NCBI RefSeq assembly: GCF_009392895.1
Contig: NZ_CP045488.1
Location: 1,302,001 to 1,366,000 of the forward strand
DNA: 64,000 bases
From: Natronorubrum aibiense
Lineage (GTDB): Archaea; Halobacteriota; Halobacteria; Halobacteriales; Natrialbaceae
Direction of reading: 5' to 3'
The position numbers and the translations under genes were made by a program. Below the pieces are notes generated by a model. That model made no database searches. It had not been told where the DNA came from and was given only the letters and a program-made list of their open reading frames with translations. Shown here in pieces: positions 1 to 64,000 of the stretch (position 1 is its first letter; every line of letters starts with the position of its first letter).

Positions 1-239
1 TCGAGGAGGGCAAGATCGCCGTCCTCGGCAGCGGCGAGAGCGGTGCCCAGTTCGTCGTCGCCGTGCCGGACGATTCAGGCGTCAACGCCGGTGAGGTCGT
101 CGGCGAACTCGCCGGCCGCGTCGGCGGCGGCGGCGGCGGCCCACCAGACTTCGCTCAGGGTGGCGGCCCGAACGTCGACGACCTCGACGATGCGCTCGAG
201 GACGCACCCGACGTGTTGCGGCAGGTTCAGGACGCCTGA
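1..239 (+). CDS. alaS: Alanyl-tRNA synthetase, C-terminal end (partial)
   Basis: The window opens inside a gene; the visible 78 codons run in frame from base 3 to a TGA at 237-239. The residues form the end of the DHHA1 domain of AlaS, with the glycine-rich [15 protein letters not shown] stretch that closes archaeal and bacterial AlaS proteins. AlaS charges tRNA-Ala in the cytoplasm; the C-terminal part mediates oligomerisation and tRNA contact. Catalytic and editing domains lie to the left of the window and cannot be checked. Confidence 0.88.
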
Positions 240-305
240 TCGACCTCGAGTCGCTGTCTTTCGAGAACCGAAACCACCGTTTTTCTCCGGACCGTCGTCG
301 GAGCT

Positions 306-1079
306 ATGCCCACCGCTACCAACGGCTCCGTCTCGTTGTACTACGATCGTGAGGGCGACGGCGACCCCGTCGTCTTTGTCTCCGATGCCGGCCTCGGCGG
401 CTGGTCGTGGGGCTGGCAACACGCGGCCCTCGCCGGCCCCGCCGAGGTCGTCGTCTGGGATCTGCGCGGCACGGGCCGCTCCGACGCCCCGCCCGGGCCC
501 TACACTCTCGAGACGCTCGTCGCCGACCTCGAGGCGGTCCTCGCCGACTGCAATATTCGAAAGGCGCACCTCGTCGGCTGTGGCCTCGGCGGGGCGATCG
601 CGCTCCGTGCCGCTCGAGACTCGAGTCGCGTCGAGACGCTGACGCTCTTTGGCACCGCCGCAAGCGGCGACGCCTACGCCCTCGAGCCACTGTTTGCACC
701 GCTGGACGACCGTGAGGCGCTTCGAGAGTCGCTTGCGGCCGGGTTCTCTGACGACTTCGTCGCGAGCCAGCCCGACGTGCTCGACGGCATTGTCGACTGG
801 CGTATCGATGGCGACGCAGAGCGAGCGGGCTGGGAGGCACAGGCCGCCGCGCTGGAGGACTTTGACGCCAGAGACTGGCTGGTCGAGGTAACCCAGCCGA
901 CGCGGGTGATTCACGGCAGCGAGGACGAACTGGTCGCCCCTTCGGCTGGGCAGGCGCTCGCGCGTGGCTTGCCCCGCGGGGAGTACACCGAACTCGAGGG
1001 CGCGGGCCATCTCTGCTTTATCGAGCGCTCGCGGACAGTCAACGACCGACTCGTCGGCTGGCTCGCGGACAACGAGTAG
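306..1079 (+). CDS. Alpha/beta hydrolase-fold protein lacking the nucleophilic serine
   Basis: A 257-residue single-domain alpha/beta hydrolase. The oxyanion strand (VVFVSDAGLGG), the helix after the nucleophile elbow, the acid loop (IHGSEDELV) and the late histidine (GAGHLCF) are all recognisable. At the elbow the usual G-x-S-x-G reads G-C-G-L-G (VGCGLGG), so glycine sits where the catalytic serine is expected and a cysteine lies one position before. It may therefore not be an ordinary serine esterase; substrate unknown. It follows alaS by 66 bp and is convergent with the MFS gene to the right. Size and start (ATG at 306) fit the family. Confidence 0.8.
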   Translation: MPTATNGSVSLYYDREGDGDPVVFVSDAGLGGWSWGWQHAALAGPAEVVVWDLRGTGRSDAPPGPYTLETLVADLEAVLADCNIRKAHLVGCGLGGAIALRAARDSSRVETLTLFGTAASGDAYALEPLFAPLDDREALRESLAAGFSDDFVASQPDVLDGIVDWRIDGDAERAGWEAQAAALEDFDARDWLVEVTQPTRVIHGSEDELVAPSAGQALARGLPRGEYTELEGAGHLCFIERSRTVNDRLVGWLADNE

Positions 1080-1092
1080 TCGCTCGACTGGG

Positions 1093-2250
1093 TCAACTCG
1101 GGAGCCGGTTCGTTCGCTCGAGGACGACGAGGACGACGACCGACGCGCCAAGGAGGGCAGCAGCGCCGCCGAACACTGCATCGTACGTCAGTCCGGACTC
1201 GATGAGGAGTCCGACGACCCACGAGCCGAGTGCCTGCATGAGCATCCAACTCGAGCTAAAGACGGCGTAGGCGCTGCCTCGTGTCGAGTCCGGGAGCGTG
1301 TCGAGCAGATACGTATCCGTCGCGGGAAACAGGGTGTGGATGACGAATCCGATGACGCTGGTAAGGACGAGTAACGGAAGCAGCCCGTCGACCATCGTCA
1401 ACGCGAACATGCTCGCGGAGAACGTCCCGACGATACCGAGCAAGTACGGGACGTGTGGGAGCCGATCTGCCAGGTCGCCGCCGAAGTAGAACGCGGGGAC
1501 GCCGGCGGCGAACACGATCGTGAGCATCGTTCCCGCGGCCCGATCCGAGAGCCCTTTCGTCTGCATGTAGATTTCGTAGAAATTGAACAGCCCCTGCCAG
1601 ACGAACGACGCCGCGCCGACGAGTGCCAGTGCGGTTACGATGAGCCGCCACTCCGACAGCGCGCCGGCGACGAAGTCACGGTCGTCCGCCCCCGCTGCCG
1701 GCATTTCGGTTCCCCGCGCGGCGAGCCACGTGTAGGCCGTCACCACCGCCGCACCGGCGGCGATCGCCCACAGCGAGAGCCGCCAGTCGACGAGCAGCGT
1801 GAGCACGACGAACGGGGCGGCGATCACTGCGGCGATCTGGTTGGCTGCCCCGTGGATTCCCATGACGCGCCCGACGCGGGAGGGGTACAGTTCGCTCAGC
1901 AGCGGGTTCGCCGAGACGAAGTAGACCCCAGAAGCGATTCCCATAAGAAAGGCTCCCGCCATGAGGTGTGGGACGGTTGCCGCGGTCGCGGCGAACGCGG
2001 ACGACCCTGCGAGGATGACGCCGGAACCGAGCACGACCTGATGGCGTGGAACTTTCGTGAGCACCCAGCCGGTTGGGAGCCGCAGCGAGGCGCTGCCGAT
2101 CCACGCGAGTGTCACGATGAGGCCGGCCGTCCCCTCGCCGATCGCGAACTCGCCGATGAAGACGTTCAAAAGCGGCGCAAAGATGATTCTGGCCAGATTG
2201 ATGAGGAAGACGAGTCCACAGAGGGATGCGAGGAGTCGAGCGCGGGCCAC
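1093..2250 (-). CDS. MFS-family membrane transporter
   Basis: 385 residues with about 12 hydrophobic segments spread evenly over the protein, typical of a major facilitator superfamily carrier. The first cytoplasmic loop has a weak MFS signature (GSASLRLPTGWVLTKVPRHQ resembles the G-x3-D-R-x-G-R-R region but without its Asp). It acts in the cytoplasmic membrane; substrate and direction of transport cannot be inferred. It is divergent from the acyl-adenylate gene starting at 2364, with 113 bp between the starts that should hold both promoters. Confidence 0.82.
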   Translation of the reverse strand: MARARLLASLCGLVFLINLARIIFAPLLNVFIGEFAIGEGTAGLIVTLAWIGSASLRLPTGWVLTKVPRHQVVLGSGVILAGSSAFAATAATVPHLMAGAFLMGIASGVYFVSANPLLSELYPSRVGRVMGIHGAANQIAAVIAAPFVVLTLLVDWRLSLWAIAAGAAVVTAYTWLAARGTEMPAAGADDRDFVAGALSEWRLIVTALALVGAASFVWQGLFNFYEIYMQTKGLSDRAAGTMLTIVFAAGVPAFYFGGDLADRLPHVPYLLGIVGTFSASMFALTMVDGLLPLLVLTSVIGFVIHTLFPATDTYLLDTLPDSTRGSAYAVFSSSWMLMQALGSWVVGLLIESGLTYDAVFGGAAALLGASVVVLVVLERTNRLPS

Positions 2251-2363
2251 GCCCCTTCTACCCGATAGGGGATCTCAAGCGTTCCGAAATCGGACCGGTT
2301 CCACGACTGATACTTGCGAATGACACCCGACCGATTACGTAATCCGGGATAGGAGCAACTCAC

Positions 2364-3602
2364 GTGACTCTCTCGCTGGCTCGTCGGGCCGAGCACTTTC
2401 CCGATCGGACGGCGGTCATCGACGTCTCCGAGGAGCGGCTGTACGCGCCTGCGGAGACGATTTACGAGGACCGCGTCACCTACGATGAGCTGTCGGCGCT
2501 TGCGACGCATACTGGCCGCCAGCTCTCGGCGCTTGGCCTCGAGGCCGGTGACACCCTCTGTCTCGTGACGCGAAACCGGGTCGCCTCACTCGCACTCTTC
2601 GTTGCCTGTCGTCGCCTCGGCGTGACGTTCGCGCCGATCTCCCACTGGCTGACGCCGGCGACCGTCACGCGTCCATTCGACTGTATCGACCCTGATCTCG
2701 TCGTCTTCGAGGCGGCCCAGCGCGACCTCGTCCGGTCGATTCCGTTCGACCGTTCGGTGACGCTCTCGGAACTCGAGGCTGCTGACCGCGAATCGAGCGG
2801 CAGTGACGGCCACGACCGGACCACTCGGGCCGAATCCGATACTCCGCAGTTGCTCCTCCACGGTGACGGCGGCCACCCGGTCGTCGGCTACTCGGCACGA
2901 ACGCTCGAGTGGAACTGCATCTCGACGGCCGTCACGTGGGGGCTATCAGGCGACGACGTCGTCCCGCTCGTGGGGCCGCTGTCGACCCCAGACGGGTTCG
3001 TTCGCGTCGCGCTGGCGCTGTTGTACGTCGGCGGCACGCTCCTGCTCGACCGGGCGTTTGACCCCGGCGACACGCTGACCGCCATCGAGGCGGAGCGGGC
3101 GACGTTCCTCGCGGGCCGCACGTCGTCGCTCACTGACCTCGCAGCCGAGTCGCGGTTCGATGACGCCGCCGGATCGCTCGAGCGAGTCGTCGTCGAGGGA
3201 TCGCTTTCAGCCGATGCTCGCGACCGATACCACGACTGCTCGATTTCGCTCGCCCGCGCCCGCGGCTGGCTCGAGTGTCCGACCGCGCTCAGTCAGTCGT
3301 TTTCGACGGTTGCCGACTCTGCGAGCGTCGGCCGACCGGTTCTCGACTGCCGCGCACGGCTGGTCGACGACGGCACCGTCCTCGAGGGCGACGCTACAGG
3401 ACGACTCGAGCTGTCGGGGCTGGTCGTCGCCGACGGCTACGTAAATACTGCCGGTACTGCTGACGACGAGTGGGACGAGCCCACGACCAGTCAGCGCTCG
3501 AATGAGACGGGAACCGACAGCCGCAGGCGGTTCGACGACGATTGGTTCCACACTGGCGAGCGGTTCCGACGCGACGGCGACGGACGCTACTATCCGCAAT
3601 GA
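2364..3602 (+). CDS. Degenerate AMP-binding (acyl-CoA synthetase-like) protein
   Basis: 412 residues starting with GTG. The N-terminal half looks like an ANL-superfamily adenylating enzyme (LARRAEHFPDRTAVID, VTYDEL, GDTLCLVTRNRVASLALFVACRRLGVTFAPI), and the C-terminal part keeps the WFHTGERFRRDGDGRYYP element equivalent to the usual W-x-x-T-G-D motif. The phosphate-binding loop (normally Y-T-S-G-T-T-G-x-P-K-G) is replaced by LLHGDGGHPVVG, and the roughly 100-residue C-terminal swinging domain with its catalytic lysine is absent. The family makes acyl-AMP and then acyl-CoA; this copy probably cannot complete that reaction. It could be a MenE or fatty-acyl ligase relative that became a binding protein, or a decaying gene without stop codons. 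Confidence 0.65.
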   Translation: MTLSLARRAEHFPDRTAVIDVSEERLYAPAETIYEDRVTYDELSALATHTGRQLSALGLEAGDTLCLVTRNRVASLALFVACRRLGVTFAPISHWLTPATVTRPFDCIDPDLVVFEAAQRDLVRSIPFDRSVTLSELEAADRESSGSDGHDRTTRAESDTPQLLLHGDGGHPVVGYSARTLEWNCISTAVTWGLSGDDVVPLVGPLSTPDGFVRVALALLYVGGTLLLDRAFDPGDTLTAIEAERATFLAGRTSSLTDLAAESRFDDAAGSLERVVVEGSLSADARDRYHDCSISLARARGWLECPTALSQSFSTVADSASVGRPVLDCRARLVDDGTVLEGDATGRLELSGLVVADGYVNTAGTADDEWDEPTTSQRSNETGTDSRRRFDDDWFHTGERFRRDGDGRYYPQ

Positions 3603-3720
3603 GTTGGCCGCCGTCTCGAGGCCGGATGCCTCGAGGATCGGTTCACCGACTCGTCCGCGATCGGGGCGACGGCTGCGCGGGGCGGAAAGCCTATTCATCC
3701 GGAGTAGCCAATACAGTACA

Positions 3721-4455
3721 ATGAGTCAGCTCCGGCTTGCCGTCCTGAACGCGGCCCATCAGGACCAGAACACGACGCGAAATTTCCGGCGCGAACTCGA
3801 CGCCTCGCTCGCGGAGTTCGACGCGACCGAGGGCGAGGTGCCACACGGCTTCGAGTACGACGGGGCCGTCGTCACGGGCTCTCGGTCCTCGGTGTACTGG
3901 GATGAAGACTGGATTCGCGCCACGAAGGCATGGGTCAGTGATGCAATCGACCGCGATATTCCCTTCCTCGGTGTCTGTTGGGGCCATCAACTGCTCGCGG
4001 ACGTCCTCGGCGGCACCGTCGAGGACATGGGTGCCTACGAGGTTGGCTACAGCGAGATCGAACATTTCGGCGAGTCGCGGCTGTTCGATGGCATCGAGGA
4101 GTCGTTCACAGCCTTCACGAGCCACTCCGACGAAGTCTCACGGCTTCCCCCCGGCGCGGAACCGCTCGCCACGAATCAGTATTCCAACCACGGCTTCCGC
4201 AAGGACCGGGTCTTCGGCGTCCAGTTCCACCCCGAGTACGACCCGAAGACGGCCCGCGAACTCGTCCACCGCAAAGAACTCTCCGACGAGCGCCGCGACT
4301 CCGTCCTCGCCGAGATCACCCGCGACAACTACCAGCAGGCTTGCGAGGCGAAACTCGTCTTCGAGAACTTCCTCGAGTTCGTTCGCGACGTGAACGGAAC
4401 CGAGGCGGTCGCCGAGTCGGACGCCGGGTCACCATCCGCTCAGTCCTCCGACTAA
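3721..4455 (+). CDS. Class I glutamine amidotransferase (GMP synthase subunit A-like)
   Basis: 244 residues. The nucleophile elbow (FLGVCWGHQLLADVLGG) carries the catalytic cysteine, and FGVQFHPEYD supplies the catalytic His and Glu. These proteins hydrolyse glutamine and pass ammonia to a synthetase partner. No synthetase domain is fused and none is adjacent, so the acceptor is unknown. The reading frame is open upstream, but the ATG at 3721 is preferred: it begins the beta-strand typical of the family (LRLAVLNAAH) and an A/T-rich TATA-like element lies about 30 nt upstream, consistent with a leaderless transcript. About 35 C-terminal residues are low-complexity and acidic. Confidence 0.82.
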   Translation: MSQLRLAVLNAAHQDQNTTRNFRRELDASLAEFDATEGEVPHGFEYDGAVVTGSRSSVYWDEDWIRATKAWVSDAIDRDIPFLGVCWGHQLLADVLGGTVEDMGAYEVGYSEIEHFGESRLFDGIEESFTAFTSHSDEVSRLPPGAEPLATNQYSNHGFRKDRVFGVQFHPEYDPKTARELVHRKELSDERRDSVLAEITRDNYQQACEAKLVFENFLEFVRDVNGTEAVAESDAGSPSAQSSD

Positions 4456-4625
4456 CGGGTGTCTTTCTGCCGTTCTGAGAACACCAGCCTGCGGCGACTG
4501 CTGTCCGCAGGCGGACTTGGTTGACTCTCGCCTTCGACGTCGCACTCGAGGCGCTCGCGCTCGTCGGACTCGAAACGCGTCGACAAAACGAGCGACAGCA
4601 GCGGTGAAAACCGGTTCAGACCGCG

Positions 4626-6824
4626 TTAGTCGGCTGCGACTTCGACGTTCGCTTCCTCGGCCTTGCCGATCGCTTCGACGATGAGTTCGGCGACGTCGAC
4701 GATTTCGATCTCGTCCTCGTAGCCGCCCGTTTTGCGGCCGTCCTCGTACATCGTCATGCACATCGGGCAGGCGACGACGAACTTGTCGATCTCAGGGCCG
4801 GCATCGGTGTCCTCGAGCGCTTCGCGGATGCGTTCCTCGCTCGGTTTGGGCTCTTCTTCGAAATCCATCCAGAGGCCACCGCCACCGCCGCCACAGCAGA
4901 AGGCGTTGGCGCGGTTACGCGGCATCTCGTCGAGCGTACAGCCCGTCGCTTTGATGAGTTCGCGCGGAGCCTCGTACTCGTCGTTGTACCGGCCGAGATG
5001 GCACGGATCGTGGTAGGTGACGGTGTAGTCGAGTTCGGTGCCGGTGAGTTCGAGGTTGCCTTCGGAAACGAGTTCTTCGACTGCTTGCGTCCAGTGGTAG
5101 ACCTCGATCTCGCCGTCGTCGTTCCAGAACTCCTCGTAGTCAAAGGGCATCATCGGGTCGTCGGCGAACTCCTCGAAGTCGACCTCCGGATACTCGTTTT
5201 TGAACGTGTTGTAGGAGTGGGGGTCCGTACAGACGATTTTGTCGAACTCACAGTCCTCCCACGTTTCGACGTGGTGGCCGGCGAGTTCGACGTAGAGGAA
5301 CTCCTCGCCGACGCGGCGGATGTCGTTGCCGTCGTACTTCTCGTCGTCGAAGAGGATCCCGAAGCTGACGTCCGCTTCCTGCAGAATGGTCGCCAGCGAG
5401 CGGGCGACCTGCTTGTTACGCTCGTCGTAGCTCGGGAAGTCGCCAACGTACCAGAGGTAGTCGACCTTCTCTTCGCGGGCGTCGGCCACGTCGAACTCGA
5501 GGTCGTCGGTCCAGTCGCCCCGGTTGCGGGGCGAGTCCCCGAACGTGTTGCCGTTTTGCATGACGTTCTGGAAGACGTCCTGCATCGAACTCGAGATGTC
5601 GCCCTGGTCGGTCATCTGGCGGTTGAGGCGGGTGAACGACTGGAGGTGTTCGATTTCGACCGGACAGGCGTCCATGCAGGCCATACAGGCCATACAGGAC
5701 TCCATCGTCTCGGTGTTGATGACGCTCGTGCCGCCGTCGGCGATGATCGGTTTCTCCTCGCCACCGGCATCGAGTTCCTCACGGTATTTTTTCAGGTCGA
5801 GGATGACGTTTCGGGGGTCGAGCGGCCGGTCGGAGGCCTTCGCGGGACAGACCGACGAACAGCGACCACACTTGGTACAGGCGTCCTGATCGAGGAGTTC
5901 TTTCCAGGTGAAGTCGTCGATGGATTCGGCGTTGGTCGCATCGAGGTCGGCGGGAACGTTCGGGAGCCGGCGACCGGCCTTCTCGTCGCGAACGACGACG
6001 TTCGCAAACGAGGAGAGCATGTGAAACGGCTTGGCGTAGGGAATCCACCCGATAAAGAACAGCGCGAGCAGCGAGTGCGACCACCACGTCAGCCAATGGA
6101 GCGTCTCGGCGTTCCACGCGAGATTCTCCGCCGCAACGTAGTTCGCACTCAGTGCGGCTTCGGTCGTCGGCAATCCGACTGCGCTAAAGAGCAGTGCGAG
6201 TCCGTAGCCGACGAAGCTGACCACTTCGTGGGCCGGCATCCCCGTAATGTAGATACGGAACCCCTCGAGGAGGAAGCCACCGACGCCGAGGCCGAAGAGC
6301 GTCCAGATGAAGATGTCGTCTTCGGTCGAGGTATGACGGCCCCAGAGGCGGTGGTTGCGAACCCAGTAGCGCCGATAGAGCGCCATGCCGATGCCGACGA
6401 CGAACAACAGCCCCATCGCGTCGACCATGAACTGGTAGGCGAGATAGAAGTCGCCCTCCCAGAAGACGAAGCCGAAAAACAGCTCCGTCCCGTACTGTTC
6501 GACGGCGATGATCGTCGTCGCGATCAGCAGCGTCAGAAAGCCCCACAGAATAAACGAGTGCATCAGGCCGCCGTAGAGATCCCTGTTGAACTGCTTCTCG
6601 TTCGAGAGGACAATCTTGGCTGCACTGACGATGCGAGCCGGTAACTCATTGACTCGAGCGAACGGATCGTCGTCACCCTCGGCGTACCGACTGAATCGTC
6701 GGTACACGCCGTAGGCGAAGACTGCGAGGGTGATCGCAACGAGGAGATAGAACATCGCATAGCCGATGCTTCCGATCCCCAGGTAGGTCTCCCTCCCCAC
6801 CTCCGTCTGTGCTATGACGTTCAT
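4626..6824 (-). CDS. EtfD-like membrane Fe-S oxidoreductase (NarI-like + HdrD-like)
   Basis: About 732 residues. The first 290 contain six or so membrane helices like the cytochrome b NarI domain. Two ferredoxin-type cluster motifs follow (CTKCGRCSSVCP and CMACMACMDACP), and then a cysteine-rich HdrD/GlpC region with one clear CCG box (DPCHLGR ... FCCGGGGGG ... CPMC). The first CCG repeat is eroded: it has CTDPHSYNT where a Cys-rich box is usual. This layout matches the family that includes mycobacterial EtfD, proposed to pass electrons from electron-transfer flavoprotein to menaquinone during beta-oxidation; that role is inference here. An upstream in-frame ATG at 6863 exists, but the membrane domain begins just after the ATG at 6824. 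Confidence 0.8.
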   Translation of the reverse strand: MNVIAQTEVGRETYLGIGSIGYAMFYLLVAITLAVFAYGVYRRFSRYAEGDDDPFARVNELPARIVSAAKIVLSNEKQFNRDLYGGLMHSFILWGFLTLLIATTIIAVEQYGTELFFGFVFWEGDFYLAYQFMVDAMGLLFVVGIGMALYRRYWVRNHRLWGRHTSTEDDIFIWTLFGLGVGGFLLEGFRIYITGMPAHEVVSFVGYGLALLFSAVGLPTTEAALSANYVAAENLAWNAETLHWLTWWSHSLLALFFIGWIPYAKPFHMLSSFANVVVRDEKAGRRLPNVPADLDATNAESIDDFTWKELLDQDACTKCGRCSSVCPAKASDRPLDPRNVILDLKKYREELDAGGEEKPIIADGGTSVINTETMESCMACMACMDACPVEIEHLQSFTRLNRQMTDQGDISSSMQDVFQNVMQNGNTFGDSPRNRGDWTDDLEFDVADAREEKVDYLWYVGDFPSYDERNKQVARSLATILQEADVSFGILFDDEKYDGNDIRRVGEEFLYVELAGHHVETWEDCEFDKIVCTDPHSYNTFKNEYPEVDFEEFADDPMMPFDYEEFWNDDGEIEVYHWTQAVEELVSEGNLELTGTELDYTVTYHDPCHLGRYNDEYEAPRELIKATGCTLDEMPRNRANAFCCGGGGGGLWMDFEEEPKPSEERIREALEDTDAGPEIDKFVVACPMCMTMYEDGRKTGGYEDEIEIVDVAELIVEAIGKAEEANVEVAAD

Positions 6825-6973
6825 GTACAATGACCCGGAGGGACACGACTTAGTTCTTGTCACACCGTCTGGCTGCCGATCGCTACGCCCTCTTGCGGAA
6901 ATTTTCCTGCTATTTCGAGTTTATAATCGTTGTTGATAAGTACTCCGTGCATCCCCACGCTATCTGGCAACAG

Positions 6974-6984
6974 CCTTAAATAGC
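6974..6984 (+). promoter_or_regulatory. TATA-like box for the cmi4 gene
   Basis: An A/T-rich CCTTAAATAG element ends about 23 nt before the ATG at 7007. This is the archaeal box A distance for a leaderless mRNA. No purine-rich ribosome-binding site is present. Confidence 0.45.
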
Positions 6985-7006
6985 CGCCCGTCGGGAGTGT
7001 CCACCC

Positions 7007-7603
7007 ATGAACGAAAAAACCGAGGAACTTCGAGATCTCTTCACCGACGTCACCGACGGCGAGGAAACCGTGACCGAATCACAGGAGAACACCCGTGGCT
7101 CGCTCGAGCGCGACGAACGAACGACCACGGAGCGCCTCGAGAACGTGATCGGCCAGATGCGCGACCGCTACGAGTTCGAGACGTCGCTGTCCGACGACGA
7201 CCTCGTCGCAGTCGCGAAAGCGTTCTACGACGGTGATTCCGACGCGGACATCGCCGACGACCTCGATGCCGACGTCGACGCCGCCGACGTGTTCGAGGCG
7301 CGGATGGCGTTGCATCTCGTCGACGAGTCGGACGCCGACGAAGTCGACCTCGCGGCGATCCGCGACCGCGAGGAAGACGATGCTACGCTCGCTGCGGAGT
7401 ACGACGTCGGTGAGGCCGAGATCCGACGCTACCGACGCGTCGCCGCGGCCGAAGACGAGTCGCGAGCGGCGAACGACCGCTACCGCGACGAGTTCGACAG
7501 CATCCTCGCGGACGCCGAAATCTCGGGGCGAATGGCGACCGACGTTCGCGAGGACGGCCTCGAGGACGCGACCGAAGGGATGGAGACGGAAGTCGACTTC
7601 TAG
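7007..7603 (+). CDS. cmi4: Conditioned medium-induced protein 4 family
   Basis: 198 residues, strikingly acidic, with an N-terminus (MNEKTEELRDLFTDV ... VTESQE) that I recognise as the haloarchaeal family annotated conditioned medium-induced protein 4, first described in Haloferax as responding to spent medium. The middle part (residues about 60-140) looks like a helix-turn-helix repeat region (LVAVAKAFYDGDSDADIADDL and LAAEYDVGEAEIRRYRRV), so a DNA-binding or regulatory role is plausible but unproven. There are no membrane segments. It is divergent from the EtfD-like gene and is followed 72 bp later by a broken Cas4-like gene. Confidence 0.75.
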   Translation: MNEKTEELRDLFTDVTDGEETVTESQENTRGSLERDERTTTERLENVIGQMRDRYEFETSLSDDDLVAVAKAFYDGDSDADIADDLDADVDAADVFEARMALHLVDESDADEVDLAAIRDREEDDATLAAEYDVGEAEIRRYRRVAAAEDESRAANDRYRDEFDSILADAEISGRMATDVREDGLEDATEGMETEVDF

Positions 7604-7675
7604 CGACGACCGATCGCTCCCATCGCGACCGGTTCCGTACGAGACTTTTTATTCGATCGGGCGGCCAGACGCCCC

Positions 7676-8354
7676 GTGTCTCGATCCCCCGTCCCGTTCA
7701 GCGATCTGCGGACGGCCGCGTACTGCCCGCGGAAGTGCTACTATCAGCGGACCAGCGACGCTGATCGCGAGCCACCACCGGAAGTCGAGGCGATCCGTGA
7801 CCTCGCGACGCGCTACGAGGCGTTGCTCGCAGCCCCTGTGGCGACACTCGAGTCCGAACCGATCGCCATCGTCGCCGTTCGGTATCGGGAGCACCTCGAG
7901 CGACTCGCGATCGACTCACAGACGGCGGCCACTGGAAACGCCTCGTAACCCGATCGAGCACGATGTCCTCGCGACTGGTCGCTGTCGGGGAATCGTGGAT
8001 AAGATCCTCGAGGACCCCCTCGAGCCGGTCCTGATCTCGGCCGGGAAGCTGCCTGAACACGGCGTCTGGGAGCCCCAGTCGGTCCACGCCGTCGCGGCGG
8101 CGAAGGCACTCGCGTGGGAACATCAGGAGCCAGTCGACCGCGTCTGGCTCGAGTACCCCGCCTACGGCGTGATTCGATCAGTCGAACTGACGACACGACG
8201 GAAGGCACGGTACCGTCGGGCGCTTCGGACGGTCCGCGAACTCGACGGGCCGCCGGCGCGGATCAGCAACCGCTCGAAGTGTGACGCCTGCGACTTCGCG
8301 ACGGAATGTGGGGTTCGGACGCGGACGTTGCGGTCGTTATTGGGCCTCAAATAA
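7676..8354 (+). pseudogene. Cas4/Dna2-like (PD-(D/E)XK) nuclease, frameshifted
   Basis: Two halves of one gene lie in different frames. The first (GTG at 7676 to a stop at 7946-7948) begins with the Cas4-type YCPRKCYY cysteine pair. The second continues in the -1/+2 frame from about 7930 to a TAA at 8352-8354 and carries GIVDKILED, a VLISAGK strand, the AAAKALAWE helix and the closing CDACDFATEC cysteines that would complete the Fe-S cluster site. Between them all three frames contribute plausible family residues (a short HWKRLV in the third), so one or two indels lie around 7915-7960. Members are single-strand-directed exonucleases. No cas genes or CRISPR repeats are in the window, so this is a stand-alone family member. 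A sequencing error cannot be excluded. Confidence 0.7.
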
Positions 8355-8449
8355 GGTGTCGTGTACGATCTCAAACTCGTCTATCTGCCCTTGAAAGTCG
8401 CTTTTTCGAACGATTCTGCACTCGCAACCGGCCGATACCGAGAGACTTT

Positions 8450-8465
8450 TACTCGAAACCGAGTA
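8450..8465. promoter_or_regulatory. Palindromic operator TACTCG-N4-CGAGTA
   Basis: A perfect 6+6 inverted repeat with a 4-nt spacer (TACTCGAAACCGAGTA) ends 13 nt before the start of the membrane-protein gene at 8479. The paralogous gene at 30344 has the same palindrome at a similar place. The pattern fits TACT-N7-GAGTA, which resembles the published TrmB motif of Halobacterium. Confidence 0.5.
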
Positions 8466-8478
8466 CTGACATCTACTG

Positions 8479-8841
8479 ATGATGTGGCAAGACTTCGTCT
8501 TCCTCGCTGGAAGCGTCCTCTCGATCACCTTTCTCGCACCGACGGTGCGAGATCCGTCTGCTCGAGTGCCACTCGGCTCGAGCGTGCCGTCGATGACGAT
8601 CGGAACCATCTACGGGTTTACGTACGCGACGCTGGGGATGACGTTCTCGGCGCTCGGTTCGATCGGCGTCGCGACGATGTGGTCACTGATCGCGTTCTAT
8701 CGGGCACCCGGGGCACAGACCGGGCCGAAAAACATCGTCCGCTTTCTCCACGATCTGTTCCAGCAGAGTCGGCAGTTCCGTTCCACCGGGGCTCGAGCCG
8801 AGTCACGACCCGCCGGCGACCACGACCAGCCAGCCGACTAG
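8479..8841 (+). CDS. Small haloarchaeal membrane protein, paralogue 1
   Basis: 120 residues starting MMWQDFVFLAGS, with two or three hydrophobic segments in the first 75 residues and a polar C-terminal tail. It is clearly homologous to the protein at 29964-30344: both have the MMWQD start, the SxxSIxFLAPTxRDxSARVPLG block and the TLGMTFSAxG block. No catalytic motif is visible and the function is unknown. The last 4 bases overlap the 3' end of the convergent tsaC/sua5 gene. Transcription probably starts within the conserved 50-nt upstream block that carries the shared palindrome. Confidence 0.75.
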   Translation: MMWQDFVFLAGSVLSITFLAPTVRDPSARVPLGSSVPSMTIGTIYGFTYATLGMTFSALGSIGVATMWSLIAFYRAPGAQTGPKNIVRFLHDLFQQSRQFRSTGARAESRPAGDHDQPAD

Positions 8842-9422
8842 TTCGTCTCGAGCCACGTGTCGATCTCGTCGGCCATCGCTCCACGGCGGTGGATCGTCCC
8901 CGCCGAGAGATCGACGACGGTACTTTCGGTGCCCTGGGTTTCGCCCGTCTCGAGGATCACGCTGGCGGCCTCGCGGATTTCTGGATCGAGTTCCCCGGGC
9001 GTTCGAACGCTTCCCTGCCCGCTGACGTTCGCGCTCGTCGCGGTGATCGGAGTGCCGGCGCGTTCACAGAGCGCGAGCGCGAGGTCGTGGTCCGGCACCC
9101 GGACGCCGACTTGGTCGCGACCGGCAGTGAGTTCGTCCGGCACGGCCTCTCGGCGACGACACAGCACTGTCACGGGACCGGGCAGGAACCGGGCCATAAA
9201 CTGGCGCTCGCGGTCGGTCGCCCGGACGTACTGGAGCGCCGATGGGACCGACGGCACCGCAAGCGAGATCGGCTTCGATCGATCCCGGCCTTTCGCGTCG
9301 AAGACGGCGGCGACTGCGTCGGGATCGAGCGCATCTGCACCGAGTCCATAGACAGTCTCCGTCGGGTAGACGACGAGTTCTCCCTCCCTGATCGCGGCTG
9401 CTGCGCGCTCGAGATCGCTCAT
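8838..9422 (-). CDS. L-threonylcarbamoyladenylate synthase (TsaC/Sua5 family)
   Basis: 194 residues of YrdC fold. VVYPTETVYGLGADALD at the N-terminus is the substrate-binding signature and KGRDRSKPISLAVPS the nucleotide-binding segment. The enzyme makes threonylcarbamoyl-AMP from Thr, bicarbonate and ATP for the universal t6A37 modification of ANN-decoding tRNAs. It is about the length of a YrdC domain alone and lacks the C-terminal Sua5 extension, so TsaC-type is the better name. No other t6A genes are nearby. Confidence 0.88.
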   Translation of the reverse strand: MSDLERAAAAIREGELVVYPTETVYGLGADALDPDAVAAVFDAKGRDRSKPISLAVPSVPSALQYVRATDRERQFMARFLPGPVTVLCRRREAVPDELTAGRDQVGVRVPDHDLALALCERAGTPITATSANVSGQGSVRTPGELDPEIREAASVILETGETQGTESTVVDLSAGTIHRRGAMADEIDTWLETN

Positions 9423-9574
9423 TTAGCTAGCTATCGTCCGGTCATCGACAAAAGCGTACCGTCACGGCGGACACTCCCCGGAAACGGGCGTATTTTGCGT
9501 CGTGTCCGCCCTCCTGATCGTCGGTGTGGCTGCCCGACTGGCTGTGGCGGGTTCGGCGTCGCCGCTGATACAAC

Positions 9575-10081
9575 TCACTCGAGGCCGAGTCGGTCCTCGA
9601 GCGCGTCGTAGTCGGGGAATTCGGGCCACTCGGTCGCGACCCACGCGGCGTCGACGGTGCCGTCGTCGAGCGCGAAAAACGCGACGCGGGGTTCGCTGAT
9701 CCCGGTCATACCGTCGAGTTCGTGGGCGATACCGTAGTCGTCGGCGACCCCGTTGGCCGGATCAGCAAAGAACGGAAACGGGACCTCGTTCTCGTCGATG
9801 AACCGCGAGATTTCGTACGGTGTCGAGGCCGTCACGCCGACGACCTGCTCTTTGCGGTCGGCCCACCCGCGCTCGATGAGTTCGTCCCAGACGTACTTGC
9901 CGACGAACGAGCCGATCATCGGCGTGAATACGAGGATCGTCCGCCCTTCGGCGACGAGGTCGGAGAGTGCCCGGTCCTGCCAGAACTCGTCGGTGACCAG
10001 CGGCCGCGTGAACTCGGGTGCGTCGTCTCCAGCTGTCGGGTGGTTCGCAGGGCCAAGGTCGACGACGTCGAATTCGGGCAT
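9575..10081 (-). CDS. Cysteine-free redoxin (peroxiredoxin-like) protein
   Basis: 168 residues with the AhpC/TSA-type thioredoxin fold: GDDAPEFTRPLV, then ILVFTPMIGSF where a peroxiredoxin normally has P-x3-T-x2-C, then VVGVTAS, FPFFADPANGVADDYGI and a closing strand RVAFFALDDGTVDAAWV. The whole protein contains no cysteine, so it cannot be a peroxidase by the usual mechanism. Its start codon overlaps the stop of the upstream glutaredoxin-like gene (TAATG), so the two are co-translated. It might act as a binding partner or chaperone of that protein; this is inference. Confidence 0.75.
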   Translation of the reverse strand: MPEFDVVDLGPANHPTAGDDAPEFTRPLVTDEFWQDRALSDLVAEGRTILVFTPMIGSFVGKYVWDELIERGWADRKEQVVGVTASTPYEISRFIDENEVPFPFFADPANGVADDYGIAHELDGMTGISEPRVAFFALDDGTVDAAWVATEWPEFPDYDALEDRLGLE

Positions 10082-10410
10082 TACTCCGCACCTCCGTCGT
10101 TCGCGACGGCCTGCGCCGCTTCGGTGTCTGCCCCCTCGCCGTAGGTCGACTCGAGGTACTCGGCGATGTTTGCACTCTCTGCCATCGTCACGCCAGTGGT
10201 CTCGTCGACGATGACGGGAACGGTTCGGACGCCGGCAACGCGCTTGACGACGTCTCGACGCGAGTGCAGCGGTTCGACGAACCGAGAGGTGTACTCGAGG
10301 TCGTACTCCTCGAGCAATCTGGTGACACGTTCACAGAACGGACACGCCTGCAGTCGGTAGAACGTGATCGGCGCATCGGGGTCTGTGCTAGCGGCGGCGT
10401 TCATACCCAT
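10081..10410 (-). CDS. Glutaredoxin / GST N-terminal-like thiol protein (CPFC)
   Basis: 109 residues with a thioredoxin-fold core. ITFYRLQACPFCERVTRLLEEYDLEY holds the CxxC site, GVRTVPVIVDE the cis-proline, and MAESANIAEYLESTYG matches the GST-N helix that binds the gamma-glutamyl group. Haloarchaea use gamma-glutamylcysteine instead of glutathione, so it probably reduces mixed disulfides with that thiol. It is the first gene of a two-gene unit with the cysteine-free redoxin. The ATG at 10410 is used; a second in-frame ATG follows two codons later. Confidence 0.82.
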   Translation of the reverse strand: MGMNAAASTDPDAPITFYRLQACPFCERVTRLLEEYDLEYTSRFVEPLHSRRDVVKRVAGVRTVPVIVDETTGVTMAESANIAEYLESTYGEGADTEAAQAVANDGGAE

Positions 10411-10506
10411 TCGTTTGGGAAACGGGCGGGTAAGCGTGTCGTCGGCAGCAAGCGAGACGGAAAAATGGTAAACGGTTAACCGATCCGGACGTAAGCATCT
10501 ACATCA

Positions 10507-11907
10507 ATGGCGTTCTCTCTCCCTTGGGAAATCGTGCTCGCCGCCTACGAGGTCCCCGTCGTGGGTCTCGAGTTCGACCAGTCGACGGTGACGGTCCTCG
10601 GTGTGGTGGCGGTTGGCATTCTTATCGGACTCTCTGCGTTCTTCTCGTCGTCCGAAATCGCGATGTTCAATCTCCCGAAACACCGCCTCGAGGGGATGGT
10701 CGAGGACGGCGTCAACGGGGCGGAGTTGGTGAAATCCCTCAAAGGCGATCCACACCGCCTGCTCGTGACGATTCTTGTCGGGAACAACATCGTCAACATC
10801 GCAATGTCTTCGATCGCGACGGCGATCCTGTCGCTTTACTTCGGCGGACTGGTCGGCGTCTTGCTGGCGACGTTCGGGATCACGGCACTCGTCTTGCTCT
10901 TTGGCGAAAGCGTCCCCAAGTCCTACGCGGTCGAGAACACCGAGTCGTGGTCGCTTCGCATCTCGAAACCGCTGAAGGCGACGGAGTACCTGCTCTTTCC
11001 GCTCATCATCCTCTTTGACTACCTCACTCGACAGGTCAACAGACTCATCGGATCGACGGGGGCGATCGAGTCGCCCTACGTCACACGCGACGAGATTCAG
11101 GAGATGATCGAATCCGGCGAACGCGAGGGCGTCTTGGAGGAGGAAGAACACGAGATGCTCACGCGGATCTTTCGCTTTAACAATACGATCGTCAAAGAGG
11201 TCATGACGCCGCGGCTGGATATGACCGCGGTCCCGAAAGACGCCGGCATCGACGAAGCGATCGAGACCTGTATTCAGAGCGGCCACGCCCGCGTGCCGGT
11301 CTACGAGGGCAGCCTCGACAACGTTCAGGGGGTCGTCCACATCCGCGATCTCGTGCGCGATCTCAACTACGGCGAAACCGAGGCCGAAAACCTCCAACTC
11401 GAGGACCTCATCCAGCCGACACTGCACGTCCCCGAGTCGAAAAACGTCGACGAACTGCTGACCGAGATGCGCGAAAACCGGATGCATATGGCGATCGTCA
11501 TCGACGAGTTCGGCACGACCGAGGGGCTGGTGACCGTCGAAGACATGATCGAGGAGATCGTCGGCGAGATCTTGAAAACCGGTGAGGAAGAACCGGTCGA
11601 ACAACTCGACGAGCGGACCGTCATCGTTCGCGGCGAGGTCAACATCGAGGACGTCAACGAAGCTCTCGAGATCGATCTGCCTGAAGGCGAGGAGTTCGAG
11701 ACCATCGCCGGGTTCATCTTCAACCGCGCGGGCCGACTCGTCGAGGAAGGCGAAGAGATCACCTACGACGGTGTCCGCATCACCGTCGAAACCGTCGAGA
11801 ACACCCGAATCATGAAAGCTCGACTGCGAAAACTCGAGGAGCCACCCGAGCCCGAAGCCGACGACGAGGACGTCGAAATCGACGAGGAGTCAGTGGCTCG
11901 AGACTGA
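10507..11907 (+). CDS. CNNM/CorC-family (DUF21-CBS-CorC_HlyC) membrane protein
   Basis: 466 residues in the standard order for this family: an N-terminal four-helix DUF21 domain (about 25-190), a CBS pair (about 225-360; VMTPRLDMTAVPKD and DEFGTTEGLVTVEDMIEEIVGEI) and a C-terminal CorC_HlyC domain (about 375-445). Members are implicated in Mg2+ or Co2+ efflux and homeostasis, with CBS domains sensing Mg-ATP. The protein ends in a short very acidic tail. It is transcribed alone; ATG at 10507 with about 95 bp of upstream intergenic DNA. Confidence 0.86.
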   Translation: MAFSLPWEIVLAAYEVPVVGLEFDQSTVTVLGVVAVGILIGLSAFFSSSEIAMFNLPKHRLEGMVEDGVNGAELVKSLKGDPHRLLVTILVGNNIVNIAMSSIATAILSLYFGGLVGVLLATFGITALVLLFGESVPKSYAVENTESWSLRISKPLKATEYLLFPLIILFDYLTRQVNRLIGSTGAIESPYVTRDEIQEMIESGEREGVLEEEEHEMLTRIFRFNNTIVKEVMTPRLDMTAVPKDAGIDEAIETCIQSGHARVPVYEGSLDNVQGVVHIRDLVRDLNYGETEAENLQLEDLIQPTLHVPESKNVDELLTEMRENRMHMAIVIDEFGTTEGLVTVEDMIEEIVGEILKTGEEEPVEQLDERTVIVRGEVNIEDVNEALEIDLPEGEEFETIAGFIFNRAGRLVEEGEEITYDGVRITVETVENTRIMKARLRKLEEPPEPEADDEDVEIDEESVARD

Positions 11908-11915
11908 CCGCGCTT

Positions 11916-12359
11916 TTATAATCCGTCCTCGGCCTCGAGCATTCGTGCTTGCAGTTCTCGTCCTCGCTCGGACTCGACGGTGAGTTCCGGGACGGGAACC
12001 GCGGAGCCCTCGTCGTCGATCGCGACGAACGTAAACGACGATTCTGTTGTCCGTTCCGTCTTGCCCGTTCTGGGTTCTTCACGCCACGCTCGGAGGCCGA
12101 CGTGGACGCTCGTCCGGCCCGCGTCGTAGACGAACGCTTCGACCAGGGCCGTATCACCGATCTTGATTGGGCGCTCGAAATCGAGTTCGTTCACGCGGGC
12201 TGTCACGCAGGTTTCGCCGGCAAAGCGCATCGCCGACATCGCGCCGACTTCGTCGAGCCATTTCATGAGGTTGCCGCCGTGGAGCGTGTTGTTGTTGTTT
12301 GCGTGGTTCGGCTGGACGCGAAATCGGTTCTGGATATGTGTGTCCAGGACAGTTGGCAT
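11916..12359 (-). CDS. Acyl-CoA thioesterase (hotdog fold, YciA/ACOT-like)
   Basis: 147 residues of a single hotdog domain: HGGNLMKWLDEVGAMSAMRFAG holds the long helix with the catalytic Asp/Glu face, ELDFERPIKIGD and SVHVGLRAW the strands. Such enzymes hydrolyse acyl-CoA to free acid and CoA in the cytoplasm. The N-terminus (MPTVLDTHIQNRFRVQPNHANNNNTLHGG) is a typical lead-in. The gene is convergent with the CNNM gene, with only 8 bp between stops. Confidence 0.86.
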   Translation of the reverse strand: MPTVLDTHIQNRFRVQPNHANNNNTLHGGNLMKWLDEVGAMSAMRFAGETCVTARVNELDFERPIKIGDTALVEAFVYDAGRTSVHVGLRAWREEPRTGKTERTTESSFTFVAIDDEGSAVPVPELTVESERGRELQARMLEAEDGL

Positions 12360-12467
12360 AGCTGTCCGTTCGCAGGACGGGGTGAAGAAAACACCTGCTC
12401 AACGGCCACGACACGGACCCGAGTGCAGGTACGGTTTGCTCGAGCGAGTCGGCACCGCCCGGCTGTC

Positions 12468-13472
12468 TCAGGCGGTTCGACCCAGTTCGGCGAGCAGATG
12501 CGAGACGTGAATCCGGTCGCTCGAGCCCTCGTGCATCTCGAACTCGATATCCGCCGCGAGTCGGTGCATGTGAGCCAATTTCTCGCCCTGATAGCGCTTG
12601 CGTGCCACCTCGAGGATCGATTCGACGACTTCCTCGCCGTCTAAGCCTTCGTCCACGAGCAGGTCGTCCAGAGCCTTGCGGGCGTCCGTAAACTCGCCGG
12701 CCTCGGCATCGTCGACCATCGCCTCGATCTCGTCTTCGAGGCCCACGTTGCCGATCGTCTCGTAGGCCGCCTGCATCGTCAGTTCGCCTTCGGTTTCGAC
12801 GGTCGTCTGAGCCGCCAGAATGGCCTGTCGGATGTTGCCGCCCGCGTAGCCCGCGACGAACTCGAGGCCGTCAGCTTCGTACTCGACGCCTTCGGCCTCG
12901 ACGATCCGCTCGAGGACGGTGACGATCTCGGGACTCGAGGGGGCACGTAGGGAGACAGGGAAACACCGCGACCGGATCGGGGGGATGAGCTTGGTTGGCT
13001 GCCGAGTGGCGATGATAAACTGCGTCGTCCGGTGGTGTTGCTCCATGATCCGGCGCAACGCTTGCTGGAAGTCTTCACGGACGTCTTCGGCGTTGTCGAG
13101 TAAGATCGTCTTGTACTCGCCGGAGACGGAGGCGTAACTCGCGGACTCTTTCAAGACGTGGTTGATCATGTCCCGCTTGCTCATCGACGAGCGGCCGACG
13201 AGGAACTGGGCGAATCGGGGGTCGTTCTTGATCTCCGTTTTCGTGCGCCCGAAGAAGTCGGCGACGTTGATCTCGATCAGATCGTTGTCCGGATCTGCGT
13301 GGGCCTCGCGAGCGAGCGCGCGCGCCGCCGCCGTCTTCCCGCTGCCGGGTGGGCCCTGCAGGAGGAGGTTAATCGGCTCGTCGACGGCTCGCTCTAAGTA
13401 CTCACGAGCGTCGTCCTGTGGCAACTCGGCCAGCTCGGGGGCGTAGGTGTCGGTCCACAGCGGCGCGTCCAT
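12468..13472 (-). CDS. rfcC: Replication factor C small-subunit-like AAA+ ATPase (RfcC type)
   Basis: 334 residues of clamp-loader architecture. Walker A is GPPGSGKT (about 40-47), a Walker-B-like box reads ILLDNAED rather than the usual hhhDExD, and the SRC arginine finger is present (PIRSRCFPV). The C-terminal collar helices follow. Haloarchaea carry RfcA, RfcB and a third, more divergent small subunit called RfcC; the divergent N-terminus (WTDTYAPELAELPQDDAREYLERA) and Walker B fit RfcC. RFC loads PCNA onto primed DNA. It follows the thioesterase on the same strand after a 108-bp gap. Confidence 0.8.
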   Translation of the reverse strand: MDAPLWTDTYAPELAELPQDDAREYLERAVDEPINLLLQGPPGSGKTAAARALAREAHADPDNDLIEINVADFFGRTKTEIKNDPRFAQFLVGRSSMSKRDMINHVLKESASYASVSGEYKTILLDNAEDVREDFQQALRRIMEQHHRTTQFIIATRQPTKLIPPIRSRCFPVSLRAPSSPEIVTVLERIVEAEGVEYEADGLEFVAGYAGGNIRQAILAAQTTVETEGELTMQAAYETIGNVGLEDEIEAMVDDAEAGEFTDARKALDDLLVDEGLDGEEVVESILEVARKRYQGEKLAHMHRLAADIEFEMHEGSSDRIHVSHLLAELGRTA

Positions 13473-13532
13473 CGGCAGTCGGTAGGGCCGGGTCGGGTAA
13501 GAATCGGTCGGTTAGTCGTTGTCCCCGGTCAC

Positions 13533-14636
13533 TTACTCGCTGTTGTCGCCGCCATCGTCCTCGTCAGTGAGGTCTGCAATCGTAAACGTCGTCTCGACGG
13601 GTGCGCCCTCGAACTCGAGGACTGTCGCGTTCTCGAGATCGTCCGGCTCGCCCTCGTAGACGACTGCGGTGAGTTCCTGGTTGTCGTCGACTGAGACGTC
13701 ATCGTCGAACGGGACGCTGACGTCCTCGTGCTCGCCGGCGTCGAGTCCGTCGCTCGTTGCAATCACAGCACCATCGCCGTCTTCGATCGCGACGAACCCG
13801 TCTTCTGGCGTCGCAACATCGACCGTGACGTTCTCGTCGCTCGCATCGACGGCCTCGACGGAGGGGTCGGTGTGGAACTCGAGCTCGATTGGCTGGAGGG
13901 CGCCGTCACCGTCGGTGTAGACACCGAGAGTCTGTTCGCCAGGCGGCGTTCCGGTCGTATCGATTTCGAAGGTCACCTCCCGGGTCTCGCCGCCTCCGAG
14001 GGTTAGCGTCTGTTGCTCGAGGGCGGTCCCGTCGATGCGGAACGTGACGGTCTGTTGGGTCTCGAGTTCGGTCGGGTTGGAGATCTCGGCGGTGACATTG
14101 ATCGTTTCGTTCGTAGTCGCTGAGTCGGGCGCATCGAGACTCTCGACGCGGAACGAGTCCGAGAGCGCATCGCCGTCTTCGGACGTCGTCACTGCTGCAG
14201 TGTCCTGGACTGGGAACCCATTCTCGAGGTAGGGCTGATCTTCTTCGCCGTTGCTGTCCTCGTATGTGTACGTCTCGTCGTTGGTGGTGTCCCGATGGAC
14301 CGTCGCGGTGAGACGGCCGGCGAGCTCGGCCTCGCCGCGCTCGATCGTGACATCCTCGTGTGTTCCCGACTCGAGGTAGTCGGAGACGACGAGCGGTTCG
14401 TCACCGCTGCTGGTGATGACGACGAAGCCGCCGTCCGAGAGCGTGACCTCGTCGATGACGACCGACTCGCCGTCACCTTGCTGATCTTCGAACGTGATCG
14501 ATGCCGACGGATCCTCGTCGACACCAAAAATGGCGGGGGCTTGGCCGACGACGATCCCCGCGGCGAGCACGACCGCGATCGCAATCACGATCGCGCCGAC
14601 TTGTTTGATCGTTCCGAAGGTCACTCTCGAACTCAT
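13533..14636 (-). CDS. Membrane-anchored surface protein with two DUF7282-like repeats
   Basis: 367 residues from the ATG at 14636; the frame is open further upstream, but the hydrophobic anchor (about residues 12-32, VGAIVIAIAVVLAAGIVVG) begins just inside this start. Two similar modules, near residues 45-130 and 270-360, share the pattern GFVxI-ExGDxxVVxSxxLxxGxHEDVxV found in haloarchaeal DUF7282 surface proteins. A CARDB-like beta-sandwich (TNETINVTAEISNPTELETQ) lies between them. It is likely exposed outside the membrane by its N-terminal anchor. The C-terminus is acidic (DEDDGGDNSE). No enzyme motif is seen. Confidence 0.7.
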   Translation of the reverse strand: MSSRVTFGTIKQVGAIVIAIAVVLAAGIVVGQAPAIFGVDEDPSASITFEDQQGDGESVVIDEVTLSDGGFVVITSSGDEPLVVSDYLESGTHEDVTIERGEAELAGRLTATVHRDTTNDETYTYEDSNGEEDQPYLENGFPVQDTAAVTTSEDGDALSDSFRVESLDAPDSATTNETINVTAEISNPTELETQQTVTFRIDGTALEQQTLTLGGGETREVTFEIDTTGTPPGEQTLGVYTDGDGALQPIELEFHTDPSVEAVDASDENVTVDVATPEDGFVAIEDGDGAVIATSDGLDAGEHEDVSVPFDDDVSVDDNQELTAVVYEGEPDDLENATVLEFEGAPVETTFTIADLTDEDDGGDNSE

Positions 14637-14793
14637 TGGGGTGGGATCGTCCTCGTCTAAGCACTCGAGGGACGTAAAACGCGCTGTCCGTTCGCAGGAA
14701 CCGGACCGATGCGACGCAGTCCGCGGCCCGGACTCGAGTGCGTTCGTCGATGGCACCACAACGTTCTTTGGTCGTGATAGCGCCTAGTCACAT

Positions 14794-15009
14794 ATGAACC
14801 AGAACGTCGGCAACGCGGATCGGCTTGCACGGTTCGCCCTCGGTGCGGTCCTCGGGCTCGTGTCACTGGCGATCCTTGGCGGAGTCATCTCGCTGCCGAT
14901 GGTCCTTTCACCCGTCTTGGGCGTCCTCTCGCTCGTATTGCTCGTGACGGCTACCACCAGTACGTGTGGGCTCTACTCCGCGCTGGGATTGACATCCTCC
15001 TCCGCGTGA
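14794..15009 (+). CDS. DUF2892 (YgaP-like) small membrane protein, 3' end abutting an IS
   Basis: 71 residues: MNQNVGNADRLARFALGAVLG is the DUF2892 signature, followed by two hydrophobic segments and TSTCGLYSALGL. The last codons (TSSSA) and the stop lie in the right end of the adjacent tnpB element, so the native C-terminus has been replaced or the element inserted at the very end of the gene. DUF2892 proteins are inner-membrane proteins, sometimes fused to rhodanese; their own function is unclear. Confidence 0.72.
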   Translation: MNQNVGNADRLARFALGAVLGLVSLAILGGVISLPMVLSPVLGVLSLVLLVTATTSTCGLYSALGLTSSSA

Positions 15010-15150
15010 ACGCGGAGGAATCCCGACCGCGTTTGGGATATTAGGGTTTGCAGTCTACCACTTGTTCCCTCGGTGAGAATCCGTGGGACAAGTCATGAAG
15101 GTAGACTCCGGGCTGTGCCAACCAGCCGGTACTCCTATCTCCACCCAAAT
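14989..15150 (-). ncRNA. Predicted omega RNA (reRNA) at the tnpB 3' end
   Basis: TnpB proteins use a guide RNA made from the 3' part of tnpB and the right end. Here it would end with the hairpin and AGGATGTCAA, and the next bases outward, inside the DUF2892 gene, would be the guide. The existence of this RNA is inferred from family knowledge, and its 5' boundary is arbitrary. Confidence 0.35.
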
Positions 15151-16360
15151 CGGGTGCAGACTCAGAGTTACTTTGATTCAAGTTGAGACGGATGTTCTCC
15201 GCCCCGTTCACGTCAGCGTTGAACGCCGCATCACACGCCTCACAGACGTACAAGCCACGTTCGACACGCTGATTATCGTCTTTCCTACCGCAGACGCAAC
15301 ACGTCTTGCTCGTCTCGTGCTCGGACACTTCTACGACTTCGATACCCTCGACTTTCGCCTTGTATTCGAGAATGTTCGTGAAGCGGTCGAACGCCCACCC
15401 GTGCAAGTCGAGGTTGCCGTGCTTGCCCCAGTTCTTCGACTCGCCGTTGTCGTCCTCACGAACCCCCGCGAGTTTGCCGACGTTGATACGTCCCACGCCC
15501 CGCTCAATGCACTTCTCAACGATGTGTTTGGCGAGGCTGTGGAAGAAGTGAGTTCGGCGCTCCGACCACTTCTTGTGAAGACGAGTGGCTCGTTCGCCAC
15601 CGGAATCGTCGCACTTGGCAATCTCTTTCGGGAAGTAGTAGCCGTCCTGTTTGAGTCGGTTGCCGGGGTAGAGGTCGGCTTGCTCGGTACTGTACGCGAC
15701 TGCGGCGAAGTTACAGATTCCGAGGTCGATGCCCGCTGCTTCGTTACCCGGCGCGTTGGGTGTCTCGATTTCGTCTTTGCAGACGAGGTGCAGTTCCCAG
15801 CGTCCCTTTGCCTTGTCGTAGACGGCCCTGACCTGTTGTAGATTCTCGACGGTAACGCCGGGACGAGTTTCGTACTCGACAAGGATGTATTCCCACGCTT
15901 TGGGGTGTTCCTTGTGGTTCGCGCCTTTCGAGAGGCGCACACGGTTGTTCTTGGTGTCGTGTCGGATGCCGTTTTGCTTCCACGTCACCGTGCTACGAGG
16001 GTGTTCTTCGTGGACGCGACGGCCTTCTGAGTCGTAGTAGTTTTTCTTGCGGTAGCCGGGCGGATTCGCTCGATTGTCAGACTGCCTCTTGCCGTACCAC
16101 GAGTTGAAGGCTTCAGCGAGTTCCTCCAGAACGCGCTGACTGGACTGCGAATGCAATCCCTTGTACTTGTTGTGGATCTTCAACTCGTCTTTGAGGTCGC
16201 CGTGGTCAGGAATCTCGCCCGTGTCCTCCCACACTTGGCGGGAGTGGTAGTTGGCGACGTTCCAGAGTTTGCTGGCCGACCATCCGTGTCGGTCGAGCGA
16301 GTCCTCTACCTGCGCGTAGTTGAGGATTTTCGCTCGATGGGTGTGGTGGACTTCCAGCAT
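15041..16360 (-). CDS. tnpB: TnpB-family protein (IS1341-type OrfB) with altered RuvC-II site
   Basis: 439 residues from the ATG at 16360 (a GTG 7 codons earlier is possible). The RuvC-I aspartate is in GIDLGICNFAAV; the zinc finger is CCVCGRK ... CEACDAA; the RuvC-III aspartate is in FNADVNGAENI. At RuvC-II, where active TnpBs have V-x-E-D-L, this protein reads INVGKLAGVRE: glycine and lysine replace the two acidic residues. Active TnpBs are RNA-guided DNA nucleases requiring all three acids, so this copy may bind but not cut. As far as I recall, G at this position is common in haloarchaeal relatives. Confidence 0.85.
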   Translation of the reverse strand: MLEVHHTHRAKILNYAQVEDSLDRHGWSASKLWNVANYHSRQVWEDTGEIPDHGDLKDELKIHNKYKGLHSQSSQRVLEELAEAFNSWYGKRQSDNRANPPGYRKKNYYDSEGRRVHEEHPRSTVTWKQNGIRHDTKNNRVRLSKGANHKEHPKAWEYILVEYETRPGVTVENLQQVRAVYDKAKGRWELHLVCKDEIETPNAPGNEAAGIDLGICNFAAVAYSTEQADLYPGNRLKQDGYYFPKEIAKCDDSGGERATRLHKKWSERRTHFFHSLAKHIVEKCIERGVGRINVGKLAGVREDDNGESKNWGKHGNLDLHGWAFDRFTNILEYKAKVEGIEVVEVSEHETSKTCCVCGRKDDNQRVERGLYVCEACDAAFNADVNGAENIRLNLNQSNSESAPDLGGDRSTGWLAQPGVYLHDLSHGFSPREQVVDCKP

Positions 16361-16623
16361 TCTGAACGCTTGTATAACCACTTATACTTGCTTCTATTGT
16401 AAAAGTTCGGATTGAATACTGTGGAATATCCGACCGGGCTATCGACGGTGGATTGTGGGATGAGTTGTCGGATTCATCCCGCGCCTAAAGGCGCGGGTAT
16501 TCTCCTTGTTCTTTATAAGCACGAAGTAACGCCACGTCGGTCAGCGTTCGATACACAGCACACTGACACTCCAGCATCGCCCATCCGAAGGGCGTTTAGT
16601 CACGGCACACGGAGCATGGAGCG

Positions 16624-17550
16624 ATGTCATTGTGCGTGACGTTTCTGGGGACGGCTGGGGCGATTCCGACGACTGAACGAAACCCGAGTAGTCTCTTCGT
16701 CGCTCGAGAGGGCGACCAACTGTTGTTCGACGCCGGCGAGGGCACCCAGCGCCAGATGATGCGCTTCGGGACCGGCTTTTCGATCTCGCACCTGTTCGTC
16801 ACGCACCTCCACGGCGACCACGTCCTCGGCATTCCGGGGCTTCTCCAGACGATGGCGTTCAATGACCGCGAGGAACCGCTGGCGATCCACACGCCACGCG
16901 GCACGCGCCGGGATATCAAGGGGTTGGTCAACGCCCTCGGTAATCGTCCCTCGTATCCGGTGCGAATCAACGAAGTGGGCGACGGCGACGTCGCCTATCG
17001 GGCAGACGAGTACGAGGTCCGCGTCTTCGGCACCGACCACGACACCCGCTCTGTGGGCTACGCCCTCGTCGAAGACGACCGCAAAGGTCGGTTCGACCGC
17101 GAACACGCCGAGGAACTCGGCGTTCCCGTCGGGCCGAAGTTTTCGAAACTCCACGCGGGTGAGTCGGTCGAACTCGAGGACGGAACTGTCGTCGACCCCG
17201 AGCAGGTCGTCGGCGAGCCCCGACCCGGCCGCTCGATCGTCTACACCGGCGATACGCGACCGACGACGGCGACGATCGAGGTCGCGGACGAGCCCGAACT
17301 GCTGATCCACGACGCCACCTTCGCCGACGACCGCGCCGACCGCGCGGGCTCGACGGCCCACTCGACGGCCCGGCAAGCCGCCGAAATCGCCCGTCGGGCC
17401 GGTGCGGACCGGCTCGCCTTGATGCATCTCTCCTCGCGGTATGCGGGCTACACCGACGACCATCTCGAGCAAGCCCGGACGGTCTTCGACGGCGAGGTGT
17501 TCGTCCCTGAGGACGGACAGACACTAGAGATTCCGTATCCCGGCGAGTGA
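16624..17550 (+). CDS. rnz: Ribonuclease Z
   Basis: 308 residues of the metallo-beta-lactamase fold. The metal motif THLHGDHVLGIPGL is present, with further ligands in FGTDHDTRSVGY, IVYTGDTRPT and LMHLSSRYAG. The length matches the short-form RNase Z of archaea. It cleaves the 3' trailer from tRNA precursors in the cytoplasm. The promoter lies in the 120 bp between the IS left end and the ATG, so the insertion probably did not cut off its transcription. Confidence 0.92.
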   Translation: MSLCVTFLGTAGAIPTTERNPSSLFVAREGDQLLFDAGEGTQRQMMRFGTGFSISHLFVTHLHGDHVLGIPGLLQTMAFNDREEPLAIHTPRGTRRDIKGLVNALGNRPSYPVRINEVGDGDVAYRADEYEVRVFGTDHDTRSVGYALVEDDRKGRFDREHAEELGVPVGPKFSKLHAGESVELEDGTVVDPEQVVGEPRPGRSIVYTGDTRPTTATIEVADEPELLIHDATFADDRADRAGSTAHSTARQAAEIARRAGADRLALMHLSSRYAGYTDDHLEQARTVFDGEVFVPEDGQTLEIPYPGE

Positions 17551-17718
17551 TGGTGTCCCCGCAGCCGCAGTGCCGCCCTCACCGCTGATACCGACAGTGA
17601 TGAGTGCTCTGAAACGACCGGTGCGTTCCGACATTGTCTCTCGATAAATATGTGGTATGCTATCAACACTCAAAGATTTATGTGTCTGGACCGTGTCGAA
17701 ACACGAGGTCAAGCTACA

Positions 17719-17979
17719 ATGGACGTCGAAGAGTGCGACGAAACCACGGCGCACGTTCTCTCTGATGGGACGAGCAGCACGAACCACGGCGGAACCGACA
17801 CCGGCGACTGCGGAATTTCCTACTGTCGGAATACAGCGACCTATCTCGTCGTCCACGAGCCAGCACGGTCGGACCGGCAGCGCGAACGGTACTGTGAGTC
17901 TCACGTTGCGTTGGCCGCCGACGATGTTCGCGCCGATCCTGCCAGGGAGTTGGTCTGTGGGCCTGTGGTACTCGAGTAG
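17719..17979 (+). CDS. Small zinc-finger-like protein, function unknown
   Basis: 86 residues from the ATG at 17719. The frame is open upstream to 17650, but codon use there is poor. Cysteines and a histidine occur as C-x4-C ... C-x2-H (CGISYC and YCESH), consistent with a small treble-clef zinc site. It contains no catalytic motif. It stands alone between rnz and the aminotransferase gene. I do not recognise a family beyond generic haloarchaeal small zinc proteins. Confidence 0.55.
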   Translation: MDVEECDETTAHVLSDGTSSTNHGGTDTGDCGISYCRNTATYLVVHEPARSDRQRERYCESHVALAADDVRADPARELVCGPVVLE

Positions 17980-18140
17980 CGTGCCTCGTCTCGAAGATAC
18001 GCCACTCGAGACGGATTCACGGCCTCGGGATCGCTCCCGTTGGGTACGTCCTGAACCGGCTTCGATGACCGCGCACCCACCATTCGTCGCTGCGGTATCA
18101 AAAGTACCATACCACCCCACGACTCAGTTGACCGTATCAG

Positions 18141-19262
18141 GTGGTTTCTGTGACCGAAAAACGCGAATACAAAGCCGACTATCCCGACAAGACGCTGTAT
18201 ATTCCGGGCCCGACCGAAGTGCGCGATGACGTCATCGAGGTGATGTGCGAGCCGATGTTCGGTCACCGCATGGACCGGATGACCGACCTCTATACGACCA
18301 TCGTCGAGGACACGAAAGAGTTCCTCGGCACCGACAACGAGGTCGTTATCCTCACGGGCTCGGGGACGGAGTTCTGGGAGGCATCGACGCTCAACCTCGT
18401 CGACGAGAACATCCTCGTCCCGACCTGTGGCAGCTTCAGCGAGCGCCATGCCAACGTCGCCGAGCGACTGGGCAAAAACGTCGACCGACTCGAGTACGAG
18501 TGGGGGCAGGCCATCAAACCCGAAGACATTCGCGAGGAACTCGAGGAAAGCGACAAACAGTACGACGTGGTCGCGACCGTAATGAACGAGAGTTCGACGG
18601 GCGTCCGCAACCCCATCGAGGAGATCGGTGACGTCGTCGCCGAGTATCCGGACACCTACTTCGTCGTCGACGCTGTCTCCTCGCTTGGTGGCGACTACGT
18701 CGACATCGACGAGCACAACATCGACGTCATCTTCGCCTCCTCACAGAAAGCATTCGCCATGCCGCCTGGGCTGGCGATCTGTGTCGTCAGCGACGATGCC
18801 TACGAGCGCGAACTCGAGAAAGACTCCGCCTCGTGGTACGGCGGCTTCCAGCGGACGATCGACTACTACGAGCGGAAAGGCCAGACCCACTCCACGCCGG
18901 CGATTCCAATCATGCTCGCCTACCGCAAGCAGATGAAACACATGCTCGAGGAGGGCCACGAAGCACGGAGCGAGCGCCACCGCGAGATGGCCGAGTACGT
19001 CCGAGAGTGGGCCGACGAACACTTCGATATGTTCCCCGAGGAGGGCTACGAGTCCCAGACCGTGGCCTGTATCGAGAACACGCAGGGAATCGACGTCGCC
19101 GAAACGATCGAGACCGTCAACGAGGAGTACGACATGGCCTTTTCGAACGGCTACGGCTCCCAGCTCGGCGAGAAGACGTTCCGTATCGGCCACATGGGCG
19201 AACACGACCTCGAGTCGATCAAGGAACTGACCGACGCTATCGAAGACGTCGCTGACCTCTGA
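18141..19262 (+). CDS. Class V aminotransferase (serine-pyruvate / alanine-glyoxylate type)
   Basis: 373 residues of PLP fold type I. IPGPTEVRDDV opens the domain, ILTGSGTEFWEA binds the PLP phosphate, VVDAVSSLGGDYVDID holds the PLP-stacking aspartate, and SSQKAFAMPPG carries the Schiff-base lysine. Such enzymes transfer amino groups between alanine or serine and glyoxylate, pyruvate or hydroxypyruvate. With serA and serB in the same window, a role in serine/glycine metabolism is possible but not shown. Start is GTG at 18141 or, equally likely, GTG at 18150. A palindromic repeat begins on the last bases of its stop region. Confidence 0.85.
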   Translation: MVSVTEKREYKADYPDKTLYIPGPTEVRDDVIEVMCEPMFGHRMDRMTDLYTTIVEDTKEFLGTDNEVVILTGSGTEFWEASTLNLVDENILVPTCGSFSERHANVAERLGKNVDRLEYEWGQAIKPEDIREELEESDKQYDVVATVMNESSTGVRNPIEEIGDVVAEYPDTYFVVDAVSSLGGDYVDIDEHNIDVIFASSQKAFAMPPGLAICVVSDDAYERELEKDSASWYGGFQRTIDYYERKGQTHSTPAIPIMLAYRKQMKHMLEEGHEARSERHREMAEYVREWADEHFDMFPEEGYESQTVACIENTQGIDVAETIETVNEEYDMAFSNGYGSQLGEKTFRIGHMGEHDLESIKELTDAIEDVADL

Positions 19263-19344
19263 GACGGACCGCTGTAAGTCTTTTCCGGCGCAACCGCGAC
19301 CCGTCCTGTGGTCGCGCCGGTCCATCGTTACAGCAGTCCGTCTC
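19261..19344. repeat. 84-nt palindromic repeat, copy A
   Basis: The outer arms GAGACGGAC-c-GCTGTAA and TTACAGC-a-GTCCGTCTC pair apart from one central base. An inner stem pairs CCGGCGCAACCGC with GGTCGCGCCGG around a GTCCTG loop. It starts on the last two bases of the aminotransferase stop codon and may act as its terminator. A second copy lies at 31694-31775. Confidence 0.75.
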
Positions 19345-19416
19345 GTGTGCTGAACCAACTGATCTGTAGATGTCTGCCCGCAATAGGGTTAACCATCTTC
19401 GGAGCGAATGTGTGGC

Positions 19417-19845
19417 ATGATTGATCAACCAGTAGGAGATGTGATGACACGCTCGGTGCGCACCATCAATAGAGAGACAACGGCGTGTGATGTTGCCGTC
19501 CTCTTCGCAGAGCATAACATTGGTTCTACGGTGGTGGTTGCGCCCGAGACGGGCGATATCACTGGTATCGTGACCGAGTCAGATCTCATGCAGCAAGTTG
19601 CAGCAGGCGCTGATATCGAATCCGTCCGTGTCGACTCGTTTCTGTCTGCGCCGGTCATCACGATCGACAGCGCAGAGAGCATCCACACAGCAGCCGACGT
19701 GATGAAAGAGCACTCAATCCGGCGGCTCCCTGTCGTTGACGATGGCGACCTCGTCGGCATCCTCACAACGACTAATCTCACCCATTATCTACCACGCTTG
19801 CGCAAGACGATCCTTCATGAGCGGAACGAACGTTCCGGGCAGTGA
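19417..19845 (+). CDS. CBS-pair domain protein
   Basis: 142 residues made almost wholly of two CBS motifs: VGDVMTRSVRTINRETTACDVAVLFAEHNIGSTVVV and DSFLSAPVITIDSAESIHTAADVMKEHSIRRLPVVDDGDLVGILTTTNL, each given here only as a landmark. CBS pairs bind adenine nucleotides and regulate partner proteins. No enzyme domain is fused. The ATG at 19417 is chosen over the ATG at 19408. Codon use is visibly A/T-richer than in neighbouring genes, which hints at horizontal transfer or low expression. Confidence 0.8.
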   Translation: MIDQPVGDVMTRSVRTINRETTACDVAVLFAEHNIGSTVVVAPETGDITGIVTESDLMQQVAAGADIESVRVDSFLSAPVITIDSAESIHTAADVMKEHSIRRLPVVDDGDLVGILTTTNLTHYLPRLRKTILHERNERSGQ

Positions 19846-20024
19846 TTGTTCTTTTCGCAGTGACTGTCATCACTCTCTGACTGTCGAAGCGTGCTGAAGA
19901 CGCGCCCTGTCTCTTGTACAGCCGCGAGAACATACATTTCAACTGACAGAAAGCCTAGCGGCAAGTGCGCATCTGTGGTTGCTGAATCGACCGTTCTAAA
20001 ATTGGGATATCCTCTGCTCCGCTC

Positions 20025-20375
20025 TCAATTTTTGGGTTCGACCTTGCCTGCGAAGGTTTGGAAGTCAATCGTCTCTTCGGGGACATAGAACGTGTCGGTA
20101 CAGAACTCGTAGCTGTTGTCCGGCGTTTCGGCGTGCCACAGGAGGTAGGCGAACTCATCCTCGACGATGGTGTCATCCACTTCAATGGTCGCCCCTTCTT
20201 GGGCAAATTCGTCGAACAGATCCGCAAACAGCTCCTCGATTTCGTCGAGACCTCGGAAGACTCCCATGTTCGTGATGACTACTGAGTCATCACCGTAGTC
20301 GGCCATGATCTCCTCGAGTTCCTGATTGGCGAACGCGTCAAGATGGTGGTCGAGCACGGCGTTTGTATCACTCAT
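20025..20375 (-). CDS. SnoaL-like / NTF2-fold protein
   Basis: 116 residues of the cone-shaped alpha+beta SnoaL_2/DUF4440 type: LDHHLDAFANQELEEIMADYGDDSVVITNMGVFRGLDEI is a typical opening helix and strand pair, and EFAYLLWHAET a later strand. Family members include small isomerases and ligand-binding proteins, but key residues vary too much for a reaction to be assigned. It stands alone between two intergenic regions of about 180 and 200 bp. The base composition is lower in G+C than in the core genes around it. Confidence 0.7.
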   Translation of the reverse strand: MSDTNAVLDHHLDAFANQELEEIMADYGDDSVVITNMGVFRGLDEIEELFADLFDEFAQEGATIEVDDTIVEDEFAYLLWHAETPDNSYEFCTDTFYVPEETIDFQTFAGKVEPKN

Positions 20376-20578
20376 AGCTTGTTGTCCGGGTGCGCGTACA
20401 ACGAACAGTCATATAGTGTTTACACGGAGTAGCACCAACTTCGTTCTGTTTGACGGGGTGGAAGTCCGAATTTTTCACCCGCTGAGTTAATTTCGAATCC
20501 GATTCTGAATATAATAGCCACAGAAAGTCGACGAGAACCCGCGTCGGATTTATACGCTACTCGCCCCTAGAGCCGCCT

Positions 20579-22552
20579 GTGAGTACGCGAACGAGTGCCC
20601 TCGATGCAGTCGTCTTCGGGGTCGATATTCAAAGCGGTGACGTGCGGGGCGATGCGCCGTCGTACGCCCTCGTGGTCTACGACGGTGACGACCTCACGCG
20701 GGACGTCGTCACTCACCGCAAACTCCGGCGGCTGATCGACGACAAGGAGCCGGCGATCATCGCGACGGACAACATGTACGAGCTGGCAGCCGACAAGGAC
20801 CAGCTGATTCACTTCCTCGGCTCGCTGCCTTCCGAGACGATGCTCGTGCAGGTAACGGGTGCCGAACAGCCCGAACCGCTCTCTCGAGTCGCGAAACGCC
20901 ACGGGATCCCCTACGGCAAACAGCCGATGCAAGAGGCCGAAGCCGCGGCCCGGCTGGCCGCCCACAACGTCGGCCACGAGGTCTCTGCGTTTACGGATAC
21001 GACCGAGGTCAAGGTCTCGAGGGGGCGCTCGACCGGCAGCGGTGGCTGGAGCGAGGACCGCTACACGCGTCGCATCCACGGCTCGGTTCGGAAGCGAACC
21101 CGAGAGGTCGAGTCCGCACTCGAGGACGCAAACCTCGAGTACGATCGGGAGATCCGGGAGGCCTACGGCGGCTACGCGAACGCCGTCTTCACCGTCTCCG
21201 CCCGCCCCAGCGACATCCCCGTCTCGAGAAATCGGTCGGGCGACGTCCGCGTCGAGATCGAACGCGAGCGCCGAGACGGGATCGAGTTCCGCCCGCTCGC
21301 CAAACGACGGGATCACGTTATCGTCGGTATCGATCCCGGCACGACGACCGCAGCCGCGATCGTTTCCCTCGAGGGTGAGGTGTTAGACGTCTGGAGTTCG
21401 CGGACCAGCGACACCGCCGACGTGATCGAGTGGATCGTCGAACGGGGTCGTCCGATCATCGTCGCCGCGGACGTAACGCCGATGCCCGAGACGGTCGAGA
21501 AGTTTCGCCGGAGCTTCGACGCGGCGGGCTGGAACCCCTCGAGCGATCTGCCGATCGACGAGAAACAACACCGCACGCGTCACGACCCCTACGACGACGA
21601 CCACCAGCGCGACGCGATGGCCGCGGCGCTGTATGCCTTCGACGCCCACGAAAACCAGTTCGAGCGCATCGCCACCAAGCTCCCGCCGGGGCTCGACCGC
21701 GGCGAGGTGACGGCGCGCGTCGTCGCCGGCGAGGAGAGCGTCGAAGCCGTGCTCAGGGATTTAGACGACGACGAAGAACCCGAGTCGGAGTCGACTGACC
21801 ACGAACCGCGCGAGCTGACGCCCGAGGAACAGCGGATCAAAGACCTCGAGCGACAGGTCGAGCGCCTCCAATCACACGTCGGGACGCTCGAGGAGCGACT
21901 CGAGGACCGCGACGAGCGCATCGATGACCTCGAGACCGAACTCAGCGTCGCCCGTCGCGAGGAACGAACGAAAGTCCGCAAAGACCGTGAGGTCTCCCGA
22001 CTCGAGCGGAAGGCAGATCGCTTGGAGCGCGAACGCGACGCGGCCCGTGAGGAGGTGGACGATCTCGAGCGGAAAGTCGAGCGGATGAAAGCGCTCTGGA
22101 AGCTCGACCACTCGAACTTCAGTGACGTTTCGGCCGAAAAAGAGGGGCTGGTCCCAGTCAAGGTCGTCGAGAAGTTCACGAAGGGCGCGCTCCGCGAGGC
22201 CAACGAGCAGTACGGGATCGCAGCCGGCGACATCGTCTTCTTACGTGATGCGAGTGGGGCGGGCCGCTCGACGGCCGAACTGCTCGCCGAGTTCGAACCG
22301 CGGGTCGTCCTGAAACAGGGCGGGCTCTCGGAGGTCGCCGACGAGATCCTCTTCGATGCCGAGATTCCAGTCGGGCCCGCAGATGACGTCGCCATGCAGG
22401 AAGTCGACGAACTCGCCGTCGCCCGCGAGGACGACGTCGAGGCGGTCATCGACGACTGGCACGACCGCGCAGCAGAACGAAAGCGCGACCGCAAGGCGGC
22501 GATGGTCGATCAACTCATCAGCGAACACCGAGCGGGCGACAATCAGGTGTGA
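20579..22552 (+). CDS. DUF460 protein with RNase H-like fold and coiled coil
   Basis: 657 residues starting with GTG. The N-terminal half (about 10-380) is the archaeal DUF460 domain with a RNase H/RuvC-like look: VVFGVDIQSGDV and later VIVGIDPGTTTAAAIVSLEG carry aspartates after hydrophobic strands, and DDDHQRDAMAAALYAFDAH resembles a closing acidic helix. A heptad-rich charged coiled coil occupies about 415-510. The C-terminal 140 residues form a compact domain. DUF460 proteins have been suggested to act on nucleic acid, but no activity is established as far as I know. Confidence 0.8.
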   Translation: MSTRTSALDAVVFGVDIQSGDVRGDAPSYALVVYDGDDLTRDVVTHRKLRRLIDDKEPAIIATDNMYELAADKDQLIHFLGSLPSETMLVQVTGAEQPEPLSRVAKRHGIPYGKQPMQEAEAAARLAAHNVGHEVSAFTDTTEVKVSRGRSTGSGGWSEDRYTRRIHGSVRKRTREVESALEDANLEYDREIREAYGGYANAVFTVSARPSDIPVSRNRSGDVRVEIERERRDGIEFRPLAKRRDHVIVGIDPGTTTAAAIVSLEGEVLDVWSSRTSDTADVIEWIVERGRPIIVAADVTPMPETVEKFRRSFDAAGWNPSSDLPIDEKQHRTRHDPYDDDHQRDAMAAALYAFDAHENQFERIATKLPPGLDRGEVTARVVAGEESVEAVLRDLDDDEEPESESTDHEPRELTPEEQRIKDLERQVERLQSHVGTLEERLEDRDERIDDLETELSVARREERTKVRKDREVSRLERKADRLERERDAAREEVDDLERKVERMKALWKLDHSNFSDVSAEKEGLVPVKVVEKFTKGALREANEQYGIAAGDIVFLRDASGAGRSTAELLAEFEPRVVLKQGGLSEVADEILFDAEIPVGPADDVAMQEVDELAVAREDDVEAVIDDWHDRAAERKRDRKAAMVDQLISEHRAGDNQV

Positions 22553-22576
22553 GCCGCGCCCGCGTTCGGTTTCGGG

Positions 22577-22831
22577 TTACTCTGGGGAGCCTGTCGGCGA
22601 CAGCACTTGTGGCACCTCTTCGACCTCGAGTTCGTCGGTCAGGTCCTCCGGCTCGTCGACCGGACCGTTGACGAACAGCGCGTGCCCGATAAAGACGATC
22701 GCGATGACGCCGAAGACGGCGATCGCGAGCTCGAGTGGGACCGGCGTCAAGTAGCCGATCCCGGCACCGAGGCCGAGACTCACGGCGATACAGGCCAACA
22801 CGAGATCGTAATAGTGGAGCGTGTATCCCAT
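22577..22831 (-). CDS. Small haloarchaeal membrane protein (84 aa)
   Basis: 84 residues with two hydrophobic helices (about 8-30 and 34-54) followed by an acidic, Pro-rich tail (NGPVDEPEDLTDELEVEEV). No motif of known function. It is convergent with the DUF460 gene, 24 bp apart. The ATG at 22831 is the only sensible start. It may form a unit with the 59-residue membrane peptide just upstream on the same strand. Confidence 0.65.
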   Translation of the reverse strand: MGYTLHYYDLVLACIAVSLGLGAGIGYLTPVPLELAIAVFGVIAIVFIGHALFVNGPVDEPEDLTDELEVEEVPQVLSPTGSPE

Positions 22832-22895
22832 ACGTCCTCGAGGTGACGGAGCGACAAAACCCTTCGCTGCAGCGTCGCCAGACTTCGACTGGCCG

Positions 22896-23075
22896 TCAGA
22901 ACATCCCGAAGCTCTGGAGCATGCCGGAAATCAACGCTTTGACGACGATGCCGAGACCGGCGAGGACGAGTGCCATGCCAGCGGCGATCAGGAGGTTCTG
23001 AGAGGCGATCAGTCCGACACCGGCGAGAAGGATCAGGAGACCGGCGATTCCTTGCGGACCGAGGTTTTTCAGCAT
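22896..23075 (-). CDS. 59-residue membrane peptide (DUF7470-like)
   Basis: A short frame from ATG (23073-23075) to TGA (22896-22898). It encodes MLKNLGPQGIAGLLILLAG and continues with a second hydrophobic span (LLIAAGMALVLAGLGIVV) and a short tail ending QSFGMF. The two helices and the G/A-rich interface are typical of haloarchaeal micro-membrane proteins. Codon third positions are G/C-rich like those of real genes here. Function unknown. Confidence 0.65.
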   Translation of the reverse strand: MLKNLGPQGIAGLLILLAGVGLIASQNLLIAAGMALVLAGLGIVVKALISGMLQSFGMF

Positions 23076-23200
23076 ACGAAGGGCTGGCCAGCCGAGGGAA
23101 ATAAACGGCGTGGTTTTCCGGGTTCCGTGGTCGACGACGGTCCGGAGACTGTCAACTGAATCGATAAAGGGTTAAACCGCTCGAATGTGAACTACGGGCC

Positions 23201-23491
23201 ATGAGTGACGACGGTGAGGGCGGTCGGAAGAACCTCCGGATGCCTGAGGACGACGAGGTTTTCGCGACCGTCACGAACATGCTCGGAGCGAACCGCGTGA
23301 AAGTACGCTGTGCAGACGGCAAAGAGCGCACGGCACGCATCCCCGGTAAGATGCAAAAACGCATCTGGATCCGCGAGGACGACGTCGTTCTCGTCGAGCC
23401 GTGGGACTGGCAGGACGAGAAAGCCGACATCACCTGGCGCTACGAGAAAAGCGAAGCCGACCAACTCCGCCGCGAAGGCCACATTCAGTAA
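23201..23491 (+). CDS. eif1A: Translation initiation factor aIF-1A (eIF-1A)
   Basis: 96 residues: an N-terminal basic-polar segment, then the S1/IF1-type OB fold with [32 protein letters not shown] and the closing [12 protein letters not shown]. These are signature features of archaeal aIF-1A, which binds the A site of the small ribosomal subunit and promotes scanning and start-site selection. The length is normal. It is transcribed divergently from the small membrane peptides. Confidence 0.93.
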
Positions 23492-23638
23492 GTCCACCCG
23501 TCTGTGCTGTGCGTACAGCGAGACGGCGTCACCGACGGCCATGCTTGCGGACCGAACTGCGTTCTCTCGAGACTTCTGCCTGGTAGCGGAGCCGATACCG
23601 CTCGTTTGTTAGCTCGAGGTCGATGAACCGCGGCTGGG

Positions 23639-24298
23639 TCACTCGATTTGTACGTCGCCGATCATCGTCATTTCGTGGGGCGCACAGACGTACTGTGCTA
23701 TCTCGGAACTGGCTGTGAACTCGAGGAACTGACCGTCGCCACCCTCAGAAGTCAGCTCCGTCGCGAGATCGTCGACGACGTTCCCGTCCACGTCTCGGAG
23801 CTCGAGGTTGTGCATCATGCCGTCGCCGTCGGCCCAGCCAATCTCGTAGGTCTCGCTGTCCTCGAGGACGAGCGTCGGGTTTTCGACACTCTCGATCGGC
23901 GCTGGCTCGAGTCCCTCCCACGCGGCCGTCCCGCCGTAGAGGGTGATGCGCGTTCCCGGCTCGATTGCGATCGGCCCCACCGACTCGGTCTCCTCGTGGT
24001 CGTCGTCCGATGGCATGTCATCCTCGAGATCGGACTCGGACGCTGTCTCCTCGTCGTCGGCCGACGCGTCCGCGTTGACATCCGCTGCGTCGGATTCGTC
24101 GGTCGCGTCGCTCGAGGCTGTCTCGGTTTCTGTGCCGTCAGTATCGTCATCGGTTCCGTTCGTCTCGCCACCGGCGCCGAGTGATGAGTCGGAATCGACG
24201 CGGCTCCGGTCGAGACAGCCTGCGACGATCGACACGACTGCCGATCCGCCGGCGACTTGAAGCACTGCTCGGCGCCTTACCCGATTCTTGTCATTCAC
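23639..24298 (-). CDS. Halocyanin-like cupredoxin lipoprotein, paralogue 1
   Basis: 219 residues. The N-terminus has a twin-arginine signal and lipobox (NRVRRRAVLQV ... VSIVAGC), so the protein should be exported folded and lipid-anchored on the outer face of the membrane. An Asp/Glu/Thr/Ser-rich linker of about 75 residues follows. The C-terminal 110 residues are a plastocyanin-type fold with all four type I copper ligands recognisable: His in MMHNLEL, and Cys-His-Met in YVCAPHEMTM. It likely carries electrons in the respiratory chain. A TATA-like TTTATATC lies about 25 nt upstream, indicating a leaderless mRNA. Confidence 0.8.
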   Translation of the reverse strand: MNDKNRVRRRAVLQVAGGSAVVSIVAGCLDRSRVDSDSSLGAGGETNGTDDDTDGTETETASSDATDESDAADVNADASADDEETASESDLEDDMPSDDDHEETESVGPIAIEPGTRITLYGGTAAWEGLEPAPIESVENPTLVLEDSETYEIGWADGDGMMHNLELRDVDGNVVDDLATELTSEGGDGQFLEFTASSEIAQYVCAPHEMTMIGDVQIE

Positions 24299-24518
24299 AT
24301 GTCTACTTCACACCCTAATTGATATAAAAATAGTACATTATGGTCGGGGAACATTTCGGTGGCACGGTCTCGAGCCCGACGGAGACGTGACTGTCATGGC
24401 GCGAACGTCAACACCGTATTGTCCGAACGGTCGGCACGTGGATGGCGAGCGGCCACTCCACGGGTCCGTGTCTAACGGTACGGTGCGCTGCTGTCAAAAA
24501 AACGTCTATAGAAACGTG

Positions 24519-24995
24519 TTATTCGACCTGAAGGTCGCCGATCATCGACGTCTGGTGTGGGTTGCAGACGTAGGTCGTCATGTCGGAGCTCGCCGTGAAC
24601 TCGAGGAACTGGTCGTCGCCACCCTCGGAGGCCTCGTCCGTCGAGAGGTCGTCGATGACTTCGTCGTTCTCGTCCCAGATTTCGATGTTGTGGGTCTGGC
24701 CGTCGCCTTCGTTCCAGCCAATCGTGTAGTCCTCGCCTTCCGTGAGGACGAGCGTCGGGTTCGTGGTATCAGCGATGTCGGACGGCTCCTCGCCCTGCCA
24801 GCCGGACGTCTCGGCGTAGAGGACGATTTCCGTGCCTGCTTCGATCTCGTAGGAGTCGCCACCGTCGCCACCGTTCTCGTCACCGTTACCCTCGCCACCG
24901 TCGTCGCTGGAACAACCGGCGACGAGTGCGGTTGCTGCTGCTGCGCCCGTGACCTTCAGCGTCTTCCGCCGCGTGATTGGGTTATCTCGTGCCAT
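24519..24995 (-). CDS. Halocyanin-like cupredoxin lipoprotein, paralogue 2
   Basis: 158 residues; shares the domain and C-terminal motif (SEGGDxQFLEFTASS ... YVC-x-PH) with the neighbouring gene, so the two arose by duplication. The N-terminus has a twin-arginine lipoprotein signal (PITRRKTLKVTG ... VAGC). The linker is short and Gly/Asp-rich. Copper ligands: His in QTHNIEI, then Cys, His and Met in YVCNPHQTSM. A TATA-like TTTTTATG sits about 27 nt before the ATG. The two genes are 220 bp apart with separate promoters, which suggests independent control. Confidence 0.82.
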   Translation of the reverse strand: MARDNPITRRKTLKVTGAAAATALVAGCSSDDGGEGNGDENGGDGGDSYEIEAGTEIVLYAETSGWQGEEPSDIADTTNPTLVLTEGEDYTIGWNEGDGQTHNIEIWDENDEVIDDLSTDEASEGGDDQFLEFTASSDMTTYVCNPHQTSMIGDLQVE

Positions 24996-25123
24996 CGACT
25001 ATGAATTAGAATTCCGTGCATAAAAATGGATATCCTCCGTCGTTACGCTGTCATGCGTTTTCATACCACATTGATCTGCTGTATTTCTCAGCCAATGACT
25101 GGTTGGAATCTCCACGAGGGCGG

Positions 25124-26356
25124 TCAGGCGCGGTCGCTCTTCTCGCTGGTAAGCCGCGTCGAGCCGCCGAGTCCGTATCGGAGGAACGCGGGCGCGGCCA
25201 GCAGGGCGATGGCGATCTCGAGGCCACCGACGGTGAGAAACGCGAGGTCGTAGCCGTAGGTGCCGGCGACGGTGCCGCCGACGAGAAAGCCGCCGAGAAA
25301 GCCCAGACTGCCGGCAACGTTGAAGCCGGCCATCGAAACGCCGCGTTCACTTTCGCCGGCGATGTCGGTGACGAGTGCCATCGTCGCGGGCGAGACTAGT
25401 GCGCCGAGGACGCCGACGGCGATCATCGCGAGCGCGGCGGTCGTGACCGACGGCGCAGCGCCGACGGCGAGGATGCCGAGGCCGTAACACAGCGAGCCGA
25501 CGACGATCGGAATCGCGCGCCCGATCCGGTCCGACAGCGCGCCCATGGGGTACTGCAACAGAGCGAACGGCGCGAAGAAACACGCCAGCAGCAGCCCGGT
25601 CATGGCCGGCCCGAGGCCGAACGTCTCCTGGAAGTATAGCGTCCCGACCAGCGCGAAAAAGCCCGCCGTCATCCGGTCGACGAAGCCGAAGACGTACGGA
25701 ACCGACAGCGTTGGCCGTCGGCGCATTCCTTCGAGGAGTGCGCGGGCGCTCCGCCGAGTGCTCGGCGTGCGGTCGTCGACGACTGAGACGAGCGCCCCGA
25801 CGCCGACGAGTAAGACGGCAGCGCCGGCCAGCGGCGCGAGCGGATCGAGTTCGGTCAGTTGGCCGCCGACTGGCGCGCCGAGAGCGGCCCCGAGCCCGAT
25901 CGCGATCCCCGCCGCGCCCATGTTCTTGCCGTGGCCACCGTCTAAATCCATCAGCATGGTCATCGTCAGCGAGAACGCGCCGATGGTCATCGCCCCCTGC
26001 AGGACCCGCAAGAAGAGGACGCCCTCGAACGGGATCGATCCGACGGCGGGGACGACGGCGAGTGTGGCGTAGCCGACGGCACCCGCAAGCGCACCGACGA
26101 CAATAAACGGCGTTCGGCGTCCCGTCATGTCGCTTGCGACGCCCCAGACGCCGACGAAGGCGATGTAGGCGGCGAACTCGGCGACAAGAAACCACATGCT
26201 CGCATCGAGTGCCGTCTCGGCGAACGGCGAGGTCGTTGCGTCCGCCCCCAGCGTCTCGACGAGCGTCGCGACGCCCGGATACAGCAACAGCTGCGAGAAC
26301 AATACCGCGAAGACGACGGCGGCGAGCACGACCCGGTCGCGGTCACTCGAGTGCAC
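25124..26356 (-). CDS. MFS-family membrane transporter
   Basis: 410 residues with 12 predicted membrane helices. Signature loops are clear: WGVASDMTGRRTPFIVVGAL (loop 2-3) and its mirror in the second half MGALSDRIGRAIPIVVGS (loop 8-9). It belongs to the drug:H+ antiporter-like MFS branch, but the substrate is unknown. The start is GTG at 26356. It is divergent from the DUF6517 lipoprotein gene, sharing a 127-bp intergenic region. Confidence 0.83.
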   Translation of the reverse strand: MHSSDRDRVVLAAVVFAVLFSQLLLYPGVATLVETLGADATTSPFAETALDASMWFLVAEFAAYIAFVGVWGVASDMTGRRTPFIVVGALAGAVGYATLAVVPAVGSIPFEGVLFLRVLQGAMTIGAFSLTMTMLMDLDGGHGKNMGAAGIAIGLGAALGAPVGGQLTELDPLAPLAGAAVLLVGVGALVSVVDDRTPSTRRSARALLEGMRRRPTLSVPYVFGFVDRMTAGFFALVGTLYFQETFGLGPAMTGLLLACFFAPFALLQYPMGALSDRIGRAIPIVVGSLCYGLGILAVGAAPSVTTAALAMIAVGVLGALVSPATMALVTDIAGESERGVSMAGFNVAGSLGFLGGFLVGGTVAGTYGYDLAFLTVGGLEIAIALLAAPAFLRYGLGGSTRLTSEKSDRA

Positions 26357-26483
26357 GAGCGGTACGTTGCCACTCCGGGATTATGAACTCGTTCGTCTCG
26401 CGTGGCCGATCCTGGGGTCGCGTCGTTGACACGCCATCTGTCGAACCGACACTCTTTCGCCCCGTGGCGGCCTGTATCCGTCG

Positions 26484-27140
26484 ATGAACCTCAGCCGTCG
26501 ACAACTCCTTGCGGCGGGTGCCTGTGCTGGCCTCGGACTCGGTGCCGGCTGTACGGACGTCGTTCGGGACACCCTCGACGCGTCGCCGGCGACCGTCGCG
26601 CGGGCGGCCCTCGAGGAAACCGGCTACAGCGAACACGCCGTCGAGGAAGTCGTCCTCGAGCGCACCGTCGACCGATTCGGTCTCGAGCGGTCGATCGAGG
26701 TCCGAAACTGGAACGCCAGATACGATCGGTCGCTCGACCTCGAGGTACTCGGACTCGGACAACTGCAAACGGCGGTTTTCGCCGTCCTTGCGACGCCGCA
26801 GGTCTCGATCCTCGGTCGGACCCTCAACCCTGTCGGCGACTACTCGACAGACGAACTCGTCGCCCTGATCCAGGAGCGCTACGACGAACTCCAAAACGTC
26901 GAGTACGCCGACGAGGAATCGGTGTCAGTCCTCGGCACCGACACGACGCTTGCGCGCTATCGCGGACAGGCTCGACTGGCTCCCGCGGCGACCACGCTCG
27001 ACATCTACGTTCAGGTTACCGAAGCCGTCGAGCACGGCAACGATTTCGTGGTCTGTGTCGCGGTCTATCCACAGCTGCAGGGATACGAACTCGAGTCGCC
27101 TTCGGTGCGGACGATGCTTGCAGACCTCGAGCACCCGTAA
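26484..27140 (+). CDS. DUF6517-like twin-arginine lipoprotein
   Basis: 218 residues. MNLSRRQLLAAGACAGLGLGAGC is a twin-arginine signal with a lipobox cysteine; only the RRQLL and GAGC landmarks matter. The remainder is a mixed alpha/beta domain with ATVARAALEETGYSE near the start and the strand YVQVTEAVEHGNDFVV near the end. It fits the haloarchaeal DUF6517 group of membrane-anchored proteins with no known function. It stands alone upstream of the methionine genes. Confidence 0.72.
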   Translation: MNLSRRQLLAAGACAGLGLGAGCTDVVRDTLDASPATVARAALEETGYSEHAVEEVVLERTVDRFGLERSIEVRNWNARYDRSLDLEVLGLGQLQTAVFAVLATPQVSILGRTLNPVGDYSTDELVALIQERYDELQNVEYADEESVSVLGTDTTLARYRGQARLAPAATTLDIYVQVTEAVEHGNDFVVCVAVYPQLQGYELESPSVRTMLADLEHP

Positions 27141-27328
27141 CCAGTCGTCCACGGTTCTCTCCGACCGTACAGTCTGGTGGTAGCCGTCGCTGGAAGAAAC
27201 GGTGTCGAGTTCGATGCTTGAGGACAGCGACTGACCAACAATCTGCCTCGAGGACAAGCCACTCCACGCCAAATCGAACGCCGTATGTGAACGACACCGA
27301 ATCGACTGCGGTTTTTGCCGTTACTGCG

Positions 27329-27358
27329 ACGCATATGCGTCTCCAGGAGTATGCATAC
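27329..27358. promoter_or_regulatory. Two tandem perfect palindromes upstream of metY
   Basis: ACGCATATGCGT (27329-27340) and GTATGCATAC (27349-27358) are both perfect palindromes, 8 nt apart, ending 5 nt before the metY ATG. This position overlaps the expected start of transcription and would suit a repressor site. Confidence 0.5.
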
Positions 27359-27363
27359 TAAAC

Positions 27364-28710
27364 ATGAGCGACGACGCAAGCGACGGGACCGACACGGACT
27401 GTCCCGAGCGCGGCCTCGGGACACGAAGCGTACACGCCGGACAGTCTCCCGACCCGGAAACGGGGGCGATGGCACCGCCGATCTACCAGACGACGTCCTA
27501 CGTCTTCGACGACGCCGACACCGCCGCCGCGCGCTACGCCTTGGAGGACGACGGCTACATCTACTCTCGTATCGCCAATCCGACCGTCACGACTCTCGAG
27601 GATCGACTCGCCTCCCTCGAGGGCGGGGCCGGTGCGGTCGCGACGGGCAGCGGCATGGCAGCCCTCGACTCTGCAGTGCTTATCCTCGCACAGGCGGGCG
27701 ACAACGTCGTCTGTTCGACGGACACCTACGGCGGGACGACCGCCTACTTCTCGAAGACCGCGAGTCGGCGGAACATCGAACCGCGGTTCGTCCCCACCCT
27801 CGAGTACGATGCCTACGAAGAGGCAATCGACGAGGATACCGCGTTCGTCCACGTCGAGACGATCGGCAACCCCTCGCTCGTGACGCCCGACTTCGAACGC
27901 GTCGCCGAGATCGCCCACGACAACGGCGTGCCGCTCGTCGTCGACAACACGTTCGCGACGCCGGCGCTCTGCCGGCCGCTCGAGCACGGCGCGGACGTCG
28001 TCTGGGAGTCGACGACGAAATGGCTCCACGGCTCGGGGACGACGGTCGGCGGCGTCCTCGTCGACGGCGGCTCGTTCCCGTGGGGCGAGCACGGCTACGA
28101 CGAGATCGCCGGCCAGAACCACGCCTACCACGACGTCGATTTCTCGCGGGATTTCCCCGAGGCCCCATTCGCCGCGACCGCCCGCTTCCGGTCGCTGCGC
28201 AGTCTCGGCAACCAGCAGTCGCCGTTCGACGCCTGGCAGACCTTACAGGGCCTCGAGTCGCTGCCACTTCGCGTCGCAAAACACTGCGAGAACGCCGCCA
28301 TCGTCGCGGAGTACTTGGACGATCACGACGACGTCGCCTGGGTCACCCACCCCGGCCTCGAGGACCACCCGACCCACGACAACGCCACGAGATACCTCGA
28401 GGACTACGGCGGGATGGTCGCGTTCGGCCTCGAAGAAGGGTACGAGGCGGGCAAGACCTTCTGTGAGAGCGTCGAGGTCGCTTCCTTCCTCGCGAACATC
28501 GGCGACGCGAAAACGCTCGTCATCCACCCTGCGAGTACGACTCACGGTCAGTTGACCTCCGCTGAGCGCGAAGAAGCAGGTGTGACGGACGATCTGATCC
28601 GAATGTCGGTCGGGATCGAAGATCCCGAGGACATCCTGGCTGACCTCGAGCAAGCGATCGCAACGGCGACGCGAACAGCGACCGACGGGAGCGAGGGCCA
28701 ACAGCCATGA
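27364..28710 (+). CDS. metY: O-acetylhomoserine sulfhydrylase / aminocarboxypropyltransferase
   Basis: 448 residues of the Cys/Met-metabolism PLP family: [20 protein letters not shown] start, [21 protein letters not shown], the PLP-stacking region, and the lysine-containing [14 protein letters not shown]. The family signature ([16 protein letters not shown]) is complete. It makes homocysteine from O-acetylhomoserine and sulfide. The stop overlaps the metX start by ATGA, so the two genes form an operon. A polar tail (TDGSEGQQP) ends the protein. Two palindromes before the ATG may mediate control by methionine status. Confidence 0.9.
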
Positions 28711-29918
28711 CGACGCGAGACACGGCCGATCTCGGCGAATTCCAGTTCCTCTCGGGCGAGTCGATCCCGTCTCTCGAGGTCGCCTACGAGACGTACGGCG
28801 AGTTCACTGGCGACAACGCGGTGTTGGTCTGTCACGCACTGACCGGCAGTCCCCACGTCGCCCGTCGGCCCGACGCCGGCGGTGACACCGCCGGCCAAGC
28901 GCGGGCTTGGTGGGGCGACGTCGTCGGCCCCGGAAAAGCGATCGACACCACCGAGTACTACGTCGTCTGTGCAAACACGCCGGGGTCGTGCTACGGCACG
29001 ACGGGTCCGGCGAGCGAGAACCCCGAGACCGGCGAGCCCTACGGGACTGATTTCCCGCCCGTCACCGTCGGCGACTGGACGCGTTCACAGCGCCAGCTAC
29101 TCGACGAACTCGGCGTCGGTCGCCTCCACGCCGTCGTCGGCGGCAGCGTCGGCGGCATGAACGTTCTCGATTGGCTGCGCCGTTACCCGGACGACGTCGA
29201 CCGGGCCGCGGCCGTTGCCACCGCGGCCAGACTCGATCCGCAGTGTCTCGCCCTCGATACGGTCGCCCGACGGGCGATCACCAGCGACCCCAACTGGAAC
29301 GGCGGCCACTACTACGGCGGTCCCGAACCCGAAGACGGCCTCGCACGCGCACGCCAGATCGGCCACATCATGTACCTCTCGAAGCCCTCGATGGCCCGGA
29401 AGTTCGGCCGTCGCTCCGCGGGCCGTGAGACGGTTCGCGAGGAACCCCCGGACCCAGCGGCCGCCTTCTTCCCCTACCGGGAAGTCGAGTCCTACCTCGA
29501 TTATCAGGCCGACAAGTTCACCGACCGCTTCGACGCGAACAGCTACCTCTACATGACGCGTGCGATGGACGACTTCGATCTCTCGGCGGGCTACGAGTCC
29601 GACGCCGACGCGCTGGCGGCCTTCGAAGGCGAACTGCTGCTCGTCTCGTTTACTGGCGACTGGCACTTCACCGTCGAACAGGCCGAAGCACTGGCCGAGG
29701 CCTGTCGCGAGGCCGACGTCGACATCGCCCACCACGTCGTCGAATCCGACCACGGCCACGACGCGTTCCTCGTCGAACCCGAAAAAGTCGGCCCGCCGCT
29801 GGACGAACTGCTCGAGGACGGACTCGCCGGGCGAACGATCACCGACACCGCTCCTGAGCCCGACATCAAGCCCGAGGAATCGTTCGCACCGGTACACACG
29901 AGTCTCTTTTCTGAATAA
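28707..29918 (+). CDS. metX: Homoserine O-acetyltransferase
   Basis: 403 residues of the alpha/beta-hydrolase-fold MetX family. The order is right: [47 protein letters not shown], the nucleophile elbow [14 protein letters not shown] (the serine is retained), an acid site in [11 protein letters not shown] and the late histidine in [11 protein letters not shown]. It acetylates homoserine with acetyl-CoA, giving the substrate of the upstream MetY. Translationally coupled by the ATGA overlap. An acidic C-terminal tail of about 25 residues extends past the family core. Confidence 0.9.
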
Positions 29919-29963
29919 AAAACGAGACAAATGGACCGTTATCGCTCGTAATCGCTGACTGCC

Positions 29964-30344
29964 TCAGTTGTTGCTGTAGTGATCGCGGTCGAACGAAACG
30001 TACTGGTCGGCAGGCGACGCAGAGCGGGAATCGAAGAGCCATCGGCGCAGATCGGTCGCGAGCAGTGTCGGACTCTCCATGCGGAACAGTCGCGTCGAGA
30101 TGCCGATGCCAGACGGCGAGCGGATCAGCGCGATCAGCGACCACATCATTCCGGCCGCGAGCGCGCCGACCGCAGAAAAGGTCATCCCGAGCGTCCCGAA
30201 CGTCGCCGCGTAGACGAACCCGATTCCCATCGACGGGAGACTCGTGCCGAGTGGGACGCGCGCGCTGGCGTCACGAAGCGTCGGCGCGAGGAAGACGATC
30301 GAAAGGCTGCTGCCGATCATGAACACAAGGTCTTGCCACATCAT
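29964..30344 (-). CDS. Small haloarchaeal membrane protein, paralogue 2
   Basis: 126 residues from the ATG at 30344, with three hydrophobic segments in the first 80 residues. Homologous along most of its length to the 8479-8841 protein (MMWQDLVFMIGSSLSIVFLAP is the counterpart of its N-terminus). The two copies differ mainly in their C-terminal tails. The block before the start codon is also conserved between them. Function unknown. The gene is convergent with metX, 45 bp away. Confidence 0.75.
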   Translation of the reverse strand: MMWQDLVFMIGSSLSIVFLAPTLRDASARVPLGTSLPSMGIGFVYAATFGTLGMTFSAVGALAAGMMWSLIALIRSPSGIGISTRLFRMESPTLLATDLRRWLFDSRSASPADQYVSFDRDHYSNN

Positions 30345-30346
30345 AC

Positions 30347-30377
30347 AACCTATTACTCGATCCCGAGTTAATAGGTT
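30347..30377. promoter_or_regulatory. 31-nt inverted repeat with TACTCG-N4-CGAGTT core
   Basis: The arms AACCTATTACTCG and CGAGTTAATAGGTT pair except for one inserted base, around a 4-nt spacer. The core matches the palindrome of the paralogous gene at 8450-8465. It ends 2 nt before the start codon at 30344. Confidence 0.5.
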
Positions 30378-30452
30378 TCTCGGTATCAAAAACGGCTCTC
30401 GAGCCGGATTTTCGCCGATAGACGACGTTCGTGCGAAGTGAGAAAGCTGTCG

Positions 30453-31109
30453 TTACTGATCGGGGGTCGGGAGCACGTCCGCCTCGAGCAGTTCCGTTCG
30501 AGCCTCGTCCATCGTGGTCACGACGACGTCGCAGTGGGGTTCGACTGCCGGTTTGGGATCGAAGCCGATCGCGAGGCCGGCGACTTTCAACATCGGGAGA
30601 TCGTTTGCCCCGTCACCGACGGCGACGGTATCGTCGAGTTCGACGCCGACGTCCTCGGCGAGATTCTCGAGGGCGTCATCTTTGGTGCCTTCGATGAGCG
30701 GCCCCTCGACGTCGCCGGTCAGCTCGGTTTCGTCGTCGTTCAGTGGGAGTCGGTTCGAGACGATGTGATCGACGGAGGCCCCCTCGCGCTCGAGGGCGGC
30801 CGCGACGCCGCGTTCGAAGCCGCCGGTGAGGATCGCGGTCGTCACGCCGGCCTCGTTTAGCTCTTCGATCAGGTCGGCCGCACCCTCGCGGAGTTCGACC
30901 TTGCCGTACGCGGCTTCGGCCTCGTCGGCCGGCAAGCCCTCGAGGAGGGCGGCCCGCTCGCGGAGGCTCTCGGCGTAGTCGATCTCGTTGTTCATCGATT
31001 TCTCGGTGATCTCGGCCATGTCGTCGGCGACGCCGCAGCGGTCGCCGAGCAGGACGGTCATCTCGGAGTCGGAAAGCGTTCCGTCGAAGTCGAAAGCGAC
31101 GACTGTCAT
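30453..31109 (-). CDS. serB: Phosphoserine phosphatase
   Basis: 218 residues of the HAD superfamily. Motif I is VVAFDFDGTLSD, motif II is AILTGGF, motif III Lys is in EGTKDDALENL, and motif IV is VAVGDGANDLPML, which matches the SerB signature well. It catalyses the last step of serine synthesis, L-phosphoserine to L-serine. The first enzyme of the pathway, SerA, is encoded about 2.4 kb to the right. The C-terminal tail is acidic and non-conserved. Confidence 0.87.
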   Translation of the reverse strand: MTVVAFDFDGTLSDSEMTVLLGDRCGVADDMAEITEKSMNNEIDYAESLRERAALLEGLPADEAEAAYGKVELREGAADLIEELNEAGVTTAILTGGFERGVAAALEREGASVDHIVSNRLPLNDDETELTGDVEGPLIEGTKDDALENLAEDVGVELDDTVAVGDGANDLPMLKVAGLAIGFDPKPAVEPHCDVVVTTMDEARTELLEADVLPTPDQ

Positions 31110-31178
31110 CGGGCGCTGCTTGTAGCGCCCCGGATAAACCAGTTCAGGTTTCCGTCTCGGCGCGGGTCGGCCGGCCGA

Positions 31179-31637
31179 TCACGCCTCGTCGCCCTCGACC
31201 GGCGTCTTGACGATCGTCACCGGCCGCGAGGCCAGCCGTGCGACACGGTCGGTGACGCTGCCCAGCAGCCGGCGGTACTCGCCCGAGCGTGCTTTCGAGC
31301 CCATTACGAGGAGGTCGACGTCCTCGTCGTCTGCGTACGCAAGAATCTGCTCGTGTGGTGTGCCGTGTCGAACGGCCGTCGTCGGCTCGAGACCCGCCTC
31401 GCGTGCCGCCTCGGCGGCCGACTCGAGGGCTTCTTCGCCGACCTGCTCGAGGGCGGCCTCGAGGCCTTCGAACTCGTGGACGTACTCGTCGCCGGTGTAG
31501 GAGCTGTAGACGTCGCTGTCGACGACGTACAGCAGGTGTAACTCGGCACCGGTCGACTCCGCGACGGCGATCGCGTGCTCGGTTGCCAGTTCGGCTCCCT
31601 TCTCGGCGTCGGTCGGCAACAGGATACGGTCGTACAT
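31179..31637 (-). CDS. Universal stress protein (UspA family)
   Basis: 152 residues starting at the ATG at 31637; an upstream open frame runs through a palindromic repeat and is not coding. Landmarks are MYDRILLPTDAEKGAELA at the start and LLVMGSKARSGEYRRLLGSVTDRVAR at the end, where G-x2-G-x9-G-S is the ATP-binding signature. USPs bind ATP and modulate stress responses. It is separated from serB by 69 bp on the same strand, so cotranscription is possible. Confidence 0.87.
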   Translation of the reverse strand: MYDRILLPTDAEKGAELATEHAIAVAESTGAELHLLYVVDSDVYSSYTGDEYVHEFEGLEAALEQVGEEALESAAEAAREAGLEPTTAVRHGTPHEQILAYADDEDVDLLVMGSKARSGEYRRLLGSVTDRVARLASRPVTIVKTPVEGDEA

Positions 31638-31693
31638 ATGGTACCTATACGCGCGACTGGCGAATAATTGTGGGTGGTCGTTTCCCCTGTGTG

Positions 31694-31775
31694 ATACGGA
31701 CCACTGTAAGTCATTTCCGGCGCGACCGCCACCTGTCCTGCGGTCGCGCCGGGAAACCGTTACAGCGTTCCGTAT
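31694..31775. repeat. 82-nt palindromic repeat, copy B
   Basis: Outer arms ATACGGACCACTGTAA and TTACAGCGTTCCGTAT; inner arms CCGGCGCGACCGC and GCGGTCGCGCCGG pair fully around CACCTGTCCT. About 80 per cent identical to copy A at 19261. The outermost bases differ from copy A but still pair with each other. It lies between a uspA gene and a DMT carrier gene, upstream of both. Confidence 0.75.
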
Positions 31776-31875
31776 AAAAGCGCGGCCGGGTTGCCGACAC
31801 CGCAACGTTGACCCGACGGCTGCCCTCACATCCGATGACAGTGTGCTCTGGTCAGGGTTCCGTCGGTGAGCCGCG

Positions 31876-32772
31876 ATGACGAACGCGACGCTCGAGGTGG
31901 TGGTCCTCGCCCTGATTCCGGCGCTCCTCTGGGGCTTTACGCCGATTTTCGACAAGCGCGGGATGGCCGCGGGTGGCGGCTCCGTGCAGGCGTCGCTGGT
32001 CGTCGTGGTCGTCGACTCGGCGCTGTACTGGCTGGCGATCGTCGCCGTCTACGGTCGGTCGGCGTTTTCGGGGCTCTCCGCCGAAGTGCTCGCAATCTTC
32101 GGCTTTGCGGGCGTCGTCGGCACCGCGCTCGGGCGGATTACGATCTTCGTCGGCGTCGACCGCGTCGGGGCGAGTCTCAACAGTACGATCCTGAGTACGC
32201 GGCCGCTGTTTGCGACGCTGATCGCGCTCGCCTTTCTCGGCGAGCCGCTGGGGCCCGTGACGGGCGTCGGCATCGTCGTCCTCGTCGCCGGGCTCGCCGT
32301 GTTGACAGCCTCGAAAGGCGGTGACCTCGCGGGCTGGCAGCCCCGTGACCTGCTGTGGCCGATCGCCGCCGCGGCCACCTTCGCGATCGCGAACGTTGCC
32401 CGGCGCTACGGCATGCTCGAGTCGCCGATCTCGGCGCTCGAGGCAGTCACGATAAACGAGACGGCCGGACTGGTCGCGCTGCTTGCCTACGTGGCTGCCG
32501 TCGGCGGACGTGACGTCCTCGCAAAGCCACAGGCGTCGTACACGTACTTTGCCGGCAGCGGCCTCCTGACGACCATCGCGATGCTCTCGCTGATGGCCGC
32601 GCTGGGCCTCGAGGCGGGACGGATTGCGATCGTCGACCCGCTGGTCGCGACCGCGCCGCTGTTTACACTGCTCTTTGCAGCCGTCCTTTTGCGCGACCTC
32701 GAGCGCGTGACGAAAGGGGTCATCGCGGGTGCGGCGCTGGTGGTCGTCGGTGTCGTGTTGATTACGCTGTAA
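31876..32772 (+). CDS. EamA-family (DMT) transporter
   Basis: 298 residues with about 10 hydrophobic helices and the two-fold internal repeat of the drug/metabolite transporter superfamily. The conserved ends of each repeat are visible (ILSTRPLFATLIALAFLGEP and IVDPLVATAPLFTLLFAAVL). Substrate unknown; relatives export amino acids or nucleosides. The TAA stop codon is the first three bases of a 79-nt repeat. The promoter region contains palindromic copy B. Confidence 0.85.
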   Translation: MTNATLEVVVLALIPALLWGFTPIFDKRGMAAGGGSVQASLVVVVVDSALYWLAIVAVYGRSAFSGLSAEVLAIFGFAGVVGTALGRITIFVGVDRVGASLNSTILSTRPLFATLIALAFLGEPLGPVTGVGIVVLVAGLAVLTASKGGDLAGWQPRDLLWPIAAAATFAIANVARRYGMLESPISALEAVTINETAGLVALLAYVAAVGGRDVLAKPQASYTYFAGSGLLTTIAMLSLMAALGLEAGRIAIVDPLVATAPLFTLLFAAVLLRDLERVTKGVIAGAALVVVGVVLITL

Positions 32773-32848
32773 ACTACCCCACCCTACTCCCTCGGCGCAG
32801 ACGCGTCTCGGTCCTCGAGGGCGGAGGCTCCACCTCGAATTCTGCTGA
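32770..32848 (+). repeat. 79-nt dispersed repeat, copy 1
   Basis: Begins TAAACTACCCCACCCTACTC and ends in the GCTCCACCTCGAATT region. About 85 per cent identical to the copy at 39592-39670, and the same length. Its first three bases are the stop codon of the DMT carrier. A CGGAGGCTCCACC segment resembles the right ends of IS605-type elements. Confidence 0.7.
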
Positions 32849-32955
32849 TCGTGACCTGCCGTGGCCCGTCGCCTGCACCACCTCGCCCCATCCTTGTCAT
32901 TATTTTCGACAAGTCTACCAGATTGTTTTAGTCCACTCTCACGAACAGTGCAGAT

Positions 32956-33360
32956 ATGTGCGCTAATCCCACAACCAAGACGAACCACCGATTCGTCCGG
33001 CCATCGAACCCGATCGGCTACGTTGCAATCGTCATGGCACTTATCACCGGCGTGTTGCACCTGTTGGCCACGACGAACGCGATCCAGTTCAGTACGGTGC
33101 TCGCCGTGTTGTTCGTCCTCAACGGGCTCGGATTTATCGGCGGCATAGTCCTGTACCTGACTCCCTACTGGCGTCGATCGCTCTTTCTCGTCGCGGCGGC
33201 GTACTCGATCGTCACCATCCTCGCACTCTTTCCGTTTCAGGGCTGGGGCCTCGAGGCATTCTACATGGGGGGGTCGCTGAACCCGATCGCCGTCATCACG
33301 AAGGCCGCCGAGGCCGTCCTGGCCATCTGCGCCGTCTATCTGTACGCCGCGGCTGAGTAA
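32956..33360 (+). CDS. Four-helix haloarchaeal membrane protein (DUF7475-like)
   Basis: 134 residues with four membrane segments (about 20-40, 48-68, 74-94 and 108-130). The N-terminal 18 residues are polar. I recognise this only as a conserved haloarchaeal membrane protein of the DUF7475 type; no catalytic or transport motif is seen. It follows a 180-bp intergenic region containing the repeat and precedes serA on the same strand with a separate promoter between. Confidence 0.68.
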   Translation: MCANPTTKTNHRFVRPSNPIGYVAIVMALITGVLHLLATTNAIQFSTVLAVLFVLNGLGFIGGIVLYLTPYWRRSLFLVAAAYSIVTILALFPFQGWGLEAFYMGGSLNPIAVITKAAEAVLAICAVYLYAAAE

Positions 33361-33483
33361 CCTGTCGTCCCGTGTCGACTCGATTTCGCCGCTGCTTTTT
33401 TCGTCTATTTCGTCGCCGCTGCCATCGGCCTCGATCGTCCGACGAGCGGCCGAGTTCCCCACCGACCGGTCCGTTTTCGAGGA

Positions 33484-33502
33484 GGTGGTATATTTTGCCA
33501 CC
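33484..33502 (+). promoter_or_regulatory. serA promoter with TATA box flanked by inverted repeat
   Basis: TATATTTTG lies between GGTGG and CCACC arms, 50 nt before the serA ATG. The arms could form an operator around the TATA box. No Shine-Dalgarno site is near the start codon. Confidence 0.4.
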
Positions 33503-33551
33503 CGAGCACGACAACGGAAGGGTTTACCTGCTCCGCACGATTGTCTCGCGC

Positions 33552-35138
33552 ATGAAAGTACTGGTCACGGATCCCATCGCGGATGCGGGTCTGGACGTAC
33601 TCAGAGACGCCGGCCACGAGGTCGAGACGGGCTACGAACTCGAGGGCGAGGACCTCCTCGAGGCAGTCTCGGACGCTCACGGGCTGATCGTTCGCTCGGG
33701 AACCGAAGTCACCGAGGACGTGCTCGAGGCAGCCGAGGACCTCGTCATCGTCGGCCGAGCGGGCATCGGCGTCGACAACATCGACATCGACGCGGCGACA
33801 GACGAGGGTGTCATCGTCGCCAACGCACCGGAGGGCAACGTTCGAGCGGCAGCCGAACACACCGTCGCGATGACGTTCGCGACCGCGCGGTCGATCCCGC
33901 AGGCACACATCCGCCTGAAGAACGGCGAGTGGGCCAAAAGCGAGTACCTCGGCACCGAACTCAACGGCAAGACGCTCGGTGTCGTCGGCCTCGGCCGCGT
34001 CGGCCAAGAGGTCGCCAAGAAACTCGACTCGCTGGGGATGGATATCGTCGCCTTCGATCCCTACATCTCCGAGGAACGCGCCGAGCGCCTCGGTGCCGAA
34101 CTCGTCGACTTCGAGGACTGTCTCGAGGCCGCTGACTTCTTGACCATCCACACGCCGCTGACCCCCGAGACCGAAGGAATGATCGGTGCGGACGAACTCG
34201 ATCTCCTCGAGGGCGGCTACATCGTCAACGTCGGTCGCGGTGGCATCATCCAGGAGGACGCCCTCGCCGCCAAGGTCGAAGACGGCACCCTCGCCGGCGC
34301 GGCACTGGACGTCTTCGCCGAAGAGCCCCTGCCGGACGACTCGCCGCTGCTCGAACACGACGACGTCATCGTCACGCCTCACCTCGGTGCGTCGACGGAA
34401 GCCGCACAGGAGAACGTCGCAACGTCGACGGCCGAACAGATCAACGCCGCCATCGCGGGCGAGCCGGTCGCCAACGCTCTCAACGCACCGTCGATCGACG
34501 AGAGCGCCTTCCCACGCCTCGAGCCGTACATCGACATCGCCGAGACGGGCGGCAAGGTCGCTGCACAACTGCTCGACGGCCGCATCGAGTCGGTCGAAAT
34601 CTCCTACGAGGGAGACATCGCCGACGAGGACGTCGAGTTCGTCACCGCGAGCGCGCTGAAAGGCGTCTTCGAACCGCTCGAGTGGCAGGTCAACGCCGTC
34701 AACGCGCCTCAGATCGCCGAGGACCGCGGCGTCGACGTCACCGAATCCAAGACCCGACAGGCCGAGGACTTCCAGAGCTTGATCTCCGTGACCGTCAGCA
34801 ACGGCGACGACGAGGTCTCCGTCGACGGGACCCTCTTTGCCGGTGACGACCCACGGATCGTCCGTGTCGACGGCTACCGCGTCGACGCCATCCCCCACGG
34901 CAAGATGGTCGTTACGCGCAACACCGACGAACCCGGCGTCATCGGCCTCATCGGCTCTGTTATGGGCAAGCACGGCGTCAACATCGCCGGCATGTTCAAC
35001 GCCCGCGAAACCATCGGCGGCGAGGCACTGACCGTCTACAACGTCGACAGCGAGGTCCCCGAGGAAGCGAAAGACGAACTCGAGTCCGACGACCGGATCA
35101 TCGGCATCAACTACATCACGCTGAACGGTCAGGCCTAA
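33552..35138 (+). CDS. serA: D-3-phosphoglycerate dehydrogenase
   Basis: 528 residues, the normal length of the long (type I) SerA with an intervening domain and a C-terminal ACT domain. Domain order: substrate-binding N-terminus (MKVLVTDPIADAGLDVL), the NAD-binding Rossmann motif GVVGLGRVGQEVAKKL (about 145), the catalytic helix and VGRGGIIQEDALAAKVEDG, the His of HLGASTEAAQENVA, the intervening domain (about 320-445), and the ACT domain (MVVTRNTDEPGVIGLIGSV; about 455-528) that gives serine feedback. It oxidises 3-phosphoglycerate, the first step of serine synthesis. ATG at 33552 is chosen over upstream in-frame codons by homology. Confidence 0.93.
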   Translation: MKVLVTDPIADAGLDVLRDAGHEVETGYELEGEDLLEAVSDAHGLIVRSGTEVTEDVLEAAEDLVIVGRAGIGVDNIDIDAATDEGVIVANAPEGNVRAAAEHTVAMTFATARSIPQAHIRLKNGEWAKSEYLGTELNGKTLGVVGLGRVGQEVAKKLDSLGMDIVAFDPYISEERAERLGAELVDFEDCLEAADFLTIHTPLTPETEGMIGADELDLLEGGYIVNVGRGGIIQEDALAAKVEDGTLAGAALDVFAEEPLPDDSPLLEHDDVIVTPHLGASTEAAQENVATSTAEQINAAIAGEPVANALNAPSIDESAFPRLEPYIDIAETGGKVAAQLLDGRIESVEISYEGDIADEDVEFVTASALKGVFEPLEWQVNAVNAPQIAEDRGVDVTESKTRQAEDFQSLISVTVSNGDDEVSVDGTLFAGDDPRIVRVDGYRVDAIPHGKMVVTRNTDEPGVIGLIGSVMGKHGVNIAGMFNARETIGGEALTVYNVDSEVPEEAKDELESDDRIIGINYITLNGQA

Positions 35139-35206
35139 TCGCGCTCGAGCGAGCCGTTCGATTCTTGATTTTCTCTTGCCACCTCGAGAACTGACGACCC
35201 CAGTAG

Positions 35207-35335
35207 TCACTCGCTTCTGATAGCCCGTACAGGAAGCGTCTCGAGACAGTTTCGACAGTAGGTGTAAAAGTGGTCGTTCTCCGTTCCGCACACGCGACAG
35301 GTGACCGTCTGTTCGGGTGTCTGCTGGGTGCTCAT
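35207..35335 (-). CDS. 42-residue double zinc-ribbon protein
   Basis: A short frame from ATG (35333-35335) to TGA at 35207. Sequence landmarks are CRVCGTENDHFYTYCRNC, a C-x2-C ... C-x2-C pair typical of one-knuckle zinc ribbons. The frame stays open upstream but those residues overlap the next gene's 3' side and look non-coding. Many haloarchaea have such tiny CxxC proteins; some affect transcription or stress traits. No function can be assigned here. Confidence 0.6.
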   Translation of the reverse strand: MSTQQTPEQTVTCRVCGTENDHFYTYCRNCLETLPVRAIRSE

Positions 35336-35417
35336 TGTTGGGTGTCCGGTCTCGAGTCGAAAGTTCGATTCCCAGACGTTTGCAAGTCCAAGTCGAAACT
35401 GGGATTGGAGCGACCCA

Positions 35418-36026
35418 CTAGCCCCGATACTCGGCCAGCACGAACGGGACCGAACTGCCGAGTGGATCGTCGACGACTCGCTCCCAGACGATCGCAAAGC
35501 CTGCGGCCTCGAGGTCGGCACGCGTTCGGCGGCGGCCGGGCGTGCTGAAGAACATCGACTGGCCGCTTCCGAGCCAGTTGCGTCGAACCGTTTCGTAGCG
35601 ACTCGAGCCAACCGTCGCGAGGAGTCGCCCGCCCGCCCGGAGGACGCGAGCGAACTCGTCGTAGACGGCCGGGTGCTCGCTCTGGGGAACGTGGAAGACG
35701 GCGTGGTAGGCCGTAATCGCGTCGACCGAATTTGCGGCCAGCGGCAGCCTTGTCATTTCGCCGTGAATCAGGTGGGCTTCGGGGACGTTGTCGGCCGCCA
35801 ACTCGAGTTGCCGGCTCGAGATATCGAGTCCGATCCGCTCGATGCCGGAGAGGTTCGCAAGCGTTCGCAGCCCGTCGCCACAGCCGACGTCGAGGACGGT
35901 CGCCTCGTCGGGCAGCGTCTCGAGGAGGTCGTCGATCAGGGCGGCGTCTGCGCCATCGGCGCGGCGGGTGCTGGCGTAATCGTCGGCGACGGCGTCCCAC
36001 GCGCGTCTGATGTCGTGCCGGTCCAT
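35418..36026 (-). CDS. SAM-dependent methyltransferase
   Basis: 202 residues of class I methyltransferase fold. Motif I is VLDVGCGDGLRTL (about 43-55), motif II region IGLDISSRQLELA, motif IV ITAYHAVFHVPQ, and motif VI LLATVGSS. The layout resembles the Methyltransf_11/UbiE-like group. Substrate unknown. The start at 36026 gives the standard helix before motif I; the frame continues upstream but is not homologous there. It diverges from the gene at 36143. Confidence 0.82.
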   Translation of the reverse strand: MDRHDIRRAWDAVADDYASTRRADGADAALIDDLLETLPDEATVLDVGCGDGLRTLANLSGIERIGLDISSRQLELAADNVPEAHLIHGEMTRLPLAANSVDAITAYHAVFHVPQSEHPAVYDEFARVLRAGGRLLATVGSSRYETVRRNWLGSGQSMFFSTPGRRRTRADLEAAGFAIVWERVVDDPLGSSVPFVLAEYRG

Positions 36027-36142
36027 GGTCAGGTGATGAGGGCGAACGGTATGGCGCTGGTGCCAAACGAGCGGTGCTCGCGTCGATCGCCGTTGCCTGT
36101 GTTGGCCGCGCGCTCTTATCACCCGAGGTCGTAGCGCTGTCG

Positions 36143-36910
36143 ATGCACTACCATGACTCCTCGCGGCTGGCGGCCGTTCTCACGGATCTTCGTGATCGCG
36201 GCTACCGCTGCCCTGACCCGGCCGACAACGAAGTGTCAGCCGTTGCGTCCGACGGTGAGCACCCGATCAACGGCTCCGACGACCCGCTGTCGATCGAACG
36301 GGTTCGAGACGTCACGCCGCTGTCGCTCGTCAGTCACATTGGGGCTGCCGCCGACGCCGGTCGGGTGCCGGTGCTCGTCGTCGACAAATGGGATCTCGAG
36401 GACGCACGGGAGATTCTCGGCGAGCCGTTCTTGCTCCGAGGGCGTTCGGACGGTCGACGCCAGTTCTACTCGATTCCGGACCGGATCGCGCTCACCGACG
36501 GGCGATACGCCTGCGTGCGAACCGACACGGACCCGCAGTGGCACGAAGAATCGTCGACGGCGACCGACGACGGCCGCGACCGAACCGGGACCGACGAGCC
36601 ACGGCTCGTCCTCGAGGCCGACGGGTCGGTGCAGGCCGTCCTCGAGGCCGATACGCTGACCTGTCCCGGCCCCGATCCGGCGGTGTTCCCCTACCGATAC
36701 AGTCGCGGTACGGACAGACGCATTCACGTCTTCGATCAGGATCGCGAGGTCGGTCGCTACGCCGGCATCGCGGCGATGCGAGCCAACGCTTATCGGCCGG
36801 TGGCGATGCCACTGGTACCCGAACGCCACGTCAGAACGGGCGGACAACTGGCTCGCGATGTGACCCTCGCGACCATGGTGCCCGACGGCGTCGCGTACGA
36901 ACAGCCCTGA
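36143..36910 (+). CDS. Conserved haloarchaeal protein of unknown function (255 aa)
   Basis: 255 residues from the ATG at 36143. The N-terminal 50 residues are helical and charged, the middle has a strand-loop-strand (VPVLVVDKWDLEDAREILGEPF), and the C-terminus is all-beta with HVFDQDREVGRYAGIAAM. There are no membrane segments and no recognisable enzyme motif. It looks like a haloarchaea-specific soluble protein. It is followed on the same strand by hisI after 85 bp, so an operon is possible. Confidence 0.6.
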   Translation: MHYHDSSRLAAVLTDLRDRGYRCPDPADNEVSAVASDGEHPINGSDDPLSIERVRDVTPLSLVSHIGAAADAGRVPVLVVDKWDLEDAREILGEPFLLRGRSDGRRQFYSIPDRIALTDGRYACVRTDTDPQWHEESSTATDDGRDRTGTDEPRLVLEADGSVQAVLEADTLTCPGPDPAVFPYRYSRGTDRRIHVFDQDREVGRYAGIAAMRANAYRPVAMPLVPERHVRTGGQLARDVTLATMVPDGVAYEQP

Positions 36911-36994
36911 GCGCCGGTGGTGGTCCCCAACATTCGTCGTTGTGGTGACCATCTTGGCAAAAGACCTATCGCCCCGTCGGCCATCCCCTCACGT

Positions 36995-37366
36995 ATGACC
37001 GACGACGTTGCGGTCGACTTCGGCGAGAACGGACTCGTCCCCGCCGTCGCACAGGACGCCGACACTGGCGAGGTACTGATGCTCGCGTACGTTTCGCCGG
37101 AAGCCCTCGAGCGCACTCGAGAAACCGGCGTCGCCCACTACTACTCGCGTAGCCGTGACGAGTTGTGGCAGAAAGGGAAGACGAGCGGTCACACGCAAGC
37201 TGTCGAGGAGGTGCGGGTCGACTGCGACGCCGACACGCTGCTCTATCTGGTCGACCAAGAAGGCGGCGCGTGTCACACCGGCCATCGGTCGTGTTTCTAC
37301 CGGACGATCGACGGCGAGCACGTCGGCGAGAAAGTGTTCGATCCCAACGCCGTCTACGACGACTAA
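36995..37366 (+). CDS. hisI: Phosphoribosyl-AMP cyclohydrolase
   Basis: 123 residues, the usual length of a stand-alone HisI. The signature region is complete: [57 protein letters not shown] and GHRSCFYR, with the metal-binding Asp/Cys/His residues. The enzyme opens the purine ring of phosphoribosyl-AMP, step 3 of histidine synthesis. No other his genes are in the window. It is followed immediately (6 bp) by the DUF7118 gene. Confidence 0.93.
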
Positions 37367-37372
37367 CCAGCA

Positions 37373-38542
37373 ATGAGCGAACGCGTTCACCACTCCGACG
37401 CGGACGCCACTGACGACGGACGGACACCGCTCGAGGCCCTCGAGGCTGCCCGCGAGCGGTTCGCACAGGCCGAGACAGCGATCGACGACCACGGCGACGA
37501 GGCGGTCGCCGACGCCGCCGACGCCTACCGGACGGCGACGGACTTACTCGAGAACTACGTCGACCGGGCGACGGGCACCGGCCGGGAGAACTTCAAGGCC
37601 TACATCGAACTCGAGGGAAAATTCGACCAGTTGGTCACGGGCCTTCCCGACGACCTGAAGGGCCGGTCGGCGTTCGAGGACGCCCTCGAGGTGCTCGATA
37701 AACGTCGGCTCAGCGAGGCGGATTTCGACCGCGCCCACGCCGCCCTGGAGCCGGCGGCACAGTTTGCCGAACTACTCGACGAACGCGAGGCCGCTCGCGA
37801 GGCGATCGGCGACGCCCGGACGACCGCCGCCAAACGGCGCCGGGAACTCGACGACGAAATCGGCAAGCGCGAGCGACTGCTCGAACTCGCGACCGCCGAC
37901 CTCGAGGCCCCCGTCGAGGACCTTCGCGAGCCGATCGAGGCGTACAACGACGCGATCGAAACCGCGTTCGAGGCGTTTCGACTTGAGGCCTCGGCTCGCG
38001 AGGTGTTCGCGCTGGTCGAGCGCAGTCGCTGGTATCCGTTCGTCCCCTACGAGCAGCCGCCGGCGGATCTGGCCGACTACGTTCGGGAGGATCCGGCCGG
38101 CGAGTACACCATTCCGGAGTTGCTCGAGTACGCTGACTACTCCCGCTCGAAGCTCTCACACTACGTCGAGAGCGCGGACGAACTCAAACGCCGGGTCGCG
38201 ACCCAGCGGACGTATCTCGACGGAATCGACGCCGACCCGCTGACGATCGCGTGGCCGCCGGGCGAGGCGGGCACCCTCCAGCGCAAGGTACGGGAGATCC
38301 GTCCGTTCGTCGCCCGCGTCGCCGACGAGGCCGTCGTCGCTAAGTTGCGCTCGCTCCGGCGGCTCACGACCGACCCCGAGTTCGACTACGACCGTCTGCA
38401 GACGGCTGCTCAGGCGGTCGATCAGCTCTCTCCCGACGAACGCGAGCGTCTGGCCGACGGCGCCATCGCGGCCGAACTCGAGACGCTTCGGGACGAACGC
38501 GACGCGCTCGAGGCGGCACTCGAGGTCGAGGATCCGATCTGA
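37373..38542 (+). CDS. DUF7118-like coiled-coil protein
   Basis: 389 residues, almost all alpha-helical with long charged heptad stretches (about 10-65, 110-180, 310-389). Landmarks are RFAQAETAIDDHGDEAV at the start and the central VERSRWYPFVPYEQPPADL. I recognise it as a haloarchaeal DUF7118 family member. The function is unknown; its 6-bp spacing from hisI implies cotranscription without an obvious pathway link. Confidence 0.7.
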   Translation: MSERVHHSDADATDDGRTPLEALEAARERFAQAETAIDDHGDEAVADAADAYRTATDLLENYVDRATGTGRENFKAYIELEGKFDQLVTGLPDDLKGRSAFEDALEVLDKRRLSEADFDRAHAALEPAAQFAELLDEREAAREAIGDARTTAAKRRRELDDEIGKRERLLELATADLEAPVEDLREPIEAYNDAIETAFEAFRLEASAREVFALVERSRWYPFVPYEQPPADLADYVREDPAGEYTIPELLEYADYSRSKLSHYVESADELKRRVATQRTYLDGIDADPLTIAWPPGEAGTLQRKVREIRPFVARVADEAVVAKLRSLRRLTTDPEFDYDRLQTAAQAVDQLSPDERERLADGAIAAELETLRDERDALEAALEVEDPI

Positions 38543-38596
38543 GCCGGTCGAGCCTGCGAGGCAACCACTGAAGCGCCTCTCGATCGTACTGTCGAT

Positions 38597-39010
38597 ATGG
38601 CCAGACAGCTCCTCGTTCCGATGGACGACTCCGAGCCGGCGCGGGCGGCTCTCGAGTACGCACTCTCGGTCATTCCCGACGCCGAAATCACGGTGGTCCA
38701 CGTGGTCGACGACCTCGAGGCGGGCTACGGCGGACGACCACCAGCAACGGCCGGCGGTGACAGGACCGAAGACGAGCCCGAGTTTTTTGCTGATGTGCAC
38801 GCGATCGCCGCCGACTACGACAGCACCGTCGAGACGGCCGTCGTCGAGGGGACGACGGCGGAGGCAATCCTCGAGTACGCCGCCGACGCGGACGTCGACG
38901 GCATTGTGATGGGCAGCGAGGGCCGATCGGGCGTTTCCCGAATGCTGCTCGGCAGCGTCGCAGAGGCTGTCACGCGTCGGTCGTCGATTCCGGTAACAGT
39001 CGTCCCGTAA
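38597..39010 (+). CDS. Universal stress protein (UspA family)
   Basis: 137 residues. The N-terminus MARQLLVPMDDSEPARAALEYAL and the ATP-binding signature GIVMGSEGRSGVSRMLLGSVAEAVTRR are intact. The central loop after the second strand is unusually long and Gly/Pro-rich (GYGGRPPATAGGDRTEDEPEF). It is only distantly related to the other UspA gene at 31179-31637. It follows the DUF7118 gene by 54 bp. Confidence 0.87.
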   Translation: MARQLLVPMDDSEPARAALEYALSVIPDAEITVVHVVDDLEAGYGGRPPATAGGDRTEDEPEFFADVHAIAADYDSTVETAVVEGTTAEAILEYAADADVDGIVMGSEGRSGVSRMLLGSVAEAVTRRSSIPVTVVP

Positions 39011-39070
39011 CGGGCAGAGGCAGGGTCTCGAACCATCGATGTTTTTCAGCCGCGCGGGTAATCGGTCGCC

Positions 39071-39553
39071 ATGGACGATCGGCTCGGAACGACATTGCAC
39101 ACCGGACTCTTGCTCTCGACGACGGCCGTGTTGGCGTGGCTATCCGGACTGGCGCTGTTGTTCCCGAGTCTCGGTCCCTCCGCGTTCGTACTGGCACTGT
39201 TTCAGGACGGCGACGCGACCGCCCCGCGGCGGGTCATCGGCGGCCACGTCATCGGCGTCGTCGCCGGCTTGCTGGTGTATCACCTCCTCGCGAGTGGGCT
39301 CTCGATGACGACCGCTGCCGATCCAGCCTCACTCGAGGGGCTTCGCCTCGCTGCGAGTGGCGTTTTCGCGACGACGCTGACTGCCGGCGGGATGCTCGCG
39401 ACCGACACTCGTCATCCGCCCGCCTGCGCGACAACGCTGATCGTTTCGCTCGGGCTGTTATCGACGCTCCTCGAGGGTGTGTTGATCGTCGCCGCGGTGG
39501 TCGTGCTGGTGGCCGCCCACCGGGCGGTGCTCCTCGCCGTTGGCGGGAACTGA
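39071..39553 (+). CDS. HPP-family membrane protein
   Basis: 160 residues with four to five membrane helices. FPSLGPSAFVLALF and the RHPPACATTLIVSLGLL segment carry the H-P-P motif that names the family. HPP proteins are integral membrane proteins; plant and cyanobacterial members transport nitrite, so an anion transport role is possible, but the substrate here is unknown. The gene is convergent with the phosphohexomutase gene; repeat copy 2 lies between their ends. Confidence 0.8.
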   Translation: MDDRLGTTLHTGLLLSTTAVLAWLSGLALLFPSLGPSAFVLALFQDGDATAPRRVIGGHVIGVVAGLLVYHLLASGLSMTTAADPASLEGLRLAASGVFATTLTAGGMLATDTRHPPACATTLIVSLGLLSTLLEGVLIVAAVVVLVAAHRAVLLAVGGN

Positions 39554-39591
39554 GAACAGACGTCGGATCGAGCCCGTCTCGCGTCCGGATT

Positions 39592-39670
39592 TCAGCGTAA
39601 TTCAAGGTGGAGCCTCCGGCCTCAAGGAGCGAGGTGCGTATGCGCCGAGGGAGTAGGGTGGGGTAGTTTA
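39592..39670 (-). repeat. 79-nt dispersed repeat, copy 2
   Basis: Read on the minus strand it begins TAAACTACCCCACCCTACTC, exactly at the stop codon of the phosphohexomutase gene, and ends near CACCTTGAATTACGCTGA. It has the same length and orientation relative to the upstream gene as copy 1 at 32770. Confidence 0.7.
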
Positions 39671-41032
39671 CGCGTCTGCTTTCGCGTCGGCGAGCGTCTC
39701 GTACAGCTCGTCGGCGAGTTCTCGGGCGCGCTCGGTGTCGCGGGCCTCGGCGTACACGCGGACGAGCGGTTCGGTGCCGGAGGGGCGAGCGAGCACCCAC
39801 GCGTCGCCGTGGTCGAGTCGGTAGCCGTCGCGAGTGTTGAGGTCGGCGTCGGATGACTGGGCGTGGTTCGCCGCCGCATCGAGCATGGCGTCGCGTTCGG
39901 CCGTCGACTCGTAAGCGAGGTTGTGACGGACGTTTGCGTAGCCATCGTAGGGGGCGACGAGTTCGCTGACCGGTTGTTCGGCGACGAGTTCGAGGAACCG
40001 GGCTGCGGTGAACGCACCGTCTCGCGTGAGGCGGAACGCCGGGAAGAAAATCCCACCGTTGCCCTCGCCTGCGATCGGCACCCGCTTGCCGTTGGCCTCG
40101 AGTTCCTCGATCCGGGTGATGATGTTCGTCGAGCCGATGGGAGTGAGCTCGAGGTCGGCCCCGACCTCGGTGACGACGTCGACCAGTCGCTGGGAGACGT
40201 TGACCGCCGAGACGGTCGTGTCACCGGCCTCGAGTTCGGCGGCGGCGAGGACGGCCAGCGTCGCGTCGCCGGAGACGTACTCGCCGGTTTCGTCGAAGAA
40301 GATGGCGCGGTCGGCGTCGCCGTCGTGGGCGATGCCGATGTCGGCATCGGTTGCCCGGACGAGGTTGCCCAGATCCTCGAGATTGTCGGGCACTGGCTCG
40401 GGGTCCCGGCCGGGGAACTTGCCGTCGGGCTGGCCGTTGACCGTGACGACGCGACAGCCGAGCTTGCGGAAGAACTCGGGGCTGGTGAGCGCGCCGGCAC
40501 CGTGGCCGGGATCGAGTGCGACCGTCAGGTCGGCGTCGGCGATGGTCTCCCGGTCGGCCGCCGCGAGCAGTTCGTCGATATAGGACGTCGTAACGCCCTC
40601 GATCTCCCGAGAGCGGCCGGTTTCGTCCCACGGCGCAACCGCGAAGCCTTCGGCGAGCAACACCTGTTCGATCTCCTCGAGGTCGGCGATCGCGAGTTCG
40701 ATGCCGTCGCTGCCGACGAGTTTGACGCCGTTGTACTGCGGCGGGTTGTGTGAGGCCGTGATCATGATAACGGGGACCCCTTCTCGGTCGGCGTAGGCCT
40801 GTGCGCCCGGCGTCGGGATGATGCCGAGCCGATCGACGTCCGTCCCCGTACTCGCCAGCCCGCTTGCAGCCGCGTCGGCGAGCATCCGCCCGGTGTAGCG
40901 CGTATCACGCGCGATAGCAACCCGATCGGCACCCCAGGCCGTCCCTGCCGCTTTCGCGACCCGCAGGACGAACGCGGGCGTCAACTCCTCGTTGGCGACG
41001 CCCCGCGTCCCGCTCGATCCGAACACTTGCAT
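39668..41032 (-). CDS. glmM: Phosphohexomutase (phosphoglucosamine mutase / phosphomannomutase)
   Basis: 454 residues in the four-domain alpha-D-phosphohexomutase layout. The phosphoserine loop is MITASHNPPQYNGVK, the Mg site DGDADRAIF, the sugar loop GEGNGGIFFP and the phosphate loop RPSGTEPLVRVYAEA; all are complete. It interconverts sugar 1- and 6-phosphates for cell-surface precursor synthesis. Distinguishing glucosamine from mannose or glucose specificity is not possible from these motifs, so the symbol is provisional. Its stop codon falls on the first bases of a 79-nt repeat. Confidence 0.85.
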   Translation of the reverse strand: MQVFGSSGTRGVANEELTPAFVLRVAKAAGTAWGADRVAIARDTRYTGRMLADAAASGLASTGTDVDRLGIIPTPGAQAYADREGVPVIMITASHNPPQYNGVKLVGSDGIELAIADLEEIEQVLLAEGFAVAPWDETGRSREIEGVTTSYIDELLAAADRETIADADLTVALDPGHGAGALTSPEFFRKLGCRVVTVNGQPDGKFPGRDPEPVPDNLEDLGNLVRATDADIGIAHDGDADRAIFFDETGEYVSGDATLAVLAAAELEAGDTTVSAVNVSQRLVDVVTEVGADLELTPIGSTNIITRIEELEANGKRVPIAGEGNGGIFFPAFRLTRDGAFTAARFLELVAEQPVSELVAPYDGYANVRHNLAYESTAERDAMLDAAANHAQSSDADLNTRDGYRLDHGDAWVLARPSGTEPLVRVYAEARDTERARELADELYETLADAKADA

Positions 41033-41113
41033 TGTCCACTAGTCTGCGCGGCCACCTCAAAGGGATTCCGGAGCAGACAGAACGCTTTCGGGGCGGGGAA
41101 CTGACGGTTACGT

Positions 41114-41983
41114 ATGCACTCGATCGAGGAAAAACGCGTCTACGGCGATCGGGAAGGAGCCACCGAAGCCTACGTCTCGAGTTCGATCGGCGTCGTCCGC
41201 GTCCGCGTCGCCGGCGACACCGTCGGCGAGTTCGGCCTCTGTGATCGCTGTACCGCACACGATGTTGCGGCGGCCGATGGGATCGTTGCGGTTGCAACCG
41301 ACGAGGACGTCCGGCTGCTGGTACCGCCAGCCGAGGACGACGAATCGGCAGCGGACGACCCGCCGATCACGGAAACCGGCTTCGGTCCAGCGGTCGCCGT
41401 CGGCCTCGACGACGCGGGACTGCTCGCGGCCAGTCCCGACGGCGAGATTGCCCGACTGGCAGGGGACGTTCCGGCCGACGACGGCGACTGGGAATCACTC
41501 GAGTCAGCCGGTATCGGGGCGGTTCGGGCGATCGATGGCGATCTCGTCGGCACCGAGGACGGCGTCTACCGCGTCCACGAGGCGGGGCTCGACCACGCTG
41601 GACTCTCTGCCGTCCGGGACGTCTCCGCGGCCGGCGTGCCGCTTGCGGCCACCGACGACGGGCTCTACAAACTCGGCAACGGCTGGATGCAGGTCCTCGA
41701 GGGGCCCTTCGACGTCGTCGCCGCGGACCCACAAAGCGAGCCGGGTCGACTCGCTCGGGCCCACGCCGTCTCCGGCGAGACGGTCTACGCCTACGGTGAG
41801 AACGACTGGCAGGTATACGACCGCTCGAGCACGCCCGTCGTCGGATTCGGGTACGGCGAGACGTGCTATGCCGTCACCGAACGGGGGACGTTCCTCTCGG
41901 CGACGCCGGACGACGGCAACGGACCCTGGCGCTCGCGAACACTCGGCATCGGAGACGTGACGGGACTCGCCGTACTGCGATAG
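41114..41983 (+). CDS. Beta-propeller-like haloarchaeal protein (HVO_0234 type)
   Basis: 289 residues. Short repeating strands of the pattern xVxAxxGxxLVxTEDGVYRV and PLAATDDGLYKLGNG suggest a small beta-propeller, and I recognise it as the family called HVO_0234-like in haloarchaea. No catalytic motif is visible. Soluble and acidic. It is divergent from glmM with 81 bp between start codons. Upstream of prs with one gene between. Confidence 0.68.
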   Translation: MHSIEEKRVYGDREGATEAYVSSSIGVVRVRVAGDTVGEFGLCDRCTAHDVAAADGIVAVATDEDVRLLVPPAEDDESAADDPPITETGFGPAVAVGLDDAGLLAASPDGEIARLAGDVPADDGDWESLESAGIGAVRAIDGDLVGTEDGVYRVHEAGLDHAGLSAVRDVSAAGVPLAATDDGLYKLGNGWMQVLEGPFDVVAADPQSEPGRLARAHAVSGETVYAYGENDWQVYDRSSTPVVGFGYGETCYAVTERGTFLSATPDDGNGPWRSRTLGIGDVTGLAVLR

Positions 41984-42071
41984 CTGGCCAACCCACCCTC
42001 GGTGTGTCCGCCGGTCGACGCCGTTGTGGCTGCCGGACTGTTTATATATCCTGAATTTGTTCGCTCCAAAT

Positions 42072-42608
42072 ATGAGCGACCTTCCACGTCGGCGACTCCT
42101 CGCCGTCTCCGGCACGGCCCTGACGGGTGCTATCGCCGGCTGTTCGGGTAGCGACGACGGCGACGACGAACCGACCCCCAACGGCGGGGACGAGTCCGAC
42201 GACAGCTCCGACTCGGCTCCTGAGGACAGCGACACCGGCAGTTCGACCGAACTCGAGGGCACGACCCTCGGCGAGATCACCATCGACAACCTCGATGAGA
42301 CCGCCCACACGGTCGACGTCATCGTCGAGTTCGACCGCGAGATCGAGGACTGGACGACCGAATCCCTCGAGGCAGACAGTGGCGTCACCCTCGATCGAAA
42401 CTGGCCCACGGAGCCGGGGCAGTTCCGCGTGACGACGCGGCTCGATCAGGCGGAACTGGTTCAGGTGACGCCGGACGAGTGGAACGACCCGTCCTGTCTC
42501 AACCTCTTCGTGCGCGTCGACCGCGACGGCGAGTTAACGCTGTTGAGCGACATCGGCGGCGGTCCCTGTGGTGCCGGCGACGCCGACGTCGACGACGCCG
42601 AGACGTGA
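42072..42608 (+). CDS. Haloarchaeal twin-arginine lipoprotein, unknown function
   Basis: 178 residues from the ATG at 42072. The N-terminus LPRRRLLAVSGTAL ... IAGC is a twin-arginine signal with a lipobox cysteine at about residue 23. A Ser/Asp/Glu/Pro-rich linker of about 45 residues follows and then a 105-residue beta-domain (TLGEITIDNLDETAHTVDV ...). It probably sits on the outer face of the membrane. A TATA-like TTTATATA lies about 25 nt before the ATG. No relation to the neighbouring prs gene is evident. Confidence 0.72.
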   Translation: MSDLPRRRLLAVSGTALTGAIAGCSGSDDGDDEPTPNGGDESDDSSDSAPEDSDTGSSTELEGTTLGEITIDNLDETAHTVDVIVEFDREIEDWTTESLEADSGVTLDRNWPTEPGQFRVTTRLDQAELVQVTPDEWNDPSCLNLFVRVDRDGELTLLSDIGGGPCGAGDADVDDAET

Positions 42609-42696
42609 CTGATGCGGCTGGAGACGACACTGTGAGTCACTGACGGTCCGCATCGGAACGAAAACGGGTTTTATCCTTCGCCCTGTCCACTCGAGT

Positions 42697-43551
42697 ATGA
42701 CCACGATCGTCAGCGGCGCTGCGTCACAGACGCTGGCCGCTGCACTTGCTCGCGAACTCGATGTCTCGCTCGCGACCGCCGAATACGACCGGTTTCCGGA
42801 CGGTGAACTGCTCGCCGCCGCACCAGATTTCGGCGACGACCGCGCGATCGTCGTCGCCTCGACGGTCTCGAGCGACGCCCATCTCGAACTGCTCCAGCTT
42901 CAGGATGCGGTCCGAGAAGCCGGGGCCGAAGAGGTCGTCACTGTCCTCCCGTACATGGGCTACGGCCGGCAGGACAAGGCGTTCGAGGCAGGCCATCCTA
43001 TTTCTGCTCGTGCAGTTGCCCGCGCTATCTCGACCGGTGCGGATCGCGTGCTGACCGTCACGCCCCACGAGGAAGCGGTGTGTGAGTTCTTCGAGCCGAC
43101 GGCAACCGCCGTCGATGCGGCCGGCCGACTCGCCGAGCCGCTGCCAGACGACCTCGCGGATCCGGTCTTCCTCTCGCCCGACGCGGGCGCGATCGAGCTC
43201 GCCGAGACGGTCCGCGACGCCTACGGCGACGGCGAGACGGATTACTTCGAGAAGGTTCGCCACTCCGGTACCGACGTCGAGATCACCCCCAGTGACGTCG
43301 ACGTGGCCGGCCGCGACGTCGTCGTCGCCGACGACATCATCGCGACGGGATCGACGATGAGTGAAGCCGTCGCCGTCTTACAGGACCGCGGCGTCGAGCG
43401 CGTCTTCCTCACCTGTGTCCACCCGCTGCTCGCACGAAACGCCGTCACGAAACTCTCCCGAGCCGGCGTCGAAGCGATCTACGGCACAGATACGATCGAA
43501 CGATCCGTAAGCGCCGTTTCGGTCGCGCCTGCACTCGCCGAACACCTCTGA
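42697..43551 (+). CDS. prs: Ribose-phosphate pyrophosphokinase
   Basis: 284 residues, the short archaeal PRPP synthetase. LPYMGYGRQDKAFEAGHPIS is the ATP-binding segment and VVADDIIATGSTMSEAVAVL the PRPP loop; both are intact. It makes PRPP from ribose 5-phosphate and ATP for nucleotide, His and Trp synthesis. It is close to hisI, which consumes a PRPP-derived substrate, but not in the same transcript. ATG at 42697. Confidence 0.93.
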   Translation: MTTIVSGAASQTLAAALARELDVSLATAEYDRFPDGELLAAAPDFGDDRAIVVASTVSSDAHLELLQLQDAVREAGAEEVVTVLPYMGYGRQDKAFEAGHPISARAVARAISTGADRVLTVTPHEEAVCEFFEPTATAVDAAGRLAEPLPDDLADPVFLSPDAGAIELAETVRDAYGDGETDYFEKVRHSGTDVEITPSDVDVAGRDVVVADDIIATGSTMSEAVAVLQDRGVERVFLTCVHPLLARNAVTKLSRAGVEAIYGTDTIERSVSAVSVAPALAEHL

Positions 43552-43710
43552 GCAACCACGACGCAAGGGGGTGCTCGAGCGGTGTAACTGTTAAGTCACT
43601 CCGTATGACATTCATACACATCGACCATTCGGTCCGGGCCAGTGGTAGCCCGGTGGGGACTCGAGTGTCCGGCCGTCGCCTGTGGGGGCAACCGAAGGGA
43701 GTGAGATCAG

Positions 43711-44253
43711 ATGCACGGAATTATCCACAAAACGCTCAAGGAGTACGTTATCGCGAAGACCGACGAGGAAACGTGGGGGGCCATCGTTGACCAGGCTGAC
43801 ATCGAACCCACGTTGTACCTTCCCGTCTCGTCGTACGACGACGCCGAAGTCGAGGCAATCCTCAAGACGCTGTCGTCGATGGCCGTCCAGAAACGCCGGC
43901 AGATCGAACGTGACCTCGGTCGGGCGCTCGCGCCTGAGCTCCTGTCGACCTTTTCTGCCCACGTTCGCGGCGATGGGGACCTGTTCGAGGTGCTCGAGCG
44001 CCTCGAGTCGATCGTCGAAAGCGTCGACACGACGACGAACGCGAACGCGCTGCCGACCGTCTCGGGGACTCGCGAGTCAGCCGACTGCGTTCGCGTGACC
44101 TACTGCACTCACCGGGAGAGGTGTTACTGCGGGTTGGCACAGGGGATTCTCGAGGGGATGGCCAACGTCTTCGAGACGGAGGCGACCGTGATCGAAACGG
44201 CGTGTGTCGCCGACGGCGACGAGACGTGTGCGTTTCGAGTGGAGCAGGACTAA
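43711..44253 (+). CDS. H-NOX-like (HNOB) protein without the heme histidine
   Basis: 180 residues. The start MHGIIHKTLKEYVIAKTDEE and the C-terminal half (VTYCTHRERCYCGLAQGILEG, then VADGDETCAFRVEQD) match the heme NO/oxygen-binding domain, including a Y-x-T-x-R version of the heme propionate motif. Where H-NOX proteins have the proximal heme His (L-x-x-L-H-x-H), this one reads LERLESIVESV. The protein may bind heme by other means or not at all. No signalling partner gene (guanylate cyclase, histidine kinase, methyl-accepting receptor) is adjacent. Confidence 0.68.
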   Translation: MHGIIHKTLKEYVIAKTDEETWGAIVDQADIEPTLYLPVSSYDDAEVEAILKTLSSMAVQKRRQIERDLGRALAPELLSTFSAHVRGDGDLFEVLERLESIVESVDTTTNANALPTVSGTRESADCVRVTYCTHRERCYCGLAQGILEGMANVFETEATVIETACVADGDETCAFRVEQD

Positions 44254-44306
44254 CGCCAGCAGTGGCGGCCCGCTCGAGTGTTTCTGCCGTCGTTGACCCC
44301 CTTCTG

Positions 44307-46472
44307 TTACCGTCGCCGACCGAACAGTGCGACTACGAGCGCGAGTCCGAGCGCGACGACTGCTGCGACGCCGCCGAAGCCGGGAACGGTATCGAGCCGT
44401 TCGAGCGTGCCGCCGACGGTGATCGTCGTCGACTGCTCGCCGGCGACGACCTCGTAGCGCCCATCGCCGTCGAACTGGAGAGTGACCTCGACGGTCCCGG
44501 CCTCGCCGGGTGCGAGCGCGATCGGCGGCCCAGTGACGGTCTCTCCCGGCGTTCGGAACTCGAGCGTGCCCGCAGCCGGATACTCGTCGCCCGTCGTCAC
44601 TGTCGCGGTCGCCGTCACCGACTCGCCGGGGTCGACGCTGTCGGGGCTGAATTGCAACTCGGTGACGGTCAGACTCGGTGCCGAGCGAACGACGACGGTC
44701 AGTCGATCCGAGCCGATCCGGACGTCGTGGATGCCTGGCTCCGTCGGCATCCACGCCAGCGTCTCGCTCGCCCGTTCGCCGCCCTCAAGTCGTCGCTGGG
44801 TGTGGTCGACGATCTTCCCATCGACCCGCAGGGTCGCATCCGCGGTGCCGGTTCGATCGCCGCCGTTCTCGATCACGACCGGGATCGTGACGCGCTCACC
44901 GGCCGGCACGGCCACCACGCCGCGGTCGGTCGCGCGATCACCGCGTTGATCGTCCGCCTCGAGACTGCCGATATCGGTGCGGTCCCAGCGCTCCCACGGT
45001 TGGTCGCCGACCCTGATCTGGTCCGTCCCGAGTCCGGACGTGATGGGCGTCCGCGGCTGGTCGAACGCGGCGCGGTGTTCGAACCGGTTCCACGCGTCCG
45101 GCGTCTCGGCCGTTCGGGTGTATCGCTCGGCGCGCTCTCGAACGGTCGCCCCGCCCGCGGCCTCGAGCGCCTCGAGGAACTCGGTCTCGCTCACTCGCTC
45201 GTCGCGAGCGTTCAGCGTCCGGAACACGTCGTCGAGGCTGCGGTCGCCGTCGGTCGCGAGCCGGAGCTGCCGGTCCAGTTCGCCGTACACCAGCGCCCCT
45301 TTCAGGTAGTTCGCGTTGCTGTCGCCCCAGGTCGACGGCTCGGCGAGGACGGCATCCGCCGCGGGCGACTCCGTGCCGCGCTCGAGCGAGCGGCGAAACT
45401 CGCGGTACGTGATTAACTCCTGTTCGTACGCAAGTAGGGCCGCGTAGTACTCCGCCTGCGCTTCGACGAGCCACTGGCCGTCGCTCGCGGTGCCGACGTC
45501 GGGGTTGGCGAATCGCTGTCTGACGTGGACGTACTCGTGGAGCCAGACGTTAGTCGCCTCCGCAAGCGGCGCGTCGGCGACGACCCACGCATCGCTGGGG
45601 CCGTACTGCATACCCCGCGATCCCCAGTCGACATCGCTCGGGACGGCGACCATGACGGCCTCGCTGGCACTCGAGCCCACGTCGAGTCGCCCGCTGGCGG
45701 CCTCGAGGCTGTCGAGGATGTCCGCTGGCCGCTCTCGAAGATCGGCAGCCTCGAGGACCACCAGCCTGAGCCGTTCTCCGTCGACAGTTCGTTCGTGTTC
45801 GGTCACTTCTCCGAAGACGGCCAGCTCCGTGCCGGCCGCGCCGGGGCCGTCGACGGTGACAGTTTCCTCGACGCCGATGGGTGCGCTGGTCGCCGTCCGA
45901 TAGGAGAGGCTGACGTTGGGAACCTGGACGACGCCCCACTCGCCGGTCTCGAGGAACGTATACCCCTCTCCCTCGGCTGGTGCCGCCGTGGCTGTCGCAA
46001 TTGTCGGTCCCGATTCTCGTGTGTCGGACTCGGGCTGGCTTGTATGGCCGCCGGTCGTGCCCGTTCGATTCGCTGGCATCGTGAATCGAATCGTCGGCGT
46101 CTCGGTCGTCTCGTCCCACCGGTACGTCCCCTCCTCGGTCGCCTCGAAGCCCTCGGTGGCGCGGATCGTGGCTTTTGATTCGAGGCCAATCTCGAGGCCG
46201 GTCAGCGGCTTCGGAACGTCGAACGTGATCGTGGTCTCGAACGTCCCCGGTTGGTCCGGGAGCTGCCGCAGTGTCATCGTCCGGTGGAGGACGTCGTTTG
46301 CACCGGCTAGACTGGTGGTCGACCCGCTGCTCACGCTGGGTGTAACCGCGGCGTCGACACCGGTCGTATCAGTCTCGGGTGCTGTCTGCGACCCGCCGGC
46401 ACCGGCGACGCCGGCCGGGATCGCCCCGAGCAACACCACGACAACGAGACAGACGGCGACTCGAGTAGTCAC
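44307..46472 (-). CDS. Secreted HEYVH metalloprotease-like protein with PGF-CTERM-like anchor
   Basis: 721 residues. A Sec-type signal (about 1-25) is followed by a beta-rich region (about 60-200), then a zinc-protease-like site NVWLHEYVHVRQRF (about 310) with acidic residues 22-28 residues later (WLVEAQAEYYAALLAY), as in gluzincins. Helical (about 350-470) and CARDB/NEW3-like beta domains (about 490-670) come next. The C-terminus is VPGFGGVAAVVALGLALVV plus GRRR, resembling the PGF-CTERM signal that archaeosortase ArtA processes to lipid-anchor surface proteins. It is thus probably an S-layer-attached metalloprotease; substrate unknown. Confidence 0.75.
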   Translation of the reverse strand: MTTRVAVCLVVVVLLGAIPAGVAGAGGSQTAPETDTTGVDAAVTPSVSSGSTTSLAGANDVLHRTMTLRQLPDQPGTFETTITFDVPKPLTGLEIGLESKATIRATEGFEATEEGTYRWDETTETPTIRFTMPANRTGTTGGHTSQPESDTRESGPTIATATAAPAEGEGYTFLETGEWGVVQVPNVSLSYRTATSAPIGVEETVTVDGPGAAGTELAVFGEVTEHERTVDGERLRLVVLEAADLRERPADILDSLEAASGRLDVGSSASEAVMVAVPSDVDWGSRGMQYGPSDAWVVADAPLAEATNVWLHEYVHVRQRFANPDVGTASDGQWLVEAQAEYYAALLAYEQELITYREFRRSLERGTESPAADAVLAEPSTWGDSNANYLKGALVYGELDRQLRLATDGDRSLDDVFRTLNARDERVSETEFLEALEAAGGATVRERAERYTRTAETPDAWNRFEHRAAFDQPRTPITSGLGTDQIRVGDQPWERWDRTDIGSLEADDQRGDRATDRGVVAVPAGERVTIPVVIENGGDRTGTADATLRVDGKIVDHTQRRLEGGERASETLAWMPTEPGIHDVRIGSDRLTVVVRSAPSLTVTELQFSPDSVDPGESVTATATVTTGDEYPAAGTLEFRTPGETVTGPPIALAPGEAGTVEVTLQFDGDGRYEVVAGEQSTTITVGGTLERLDTVPGFGGVAAVVALGLALVVALFGRRR

Positions 46473-46613
46473 TACCCTGCTCTGGCGAGTCAGTGACCAT
46501 GACTGTTACGACGTGGTGATTTTCAGAAAAATGGCCCTGTTGAAACCTCGGATAGTGACAGGTTCAGAACTCTCTGCGGTAAGTACTGGCGAGTAACATA
46601 ACGACAAAACTGA

Positions 46614-46772
46614 TTAATAGCCCATAATTATGAACACTACAATATAGGAAATCAATCCAAAGAGGGCAGTGGCCCCCATCCAGGCAAAGATTATGAGCCC
46701 CGCCTGTCTTCCGGTTATCTCCTCTCCTTCGAGTAGTTTACTAAATTCGGCAAAGATATCGTCAAGCGCCAT
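46614..46772 (-). CDS. 52-residue single-span membrane peptide
   Basis: ATG (46770-46772) to TAA (46614-46616). It encodes MALDDIFAEFSKLLEGEEIT, then GRQAGLIIFAWMGATALFG and ISYIVVFIIMGY: an acidic amphipathic helix followed by one or two membrane segments. The codon use is A/T-rich compared with neighbours, like the surrounding intergenic DNA, so it may be acquired or spurious. The coherent helix-plus-membrane design argues for a real gene. No family recognised. Confidence 0.5.
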   Translation of the reverse strand: MALDDIFAEFSKLLEGEEITGRQAGLIIFAWMGATALFGLISYIVVFIIMGY

Positions 46773-46939
46773 AGGTGAGCTTAGTTGACAATATGTAAAA
46801 GAGTATTCAATTCTTGAGTCAGAGACGATTGGTCAGTGCGCATTTGTAGGGAGCGTGTGTTTCACGCAGAAAAACATCTGAAGAATGGTATTTTAAAGCC
46901 AGAAAACACTGCACCACGAACCGAAACGCGATATCGTCG

Positions 46940-47911
46940 TCAGAGCAGGCCAGCCAACACGGTATTGAACAGCACGCCGACCGTGATCCCGATCGTCACG
47001 ACGGTTCCCGCATACACCACGAGCAGTCGTCGCTCGAAGAGCTTGTTCAACAGGATCAGGTTTGGAATGCTGATCCCGGCGCCGCCGATGACGAACGCGA
47101 TCACCGTGCCGATGGGGATCCCCTGTTCGGCGAGCGAGTGGGCGATCGGCAGCATGCCGCTGATACTCACATAGATCGGCGCACCGGCCAGTGCAGCCAT
47201 CGGCGTCGCGAGCGGATTCGACGGTCCAGCGATCTGCTGGAGGAACGTCGCCGGAACCGCACCGTGGATGAGCGCACCGATCGCGATCCCGACGACGATG
47301 TACGGAAGCGTATCCCGGAAAAACGACAGTGCGCCGCGACCGGCCTCGGTAACTCGCTCTCGGTGTGATCGCGTGGCCGAGGTGCTACACGCACAGCTCG
47401 CACTCCCGGTTGCCGTTCCGCCGTCGGTCGTGATTTCGCGTCCGCCAGCCGTAATTCGAACGTCTTTGACGTAGTTCTCGAGGTTGAGCGTGCCGATGAC
47501 GATGCCGCCGACGATCGCCGCGGACAGTGCCGTCACGACGTAGGCGACGGTCACGCCGGTTCCGAAGAGTCCGAACAGCAGGACGACGGCGATCCAGTTG
47601 ACGATCGGCGATGCGAGCAGAAACGAGAATGCAAGGCCGAGCGGGGCACCCGCCCCGAGCAACCCGGCGAGGACCGGGACCGTCGAACACGAGCAAAACG
47701 GCGTCACTGCGCCGAGTCCGGCAGCGAGAACGTTCCCGCTCCCGTGGTCTCGAGATCGAAGCATTGCTTCGACCCGCTCCGGCGGCAGGTACTCCTGTGC
47801 GAGGCCGACGAGAAACGACGCCCCGACAAAAAGCGGGGCGAGCACGAGCGCCAGATGCACGAAGTACTCGGCGGAATCGACCAGCGCCGTCTCGTAGCCG
47901 GCGGGGATCAT
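46940..47911 (-). CDS. Permease of the SO_0444/DUF318 (ArsP-like) family
   Basis: 323 residues with eight or more membrane helices in two halves. The motif TPFCSCSTVPVLAG in the first half is the family hallmark, mirrored by GGAGISIPNLILLNKL in the second. A central cytoplasmic loop holds a cysteine cluster (SASCACSTS). Members have been linked to export of arsenicals or Cu/Zn. It is the last gene of a unit: CCC peptide, ArsR regulator, permease; only 2 bp separate it from the regulator. Confidence 0.83.
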   Translation of the reverse strand: MIPAGYETALVDSAEYFVHLALVLAPLFVGASFLVGLAQEYLPPERVEAMLRSRDHGSGNVLAAGLGAVTPFCSCSTVPVLAGLLGAGAPLGLAFSFLLASPIVNWIAVVLLFGLFGTGVTVAYVVTALSAAIVGGIVIGTLNLENYVKDVRITAGGREITTDGGTATGSASCACSTSATRSHRERVTEAGRGALSFFRDTLPYIVVGIAIGALIHGAVPATFLQQIAGPSNPLATPMAALAGAPIYVSISGMLPIAHSLAEQGIPIGTVIAFVIGGAGISIPNLILLNKLFERRLLVVYAGTVVTIGITVGVLFNTVLAGLL

Positions 47912-47913
47912 CG

Positions 47914-48309
47914 TTAGTACTCACCCAGCGCGGCGGCGAGGTCGAGTAACTGGAGACTCGCCGTATCTGCAATCCGATAGTAGGTCCACTTGCCCTCTTT
48001 TCGGGTGCGAACGATACCTGCCTCGCGGAGCTGTGAGAGGTGGGAGCCGACGGTCGACTGCGGCGCATCGAGGATCGTCTCCAGCTCACAGGCACACAGC
48101 TCGCCGTCGCGAAGTGCCTCGATGATCCGGAGCCGTTTTTCGTTCGACAGCGCCTTGAAAACGCGCAGTTCGCTGTCGATTACGTCGTCGTTGACTCTGC
48201 GATTTGCCGGAAAGGCACCTGCACAGCAGGCCCCCTCGCTCATCCGGTTGATCGTCTCGCTCGCCGATTCGCTCGGTCCGTCGTCGTCGATTCCGGGTTG
48301 ATCGGTCAT
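47914..48309 (-). CDS. ArsR-family transcriptional regulator
   Basis: 131 residues with a winged helix: RVFKALSNEKRLRIIEALRDG, LCACELETILDAPQSTVGSHLSQLREAGIVRTRKEGKWTYY is the DNA-binding wing region (only landmarks are given). The metal-binding ELCAC cysteines in helix 3 are kept, and GACCAG in the N-terminus adds a second cysteine pair. It probably represses its own operon and releases on binding a thiophilic metal or metalloid. Stop is 2 bp from the permease start. Confidence 0.86.
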   Translation of the reverse strand: MTDQPGIDDDGPSESASETINRMSEGACCAGAFPANRRVNDDVIDSELRVFKALSNEKRLRIIEALRDGELCACELETILDAPQSTVGSHLSQLREAGIVRTRKEGKWTYYRIADTASLQLLDLAAALGEY

Positions 48310-48315
48310 CGTCGA

Positions 48316-48420
48316 TCAGTCCTCGTCACTCGAGTCGAGCTCTTCGATCTCGACACCACAGCAGCAGTCATCGTCCGTTTCATTCGCCTCGCGTCCAAGG
48401 ATGCGATCGAGCAGTCCCAT
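48316..48420 (-). CDS. 34-residue triple-cysteine peptide of a metal operon
   Basis: ATG (48418-48420) to TGA at 48316. MGLLDRILGREANETDDDCC is the first part, with CCCG at residues about 19-22 and a very acidic end. It precedes the ArsR gene by 6 bp and so should be cotranscribed. The Cys run suggests a metal-binding or metallochaperone peptide feeding the permease. That is an inference from position and cysteines only. No upstream gene is within 300 bp, so this is probably the first gene of the unit. Confidence 0.6.
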   Translation of the reverse strand: MGLLDRILGREANETDDDCCCGVEIEELDSSDED

Positions 48421-48738
48421 ACATATCGAGAAAGACCGATACGACTTAACCATTTTGCTCGAGCCGAGATGATTCGATACGGATTCTTCGATGGCATCAC
48501 TGCCTGGCTTCTGGTACGAACCTCGAAAACGGTCGTTAACGCGGATATTGTCCCGAGTCGACTGCCACTCTCGAGTGGTCGACACACCGCAGTCGTCTCG
48601 GAGCACATCTCGAATCGAGAGTATTCGATTCGAGTAATCTCGATGGGTGGCCCCGGATGGCGCTCAAAGCAGTTGCTCTCGAGTACAGTACCGATTCGAA
48701 TTGTCCCTGTCCGGGGCGAAAAACGAGTGTTCGTGAGG
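48421..48738. other. Intergenic region (318 bp) upstream of the CCC-ArsR-permease unit
   Basis: This stretch contains no plausible gene in six frames. It holds the promoter for the leftward metal operon and the 3' end of ileS. Several short palindromes around TCGA (for instance TCTCGAATCGAGA) occur, as is common in this genome, and none is clearly functional. Confidence 0.5.
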
Positions 48739-51700
48739 TCAGTCCGACGCTTCGGCAGCTGCCAGCGGTTCGATCGCGATCTCCATCGTCACGCCTTCGA
48801 CCTCCCACTCCTTGCGGTTGCCGTTATCGACCTCGAGGTCGCCCAGTTCGTCGGCGCGGACCTCCTCGCGGATGAGGCCCTCGCGCTCCCTGACGAGGTC
48901 GGCGACGCGGTCGTCGTCGATTGCAAGCTCCAGTGCGATCCGTTCCTCGACGTCTAAGTCGAGGTCCTTGCGCATCTCCTGGACGCGGCGGATGACCTCG
49001 CGGGCGTAGCCCTCGCTTTCGATGTCCTCGGTCAGCGAGGCATCGACGTAGACGACGCCGCGGTCGTCACCGTCGAGGCCGAACGCGGTGCCGGCGACGC
49101 TGTCTGGCGTCTGGGTCACGAAGGAGACCATCTCCTCGGTGATCGACTCGTCGTCCTCGAGCACGTCTGCGACGGCGTCCTCGAGCGCCTTGAGGCTCGG
49201 CTCCTCGATGCGGGCCTCGTTGAGTGCGTTCATGACCTCGCCGGCGCGGCCGCCGAAGGCCGGGCCGAGCTTGCTCATATCCGCTTCGGCGCTGTAGTCG
49301 AGTTCGCCCCACTGGTTGTCCGGCGAGACGAGTTCGATCTCGCGGGCGTTGAGGCGGTCCTCGAGCAGCGCGGTGTGTCGTTTGACGGCGTCGACCACAC
49401 GCTGGTCGTCGGCCGCGACGACGACGCGCGGGACGGGCCAGCGCAGTTTGCGACCGGCCTGCTGGCGCGCGTTCGCGCCGGCTTCCTCGATCGCTCGCAG
49501 GAAGGCGACGTCTTCTTCGAGTTGTTCGTCGACCCAGAACTCCTCGACGGCCGGCCAGTCTTCCATGTGGACGGTGTCGTGGCCGTCCTCGCCGGTGAGC
49601 GTGCCGTAGATCTCCTCGCTGATGAACGGCGCGTAGGGGGCGAGCAGGGCGACGCTCTCCCGGAGCACCCGGTAGATCGTCGCGTAGGCGGCCTGTTTGG
49701 AGGCGCTGTCGTCTTCCTCCCACATGCGCTCGCGGACGGCCTGCACGTAGAATCGGGAGACGTCCTCGACGACGAACTCGAGGAGGGCCTCGAGTGCGCG
49801 ATCCTGGCGGAACTCCTCGAAGTGCTCGGTCATCTCGTCCTTGGTGGACTGCAGCCGCGCGAGGATCCACTCGTCGACGAGTTCGAGGTCGTCATCGACC
49901 GATTCGAGCGTCGTTTCGGTCGGATCGAAGTCGTCCAGCCGCATGTACGGCAGCGGGAAGCGGAAGACGTTCCACAGCGTCCGGAGGTGGTTTTCCATCG
50001 TGCCCATCTCGTCCCACGAGAAGCGCATGTCGTCACCCTGCGGGTTCGCCGAAAGCAGGAACATGCGCATCGCGTCAGAGCCGTGGCGCTCGATCGCCGT
50101 GTCGGGCTCGACGACGTTACCGACGGATTTGGACATCTTGCGGCCGTCTTCGTCTAAGGCGTGGCCGTGCATCAGGACCTTGTCGTACGGAACCTCGCCC
50201 ATCGCGGCGGTGCCCATCCCAAGCTGGGACCAGAACCAGCCGCGGGTCTGGTCGTGGGCCTCGAGGATGAAGTCGGCGGGCCAGAGCTCGTCGAATCGGC
50301 TGTCGTCGGATGGGAAGTCAAGGGTCCCCCACGACGCCACTGAGGAGTCGAGCCAGACGTCGAAGACGTCGGGGACGCGGGTGTAGGTGGTGCCGTCTTC
50401 GGTGATCGTGAGGTCGTCGACCGTGTCTTTGTGGAGGTCGACCGCGTCGGAATCGACGTCCTGATCGACCCGATCGGCGAGTTCCTCGCGCGTCGCGATG
50501 ACGATCATGTCCTCGTCGTCGTCCCGGTCTTCGGGCGTCCAGACCGGCAGTGGGATGCCCCAGTAGCGCTGGCGCGAGACGTTCCAGTCGGGGGCCTCCT
50601 CGACGAAGTCGCGGAAGCGGTTGTCGCGAGCCCACTGCGGGTACCACTCGCTGTCCTCGATGTTCTCGAGTAGTTCGTCTTTGACGTCCGTGATCGTGAT
50701 GAACCACTGCTCGGTGACGATCTGGAGAATGCCCGTATCACACCGCCAGCAGTGACCGTAGCTGTGGTTGACCGTACCCGACGCGAGCAACGCGCCGTTG
50801 TCCTCGAGGTCGGCCATGATCTCGTCGTCGGCCTCTTTGACGAACTGGCCCTCGTACGTGCCGGCTTCGTCGGTGTAGACACCGTCGCCGCCGACGGGGC
50901 AGAAGATCGGCAGGCCGAGTTCGGTCCCGCGCTCGAAGTCCTCTTCACCGTGGCCGGGCGCGGAGTGGACGAGCCCCGTCCCGTCGCCGTGGGTGTCGAC
51001 GTACTCGCCGGTATACACCTCGAACACGCCCTCACCGTCGACGTGGTCGGGCACCTCTTCGGCGAGCGGGTGCTCGTACGTCCAGCCGAGCAGGTCCTCG
51101 CCGGTCAGTTCTTCGACGACCTCGTAGTCCTCGTAGCGACCTTCTTTGAGGACCTCCTCGTGTTTGGCTTCGGCGACGTACAGCAGTTCCTCCTCACCGT
51201 CTTTTTCGGCGCGCACGCCGACGTAGTCGCCCTCCTCGTCGACAGCGACGAACGTGTTCGCCGGAATCGTCCACGGCGTCGTCGTCCAGATGACGAGCGA
51301 GCCCTCGCGGTCGGTGAGGTCGAATTTGACGTAAATCGAGGGGTCCTCGACGTCCTCGTACTCGACTTCGTTGTTCGCGATTGCGGTCTCACAGCGCGGA
51401 CACTGTGAGATGGAGCGGTGGCCCTTCTCGACGAGCCCGCGATCGGCGGCCTTCGAGAAGCCCCACCAGGCGGCTTCCATGTATTCGGGGCTAACCGTCC
51501 GATAGGGGTTGTCCCAGTCCATCCAGACGCCGAAGGATTTGAAATCGGACTGGAGGCCCTCGAGTTGCTCGTCGGCGTAGTCCTTACATTCCTGGATGAA
51601 GTTCTCCTCGCCGAACTCCTCGATGTCCTTCTTGTTCTCGAAGCCGAGTTTCTCCTCGACTTTGGTCTCGATCGGGAGGCCGTGCATGTCGTAGCCCGGC

Positions 51701-51951
51701 CGGTCGGTGACGTCGTACCCCTGCATGCGCAGGAAGCGGATGTAAACGTCTTTCAGGGACTTGTTCCAGGTCGTCCCCATGTGCGCCGATCCCGACGTGT
51801 ACGGCGGGCCGTCGACGAAGAAGAACGATTCACCGTCGGAGCGATGCTCGACCGTCTGCTCGTAGGCGTCGACGTCGTCCCAGTAGTCGAACACCCGCTG
51901 CTCTAGGGCGTGGGGGTCGTACTGGTCGTCGACCTCGCCGAACCTGCTCAT
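48739..51951 (-). CDS. ileS: Isoleucyl-tRNA synthetase
   Basis: 1070 residues of class I synthetase, archaeal/eukaryotic type. The HIGH box is SAHMGTTWN, the KMSKS box is GRKMSKSVGN. The CP1 editing domain spans roughly 190-390, and a Cys pair CPRCETA and the later CWRCDTG contribute zinc sites. The anticodon-binding domain fills the last 350 residues. It charges tRNA-Ile and edits valine. The ATG at 51951 is chosen (MSRFGEVDDQYDPHALEQ) over one four codons upstream. Confidence 0.94.
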   Translation of the reverse strand: MSRFGEVDDQYDPHALEQRVFDYWDDVDAYEQTVEHRSDGESFFFVDGPPYTSGSAHMGTTWNKSLKDVYIRFLRMQGYDVTDRPGYDMHGLPIETKVEEKLGFENKKDIEEFGEENFIQECKDYADEQLEGLQSDFKSFGVWMDWDNPYRTVSPEYMEAAWWGFSKAADRGLVEKGHRSISQCPRCETAIANNEVEYEDVEDPSIYVKFDLTDREGSLVIWTTTPWTIPANTFVAVDEEGDYVGVRAEKDGEEELLYVAEAKHEEVLKEGRYEDYEVVEELTGEDLLGWTYEHPLAEEVPDHVDGEGVFEVYTGEYVDTHGDGTGLVHSAPGHGEEDFERGTELGLPIFCPVGGDGVYTDEAGTYEGQFVKEADDEIMADLEDNGALLASGTVNHSYGHCWRCDTGILQIVTEQWFITITDVKDELLENIEDSEWYPQWARDNRFRDFVEEAPDWNVSRQRYWGIPLPVWTPEDRDDDEDMIVIATREELADRVDQDVDSDAVDLHKDTVDDLTITEDGTTYTRVPDVFDVWLDSSVASWGTLDFPSDDSRFDELWPADFILEAHDQTRGWFWSQLGMGTAAMGEVPYDKVLMHGHALDEDGRKMSKSVGNVVEPDTAIERHGSDAMRMFLLSANPQGDDMRFSWDEMGTMENHLRTLWNVFRFPLPYMRLDDFDPTETTLESVDDDLELVDEWILARLQSTKDEMTEHFEEFRQDRALEALLEFVVEDVSRFYVQAVRERMWEEDDSASKQAAYATIYRVLRESVALLAPYAPFISEEIYGTLTGEDGHDTVHMEDWPAVEEFWVDEQLEEDVAFLRAIEEAGANARQQAGRKLRWPVPRVVVAADDQRVVDAVKRHTALLEDRLNAREIELVSPDNQWGELDYSAEADMSKLGPAFGGRAGEVMNALNEARIEEPSLKALEDAVADVLEDDESITEEMVSFVTQTPDSVAGTAFGLDGDDRGVVYVDASLTEDIESEGYAREVIRRVQEMRKDLDLDVEERIALELAIDDDRVADLVREREGLIREEVRADELGDLEVDNGNRKEWEVEGVTMEIAIEPLAAAEASD

Positions 51952-52041
51952 ATGCCACTCCACTCACTCCGTGATTAAAGGGGAATCGGTCCTGCAGGCG
52001 GCGTCGCTGCCGAGTCGACGGTTCGAAAACAGTCGCGTTCG

Positions 52042-52284
52042 CTACTGTACGGCGCCGAACAACCGCATGGCGACTTTCTTGTAGCCGATCCCGTAGACGC
52101 CGCCGTAGAGCATGACACAGCCGATCGCGGCGAGCCAGAGGCCGACCATCGCCTCGCCCGCCCCGAGGTGTTGCAGGCTCGCGTATTCAGCGGCGACCCC
52201 GCCTGCGGTCAATGCGCCACCGAGGATCGTATAGACGATCATCGGGAGCAGTTCTGTGAGGAGTTCCGGTGTAGCCGATCCCAT
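52042..52284 (-). CDS. Small haloarchaeal membrane protein (80 aa)
   Basis: 80 residues with two hydrophobic segments (about 12-35 and 45-65) and the ends MGSATPELLTELLPMIVY and KKVAMRLFGAVQ. No functional motif. A GTG two codons upstream (52290) could also start the protein. It lies between ileS and the DUF35 gene with its own intergenic regions on both sides. Confidence 0.62.
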   Translation of the reverse strand: MGSATPELLTELLPMIVYTILGGALTAGGVAAEYASLQHLGAGEAMVGLWLAAIGCVMLYGGVYGIGYKKVAMRLFGAVQ

Positions 52285-52418
52285 TACCACTGAGAAGCCA
52301 CTCAGCCACTGTAAATCTGTCCCCTCTGCGGGGACTCGAGTGAATCGCTGAGTCGGGTCTCACGAAGCGAGTCGGTTCACCGTGCTGAAAGATCCGATAT
52401 CAGTCCCGCTGCCGATGC

Positions 52419-52778
52419 TCAGACCGGCTCGAACCGGTAGCCGTCCCAGTCTTGACTCTCGGGTTCCCGGATGCCGGCCCCGGGTTCGCGGAGTTCGTCG
52501 ACGTAGACGGGTTCGACTTCGTCGCCGGTCTCGATCTCGTCAGTCGTCACCTGTCCGATCGCCCGCACTGGCTCGCCATCGACGTCGAACTCGACGACCG
52601 CGAGCGTGTTGGGCTCGCGAACGCCGGGCGGCGTGGCCATACTCGTCGTCCACGTGATGACTTCGGCGGTGTACTCGCTGAGATCGACCGTCTTGATCGG
52701 TTTCGATCCACTGGGGCCACGCGGGTGCCCGGGGTAGCTGATCGAACCGTCCTCGTACTCGTACGCTTCCATCGTCAT
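52419..52778 (-). CDS. DUF35-type OB-fold partner protein
   Basis: 119 residues. It has the OB-fold part of DUF35 proteins (TAEVITWTTSMATPPGVREP, then TLAVVEFDVDGEPVRAIGQV and DEVEPVYVDEL), but the usual N-terminal rubredoxin-like zinc ribbon with four cysteines is missing: the protein has no cysteine. DUF35 proteins act as scaffolds or CoA-binding partners of thiolase-like enzymes. Its start overlaps the stop of the thiolase-like gene by ATGA, so they are translated together. Confidence 0.78.
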   Translation of the reverse strand: MTMEAYEYEDGSISYPGHPRGPSGSKPIKTVDLSEYTAEVITWTTSMATPPGVREPNTLAVVEFDVDGEPVRAIGQVTTDEIETGDEVEPVYVDELREPGAGIREPESQDWDGYRFEPV

Positions 52779-53953
52779 TGTGCTGCCTCCATGATCGTGG
52801 TGATAACGCAGTTGCCAAAGCCGCCGACGTTACAGGCCAGACCGACGTCGGCCTCGACCTGTCGCGGCCCTGCTTCGCCCATGAGTTGTTCGTAGATCTC
52901 GACACCCTGTGCGATGCCGCTCGCGCCGAGCGGATGGCCCTTCGATTTGAGCCCGCCGGAGGTGTTGACCGGCAACTCGCCGGTGTCACGCTCGGTGTAG
53001 CCCTCCTCGATCAGCTTCCAGGCCTCGCCCTGCTCGGCGAAGCCGAGTCCCTCCATCTGGAGGAACTCGAGGATGGTGAACATATCGTGAAGTTCAGCGA
53101 CGTCGATGTCGGCGGGGCCGTAGCCACTCATCTCGTAGGCACCCTTGCCGCTCTCGACGACGCCGCCCATCACAGTCGGGTCCTCGCGCTCGTGGACGAC
53201 GTGGGTGTCAGTTGCCCCGTCGACACCCGCGATGACGACGTACTCGTCAGTGTACTCCTTGGCGACGGATTCGGGACAGAACAGGAGCGCAGCCGAGCCG
53301 TCCGTGATCGGACAGAAGTCGTACAGCCGCAGCGGGTCGGCGACGATCGGTGACTCTAGCACCGTCTCGAGGTCGACTTCCTTCTGGAACTGGGCGTTGG
53401 GGTTGTCGACGCCGTTTTTGTGGTTCTTGACAGCCACTTTACCGAGGCTCTCGCGCGGCGCGTCGAACTGCTCTAAGTAGTGGCGGGCCGTCAACCCCGC
53501 AAACGACGGCAGCGTCACGCCCGTCTTGTATTCGACAGGATGCGTAACCGACGCGATGATGTCGGTCGTTTCGGGGGTCGATCGATGGCTCATCTTCTCG
53601 CCGCCAACGAGCAGCGTCATGTCACTGGCACCGCTGGTGATCGACTGCCAGGCCGCGTAGATCCCCGCTCCGCCGCTGGAACTCGTCTGGTCGACGCGCT
53701 GGGTGTACGCCGGCATCGCATCGAGATCGTGTGCCAGCGCGTTCGGGACACCTGTCATCCCTTCGAACTCCCCGCTCGCCATGTTCGAGACGTACAGGTG
53801 CTCTACATCGGCTGCATCGACCCCGGCGTCCTCGAGGCACTCGAGTCCGGCCTCCGCGAGGAGGTCCATGATCCAGCCCTCGCGCTGGCCGAACTGGGTC
53901 ATCGACGCACCGACGATTGCAACCCGTTCGGACTCTTGCTGTGTTATCGGCAT
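52775..53953 (-). CDS. Thiolase-fold protein lacking the nucleophilic cysteine
   Basis: 392 residues of SCP-x/thiolase type. RVAIVGASMTQFGQREGW is the N-terminus; the C-terminal GGLKSKGHPLGASG and LACNVGGFGN are conserved thiolase elements. Where active thiolases have N-N-x-C-A-S/T-G, this protein has RVDQTSSSGGAG: serines replace the acylated cysteine. It is paired by ATGA with a DUF35 protein, as in the Ltp2-DUF35 aldolases of steroid catabolism, which also lack the cysteine and cleave rather than condense. So a retro-aldol or other CoA-ester role is possible (inference). Confidence 0.8.
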   Translation of the reverse strand: MPITQQESERVAIVGASMTQFGQREGWIMDLLAEAGLECLEDAGVDAADVEHLYVSNMASGEFEGMTGVPNALAHDLDAMPAYTQRVDQTSSSGGAGIYAAWQSITSGASDMTLLVGGEKMSHRSTPETTDIIASVTHPVEYKTGVTLPSFAGLTARHYLEQFDAPRESLGKVAVKNHKNGVDNPNAQFQKEVDLETVLESPIVADPLRLYDFCPITDGSAALLFCPESVAKEYTDEYVVIAGVDGATDTHVVHEREDPTVMGGVVESGKGAYEMSGYGPADIDVAELHDMFTILEFLQMEGLGFAEQGEAWKLIEEGYTERDTGELPVNTSGGLKSKGHPLGASGIAQGVEIYEQLMGEAGPRQVEADVGLACNVGGFGNCVITTIMEAAQ

Positions 53954-54005
53954 CAGGAACAGTGCCCACGAACACCGCCTTAAAGCTCCTATTTGATAGC
54001 ATTCC

Positions 54006-54731
54006 GTGAAAAATGGACCGATCGAGATAACACCGCACCAGTGCCTCGAGTCGAGTGTGCGCTCCTCTGATCAGGATCCGGTGTTTCCGACCGCACGAAA
54101 CGTCCTCGAGGCCGATTGTGACCGCTGTCCGGCGCTCGACGCGTGTCGCGAGCGCATCTCGTGGGGGACCGGGCCGCTCGATGCGGCTGTCGTCGTCGTC
54201 GGCGAAGCACCCGGCTACGGCACTCCCGACGCCGACCGTTGGCGAGGTGGGAACTGGACCGGGAAGGCCTACACTTCCCGCCATTCTGGTCGACGCATCC
54301 GACGCATGCTCGCCCGACTCGGCTACGACGAGACAGCCTACTACACGAACGCCGTGAAGTGTTTCCCGGCGGATTCCGAGGATCCGAAGACAAACCGTGA
54401 GCCGACGCCCCAAGAGCGAGCGAACTGTCGCAGCCACCTGCTGACCGAACTCGAGGCCGTCGACCCCGACGTCATCCTCGCGACCGGGAAACACGCGACA
54501 AAAACGGTGCTCGCAGCCGAAGGTCGGAATCTCGAGGGCTTTCTCGAGAGCGTCCTCGAACCGACGTGGTGTGCCCGTCTCGACGTCTGGCTTGTCCCAA
54601 TTTTGCATCCGTCGTATCAAGACGTTTGGATCGGCCGTCTGGGATACGAGCCGGAGACGTATCTCGAGGCAATCGGGGAGACGCTTGAGGACTGCCGCGG
54701 AACGACGAGCGGGGACTCAGGGAGCCACTGA
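54006..54731 (+). CDS. Uracil-DNA glycosylase (Fe-S, family 4/5-like)
   Basis: About 241 residues if started at the GTG at 54006; other GTG codons a little downstream are possible since the family core begins near FPTARNVLEADCDRCPAL. Fe-S cysteines: C-x2-C (CDRC), then KCFP and NCRSHL. Motif 1 is VVVGEAPGYGTPDADRW, motif 3 is ILHPSYQDVWI. The enzyme excises uracil from DNA to start base-excision repair. The residue pattern of motif 1 differs a little from classical family 4. Confidence 0.8.
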   Translation: MKNGPIEITPHQCLESSVRSSDQDPVFPTARNVLEADCDRCPALDACRERISWGTGPLDAAVVVVGEAPGYGTPDADRWRGGNWTGKAYTSRHSGRRIRRMLARLGYDETAYYTNAVKCFPADSEDPKTNREPTPQERANCRSHLLTELEAVDPDVILATGKHATKTVLAAEGRNLEGFLESVLEPTWCARLDVWLVPILHPSYQDVWIGRLGYEPETYLEAIGETLEDCRGTTSGDSGSH

Positions 54732-54794
54732 TCGTCACTACGGACTCGAGGGGGCGACGGCGCTCGAATCGCCTACTCGGGCAGCGGTTCGTGA

Positions 54795-55493
54795 CTACCC
54801 TTGTGTCGTCACCGTCGGCTGGAGCGCGGGTGGGGCGATATCCCAGCGGTCCGCGGTGACGCCGTCGACGCCGAGTTCGTGGAGGGTCCGGACGTCCTCG
54901 ACCGTCCGCGCCGCCTTCCAGGCGATGACGTTTAGATCGTGTTCGCGCGCGTTGGGGACGATGTCCGTCTCGACACAGAGGTCGTAGTGGGGGAAGACGT
55001 GTGTGCAGTCGTACTCGAGGGCTCGCGAGAGGTTGGTCGCGGGCTCCTCGCCGAAGAGCAATCCGTTGGGGACGTCGAGACAGGCCGCGTCGATCTCCGC
55101 GATTGCCTCGGGCAGGAACGACGAGACGCGGACGTCCGCGCCGGCCGCCATCGCCAACTGCAACGTATCTGCCGCGATCCCGTGCTCTTTCAGTTCGAGC
55201 TGGACGGTGACGTCGTCCGGGACGGCTCGCAACACCGATTCGAGGCGCGGAATCGACTCCTCGGACTCGAGGACGGTGAGTTCTTGAAGCTCGGACCACG
55301 GCGTCTCCGCGACTCGTCGGTCGACGTCGGCGACGCGATCCAAGGTTTCGTCGTGCACGACGACCAGTTCACCCGATCCACAGCGCCGCACGTCCACCTC
55401 GACGGCGGGCAGTCGACGGGCGGCTTCGCGGATTGCGAGGAGTGTGTTCTCCGGAACCTGCGCTGCACAGCCACGATGGCCGATAATCTCCAT
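54795..55493 (-). CDS. Glycerophosphodiester phosphodiesterase (GDPD)
   Basis: 232 residues forming a TIM-barrel GDPD domain: IIGHRGCAAQVPENTLLAI, VEVDVRRCGSGELVVVHDETLDRV hold the catalytic His, Glu, Asp and second His, and the later PNGLLFGEEP and VIAWKAARTVEDV close the barrel. It hydrolyses glycerophosphodiesters to glycerol 3-phosphate (or, in archaea, glycerol 1-phosphate) and alcohol. It is cytoplasmic (no signal peptide). Adjacent glycerol-phosphate polymer genes at 55.6-57.3 kb make a shared theme of glycerol-phosphate handling possible. Confidence 0.85.
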   Translation of the reverse strand: MEIIGHRGCAAQVPENTLLAIREAARRLPAVEVDVRRCGSGELVVVHDETLDRVADVDRRVAETPWSELQELTVLESEESIPRLESVLRAVPDDVTVQLELKEHGIAADTLQLAMAAGADVRVSSFLPEAIAEIDAACLDVPNGLLFGEEPATNLSRALEYDCTHVFPHYDLCVETDIVPNAREHDLNVIAWKAARTVEDVRTLHELGVDGVTADRWDIAPPALQPTVTTQG

Positions 55494-55642
55494 CTACCGA
55501 GACCGCAGGAGTCAGAACCCATCAATATTTTGTTTCCCGCGCAGTAGAGTGGCCAAACGTACAGAATATCTCGTCTTCAATACTGTCTCGGAAATCGACA
55601 GTCGGTGGCGGAGTTCCGTCGGTACAGCCCTCGCACCAGCGA

Positions 55643-56323
55643 TCACGCGCACTGGATCTGCTCGGACGCGAGCCACGCTCGAGCGCGCTCGAGGTCGGCC
55701 GGGCGGTTGACCTCGACGTGACGGGTGTCCGGAATCAACAGCGGCTGCGTCGGCGTGCGGGGATACACACAGGGATACCAGTCGTCCAAGTGTGCACGGA
55801 GGATTTCGATCGCCGCCGTCCGGTGCTCGCGGCTCACGATGCCGAAGCCGGCGTGCTGGTGGCCCTCGATGAGCCCATAGGCCGTTACACGTCCCGAGTC
55901 GTTCCAGCGGATCGCTGTTTCCTCGTGCTGGAGTCCCGGAATGCAGCCGACGAGATTGAGATGCCCTCTGAGCGCGTCGAACTGCTCGGTCAGCCGCCCG
56001 AGCTCGCGTTCGTCGACGAGGATGTCGCCGTTGAGTACGAGCAGATCGTCGTCAATGTGTCTGAGCGCACAGAGCAGCGACGCGGCGTTCTCGTACCGAT
56101 CCCAGTCCTCGAGGACGATCGGATCGTCGGGATCGTACCGTTCGAGAACCGTGTCGTGGTGATAGCCGAGGACGATGCTCGTGCCGTCGACGTGTGGCTC
56201 GAGCAACCCGCGCTGGCGGTCATACAGCGTCCGCCCGTCGAACTCGAGGAAGGCTTTCGGGACGTCGTCAGTGTGGTGGCCCATTCGTTTGCCCTCGCCT
56301 GCGGCCAAGATCACGCCGCGCAT
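55643..56323 (-). CDS. Sugar/alcohol-phosphate nucleotidyltransferase
   Basis: 226 residues of the NTP-transferase fold. The nucleotide-binding loop is MRGVILAAGEGKRMGHHTDD, and DLLVLNGDILVDERELG holds the metal-binding Asp. It resembles CTP:phosphocholine or glycerol-phosphate cytidylyltransferases of surface polymer pathways. It begins inside the last codons of the upstream CDP-glycerol transferase gene (13-bp overlap), so the two are coupled. A role in supplying CDP-activated alcohol to that transferase is the simplest reading. Confidence 0.78.
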   Translation of the reverse strand: MRGVILAAGEGKRMGHHTDDVPKAFLEFDGRTLYDRQRGLLEPHVDGTSIVLGYHHDTVLERYDPDDPIVLEDWDRYENAASLLCALRHIDDDLLVLNGDILVDERELGRLTEQFDALRGHLNLVGCIPGLQHEETAIRWNDSGRVTAYGLIEGHQHAGFGIVSREHRTAAIEILRAHLDDWYPCVYPRTPTQPLLIPDTRHVEVNRPADLERARAWLASEQIQCA

Positions 56324-57297
56324 CGCATCACCTCCGCGGCGGCGCGTTCGCCCGCTCGGCCGTCCATCGGGATGCCGAGGTCTTCGAGCCACGCGGCGCG
56401 TCGGCGCGCGACGGCCTCGGGTTCGCCGTTCCGATAGAGGTCGTCGACGAGTTCAATCTCGAGTGCGTCCGTCGTCGCGCCAATCTGTGGCACCTCGCGG
56501 TCCGGCGCGTCGATGTCGGTCAACTGGATCAACGGCCGGCCCGTGTGGAGCCACTCGGCGATCGAGCCCGAATAATCCGAGATGAGCACGTCCGACCGGC
56601 GCATGCTCTCGGCGGGCGTTGTGGTCGTGTCGAAGACGACGTTCGGGAGTTCTTCGATTCGGTCGCGACACGCCTGTGTGACGGCCAGTCCCGGCCCCTC
56701 GCGTCGGTCGGTCGGGTGGGGCCGAAAGAGCAGTTCGTACTCGGTGTCGACGAAACACTCGAGGACCGAGCGAGCCGTGTTCGCGTACGCGCCCTGACCG
56801 ACCATGTAGTTGGTCGGCGCGTACAGCACCCGCCGGTCACGGGGTGGCGGCGAATCGACTAGCACGTCGGCTTCCGGGATGCCGACGACGGTGACGCGCA
56901 CGTCGGATGGCGCGGCCTCCCGGTACGCCCGTGCCCACCGCTCGCCGGGTGCGAGCGCGGCGCTGACGTGCTCTAAGATCGTCGTCGCCGTCACGGATAG
57001 CTCGCCGCGCCCGATCGACGCGCCGTGGCGCACGTGGACGAGCGGGTACTCCTCGTAGAACGTGAAGCGCTCGATGCCGAACCGGTGGTTGTAGACGACC
57101 ACGTCGGGATCGATCGCCCGGATATTCTCGTCGACCGCGCTGGGGTCGTCCACTTCGATTTCTTCGATGCGGTCGCTACAGCCGCGGGCGTCCGCTCGAA
57201 CCGGGACGTACGCCGACTCGCTGTCGACGTAGCGGTCGATCGCTTCGAACGTCTTCCGCATGAACGGTCGCTCGATTGCGTACAGTATCGTTCCCAT
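56311..57297 (-). CDS. CDP-glycerol glycerophosphotransferase-like (TagB/TagF)
   Basis: 328 residues of GT-B-like fold from the ATG at 57297. Landmarks: RRVLYAPTNYMVGQGAY, LLFRPHPTDRREGPGL and VLISDYSGSIAEWLHTGRPLI, which match the nucleotide- and phosphate-binding end of teichoic-acid polymerases. These transfer glycerol or ribitol phosphate from CDP donors to surface polymers. Haloarchaea of some genera carry such genes in surface glycan islands. The 3' end overlaps the nucleotidyltransferase start by 13 bp. Confidence 0.78.
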   Translation of the reverse strand: MGTILYAIERPFMRKTFEAIDRYVDSESAYVPVRADARGCSDRIEEIEVDDPSAVDENIRAIDPDVVVYNHRFGIERFTFYEEYPLVHVRHGASIGRGELSVTATTILEHVSAALAPGERWARAYREAAPSDVRVTVVGIPEADVLVDSPPPRDRRVLYAPTNYMVGQGAYANTARSVLECFVDTEYELLFRPHPTDRREGPGLAVTQACRDRIEELPNVVFDTTTTPAESMRRSDVLISDYSGSIAEWLHTGRPLIQLTDIDAPDREVPQIGATTDALEIELVDDLYRNGEPEAVARRRAAWLEDLGIPMDGRAGERAAAEVMRCAA

Positions 57298-58269
57298 CGT
57301 GTGTGTCCTCGCTTCCGCTCTCAGTCCTCGAGTGGCAGTCGGCCGCCGTGCTCGAGACGACACGGTGACGGTGTGGCGGGATTCCATCGCCGACGTCCGG
57401 AGCGGACGCATACCGCCTTAGTCGTCGATCGACGGTCGAAATCGGTCGCACTCGGGACCAGTCATCCGTTCAGGTACGGAACCTCGTCGCGCTCTCGAAC
57501 CTGACAACCGTCGCGCGCGAGTCGGGAAGTCGACTACTGGAACGGATCTTCGCGTGGTGTTCAATTAAGCGATGGGCACGACTAAGCCGGCAACTATTAT
57601 AATTGTTGGAGTGAATCCGCGTTTAGATTTCTGTATATTCAACTAGAACGTATATTTCAAAACAATCCACAGTTTGGATATCGAGATAGATGTGTCCGTT
57701 GCTCGGTTGTGACACGTAGCGAGCGGAAGCCCACCCCTTCAGGGGTGGGAGGATGTCAATTTTGGGACGTGCACTCGAGGGTATTTGGTCACGACACTCG
57801 AGCGGTGTGTCTACTACGTTTTCGATGGTGTACGCAGAAATCGCCAGCCGAAGGCTGGCAGTGGAGCCCCCTATCCGCTCGTGGGATGAAAAACGGGTAG
57901 GGGTAGTAGAGATCGGTGACGTTGGGACGATCGATCTCTTGGTAACGGGGCATGTGATGTCTCAAAGTCGGACACCGTCGGCAACGACAGTTGTCCTTCC
58001 CCGTCAACTACTCAGAATACCGGGTCCCAGGTAAGTATAGGTCCGATAAACGATTTCACCTGACTCAACTGCCGCGCTCACCCTCCCCCATTTCGGGTCA
58101 GTCACTGCCCGTTTCGGGATCGCTTGTTATTTTTCTCTCATTCTCTCTCTCGAGACGAACGAGTGGCGACCGTCACCACTGGCATCTCATCCCCGCACCG
58201 GCTCGTCGTCGCCGGGTGCCTGCGGCGCGGGCGATAACCTTCTTACAGTGGGCCAACACACACTCCCGT
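57298..58269. other. Geneless region with A/T-rich core and a solo IS right end
   Basis: 970 bp without a convincing gene in any frame. The first 240 bp resemble 5' non-coding DNA of the CDP-glycerol transferase gene, 57540-57710 is A/T-rich, and 57730-57759 carries an IS605-type right end. A strong hairpin (GCCAGCC / GGCTGGC) is at about 57845. The last 200 bp are C/T-rich and probably contain the hit promoter. Confidence 0.6.
57728..57759 (+). repeat. Solo IS200/IS605-type right end (possible stand-alone omega RNA)
   Basis: AAGCCCACCCCTTCAGGGGT begins a perfect hairpin (CCCACCCC / GGGGTGGG) followed directly by AGGATGTCAA, the same tail as at the tnpB elements. No tnpB remnant lies to its left, where one would be expected in this orientation. 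Confidence 0.6.
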
Positions 58270-58725
58270 ATGAGTACGATCTTCACGCAGATCGTTGAGG
58301 GGGAGATCCCCGCCCGAATCGTGTACGAAGACGAGACGACGATCGCCTTCCTTGATGCCAACCCGCTGGCGCCGGGGCACACACTGGTCATCCCGAAAGA
58401 CGAGTACGAACGGGTGAACGACGTCCCCGACGACGTCGCCACCGATCTCTATGCGACCATCCACCGACTAGTCCCCGCTGTCGAGGATGCCGTCGACGCC
58501 GACGCCTCGACCGTTGCGTTCAACAACGGCGAAGCGGCCGGGCAAGAAGTCCCCCACGTCCACTGCCATATTGTCCCTCGCTTCGAGGGTGATGGCGCTG
58601 GCCCCATCCACAGCCTCTTCAGCGACGCCAAGACGTTCGACGTCGCCGATCTGGATCAGATCACCGAGGACCTCTCGGACGACGAACTCGACGAAATCGC
58701 CGCGGAAATCGAGTCTCGAGCCTGA
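58270..58725 (+). CDS. hit: HIT-family nucleotide hydrolase/transferase
   Basis: 151 residues. The histidine triad is VPHVHCHIVPRF, complete. IPARIVYEDETTIAFLDANPLAPGHTLVIPK gives the dimer and nucleotide-binding half. The Hint-like branch hydrolyses AMP-lysine or AMP-NH2 type substrates. The C-terminal 40 residues form an acidic helix. Start ATG at 58270. Confidence 0.9.
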   Translation: MSTIFTQIVEGEIPARIVYEDETTIAFLDANPLAPGHTLVIPKDEYERVNDVPDDVATDLYATIHRLVPAVEDAVDADASTVAFNNGEAAGQEVPHVHCHIVPRFEGDGAGPIHSLFSDAKTFDVADLDQITEDLSDDELDEIAAEIESRA

Positions 58726-58802
58726 ACTGACTGTTATCGGTCGGCACACTGCCAGAGCGCAGGCGTCGTGACGCTTTTCTCACTCGCGCGTGAGCCTCGC
58801 GT

Positions 58803-59027
58803 ATGATCGCCGATCTCGTCACCCGGTTGCGGACCGTTCCTTTCGCCGCAATCCTCGAGTTGGGGAGCCTTCTCGTCTGTGTGCTGTTGTTCCTCGGGAC
58901 GCTTGCCTTGCTCTCGAGTGGCCCGCCGGCCGGTCGGGGCGACCTGTGGCTCGCGCTCATCGGGCTTGGAGCCGCGTTTGTCGTCTTCTGGACAGTGCTG
59001 GTGCCGCTGTACGAACGGACGCTGTAG
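58803..59027 (+). CDS. Small two-helix membrane protein (74 aa)
   Basis: 74 residues with two hydrophobic segments (about 15-38 and 46-66) after a short polar start (MIADLVTRLRTVPF). No motif is recognised. It follows hit by 77 bp and is convergent with the prepilin peptidase gene. The coherent hydropathy and normal G+C third positions support it as a gene. Confidence 0.6.
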   Translation: MIADLVTRLRTVPFAAILELGSLLVCVLLFLGTLALLSSGPPAGRGDLWLALIGLGAAFVVFWTVLVPLYERTL

Positions 59028-59115
59028 CACCCGCGATCGATCGTCTCGTGCCGGTGATCGCGTATCCGGGTTTGCCACTCCGCGGATACCACCCGTCTCA
59101 GCTCACTCGAGCACG

Positions 59116-60117
59116 TCAGAGGACCGCACCAATTAGCAGGTCGCCGTAGATCAGTGCGACCGCCAGTCCGACGAACACGGGCACGAGAAACGGCGCGCCA
59201 GGCGAGATCCAGACGGTGTCTTTCTGTACTAATACCTCGAGGCCCTCCCGAAGCTCCGCGGGTGTGGTGCCGTAGGCCGTCCCCTCGATATCCGCGAGAA
59301 ACGCCTCGGTCCCCCACGGGTCGTCGTGCTCGTTCGAGGTATTGGCGTTCGATTCATTGGCCTCGAGTGCTGCCCCGCCGTCGCCGCGCACGACGGCGGT
59401 GACGGCCCCGTCGGTCGGCGGGTTCGGCTCGGCGGGCAGGGTCGCCGGATCGCGGTATTGGTCGGGATTCTCGCGAACGTCGGCCAGTGAGAGCCCTCGC
59501 CAGCGCAGGTACATCCGCAGCGCGTCGAGATCGAGGCCGCCTCGAGAGCGTCCCTCGGGCGTCTCGAGGAGTCGGCCGTGCGTTTCGGGGATCGCCTCCC
59601 ACGAGACGGGCCACCCGATGACCATCACCGACGTGATGCGGCCCGCGGCGGCGTTGCGAACCGCGATCACGAGCGGAATCGCCAGCCCCACGACGACGGC
59701 GTTGGTCAGGATCGTAAACGAGAACGTCCCGATCGGCGTCGTCGTCAGCGGCAACGTCCACGATCCGATCGTATACTGTGGAAACGTCGGAAACAGCAGG
59801 GCGAGGACGAGCAGCGCCTTCGCGTCAGCGCCGCCGAAGCCCCCGAACCACCAAAAGAGGTACGCGATGGGCACGACGAAGCCGAGACTCACCGCTGTCG
59901 GGATGAGAAACTCGTAGCGCCAGGCGTAGCCGCCCGCGGCCCATGCGAGGCGGCCCTCCCAGACGAGCGTGCAGAGTCCAAGGACTGCAAGCGGGATCCA
60001 GACACCGCTCGAGACTCGTCTGGTCTTGATATCCCGAACGGCAACCCAGGCGAACACGGGGACGGCGACGAGTCGAAGCAGATCTGGTCCCGTCGCCGAC
60101 GCGCCTACGAGTGTCAC
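59116..60117 (-). CDS. A24-family prepilin/preflagellin peptidase
   Basis: 333 residues with about six membrane helices. The two catalytic aspartates are in AVRDIKTRRVSS (after helix 1) and FGGADAKALLVL, the G-x-G-D motif read as GGAD. A soluble loop of about 120 residues (about 180-300) separates the fourth and last helices, an insertion beyond the short PibD type. It cleaves class III signal peptides from type IV pilins or archaellins at the membrane. Other pilus genes are not in the window. Confidence 0.82.
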   Translation of the reverse strand: MTLVGASATGPDLLRLVAVPVFAWVAVRDIKTRRVSSGVWIPLAVLGLCTLVWEGRLAWAAGGYAWRYEFLIPTAVSLGFVVPIAYLFWWFGGFGGADAKALLVLALLFPTFPQYTIGSWTLPLTTTPIGTFSFTILTNAVVVGLAIPLVIAVRNAAAGRITSVMVIGWPVSWEAIPETHGRLLETPEGRSRGGLDLDALRMYLRWRGLSLADVRENPDQYRDPATLPAEPNPPTDGAVTAVVRGDGGAALEANESNANTSNEHDDPWGTEAFLADIEGTAYGTTPAELREGLEVLVQKDTVWISPGAPFLVPVFVGLAVALIYGDLLIGAVL

Positions 60118-60314
60118 GCCCGTGTCTCTCGAGCGCGATAGTGTTAGACTGTCGGTTGCACCCTTGATCGGACGTCGATCGCTGTCAACTGAAGCGGTAG
60201 CGCGGAGTCCCTTTCCTCAAGGAACGAGCGAAGTCGTTCGAAAGACCGGGGGTCTTTCGTGATGACGAAAATCTTCTATCTTGAGTCAGCGAGAGAATCC
60301 CGCCCTTCCCGTGA
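60118..60314. other. Intergenic region with possible IS605-type relic
   Basis: On the minus strand, TCGTTCCTTGAGG followed by GGGACTCCGCG (about 60190-60235) resembles parts of the 79-nt repeat (CTCGCTCCTTGAGG). It may be a decayed member of the same repeat class or the missing 5' side of the tnpB element at right. No gene is seen. Confidence 0.4.
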
Positions 60315-61363
60315 GTGACGAGTGTTCCGACGCTCTGTCGGAACCGAGGATCGAACAGGTTCACATGGTGGGCACCACAACCCGGTCGTGGGTCGAATTT
60401 CTGGATACCGCTTCGTATCAATCCCGCCCAAGAAGGGCTGTGGCACGACCTCGTACACGGGGACGCTTCGGCGGGACAGCTCCGACTGCAACGCCACCGC
60501 ACGTCGTGGACACTTCACGTCACCGTCGAGTTCCCGATCGAAGAACCCGACTACGAACCGACAGACGACGATGTAACACCAATCGGCTTCGACATTGGCG
60601 AAGCACACCTGCTCGCAGGCACAGCCCGCGAGCAGGGCACCCCGACTGACCCACTGCTCATCAACGGTGGTCGCGCTCGCCACCTTCGCAAAGAAATGTT
60701 CACGACGCTCAAGCGACTCCAAGAGCGTGACGCTGCAGAGTGGCGGATTGACAAACGATTCGACCACTACCAGAACGCACTCACTGACATTATCGAGAAG
60801 GCGTCTCGACGTGCTGTCGAGTACGCCTGCCGGTTTGAGAAGCCAGTTCTCGTGCTGGAAGACCTTTTGTACATCCGCGAAGACCTCGATTACGGCGAAT
60901 GGATGAACCGACGCCTCCACGCATGGGCGTTCGCTCGCCTCCAACAGCGTATCGAGGACAAAGCACGAGAGGCCGGGCTTCCGGTCAAATATGTCCGACC
61001 GGAGTACACGAGTCAGACGTGTCCCGAGTGCGGCCACGTCGGGCACCGGAACGGCGACGAGTTTCGGTGCCAGAACGACGAGTGTTGGGTGTCGGAGTAC
61101 CACGCAGACATCAACGCGGCGGTCAACATCGCTGACCGCTACGACCCGTGGGGTGAGAGCCTGCCGCTGAAACCGGGGGCGATGACATTTCACGGGATGG
61201 GAGCGCCTGTGACAGCGCCACGACCCACCGAGAGACGAGCGAGGACCCCTCGCAATGACCCTCTCAGCCTTCCACGGGTTGGAACCCTCTGCCAGCAACA
61301 GCGGCACTTAGCTGGTATTCCCATGCCGGGAAGCCGCGCCATTTACGGCGCGGAGGATGTCAC
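60315..61363 (+). pseudogene. tnpB: 5'-truncated tnpB (IS200/IS605 family)
   Basis: The frame begins at a GTG at 60315 just after an in-frame TGA, but the first residues are not family-like; homology begins near FWIPLRINPAQEGLW, so about 150-170 N-terminal residues are missing. All three RuvC acids are present: FDIGEAHLLAG, VLVLEDLLYIRED and YHADINAAVNIA; the zinc finger is CPECGHVGH ... CQNDEC. No stop codon ends it: the frame passes through the element's right end and on into the gene at 61407. Probably inactive for lack of the N-terminal domain. Confidence 0.78.
61332..61363 (+). repeat. IS200/IS605-type right end
   Basis: Hairpin CCGCGCC / GGCGCGG (61334-61353) around ATTTAC, then AGGATGTCAC. 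It closes the tnpB element on its left. In frame it encodes part of the read-through peptide. The next bases outward would act as the guide if a guide RNA were made. Confidence 0.7.
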
Positions 61364-61406
61364 AGATATATACAGCAGAAAGACTTTATTTATATCCTTG
61401 ATATTG

Positions 61407-62600
61407 ATGACTATGCAAGCAGCCATCACCCGAGTCGTCGTTGTCTGTTTCTTGCTTATGACAGCGTCACTTGCTGCGGCCCCTGCCGCGAGTTCTGGAT
61501 ATAATCTCGAAGTTACCACATCAGTTTCAACACCTCAAGAAACGGTTGAGATCGAGGGTGACCAGTTTACTATCGATGGAATTGGTGTCGTTGAACCGGG
61601 TGATCCAATCGAGATTGATGTGACATCTAGTAAGGACTATCGCGTCACACTTTACAATACAGACGGTGATGGAGAATACCGCAGTGATCTCATCGATGCG
61701 GATAACGACCGTATCACCATTGGAACTCAAGATGATGACCTAGATACGAGCAATCTGGAAGGAACATACATGCTGACATTAGAGCCCCGAGGCGAAGGGC
61801 GGCAAGCTGTCTATCCAGTCGTTGTTCAGGCGTTTGATTTCCATCTCGAGTATCCTAGCATGGCAACGCAAGGTGAAACAGTCGAGTTCAGTACAACGAT
61901 CGACTCGAGCGACACATCGATGGTTGAAAGTGTTGAGGTAGCTCTTTGGAATGAGGCTGCTGGCGATGCTACTGAAATAACACTCGATAGTCAGGGAGAT
62001 GGTTCCTACAGTACGACAGTTGATCTTGACAGTTACGACAAAGGTGAATACACGATTTATGGTGCTGCCCTCAGTGACGACGAGGCAGAGGGCTATCCGG
62101 CACCGATCGCTATCCAGGGCGGGGAAACAATGACTGTGAGCGAAGATGACAGCAGCGATGATGATAATGATAAAAAAAGTGATGATGATGATAAGATGGA
62201 CACAGATGAGGAAGTGAATGAGTCTGATGAGTCTGAAAATAAAACAGACAGTGAAGATAGTGAACCGGACATGCCTGGTAATGAAACTGACAATGGGAAT
62301 GGTGTGTCAGATATGCCCGGTAATGAAACCGACAGTGAAGAGGGTGAGCCCGACATGCCTGGCAATGAAACTACCCCTGACTTAGAGGACACCTCCGAAA
62401 ATGAAACCGAAGAACACGGTGATGACGAGGAGGGTGGAAACGAAACGGGTGTTATAAATCCAAACGAAGAGTCCGACAATGAGACCGGAGATCAGGATGA
62501 AGACGCGGTTGGAACGCCTGGTGTAGTCTTCCTCGCGGTTTTCTTACTTCTTGGTCTGCTTGCGTTCGGTAGTCACGTCCGTGAAGGCGAACAGGATTGA
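61407..62600 (+). CDS. Secreted acidic surface protein with MPGNET repeats
   Basis: 397 residues from ATG 61407 (or 61413, two codons later). A Sec signal (MTMQAAITRVVVVCFLLMTA ...) precedes two beta-sandwich-like domains (about 30-240), then a long Asp/Glu/Asn/Ser/Thr-rich stalk with three copies of DMPGNET, each containing an N-x-T glycosylation sequon, and a C-terminal membrane segment (TPGVVFLAVFLLLGLLAFG) with a basic-polar tail. It is likely anchored and glycosylated at the surface. Codon use is clearly lower in G+C than in core genes. The upstream frame is open into tnpB. Confidence 0.72.
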   Translation: MTMQAAITRVVVVCFLLMTASLAAAPAASSGYNLEVTTSVSTPQETVEIEGDQFTIDGIGVVEPGDPIEIDVTSSKDYRVTLYNTDGDGEYRSDLIDADNDRITIGTQDDDLDTSNLEGTYMLTLEPRGEGRQAVYPVVVQAFDFHLEYPSMATQGETVEFSTTIDSSDTSMVESVEVALWNEAAGDATEITLDSQGDGSYSTTVDLDSYDKGEYTIYGAALSDDEAEGYPAPIAIQGGETMTVSEDDSSDDDNDKKSDDDDKMDTDEEVNESDESENKTDSEDSEPDMPGNETDNGNGVSDMPGNETDSEEGEPDMPGNETTPDLEDTSENETEEHGDDEEGGNETGVINPNEESDNETGDQDEDAVGTPGVVFLAVFLLLGLLAFGSHVREGEQD

Positions 62601-62650
62601 CCTCCTCCCGCGCCTACAGTCGCTGAAATCCCATCATGGGAATTCATGCC
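62597..62650 (-). repeat. IS605-type right-end-like relic at the gene end
   Basis: On the plus strand TTGACCTCCTCCCGCGCCTA, i.e. in minus orientation a GGCGCGGGAGGAGGTCAA tail like the other right ends. A palindrome TCCCATCATGGGA follows at about 62630. The stop codon of the secreted protein lies in its first bases. Confidence 0.45.
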
Positions 62651-62698
62651 AATCGATTCGGTTTTATGGTTTTCGTAATCTATGTGAAAAATGAAGTG

Positions 62699-62951
62699 TC
62701 TGTGTCGAATCAGGTGAGGACGTTGAGTGGGGGCCAAGAGATCGGTCAACTGCGGCCACTCTGGAAACTCCAGTGAACCACACCTCCACTTCCATGTCCA
62801 TGACCACGACCACGCGATCCCGTACATCGGAGCAAGCCTTCCCATCCAGTTCGACGCAGTCATGACTCACCCCAAACTACCGTCGACCGAGCGCAAACAG
62901 ACGTACATCCACTGCGGTCAAACAATCGCATACGACACTACCCCTGGTTGA
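62699..62951 (+). pseudogene. M23-family peptidase relic (frameshifted 3' fragment)
   Basis: The segment around 62740-62880 encodes CGHSGNSSEPHLHFHVHDHD, matching the metal-binding G-N-S-x-x-P-H-L-H-F end of M23 peptidoglycan-type endopeptidases found in haloarchaea, then a few downstream residues (IPYIGASLPIQFDAV). The preceding GGQEIGQ lies in another frame, so at least one indel separates them at about 62750. The N-terminal part is missing. It is a relic with no likely activity, lying in the low-G+C region. Confidence 0.6.
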
Positions 62952-63013
62952 CTGATCAAATATCGGGATTTTCCTCGGAAATGTTAAAACGGTGTAGTGT
63001 AATGTAGTGAAGT

Positions 63014-64000
63014 ATGACGCAACGTGATCGTCTTATAACTGCAATATTCCTTACCGCAATCATGCTTCTTGCACCGATTGCTGGGGTCGCTGGTGCAGCC
63101 AGCGGAGCAGGGACGACAGCAGACGGGTCGACTAGCGATTCTAATGAGGCTGAGTTCCACGAAATCGACGAGAATGTTGAGGTTTGGGAGCGGTCAGCGC
63201 TTCCGCTGCGTGCCGATACCGACGCCGACGGCTCGATTACAGTCCAAAACCTCTTGCTTGACGTAAAGACAACTCAGGGTGGCCCAGACTCTGCAAACCG
63301 TGACACTCTGTCCGTCTACAAAACAGGTACAAATGTCGGGCTCACATTCGACGGTTCAGGACTTGCTGCTGACACGAGCCAGTTTGGTGACGATGATGTC
63401 CAACTGCTTCGTGCCCACCTCCAGGAAGACACTGCTGAAGATGATGTCACCGTTAGCGAACTGCCAACGAGTGGGCAGGAGTTAACGGATGAACTCACAG
63501 CAGAGAATCTTGAAAATCTCAACAACAACGTTTCATTCAGCGTTGAAGATGAACAACTTGCGGAAGATGGCACTCTCGAGACGGACGTTACAGTTGACGA
63601 TTCTGGCCTTCACATGTACGTTCTCGCGCTTGGTGATGGACTGTCCGACGACGGTGAGGGTGATCTTTCGATCGATGGTGAGACAAAAATCATCGGTGTC
63701 GAACAACTCGTCGCTCAGGATAGCCCCTCAGACGTTACTGTTGACGATTCTGCCGAGCCTGGCGATACCATCAGCTTCGATGTCGCCGCGACAGAGTGGG
63801 ATGACAATACGACCCACAGTGTTGTGCTATACGATGAAGAGACCTTCACGAGCAGCACAATGACGATCAACGTCACCGAAGACTTCTCTACTGATCTCTC
63901 TCCGGAGGATGTGACGATTGATCACACAATTGGAGAAGTCAACGGTGTTCAGAACGTCAGTGGTGATCTCAGCGCTTTCGGACAGACACTCGCCGAACGG
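63014..64000 (+). CDS. Secreted protein, 3' end beyond the window
   Basis: 329 codons open from the ATG at 63014 to the window edge. A Sec signal (MTQRDRLITAIFLTAIMLLA ... AGVAGAASG) is followed by an acidic region with Thr/Asp/Ser-rich composition, several N-x-T/S sequons, and beta-strand-like segments such as EPGDTISFDVAATEW. It looks like a haloarchaeal S-layer-type or surface adhesin domain protein. The missing C-terminus would decide whether it has a PGF-CTERM anchor. Codon use matches the neighbouring 61.4-62.6 kb gene and not the core genes. Confidence 0.72.
   Translation, partial: MTQRDRLITAIFLTAIMLLAPIAGVAGAASGAGTTADGSTSDSNEAEFHEIDENVEVWERSALPLRADTDADGSITVQNLLLDVKTTQGGPDSANRDTLSVYKTGTNVGLTFDGSGLAADTSQFGDDDVQLLRAHLQEDTAEDDVTVSELPTSGQELTDELTAENLENLNNNVSFSVEDEQLAEDGTLETDVTVDDSGLHMYVLALGDGLSDDGEGDLSIDGETKIIGVEQLVAQDSPSDVTVDDSAEPGDTISFDVAATEWDDNTTHSVVLYDEETFTSSTMTINVTEDFSTDLSPEDVTIDHTIGEVNGVQNVSGDLSAFGQTLAER

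Follow-up and report, generated by a model that had tools for sequence, protein, structure and literature searches.

The window, i.e. the whole stretch of 64,000 nt from Natronorubrum aibiense that was analysed here, contains an EamA/DMT-family transporter gene at 31876–32772 on the plus strand (PF00892, E = 2e-23) and a phosphoglucomutase/phosphomannomutase (phosphohexomutase) gene at 39668–41032 on the minus strand, with four PGM_PMM Pfam domains. As described in the first-pass annotation, a 79-nt repeat starts exactly at the stop codons of these two genes. The two matches, copy 1 at 32770–32848 (+) and copy 2 at 39592–39670 (−), are 89% identical over 79 nt, with an E value of 3.4e-23 for copy 2 in a search of the organism's own genome, and the TAA with which each begins is the in-frame stop of its gene, at 32770–32772 (+) for the transporter and at 39668–39670 (−) for the phosphohexomutase. 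Besides the two window copies, the genome holds four more diverged ends of the wider family. An Rfam search of the window gave no match.

Empty sites and the exchange of stop codons

The repeat is absent from the same-genus orthologues of both genes (0/5 for the transporter and 0/9 for the phosphohexomutase), which provide empty sites for comparison. The transporter gene of the window reads ACG-CT|GTAA...TTCTG|CTGATCG, whereas all five relatives (L162–L166) read ACG-CTC-TGA. Similarly, the phosphohexomutase gene reads GAC-GC|GTAA...TTACG|CTGA, whereas its closest relative (94% protein identity) ends with GAC-GCC-TGA. These empty sites assign CTGA to the host and GTAA to the element. Compared with the 79-nt repeat, the mobile unit therefore includes the G that precedes TAA, one base more on the left, and lacks the final CTGA, the four bases on the right that form the host target. 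The element proper is 76 nt in length, located at 32769–32844 (+) for copy 1 and at 39596–39671 (−) for copy 2, and the two copies are identical at 67 of 76 positions. On the gene strand it starts with GTAAACTACCCC and lies immediately 5′ of the target CTGA, at 32845–32848 (+) and 39592–39595 (−), respectively, in which the displaced native TGA stops of the two genes occupy 32846–32848 (+) and 39592–39594 (−).

Nine relatives of the phosphohexomutase gene end with TGA (five), TAA (three) or TAG (one). Whether the two genes keep native stops in relatives without the repeat had been raised in the first-pass annotation as a point against insertion; such native stops do exist but are mostly not TAA, as in the five transporter relatives, and the TAA of the repeat thus comes from the element and not from the gene. 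The same comparison was made for other host genes carrying the element. CTGA is present exactly at the joint in 19 of 29 relatives of the L289 host gene and in 17 of 29 relatives of the L293 host gene, with one relative occupied in each case and the rest having other stops or a poor alignment. The seven relatives of the L317 host gene gave CTGA in two, CTAA in one, GTGA in two and a joint that could not be aligned in two. As TGA was found in only five of nine relatives of the phosphohexomutase gene and CTGA in only two of seven relatives of the L317 gene, the native stop of these two genes is taken from the nearest relatives together with the right flank. Because TAA and TGA share a phase, the in-frame TAA at the element end replaces the in-frame native TGA wherever the target is CTGA, and on these alignments insertion exchanges NNC-TGA for NNG-TAA with the protein length kept.

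Relationship to tnpB elements

Long relatives of the repeat carry a conserved open reading frame antisense to it, ending 10–75 nt from the CTACCCC end in most of the best-ranked rows. In the full-length relatives this frame encodes TnpB (PF07282 and PF01385), with E values for PF07282 of 9e-24 to 1e-20 in the three elements tested (L106, L138 and L061). At their far end, the GTAAA-type elements have approximately ...GAGGCCGGAGGCTCCACCTTGAATTACG, followed by CTGA and then by a flank without conservation beyond a preference for A. As this far end of the full-length relatives matches the right half of the window repeat, and the 3′ end of tnpB matches its left half, both ends of such an element are fused in the window copies. 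In a gapless test against the parent L117, the copies matched at 72/76 and 71/76 positions as a right-end/left-end chimera, compared with 61 for the right end alone; among the six parents used, L061, L068 and L096 showed no clear split, and the BLAST pieces agree with the chimera. In the tnpB orientation, to which the window copies lie antisense, the element follows TCAG, the left-flank cleavage/target motif, and closes with TTAC, the reverse complement of which contains the TAA stop of the transporter gene.

The two ends of the element differ, i.e. there are no terminal inverted repeats, and there is no target duplication, the directly joined flanks matching the relatives. Hairpin arms were seen by eye in the full-length relatives, and the single-strand fold of the short copies (77 nt folded) showed nothing unusual relative to shuffled sequences (z of −0.76 to 0.74). 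With only 76 nt, the element is too short for a transposase. Both window copies are identified from their sequence as terminal-only (PATE- or MITE-type) relics of IS200/IS605-family tnpB elements, and the earlier suggestion that a MITE-like element had inserted at the ends of genes was borne out in this form.

Further traces of this family were observed. The genome of the organism has 47 matches to the TnpB zinc domain and six to the Y1 transposase (Y1_Tnp), five of the latter without and one with an internal stop, so that tnpB far outnumbers tnpA. The window itself encodes a separate full-length TnpB of 446 residues at 15041–16381 (−), with PF01385 and PF07282 and with no CTACCCC-type end adjoining it in the stretch inspected. 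At 60315–62600 (+), a single frame of 761 residues joins the C-terminal half of TnpB (PF07282) in frame to an apparently separate gene, the product of which seems to begin with a signal peptide and ends in an acidic tail; this frame probably represents a remnant of tnpB that reads through into a gene for a secreted protein. In six elements (L035, L046, L073, L109, L125 and L134), the terminal palindrome is interrupted, within approximately 60 nt of its CTACCCC end, by an inserted stretch resembling an inverted repeat, which by eye recalls the SMR-A elements in the available part of PMC3119063.

Insertion sites across haloarchaeal genomes

When named genomes were scanned for CTACCCCACCCTACTC, many haloarchaea among the matches listed had the same end, mostly preceded by GTGAA or GTAAA and rarely by GTCAA. 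Of 391 Halobacteria genomes, 86 contain the exact end GTAAACTACCCCACCCTACTC, with 129 occurrences in total, and its reversed pattern gave no match in these 391 genomes. All 129 insertions were examined, comprising 127 in retrieved loci and the two in the window. A gene caller written for this analysis placed 59 at a gene stop, 62 in intergenic sequence and eight inside genes, compared with 325 stops, 3316 intergenic sites and 5449 sites inside genes for the 9090 CTGA sites of the same loci. The excess at stops corresponds to an odds ratio of 22.7, or of 9.7 against intergenic sites only, with the reservation that the caller under-calls genes (coding fraction 0.73) and thereby inflates the intergenic background. 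A test independent of the caller gave 55/129 compared with 312/9090, whereas the same insertions read in the other two frames gave 0/129 and 3/129. Many copies away from stops had been named in advance as evidence against a link to gene ends; 70 of the 129 insertions do lie off called gene stops, but stops remain strongly over-represented.

Per site, the enrichment is 12.8 at stops, 4.6 in the sense 3′ flank within 50 nt and 0.1 inside genes; it is 2.1 and 3.8 beside antisense gene starts, 1.0–1.2 farther away and 0.4 where there is no gene to the left. Stops (59 insertions and 325 sites) exceed the sense 3′ flank (10 and 154) with p = 0.003. When the far-end motif was sought among a short list of tetranucleotides, CTGA was found in 83 of the 129 insertions and other tetranucleotides in five, the far end not being found in 41. 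The CTGA target was found in 41 of the 59 insertions at stops, and the change in the last codon would be synonymous in 33 of these 59 and nonsynonymous in 26. A search for last codons changed from TAC to TAG found TA before the G in seven insertions, one of which passed the coding test. All six elements of 74–76 nt, including the two in the window, are at stops, and one element of 171 nt is not. The 400 nt upstream of the insertions are unrelated, two pairs excepted.

Some stops have been hit more than once. The stop of the L289 host gene is also occupied in a second species of the genus (L329), by a different element; the sequence to the right of the L329 element carries on like the empty site of L327, and the L329 and L289 elements are only 67% identical over 551 nt. 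An insertion is also present in a related gene (L245) from a different genus. L379 and L293 likewise share a stop, their elements being 73% alike over 1318 nt.

A sister group with the end GTGA fits the reverse exchange, in which TAA would be targeted and TGA supplied. The far-end motif of the GTGAA elements is N-TAA(A), and eight of 64 insertions among the matches listed are at called stops, compared with 46 of 3077 TAA sites. One GTGAA host gene (L048, on a Natronorubrum thiooxidans contig), which is 100% identical in a genome of the same genus as the window (G008), has eight relatives ending at the same residue, with TGA in four, TAA in three and TAG in one, a pattern compatible with the reverse exchange. 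In a tree of TnpB, GTGAA ends form one part and GTAAA and GTCAA ends another, with stray frames among the 49 rows. The end GTCAA, which contains no stop, was considered as a negative control and gave four matches in the 391 genomes, too few to serve. Ends with a stop in phase, GTAAA and GTGAA, are common, whereas GTCAA is rare (four compared with 86 for GTAAA, of 391 genomes).

Origin of the excess at stops and relation to known elements

The element is very probably a terminal-only haloarchaeal derivative of an IS200/IS605 tnpB element, the insertion of which 5′ of CTGA exchanges the stop in phase and without harm. Movement would depend on a Y1-type TnpA assumed to act in trans; on the tnpB strand it would insert the element 3′ of TCAG, a position that corresponds to the 5′ side of CTGA when the gene strand is read. 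On the latter strand, the retained right terminus reads GTAA, and a target in which C-TGA contains the stop becomes G-TAA in the same phase, with the length kept and at most the last residue changed. Insertions at stops may survive simply because nothing is lost, and a TnpB guide with a match to the conserved 3′ terminus of the interrupted gene's coding sequence might bring a further benefit.

The constancy of GTAAA beside the element in this subgroup could also be read as a host target together with the gene's own stop, in which case the element would be CTACCCC...GCTGA and would merely prefer TAA stops. This model was initially favoured, but the joint in relatives without the element is CTGA and not GTAAA, and the empty sites of the DMT, L289 and L293 host genes contradict it. 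Relatives of the DMT gene also lack the G before CTGA, so that the host part is CTGA and not GCTGA, and the sequence after CTGA is weakly conserved, with a preference for A at most; there is almost no chance that this model is correct. Scarcely more credible is a selected 3′ regulatory element common to unrelated genes, such as a terminator or an RNA-stability hairpin, which the first-pass annotation had offered and which would suit two copies at gene ends in one orientation. More than half of the 129 family members are off called gene ends, the full-length members encode tnpB, the short copies have no significant fold and none of the five and nine same-genus orthologues has the repeat. Nor is such selection needed to account for the position.

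A more serious, although still unlikely, alternative is that the excess arises mainly from RNA-guided TnpB re-copying the element into empty alleles. A guide RNA from beyond the right end would correspond to the host gene's 3′ end in reverse complement, and conserved coding ends would let guides work across strains. The geometry fits the order of a TAM (TCAG) followed by a target, and the 16 nt that stop one base short of the L289 joint are identical in six of 29 relatives (L325–L328, L330 and L352), a match that concerns geometry and not activity. Stops are favoured even over the adjacent sense 3′ flank, and the same stop has been hit twice. However, the two elements at one stop belong to different lineages, with the identity of only 67% given above, which is not expected from re-copying, and the copies of 74–76 nt that lack tnpB are also at stops in all six cases. 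Survival of harmless insertions is the best explanation of the excess and is supported by the near absence of insertions inside genes. A positive cause, for example retention through a guide, may nevertheless contribute, given the double hits and the excess relative to the neighbouring 3′ flank.

The palindrome-associated transposable elements (PATEs) of Haloquadratum walsbyi are described in the available part of PMC3119063 as transposase-free, without terminal inverted repeats or target duplication, and some of them as terminal-only IS605/tnpB elements of down to 52 bp formed by repeat-mediated deletion of the core. The window copies share this terminal-only architecture; however, that part of the source mentions neither a location at stop codons nor an element that provides the stop, both of which are seen here. 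For IS608, the portion of PMC5934647 consulted gives TTAC as C_L and TCAA as C_R, with insertion 3′ of TTAC, which is retained in the left flank. The window element is similar in inserting 3′ of a left-flank tetranucleotide and in having a similar but nonidentical tetranucleotide at the right end, whereas its type has TCAG as C_L and TTAC as C_R (or TTAN and TCAC). On the antisense strand, TTAC and TCAA of IS608 read GTAA and TTGA, so that a same-phase exchange of stops would be expected there as well. As with the RNA-guided TnpB/OMEGA nucleases in the accessible text of PMC8612924, the full-length relatives encode TnpB beside the right end. In the open-access literature, in which PATEs and IS605 elements are already known, no description of stop-codon exchange by such elements was found; the excerpts of PMC12558985 and PMC7290912 do not mention it, and it is apparently undescribed.

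We tentatively suggest that in these elements, and perhaps also in IS608, C_L and C_R are both same-phase stops when read antisense, and that such elements may be cost-free colonisers of gene ends, exchanging TAA and TGA in a direction set by clade, with a TnpB guide whose anchor in conserved coding regions would allow RNA-guided retention in different species. If so, this would explain how genomes densely packed with genes can tolerate very numerous elements that neither splice nor use silent landing sites, and would offer a reason, amenable to testing, why the C_L and C_R motifs are paired. It would also be a warning that some haloarchaeal genes are annotated with stops and last residues that are part of a mobile element, and would suggest where TnpB guides with an anchor in conserved genes could come from.
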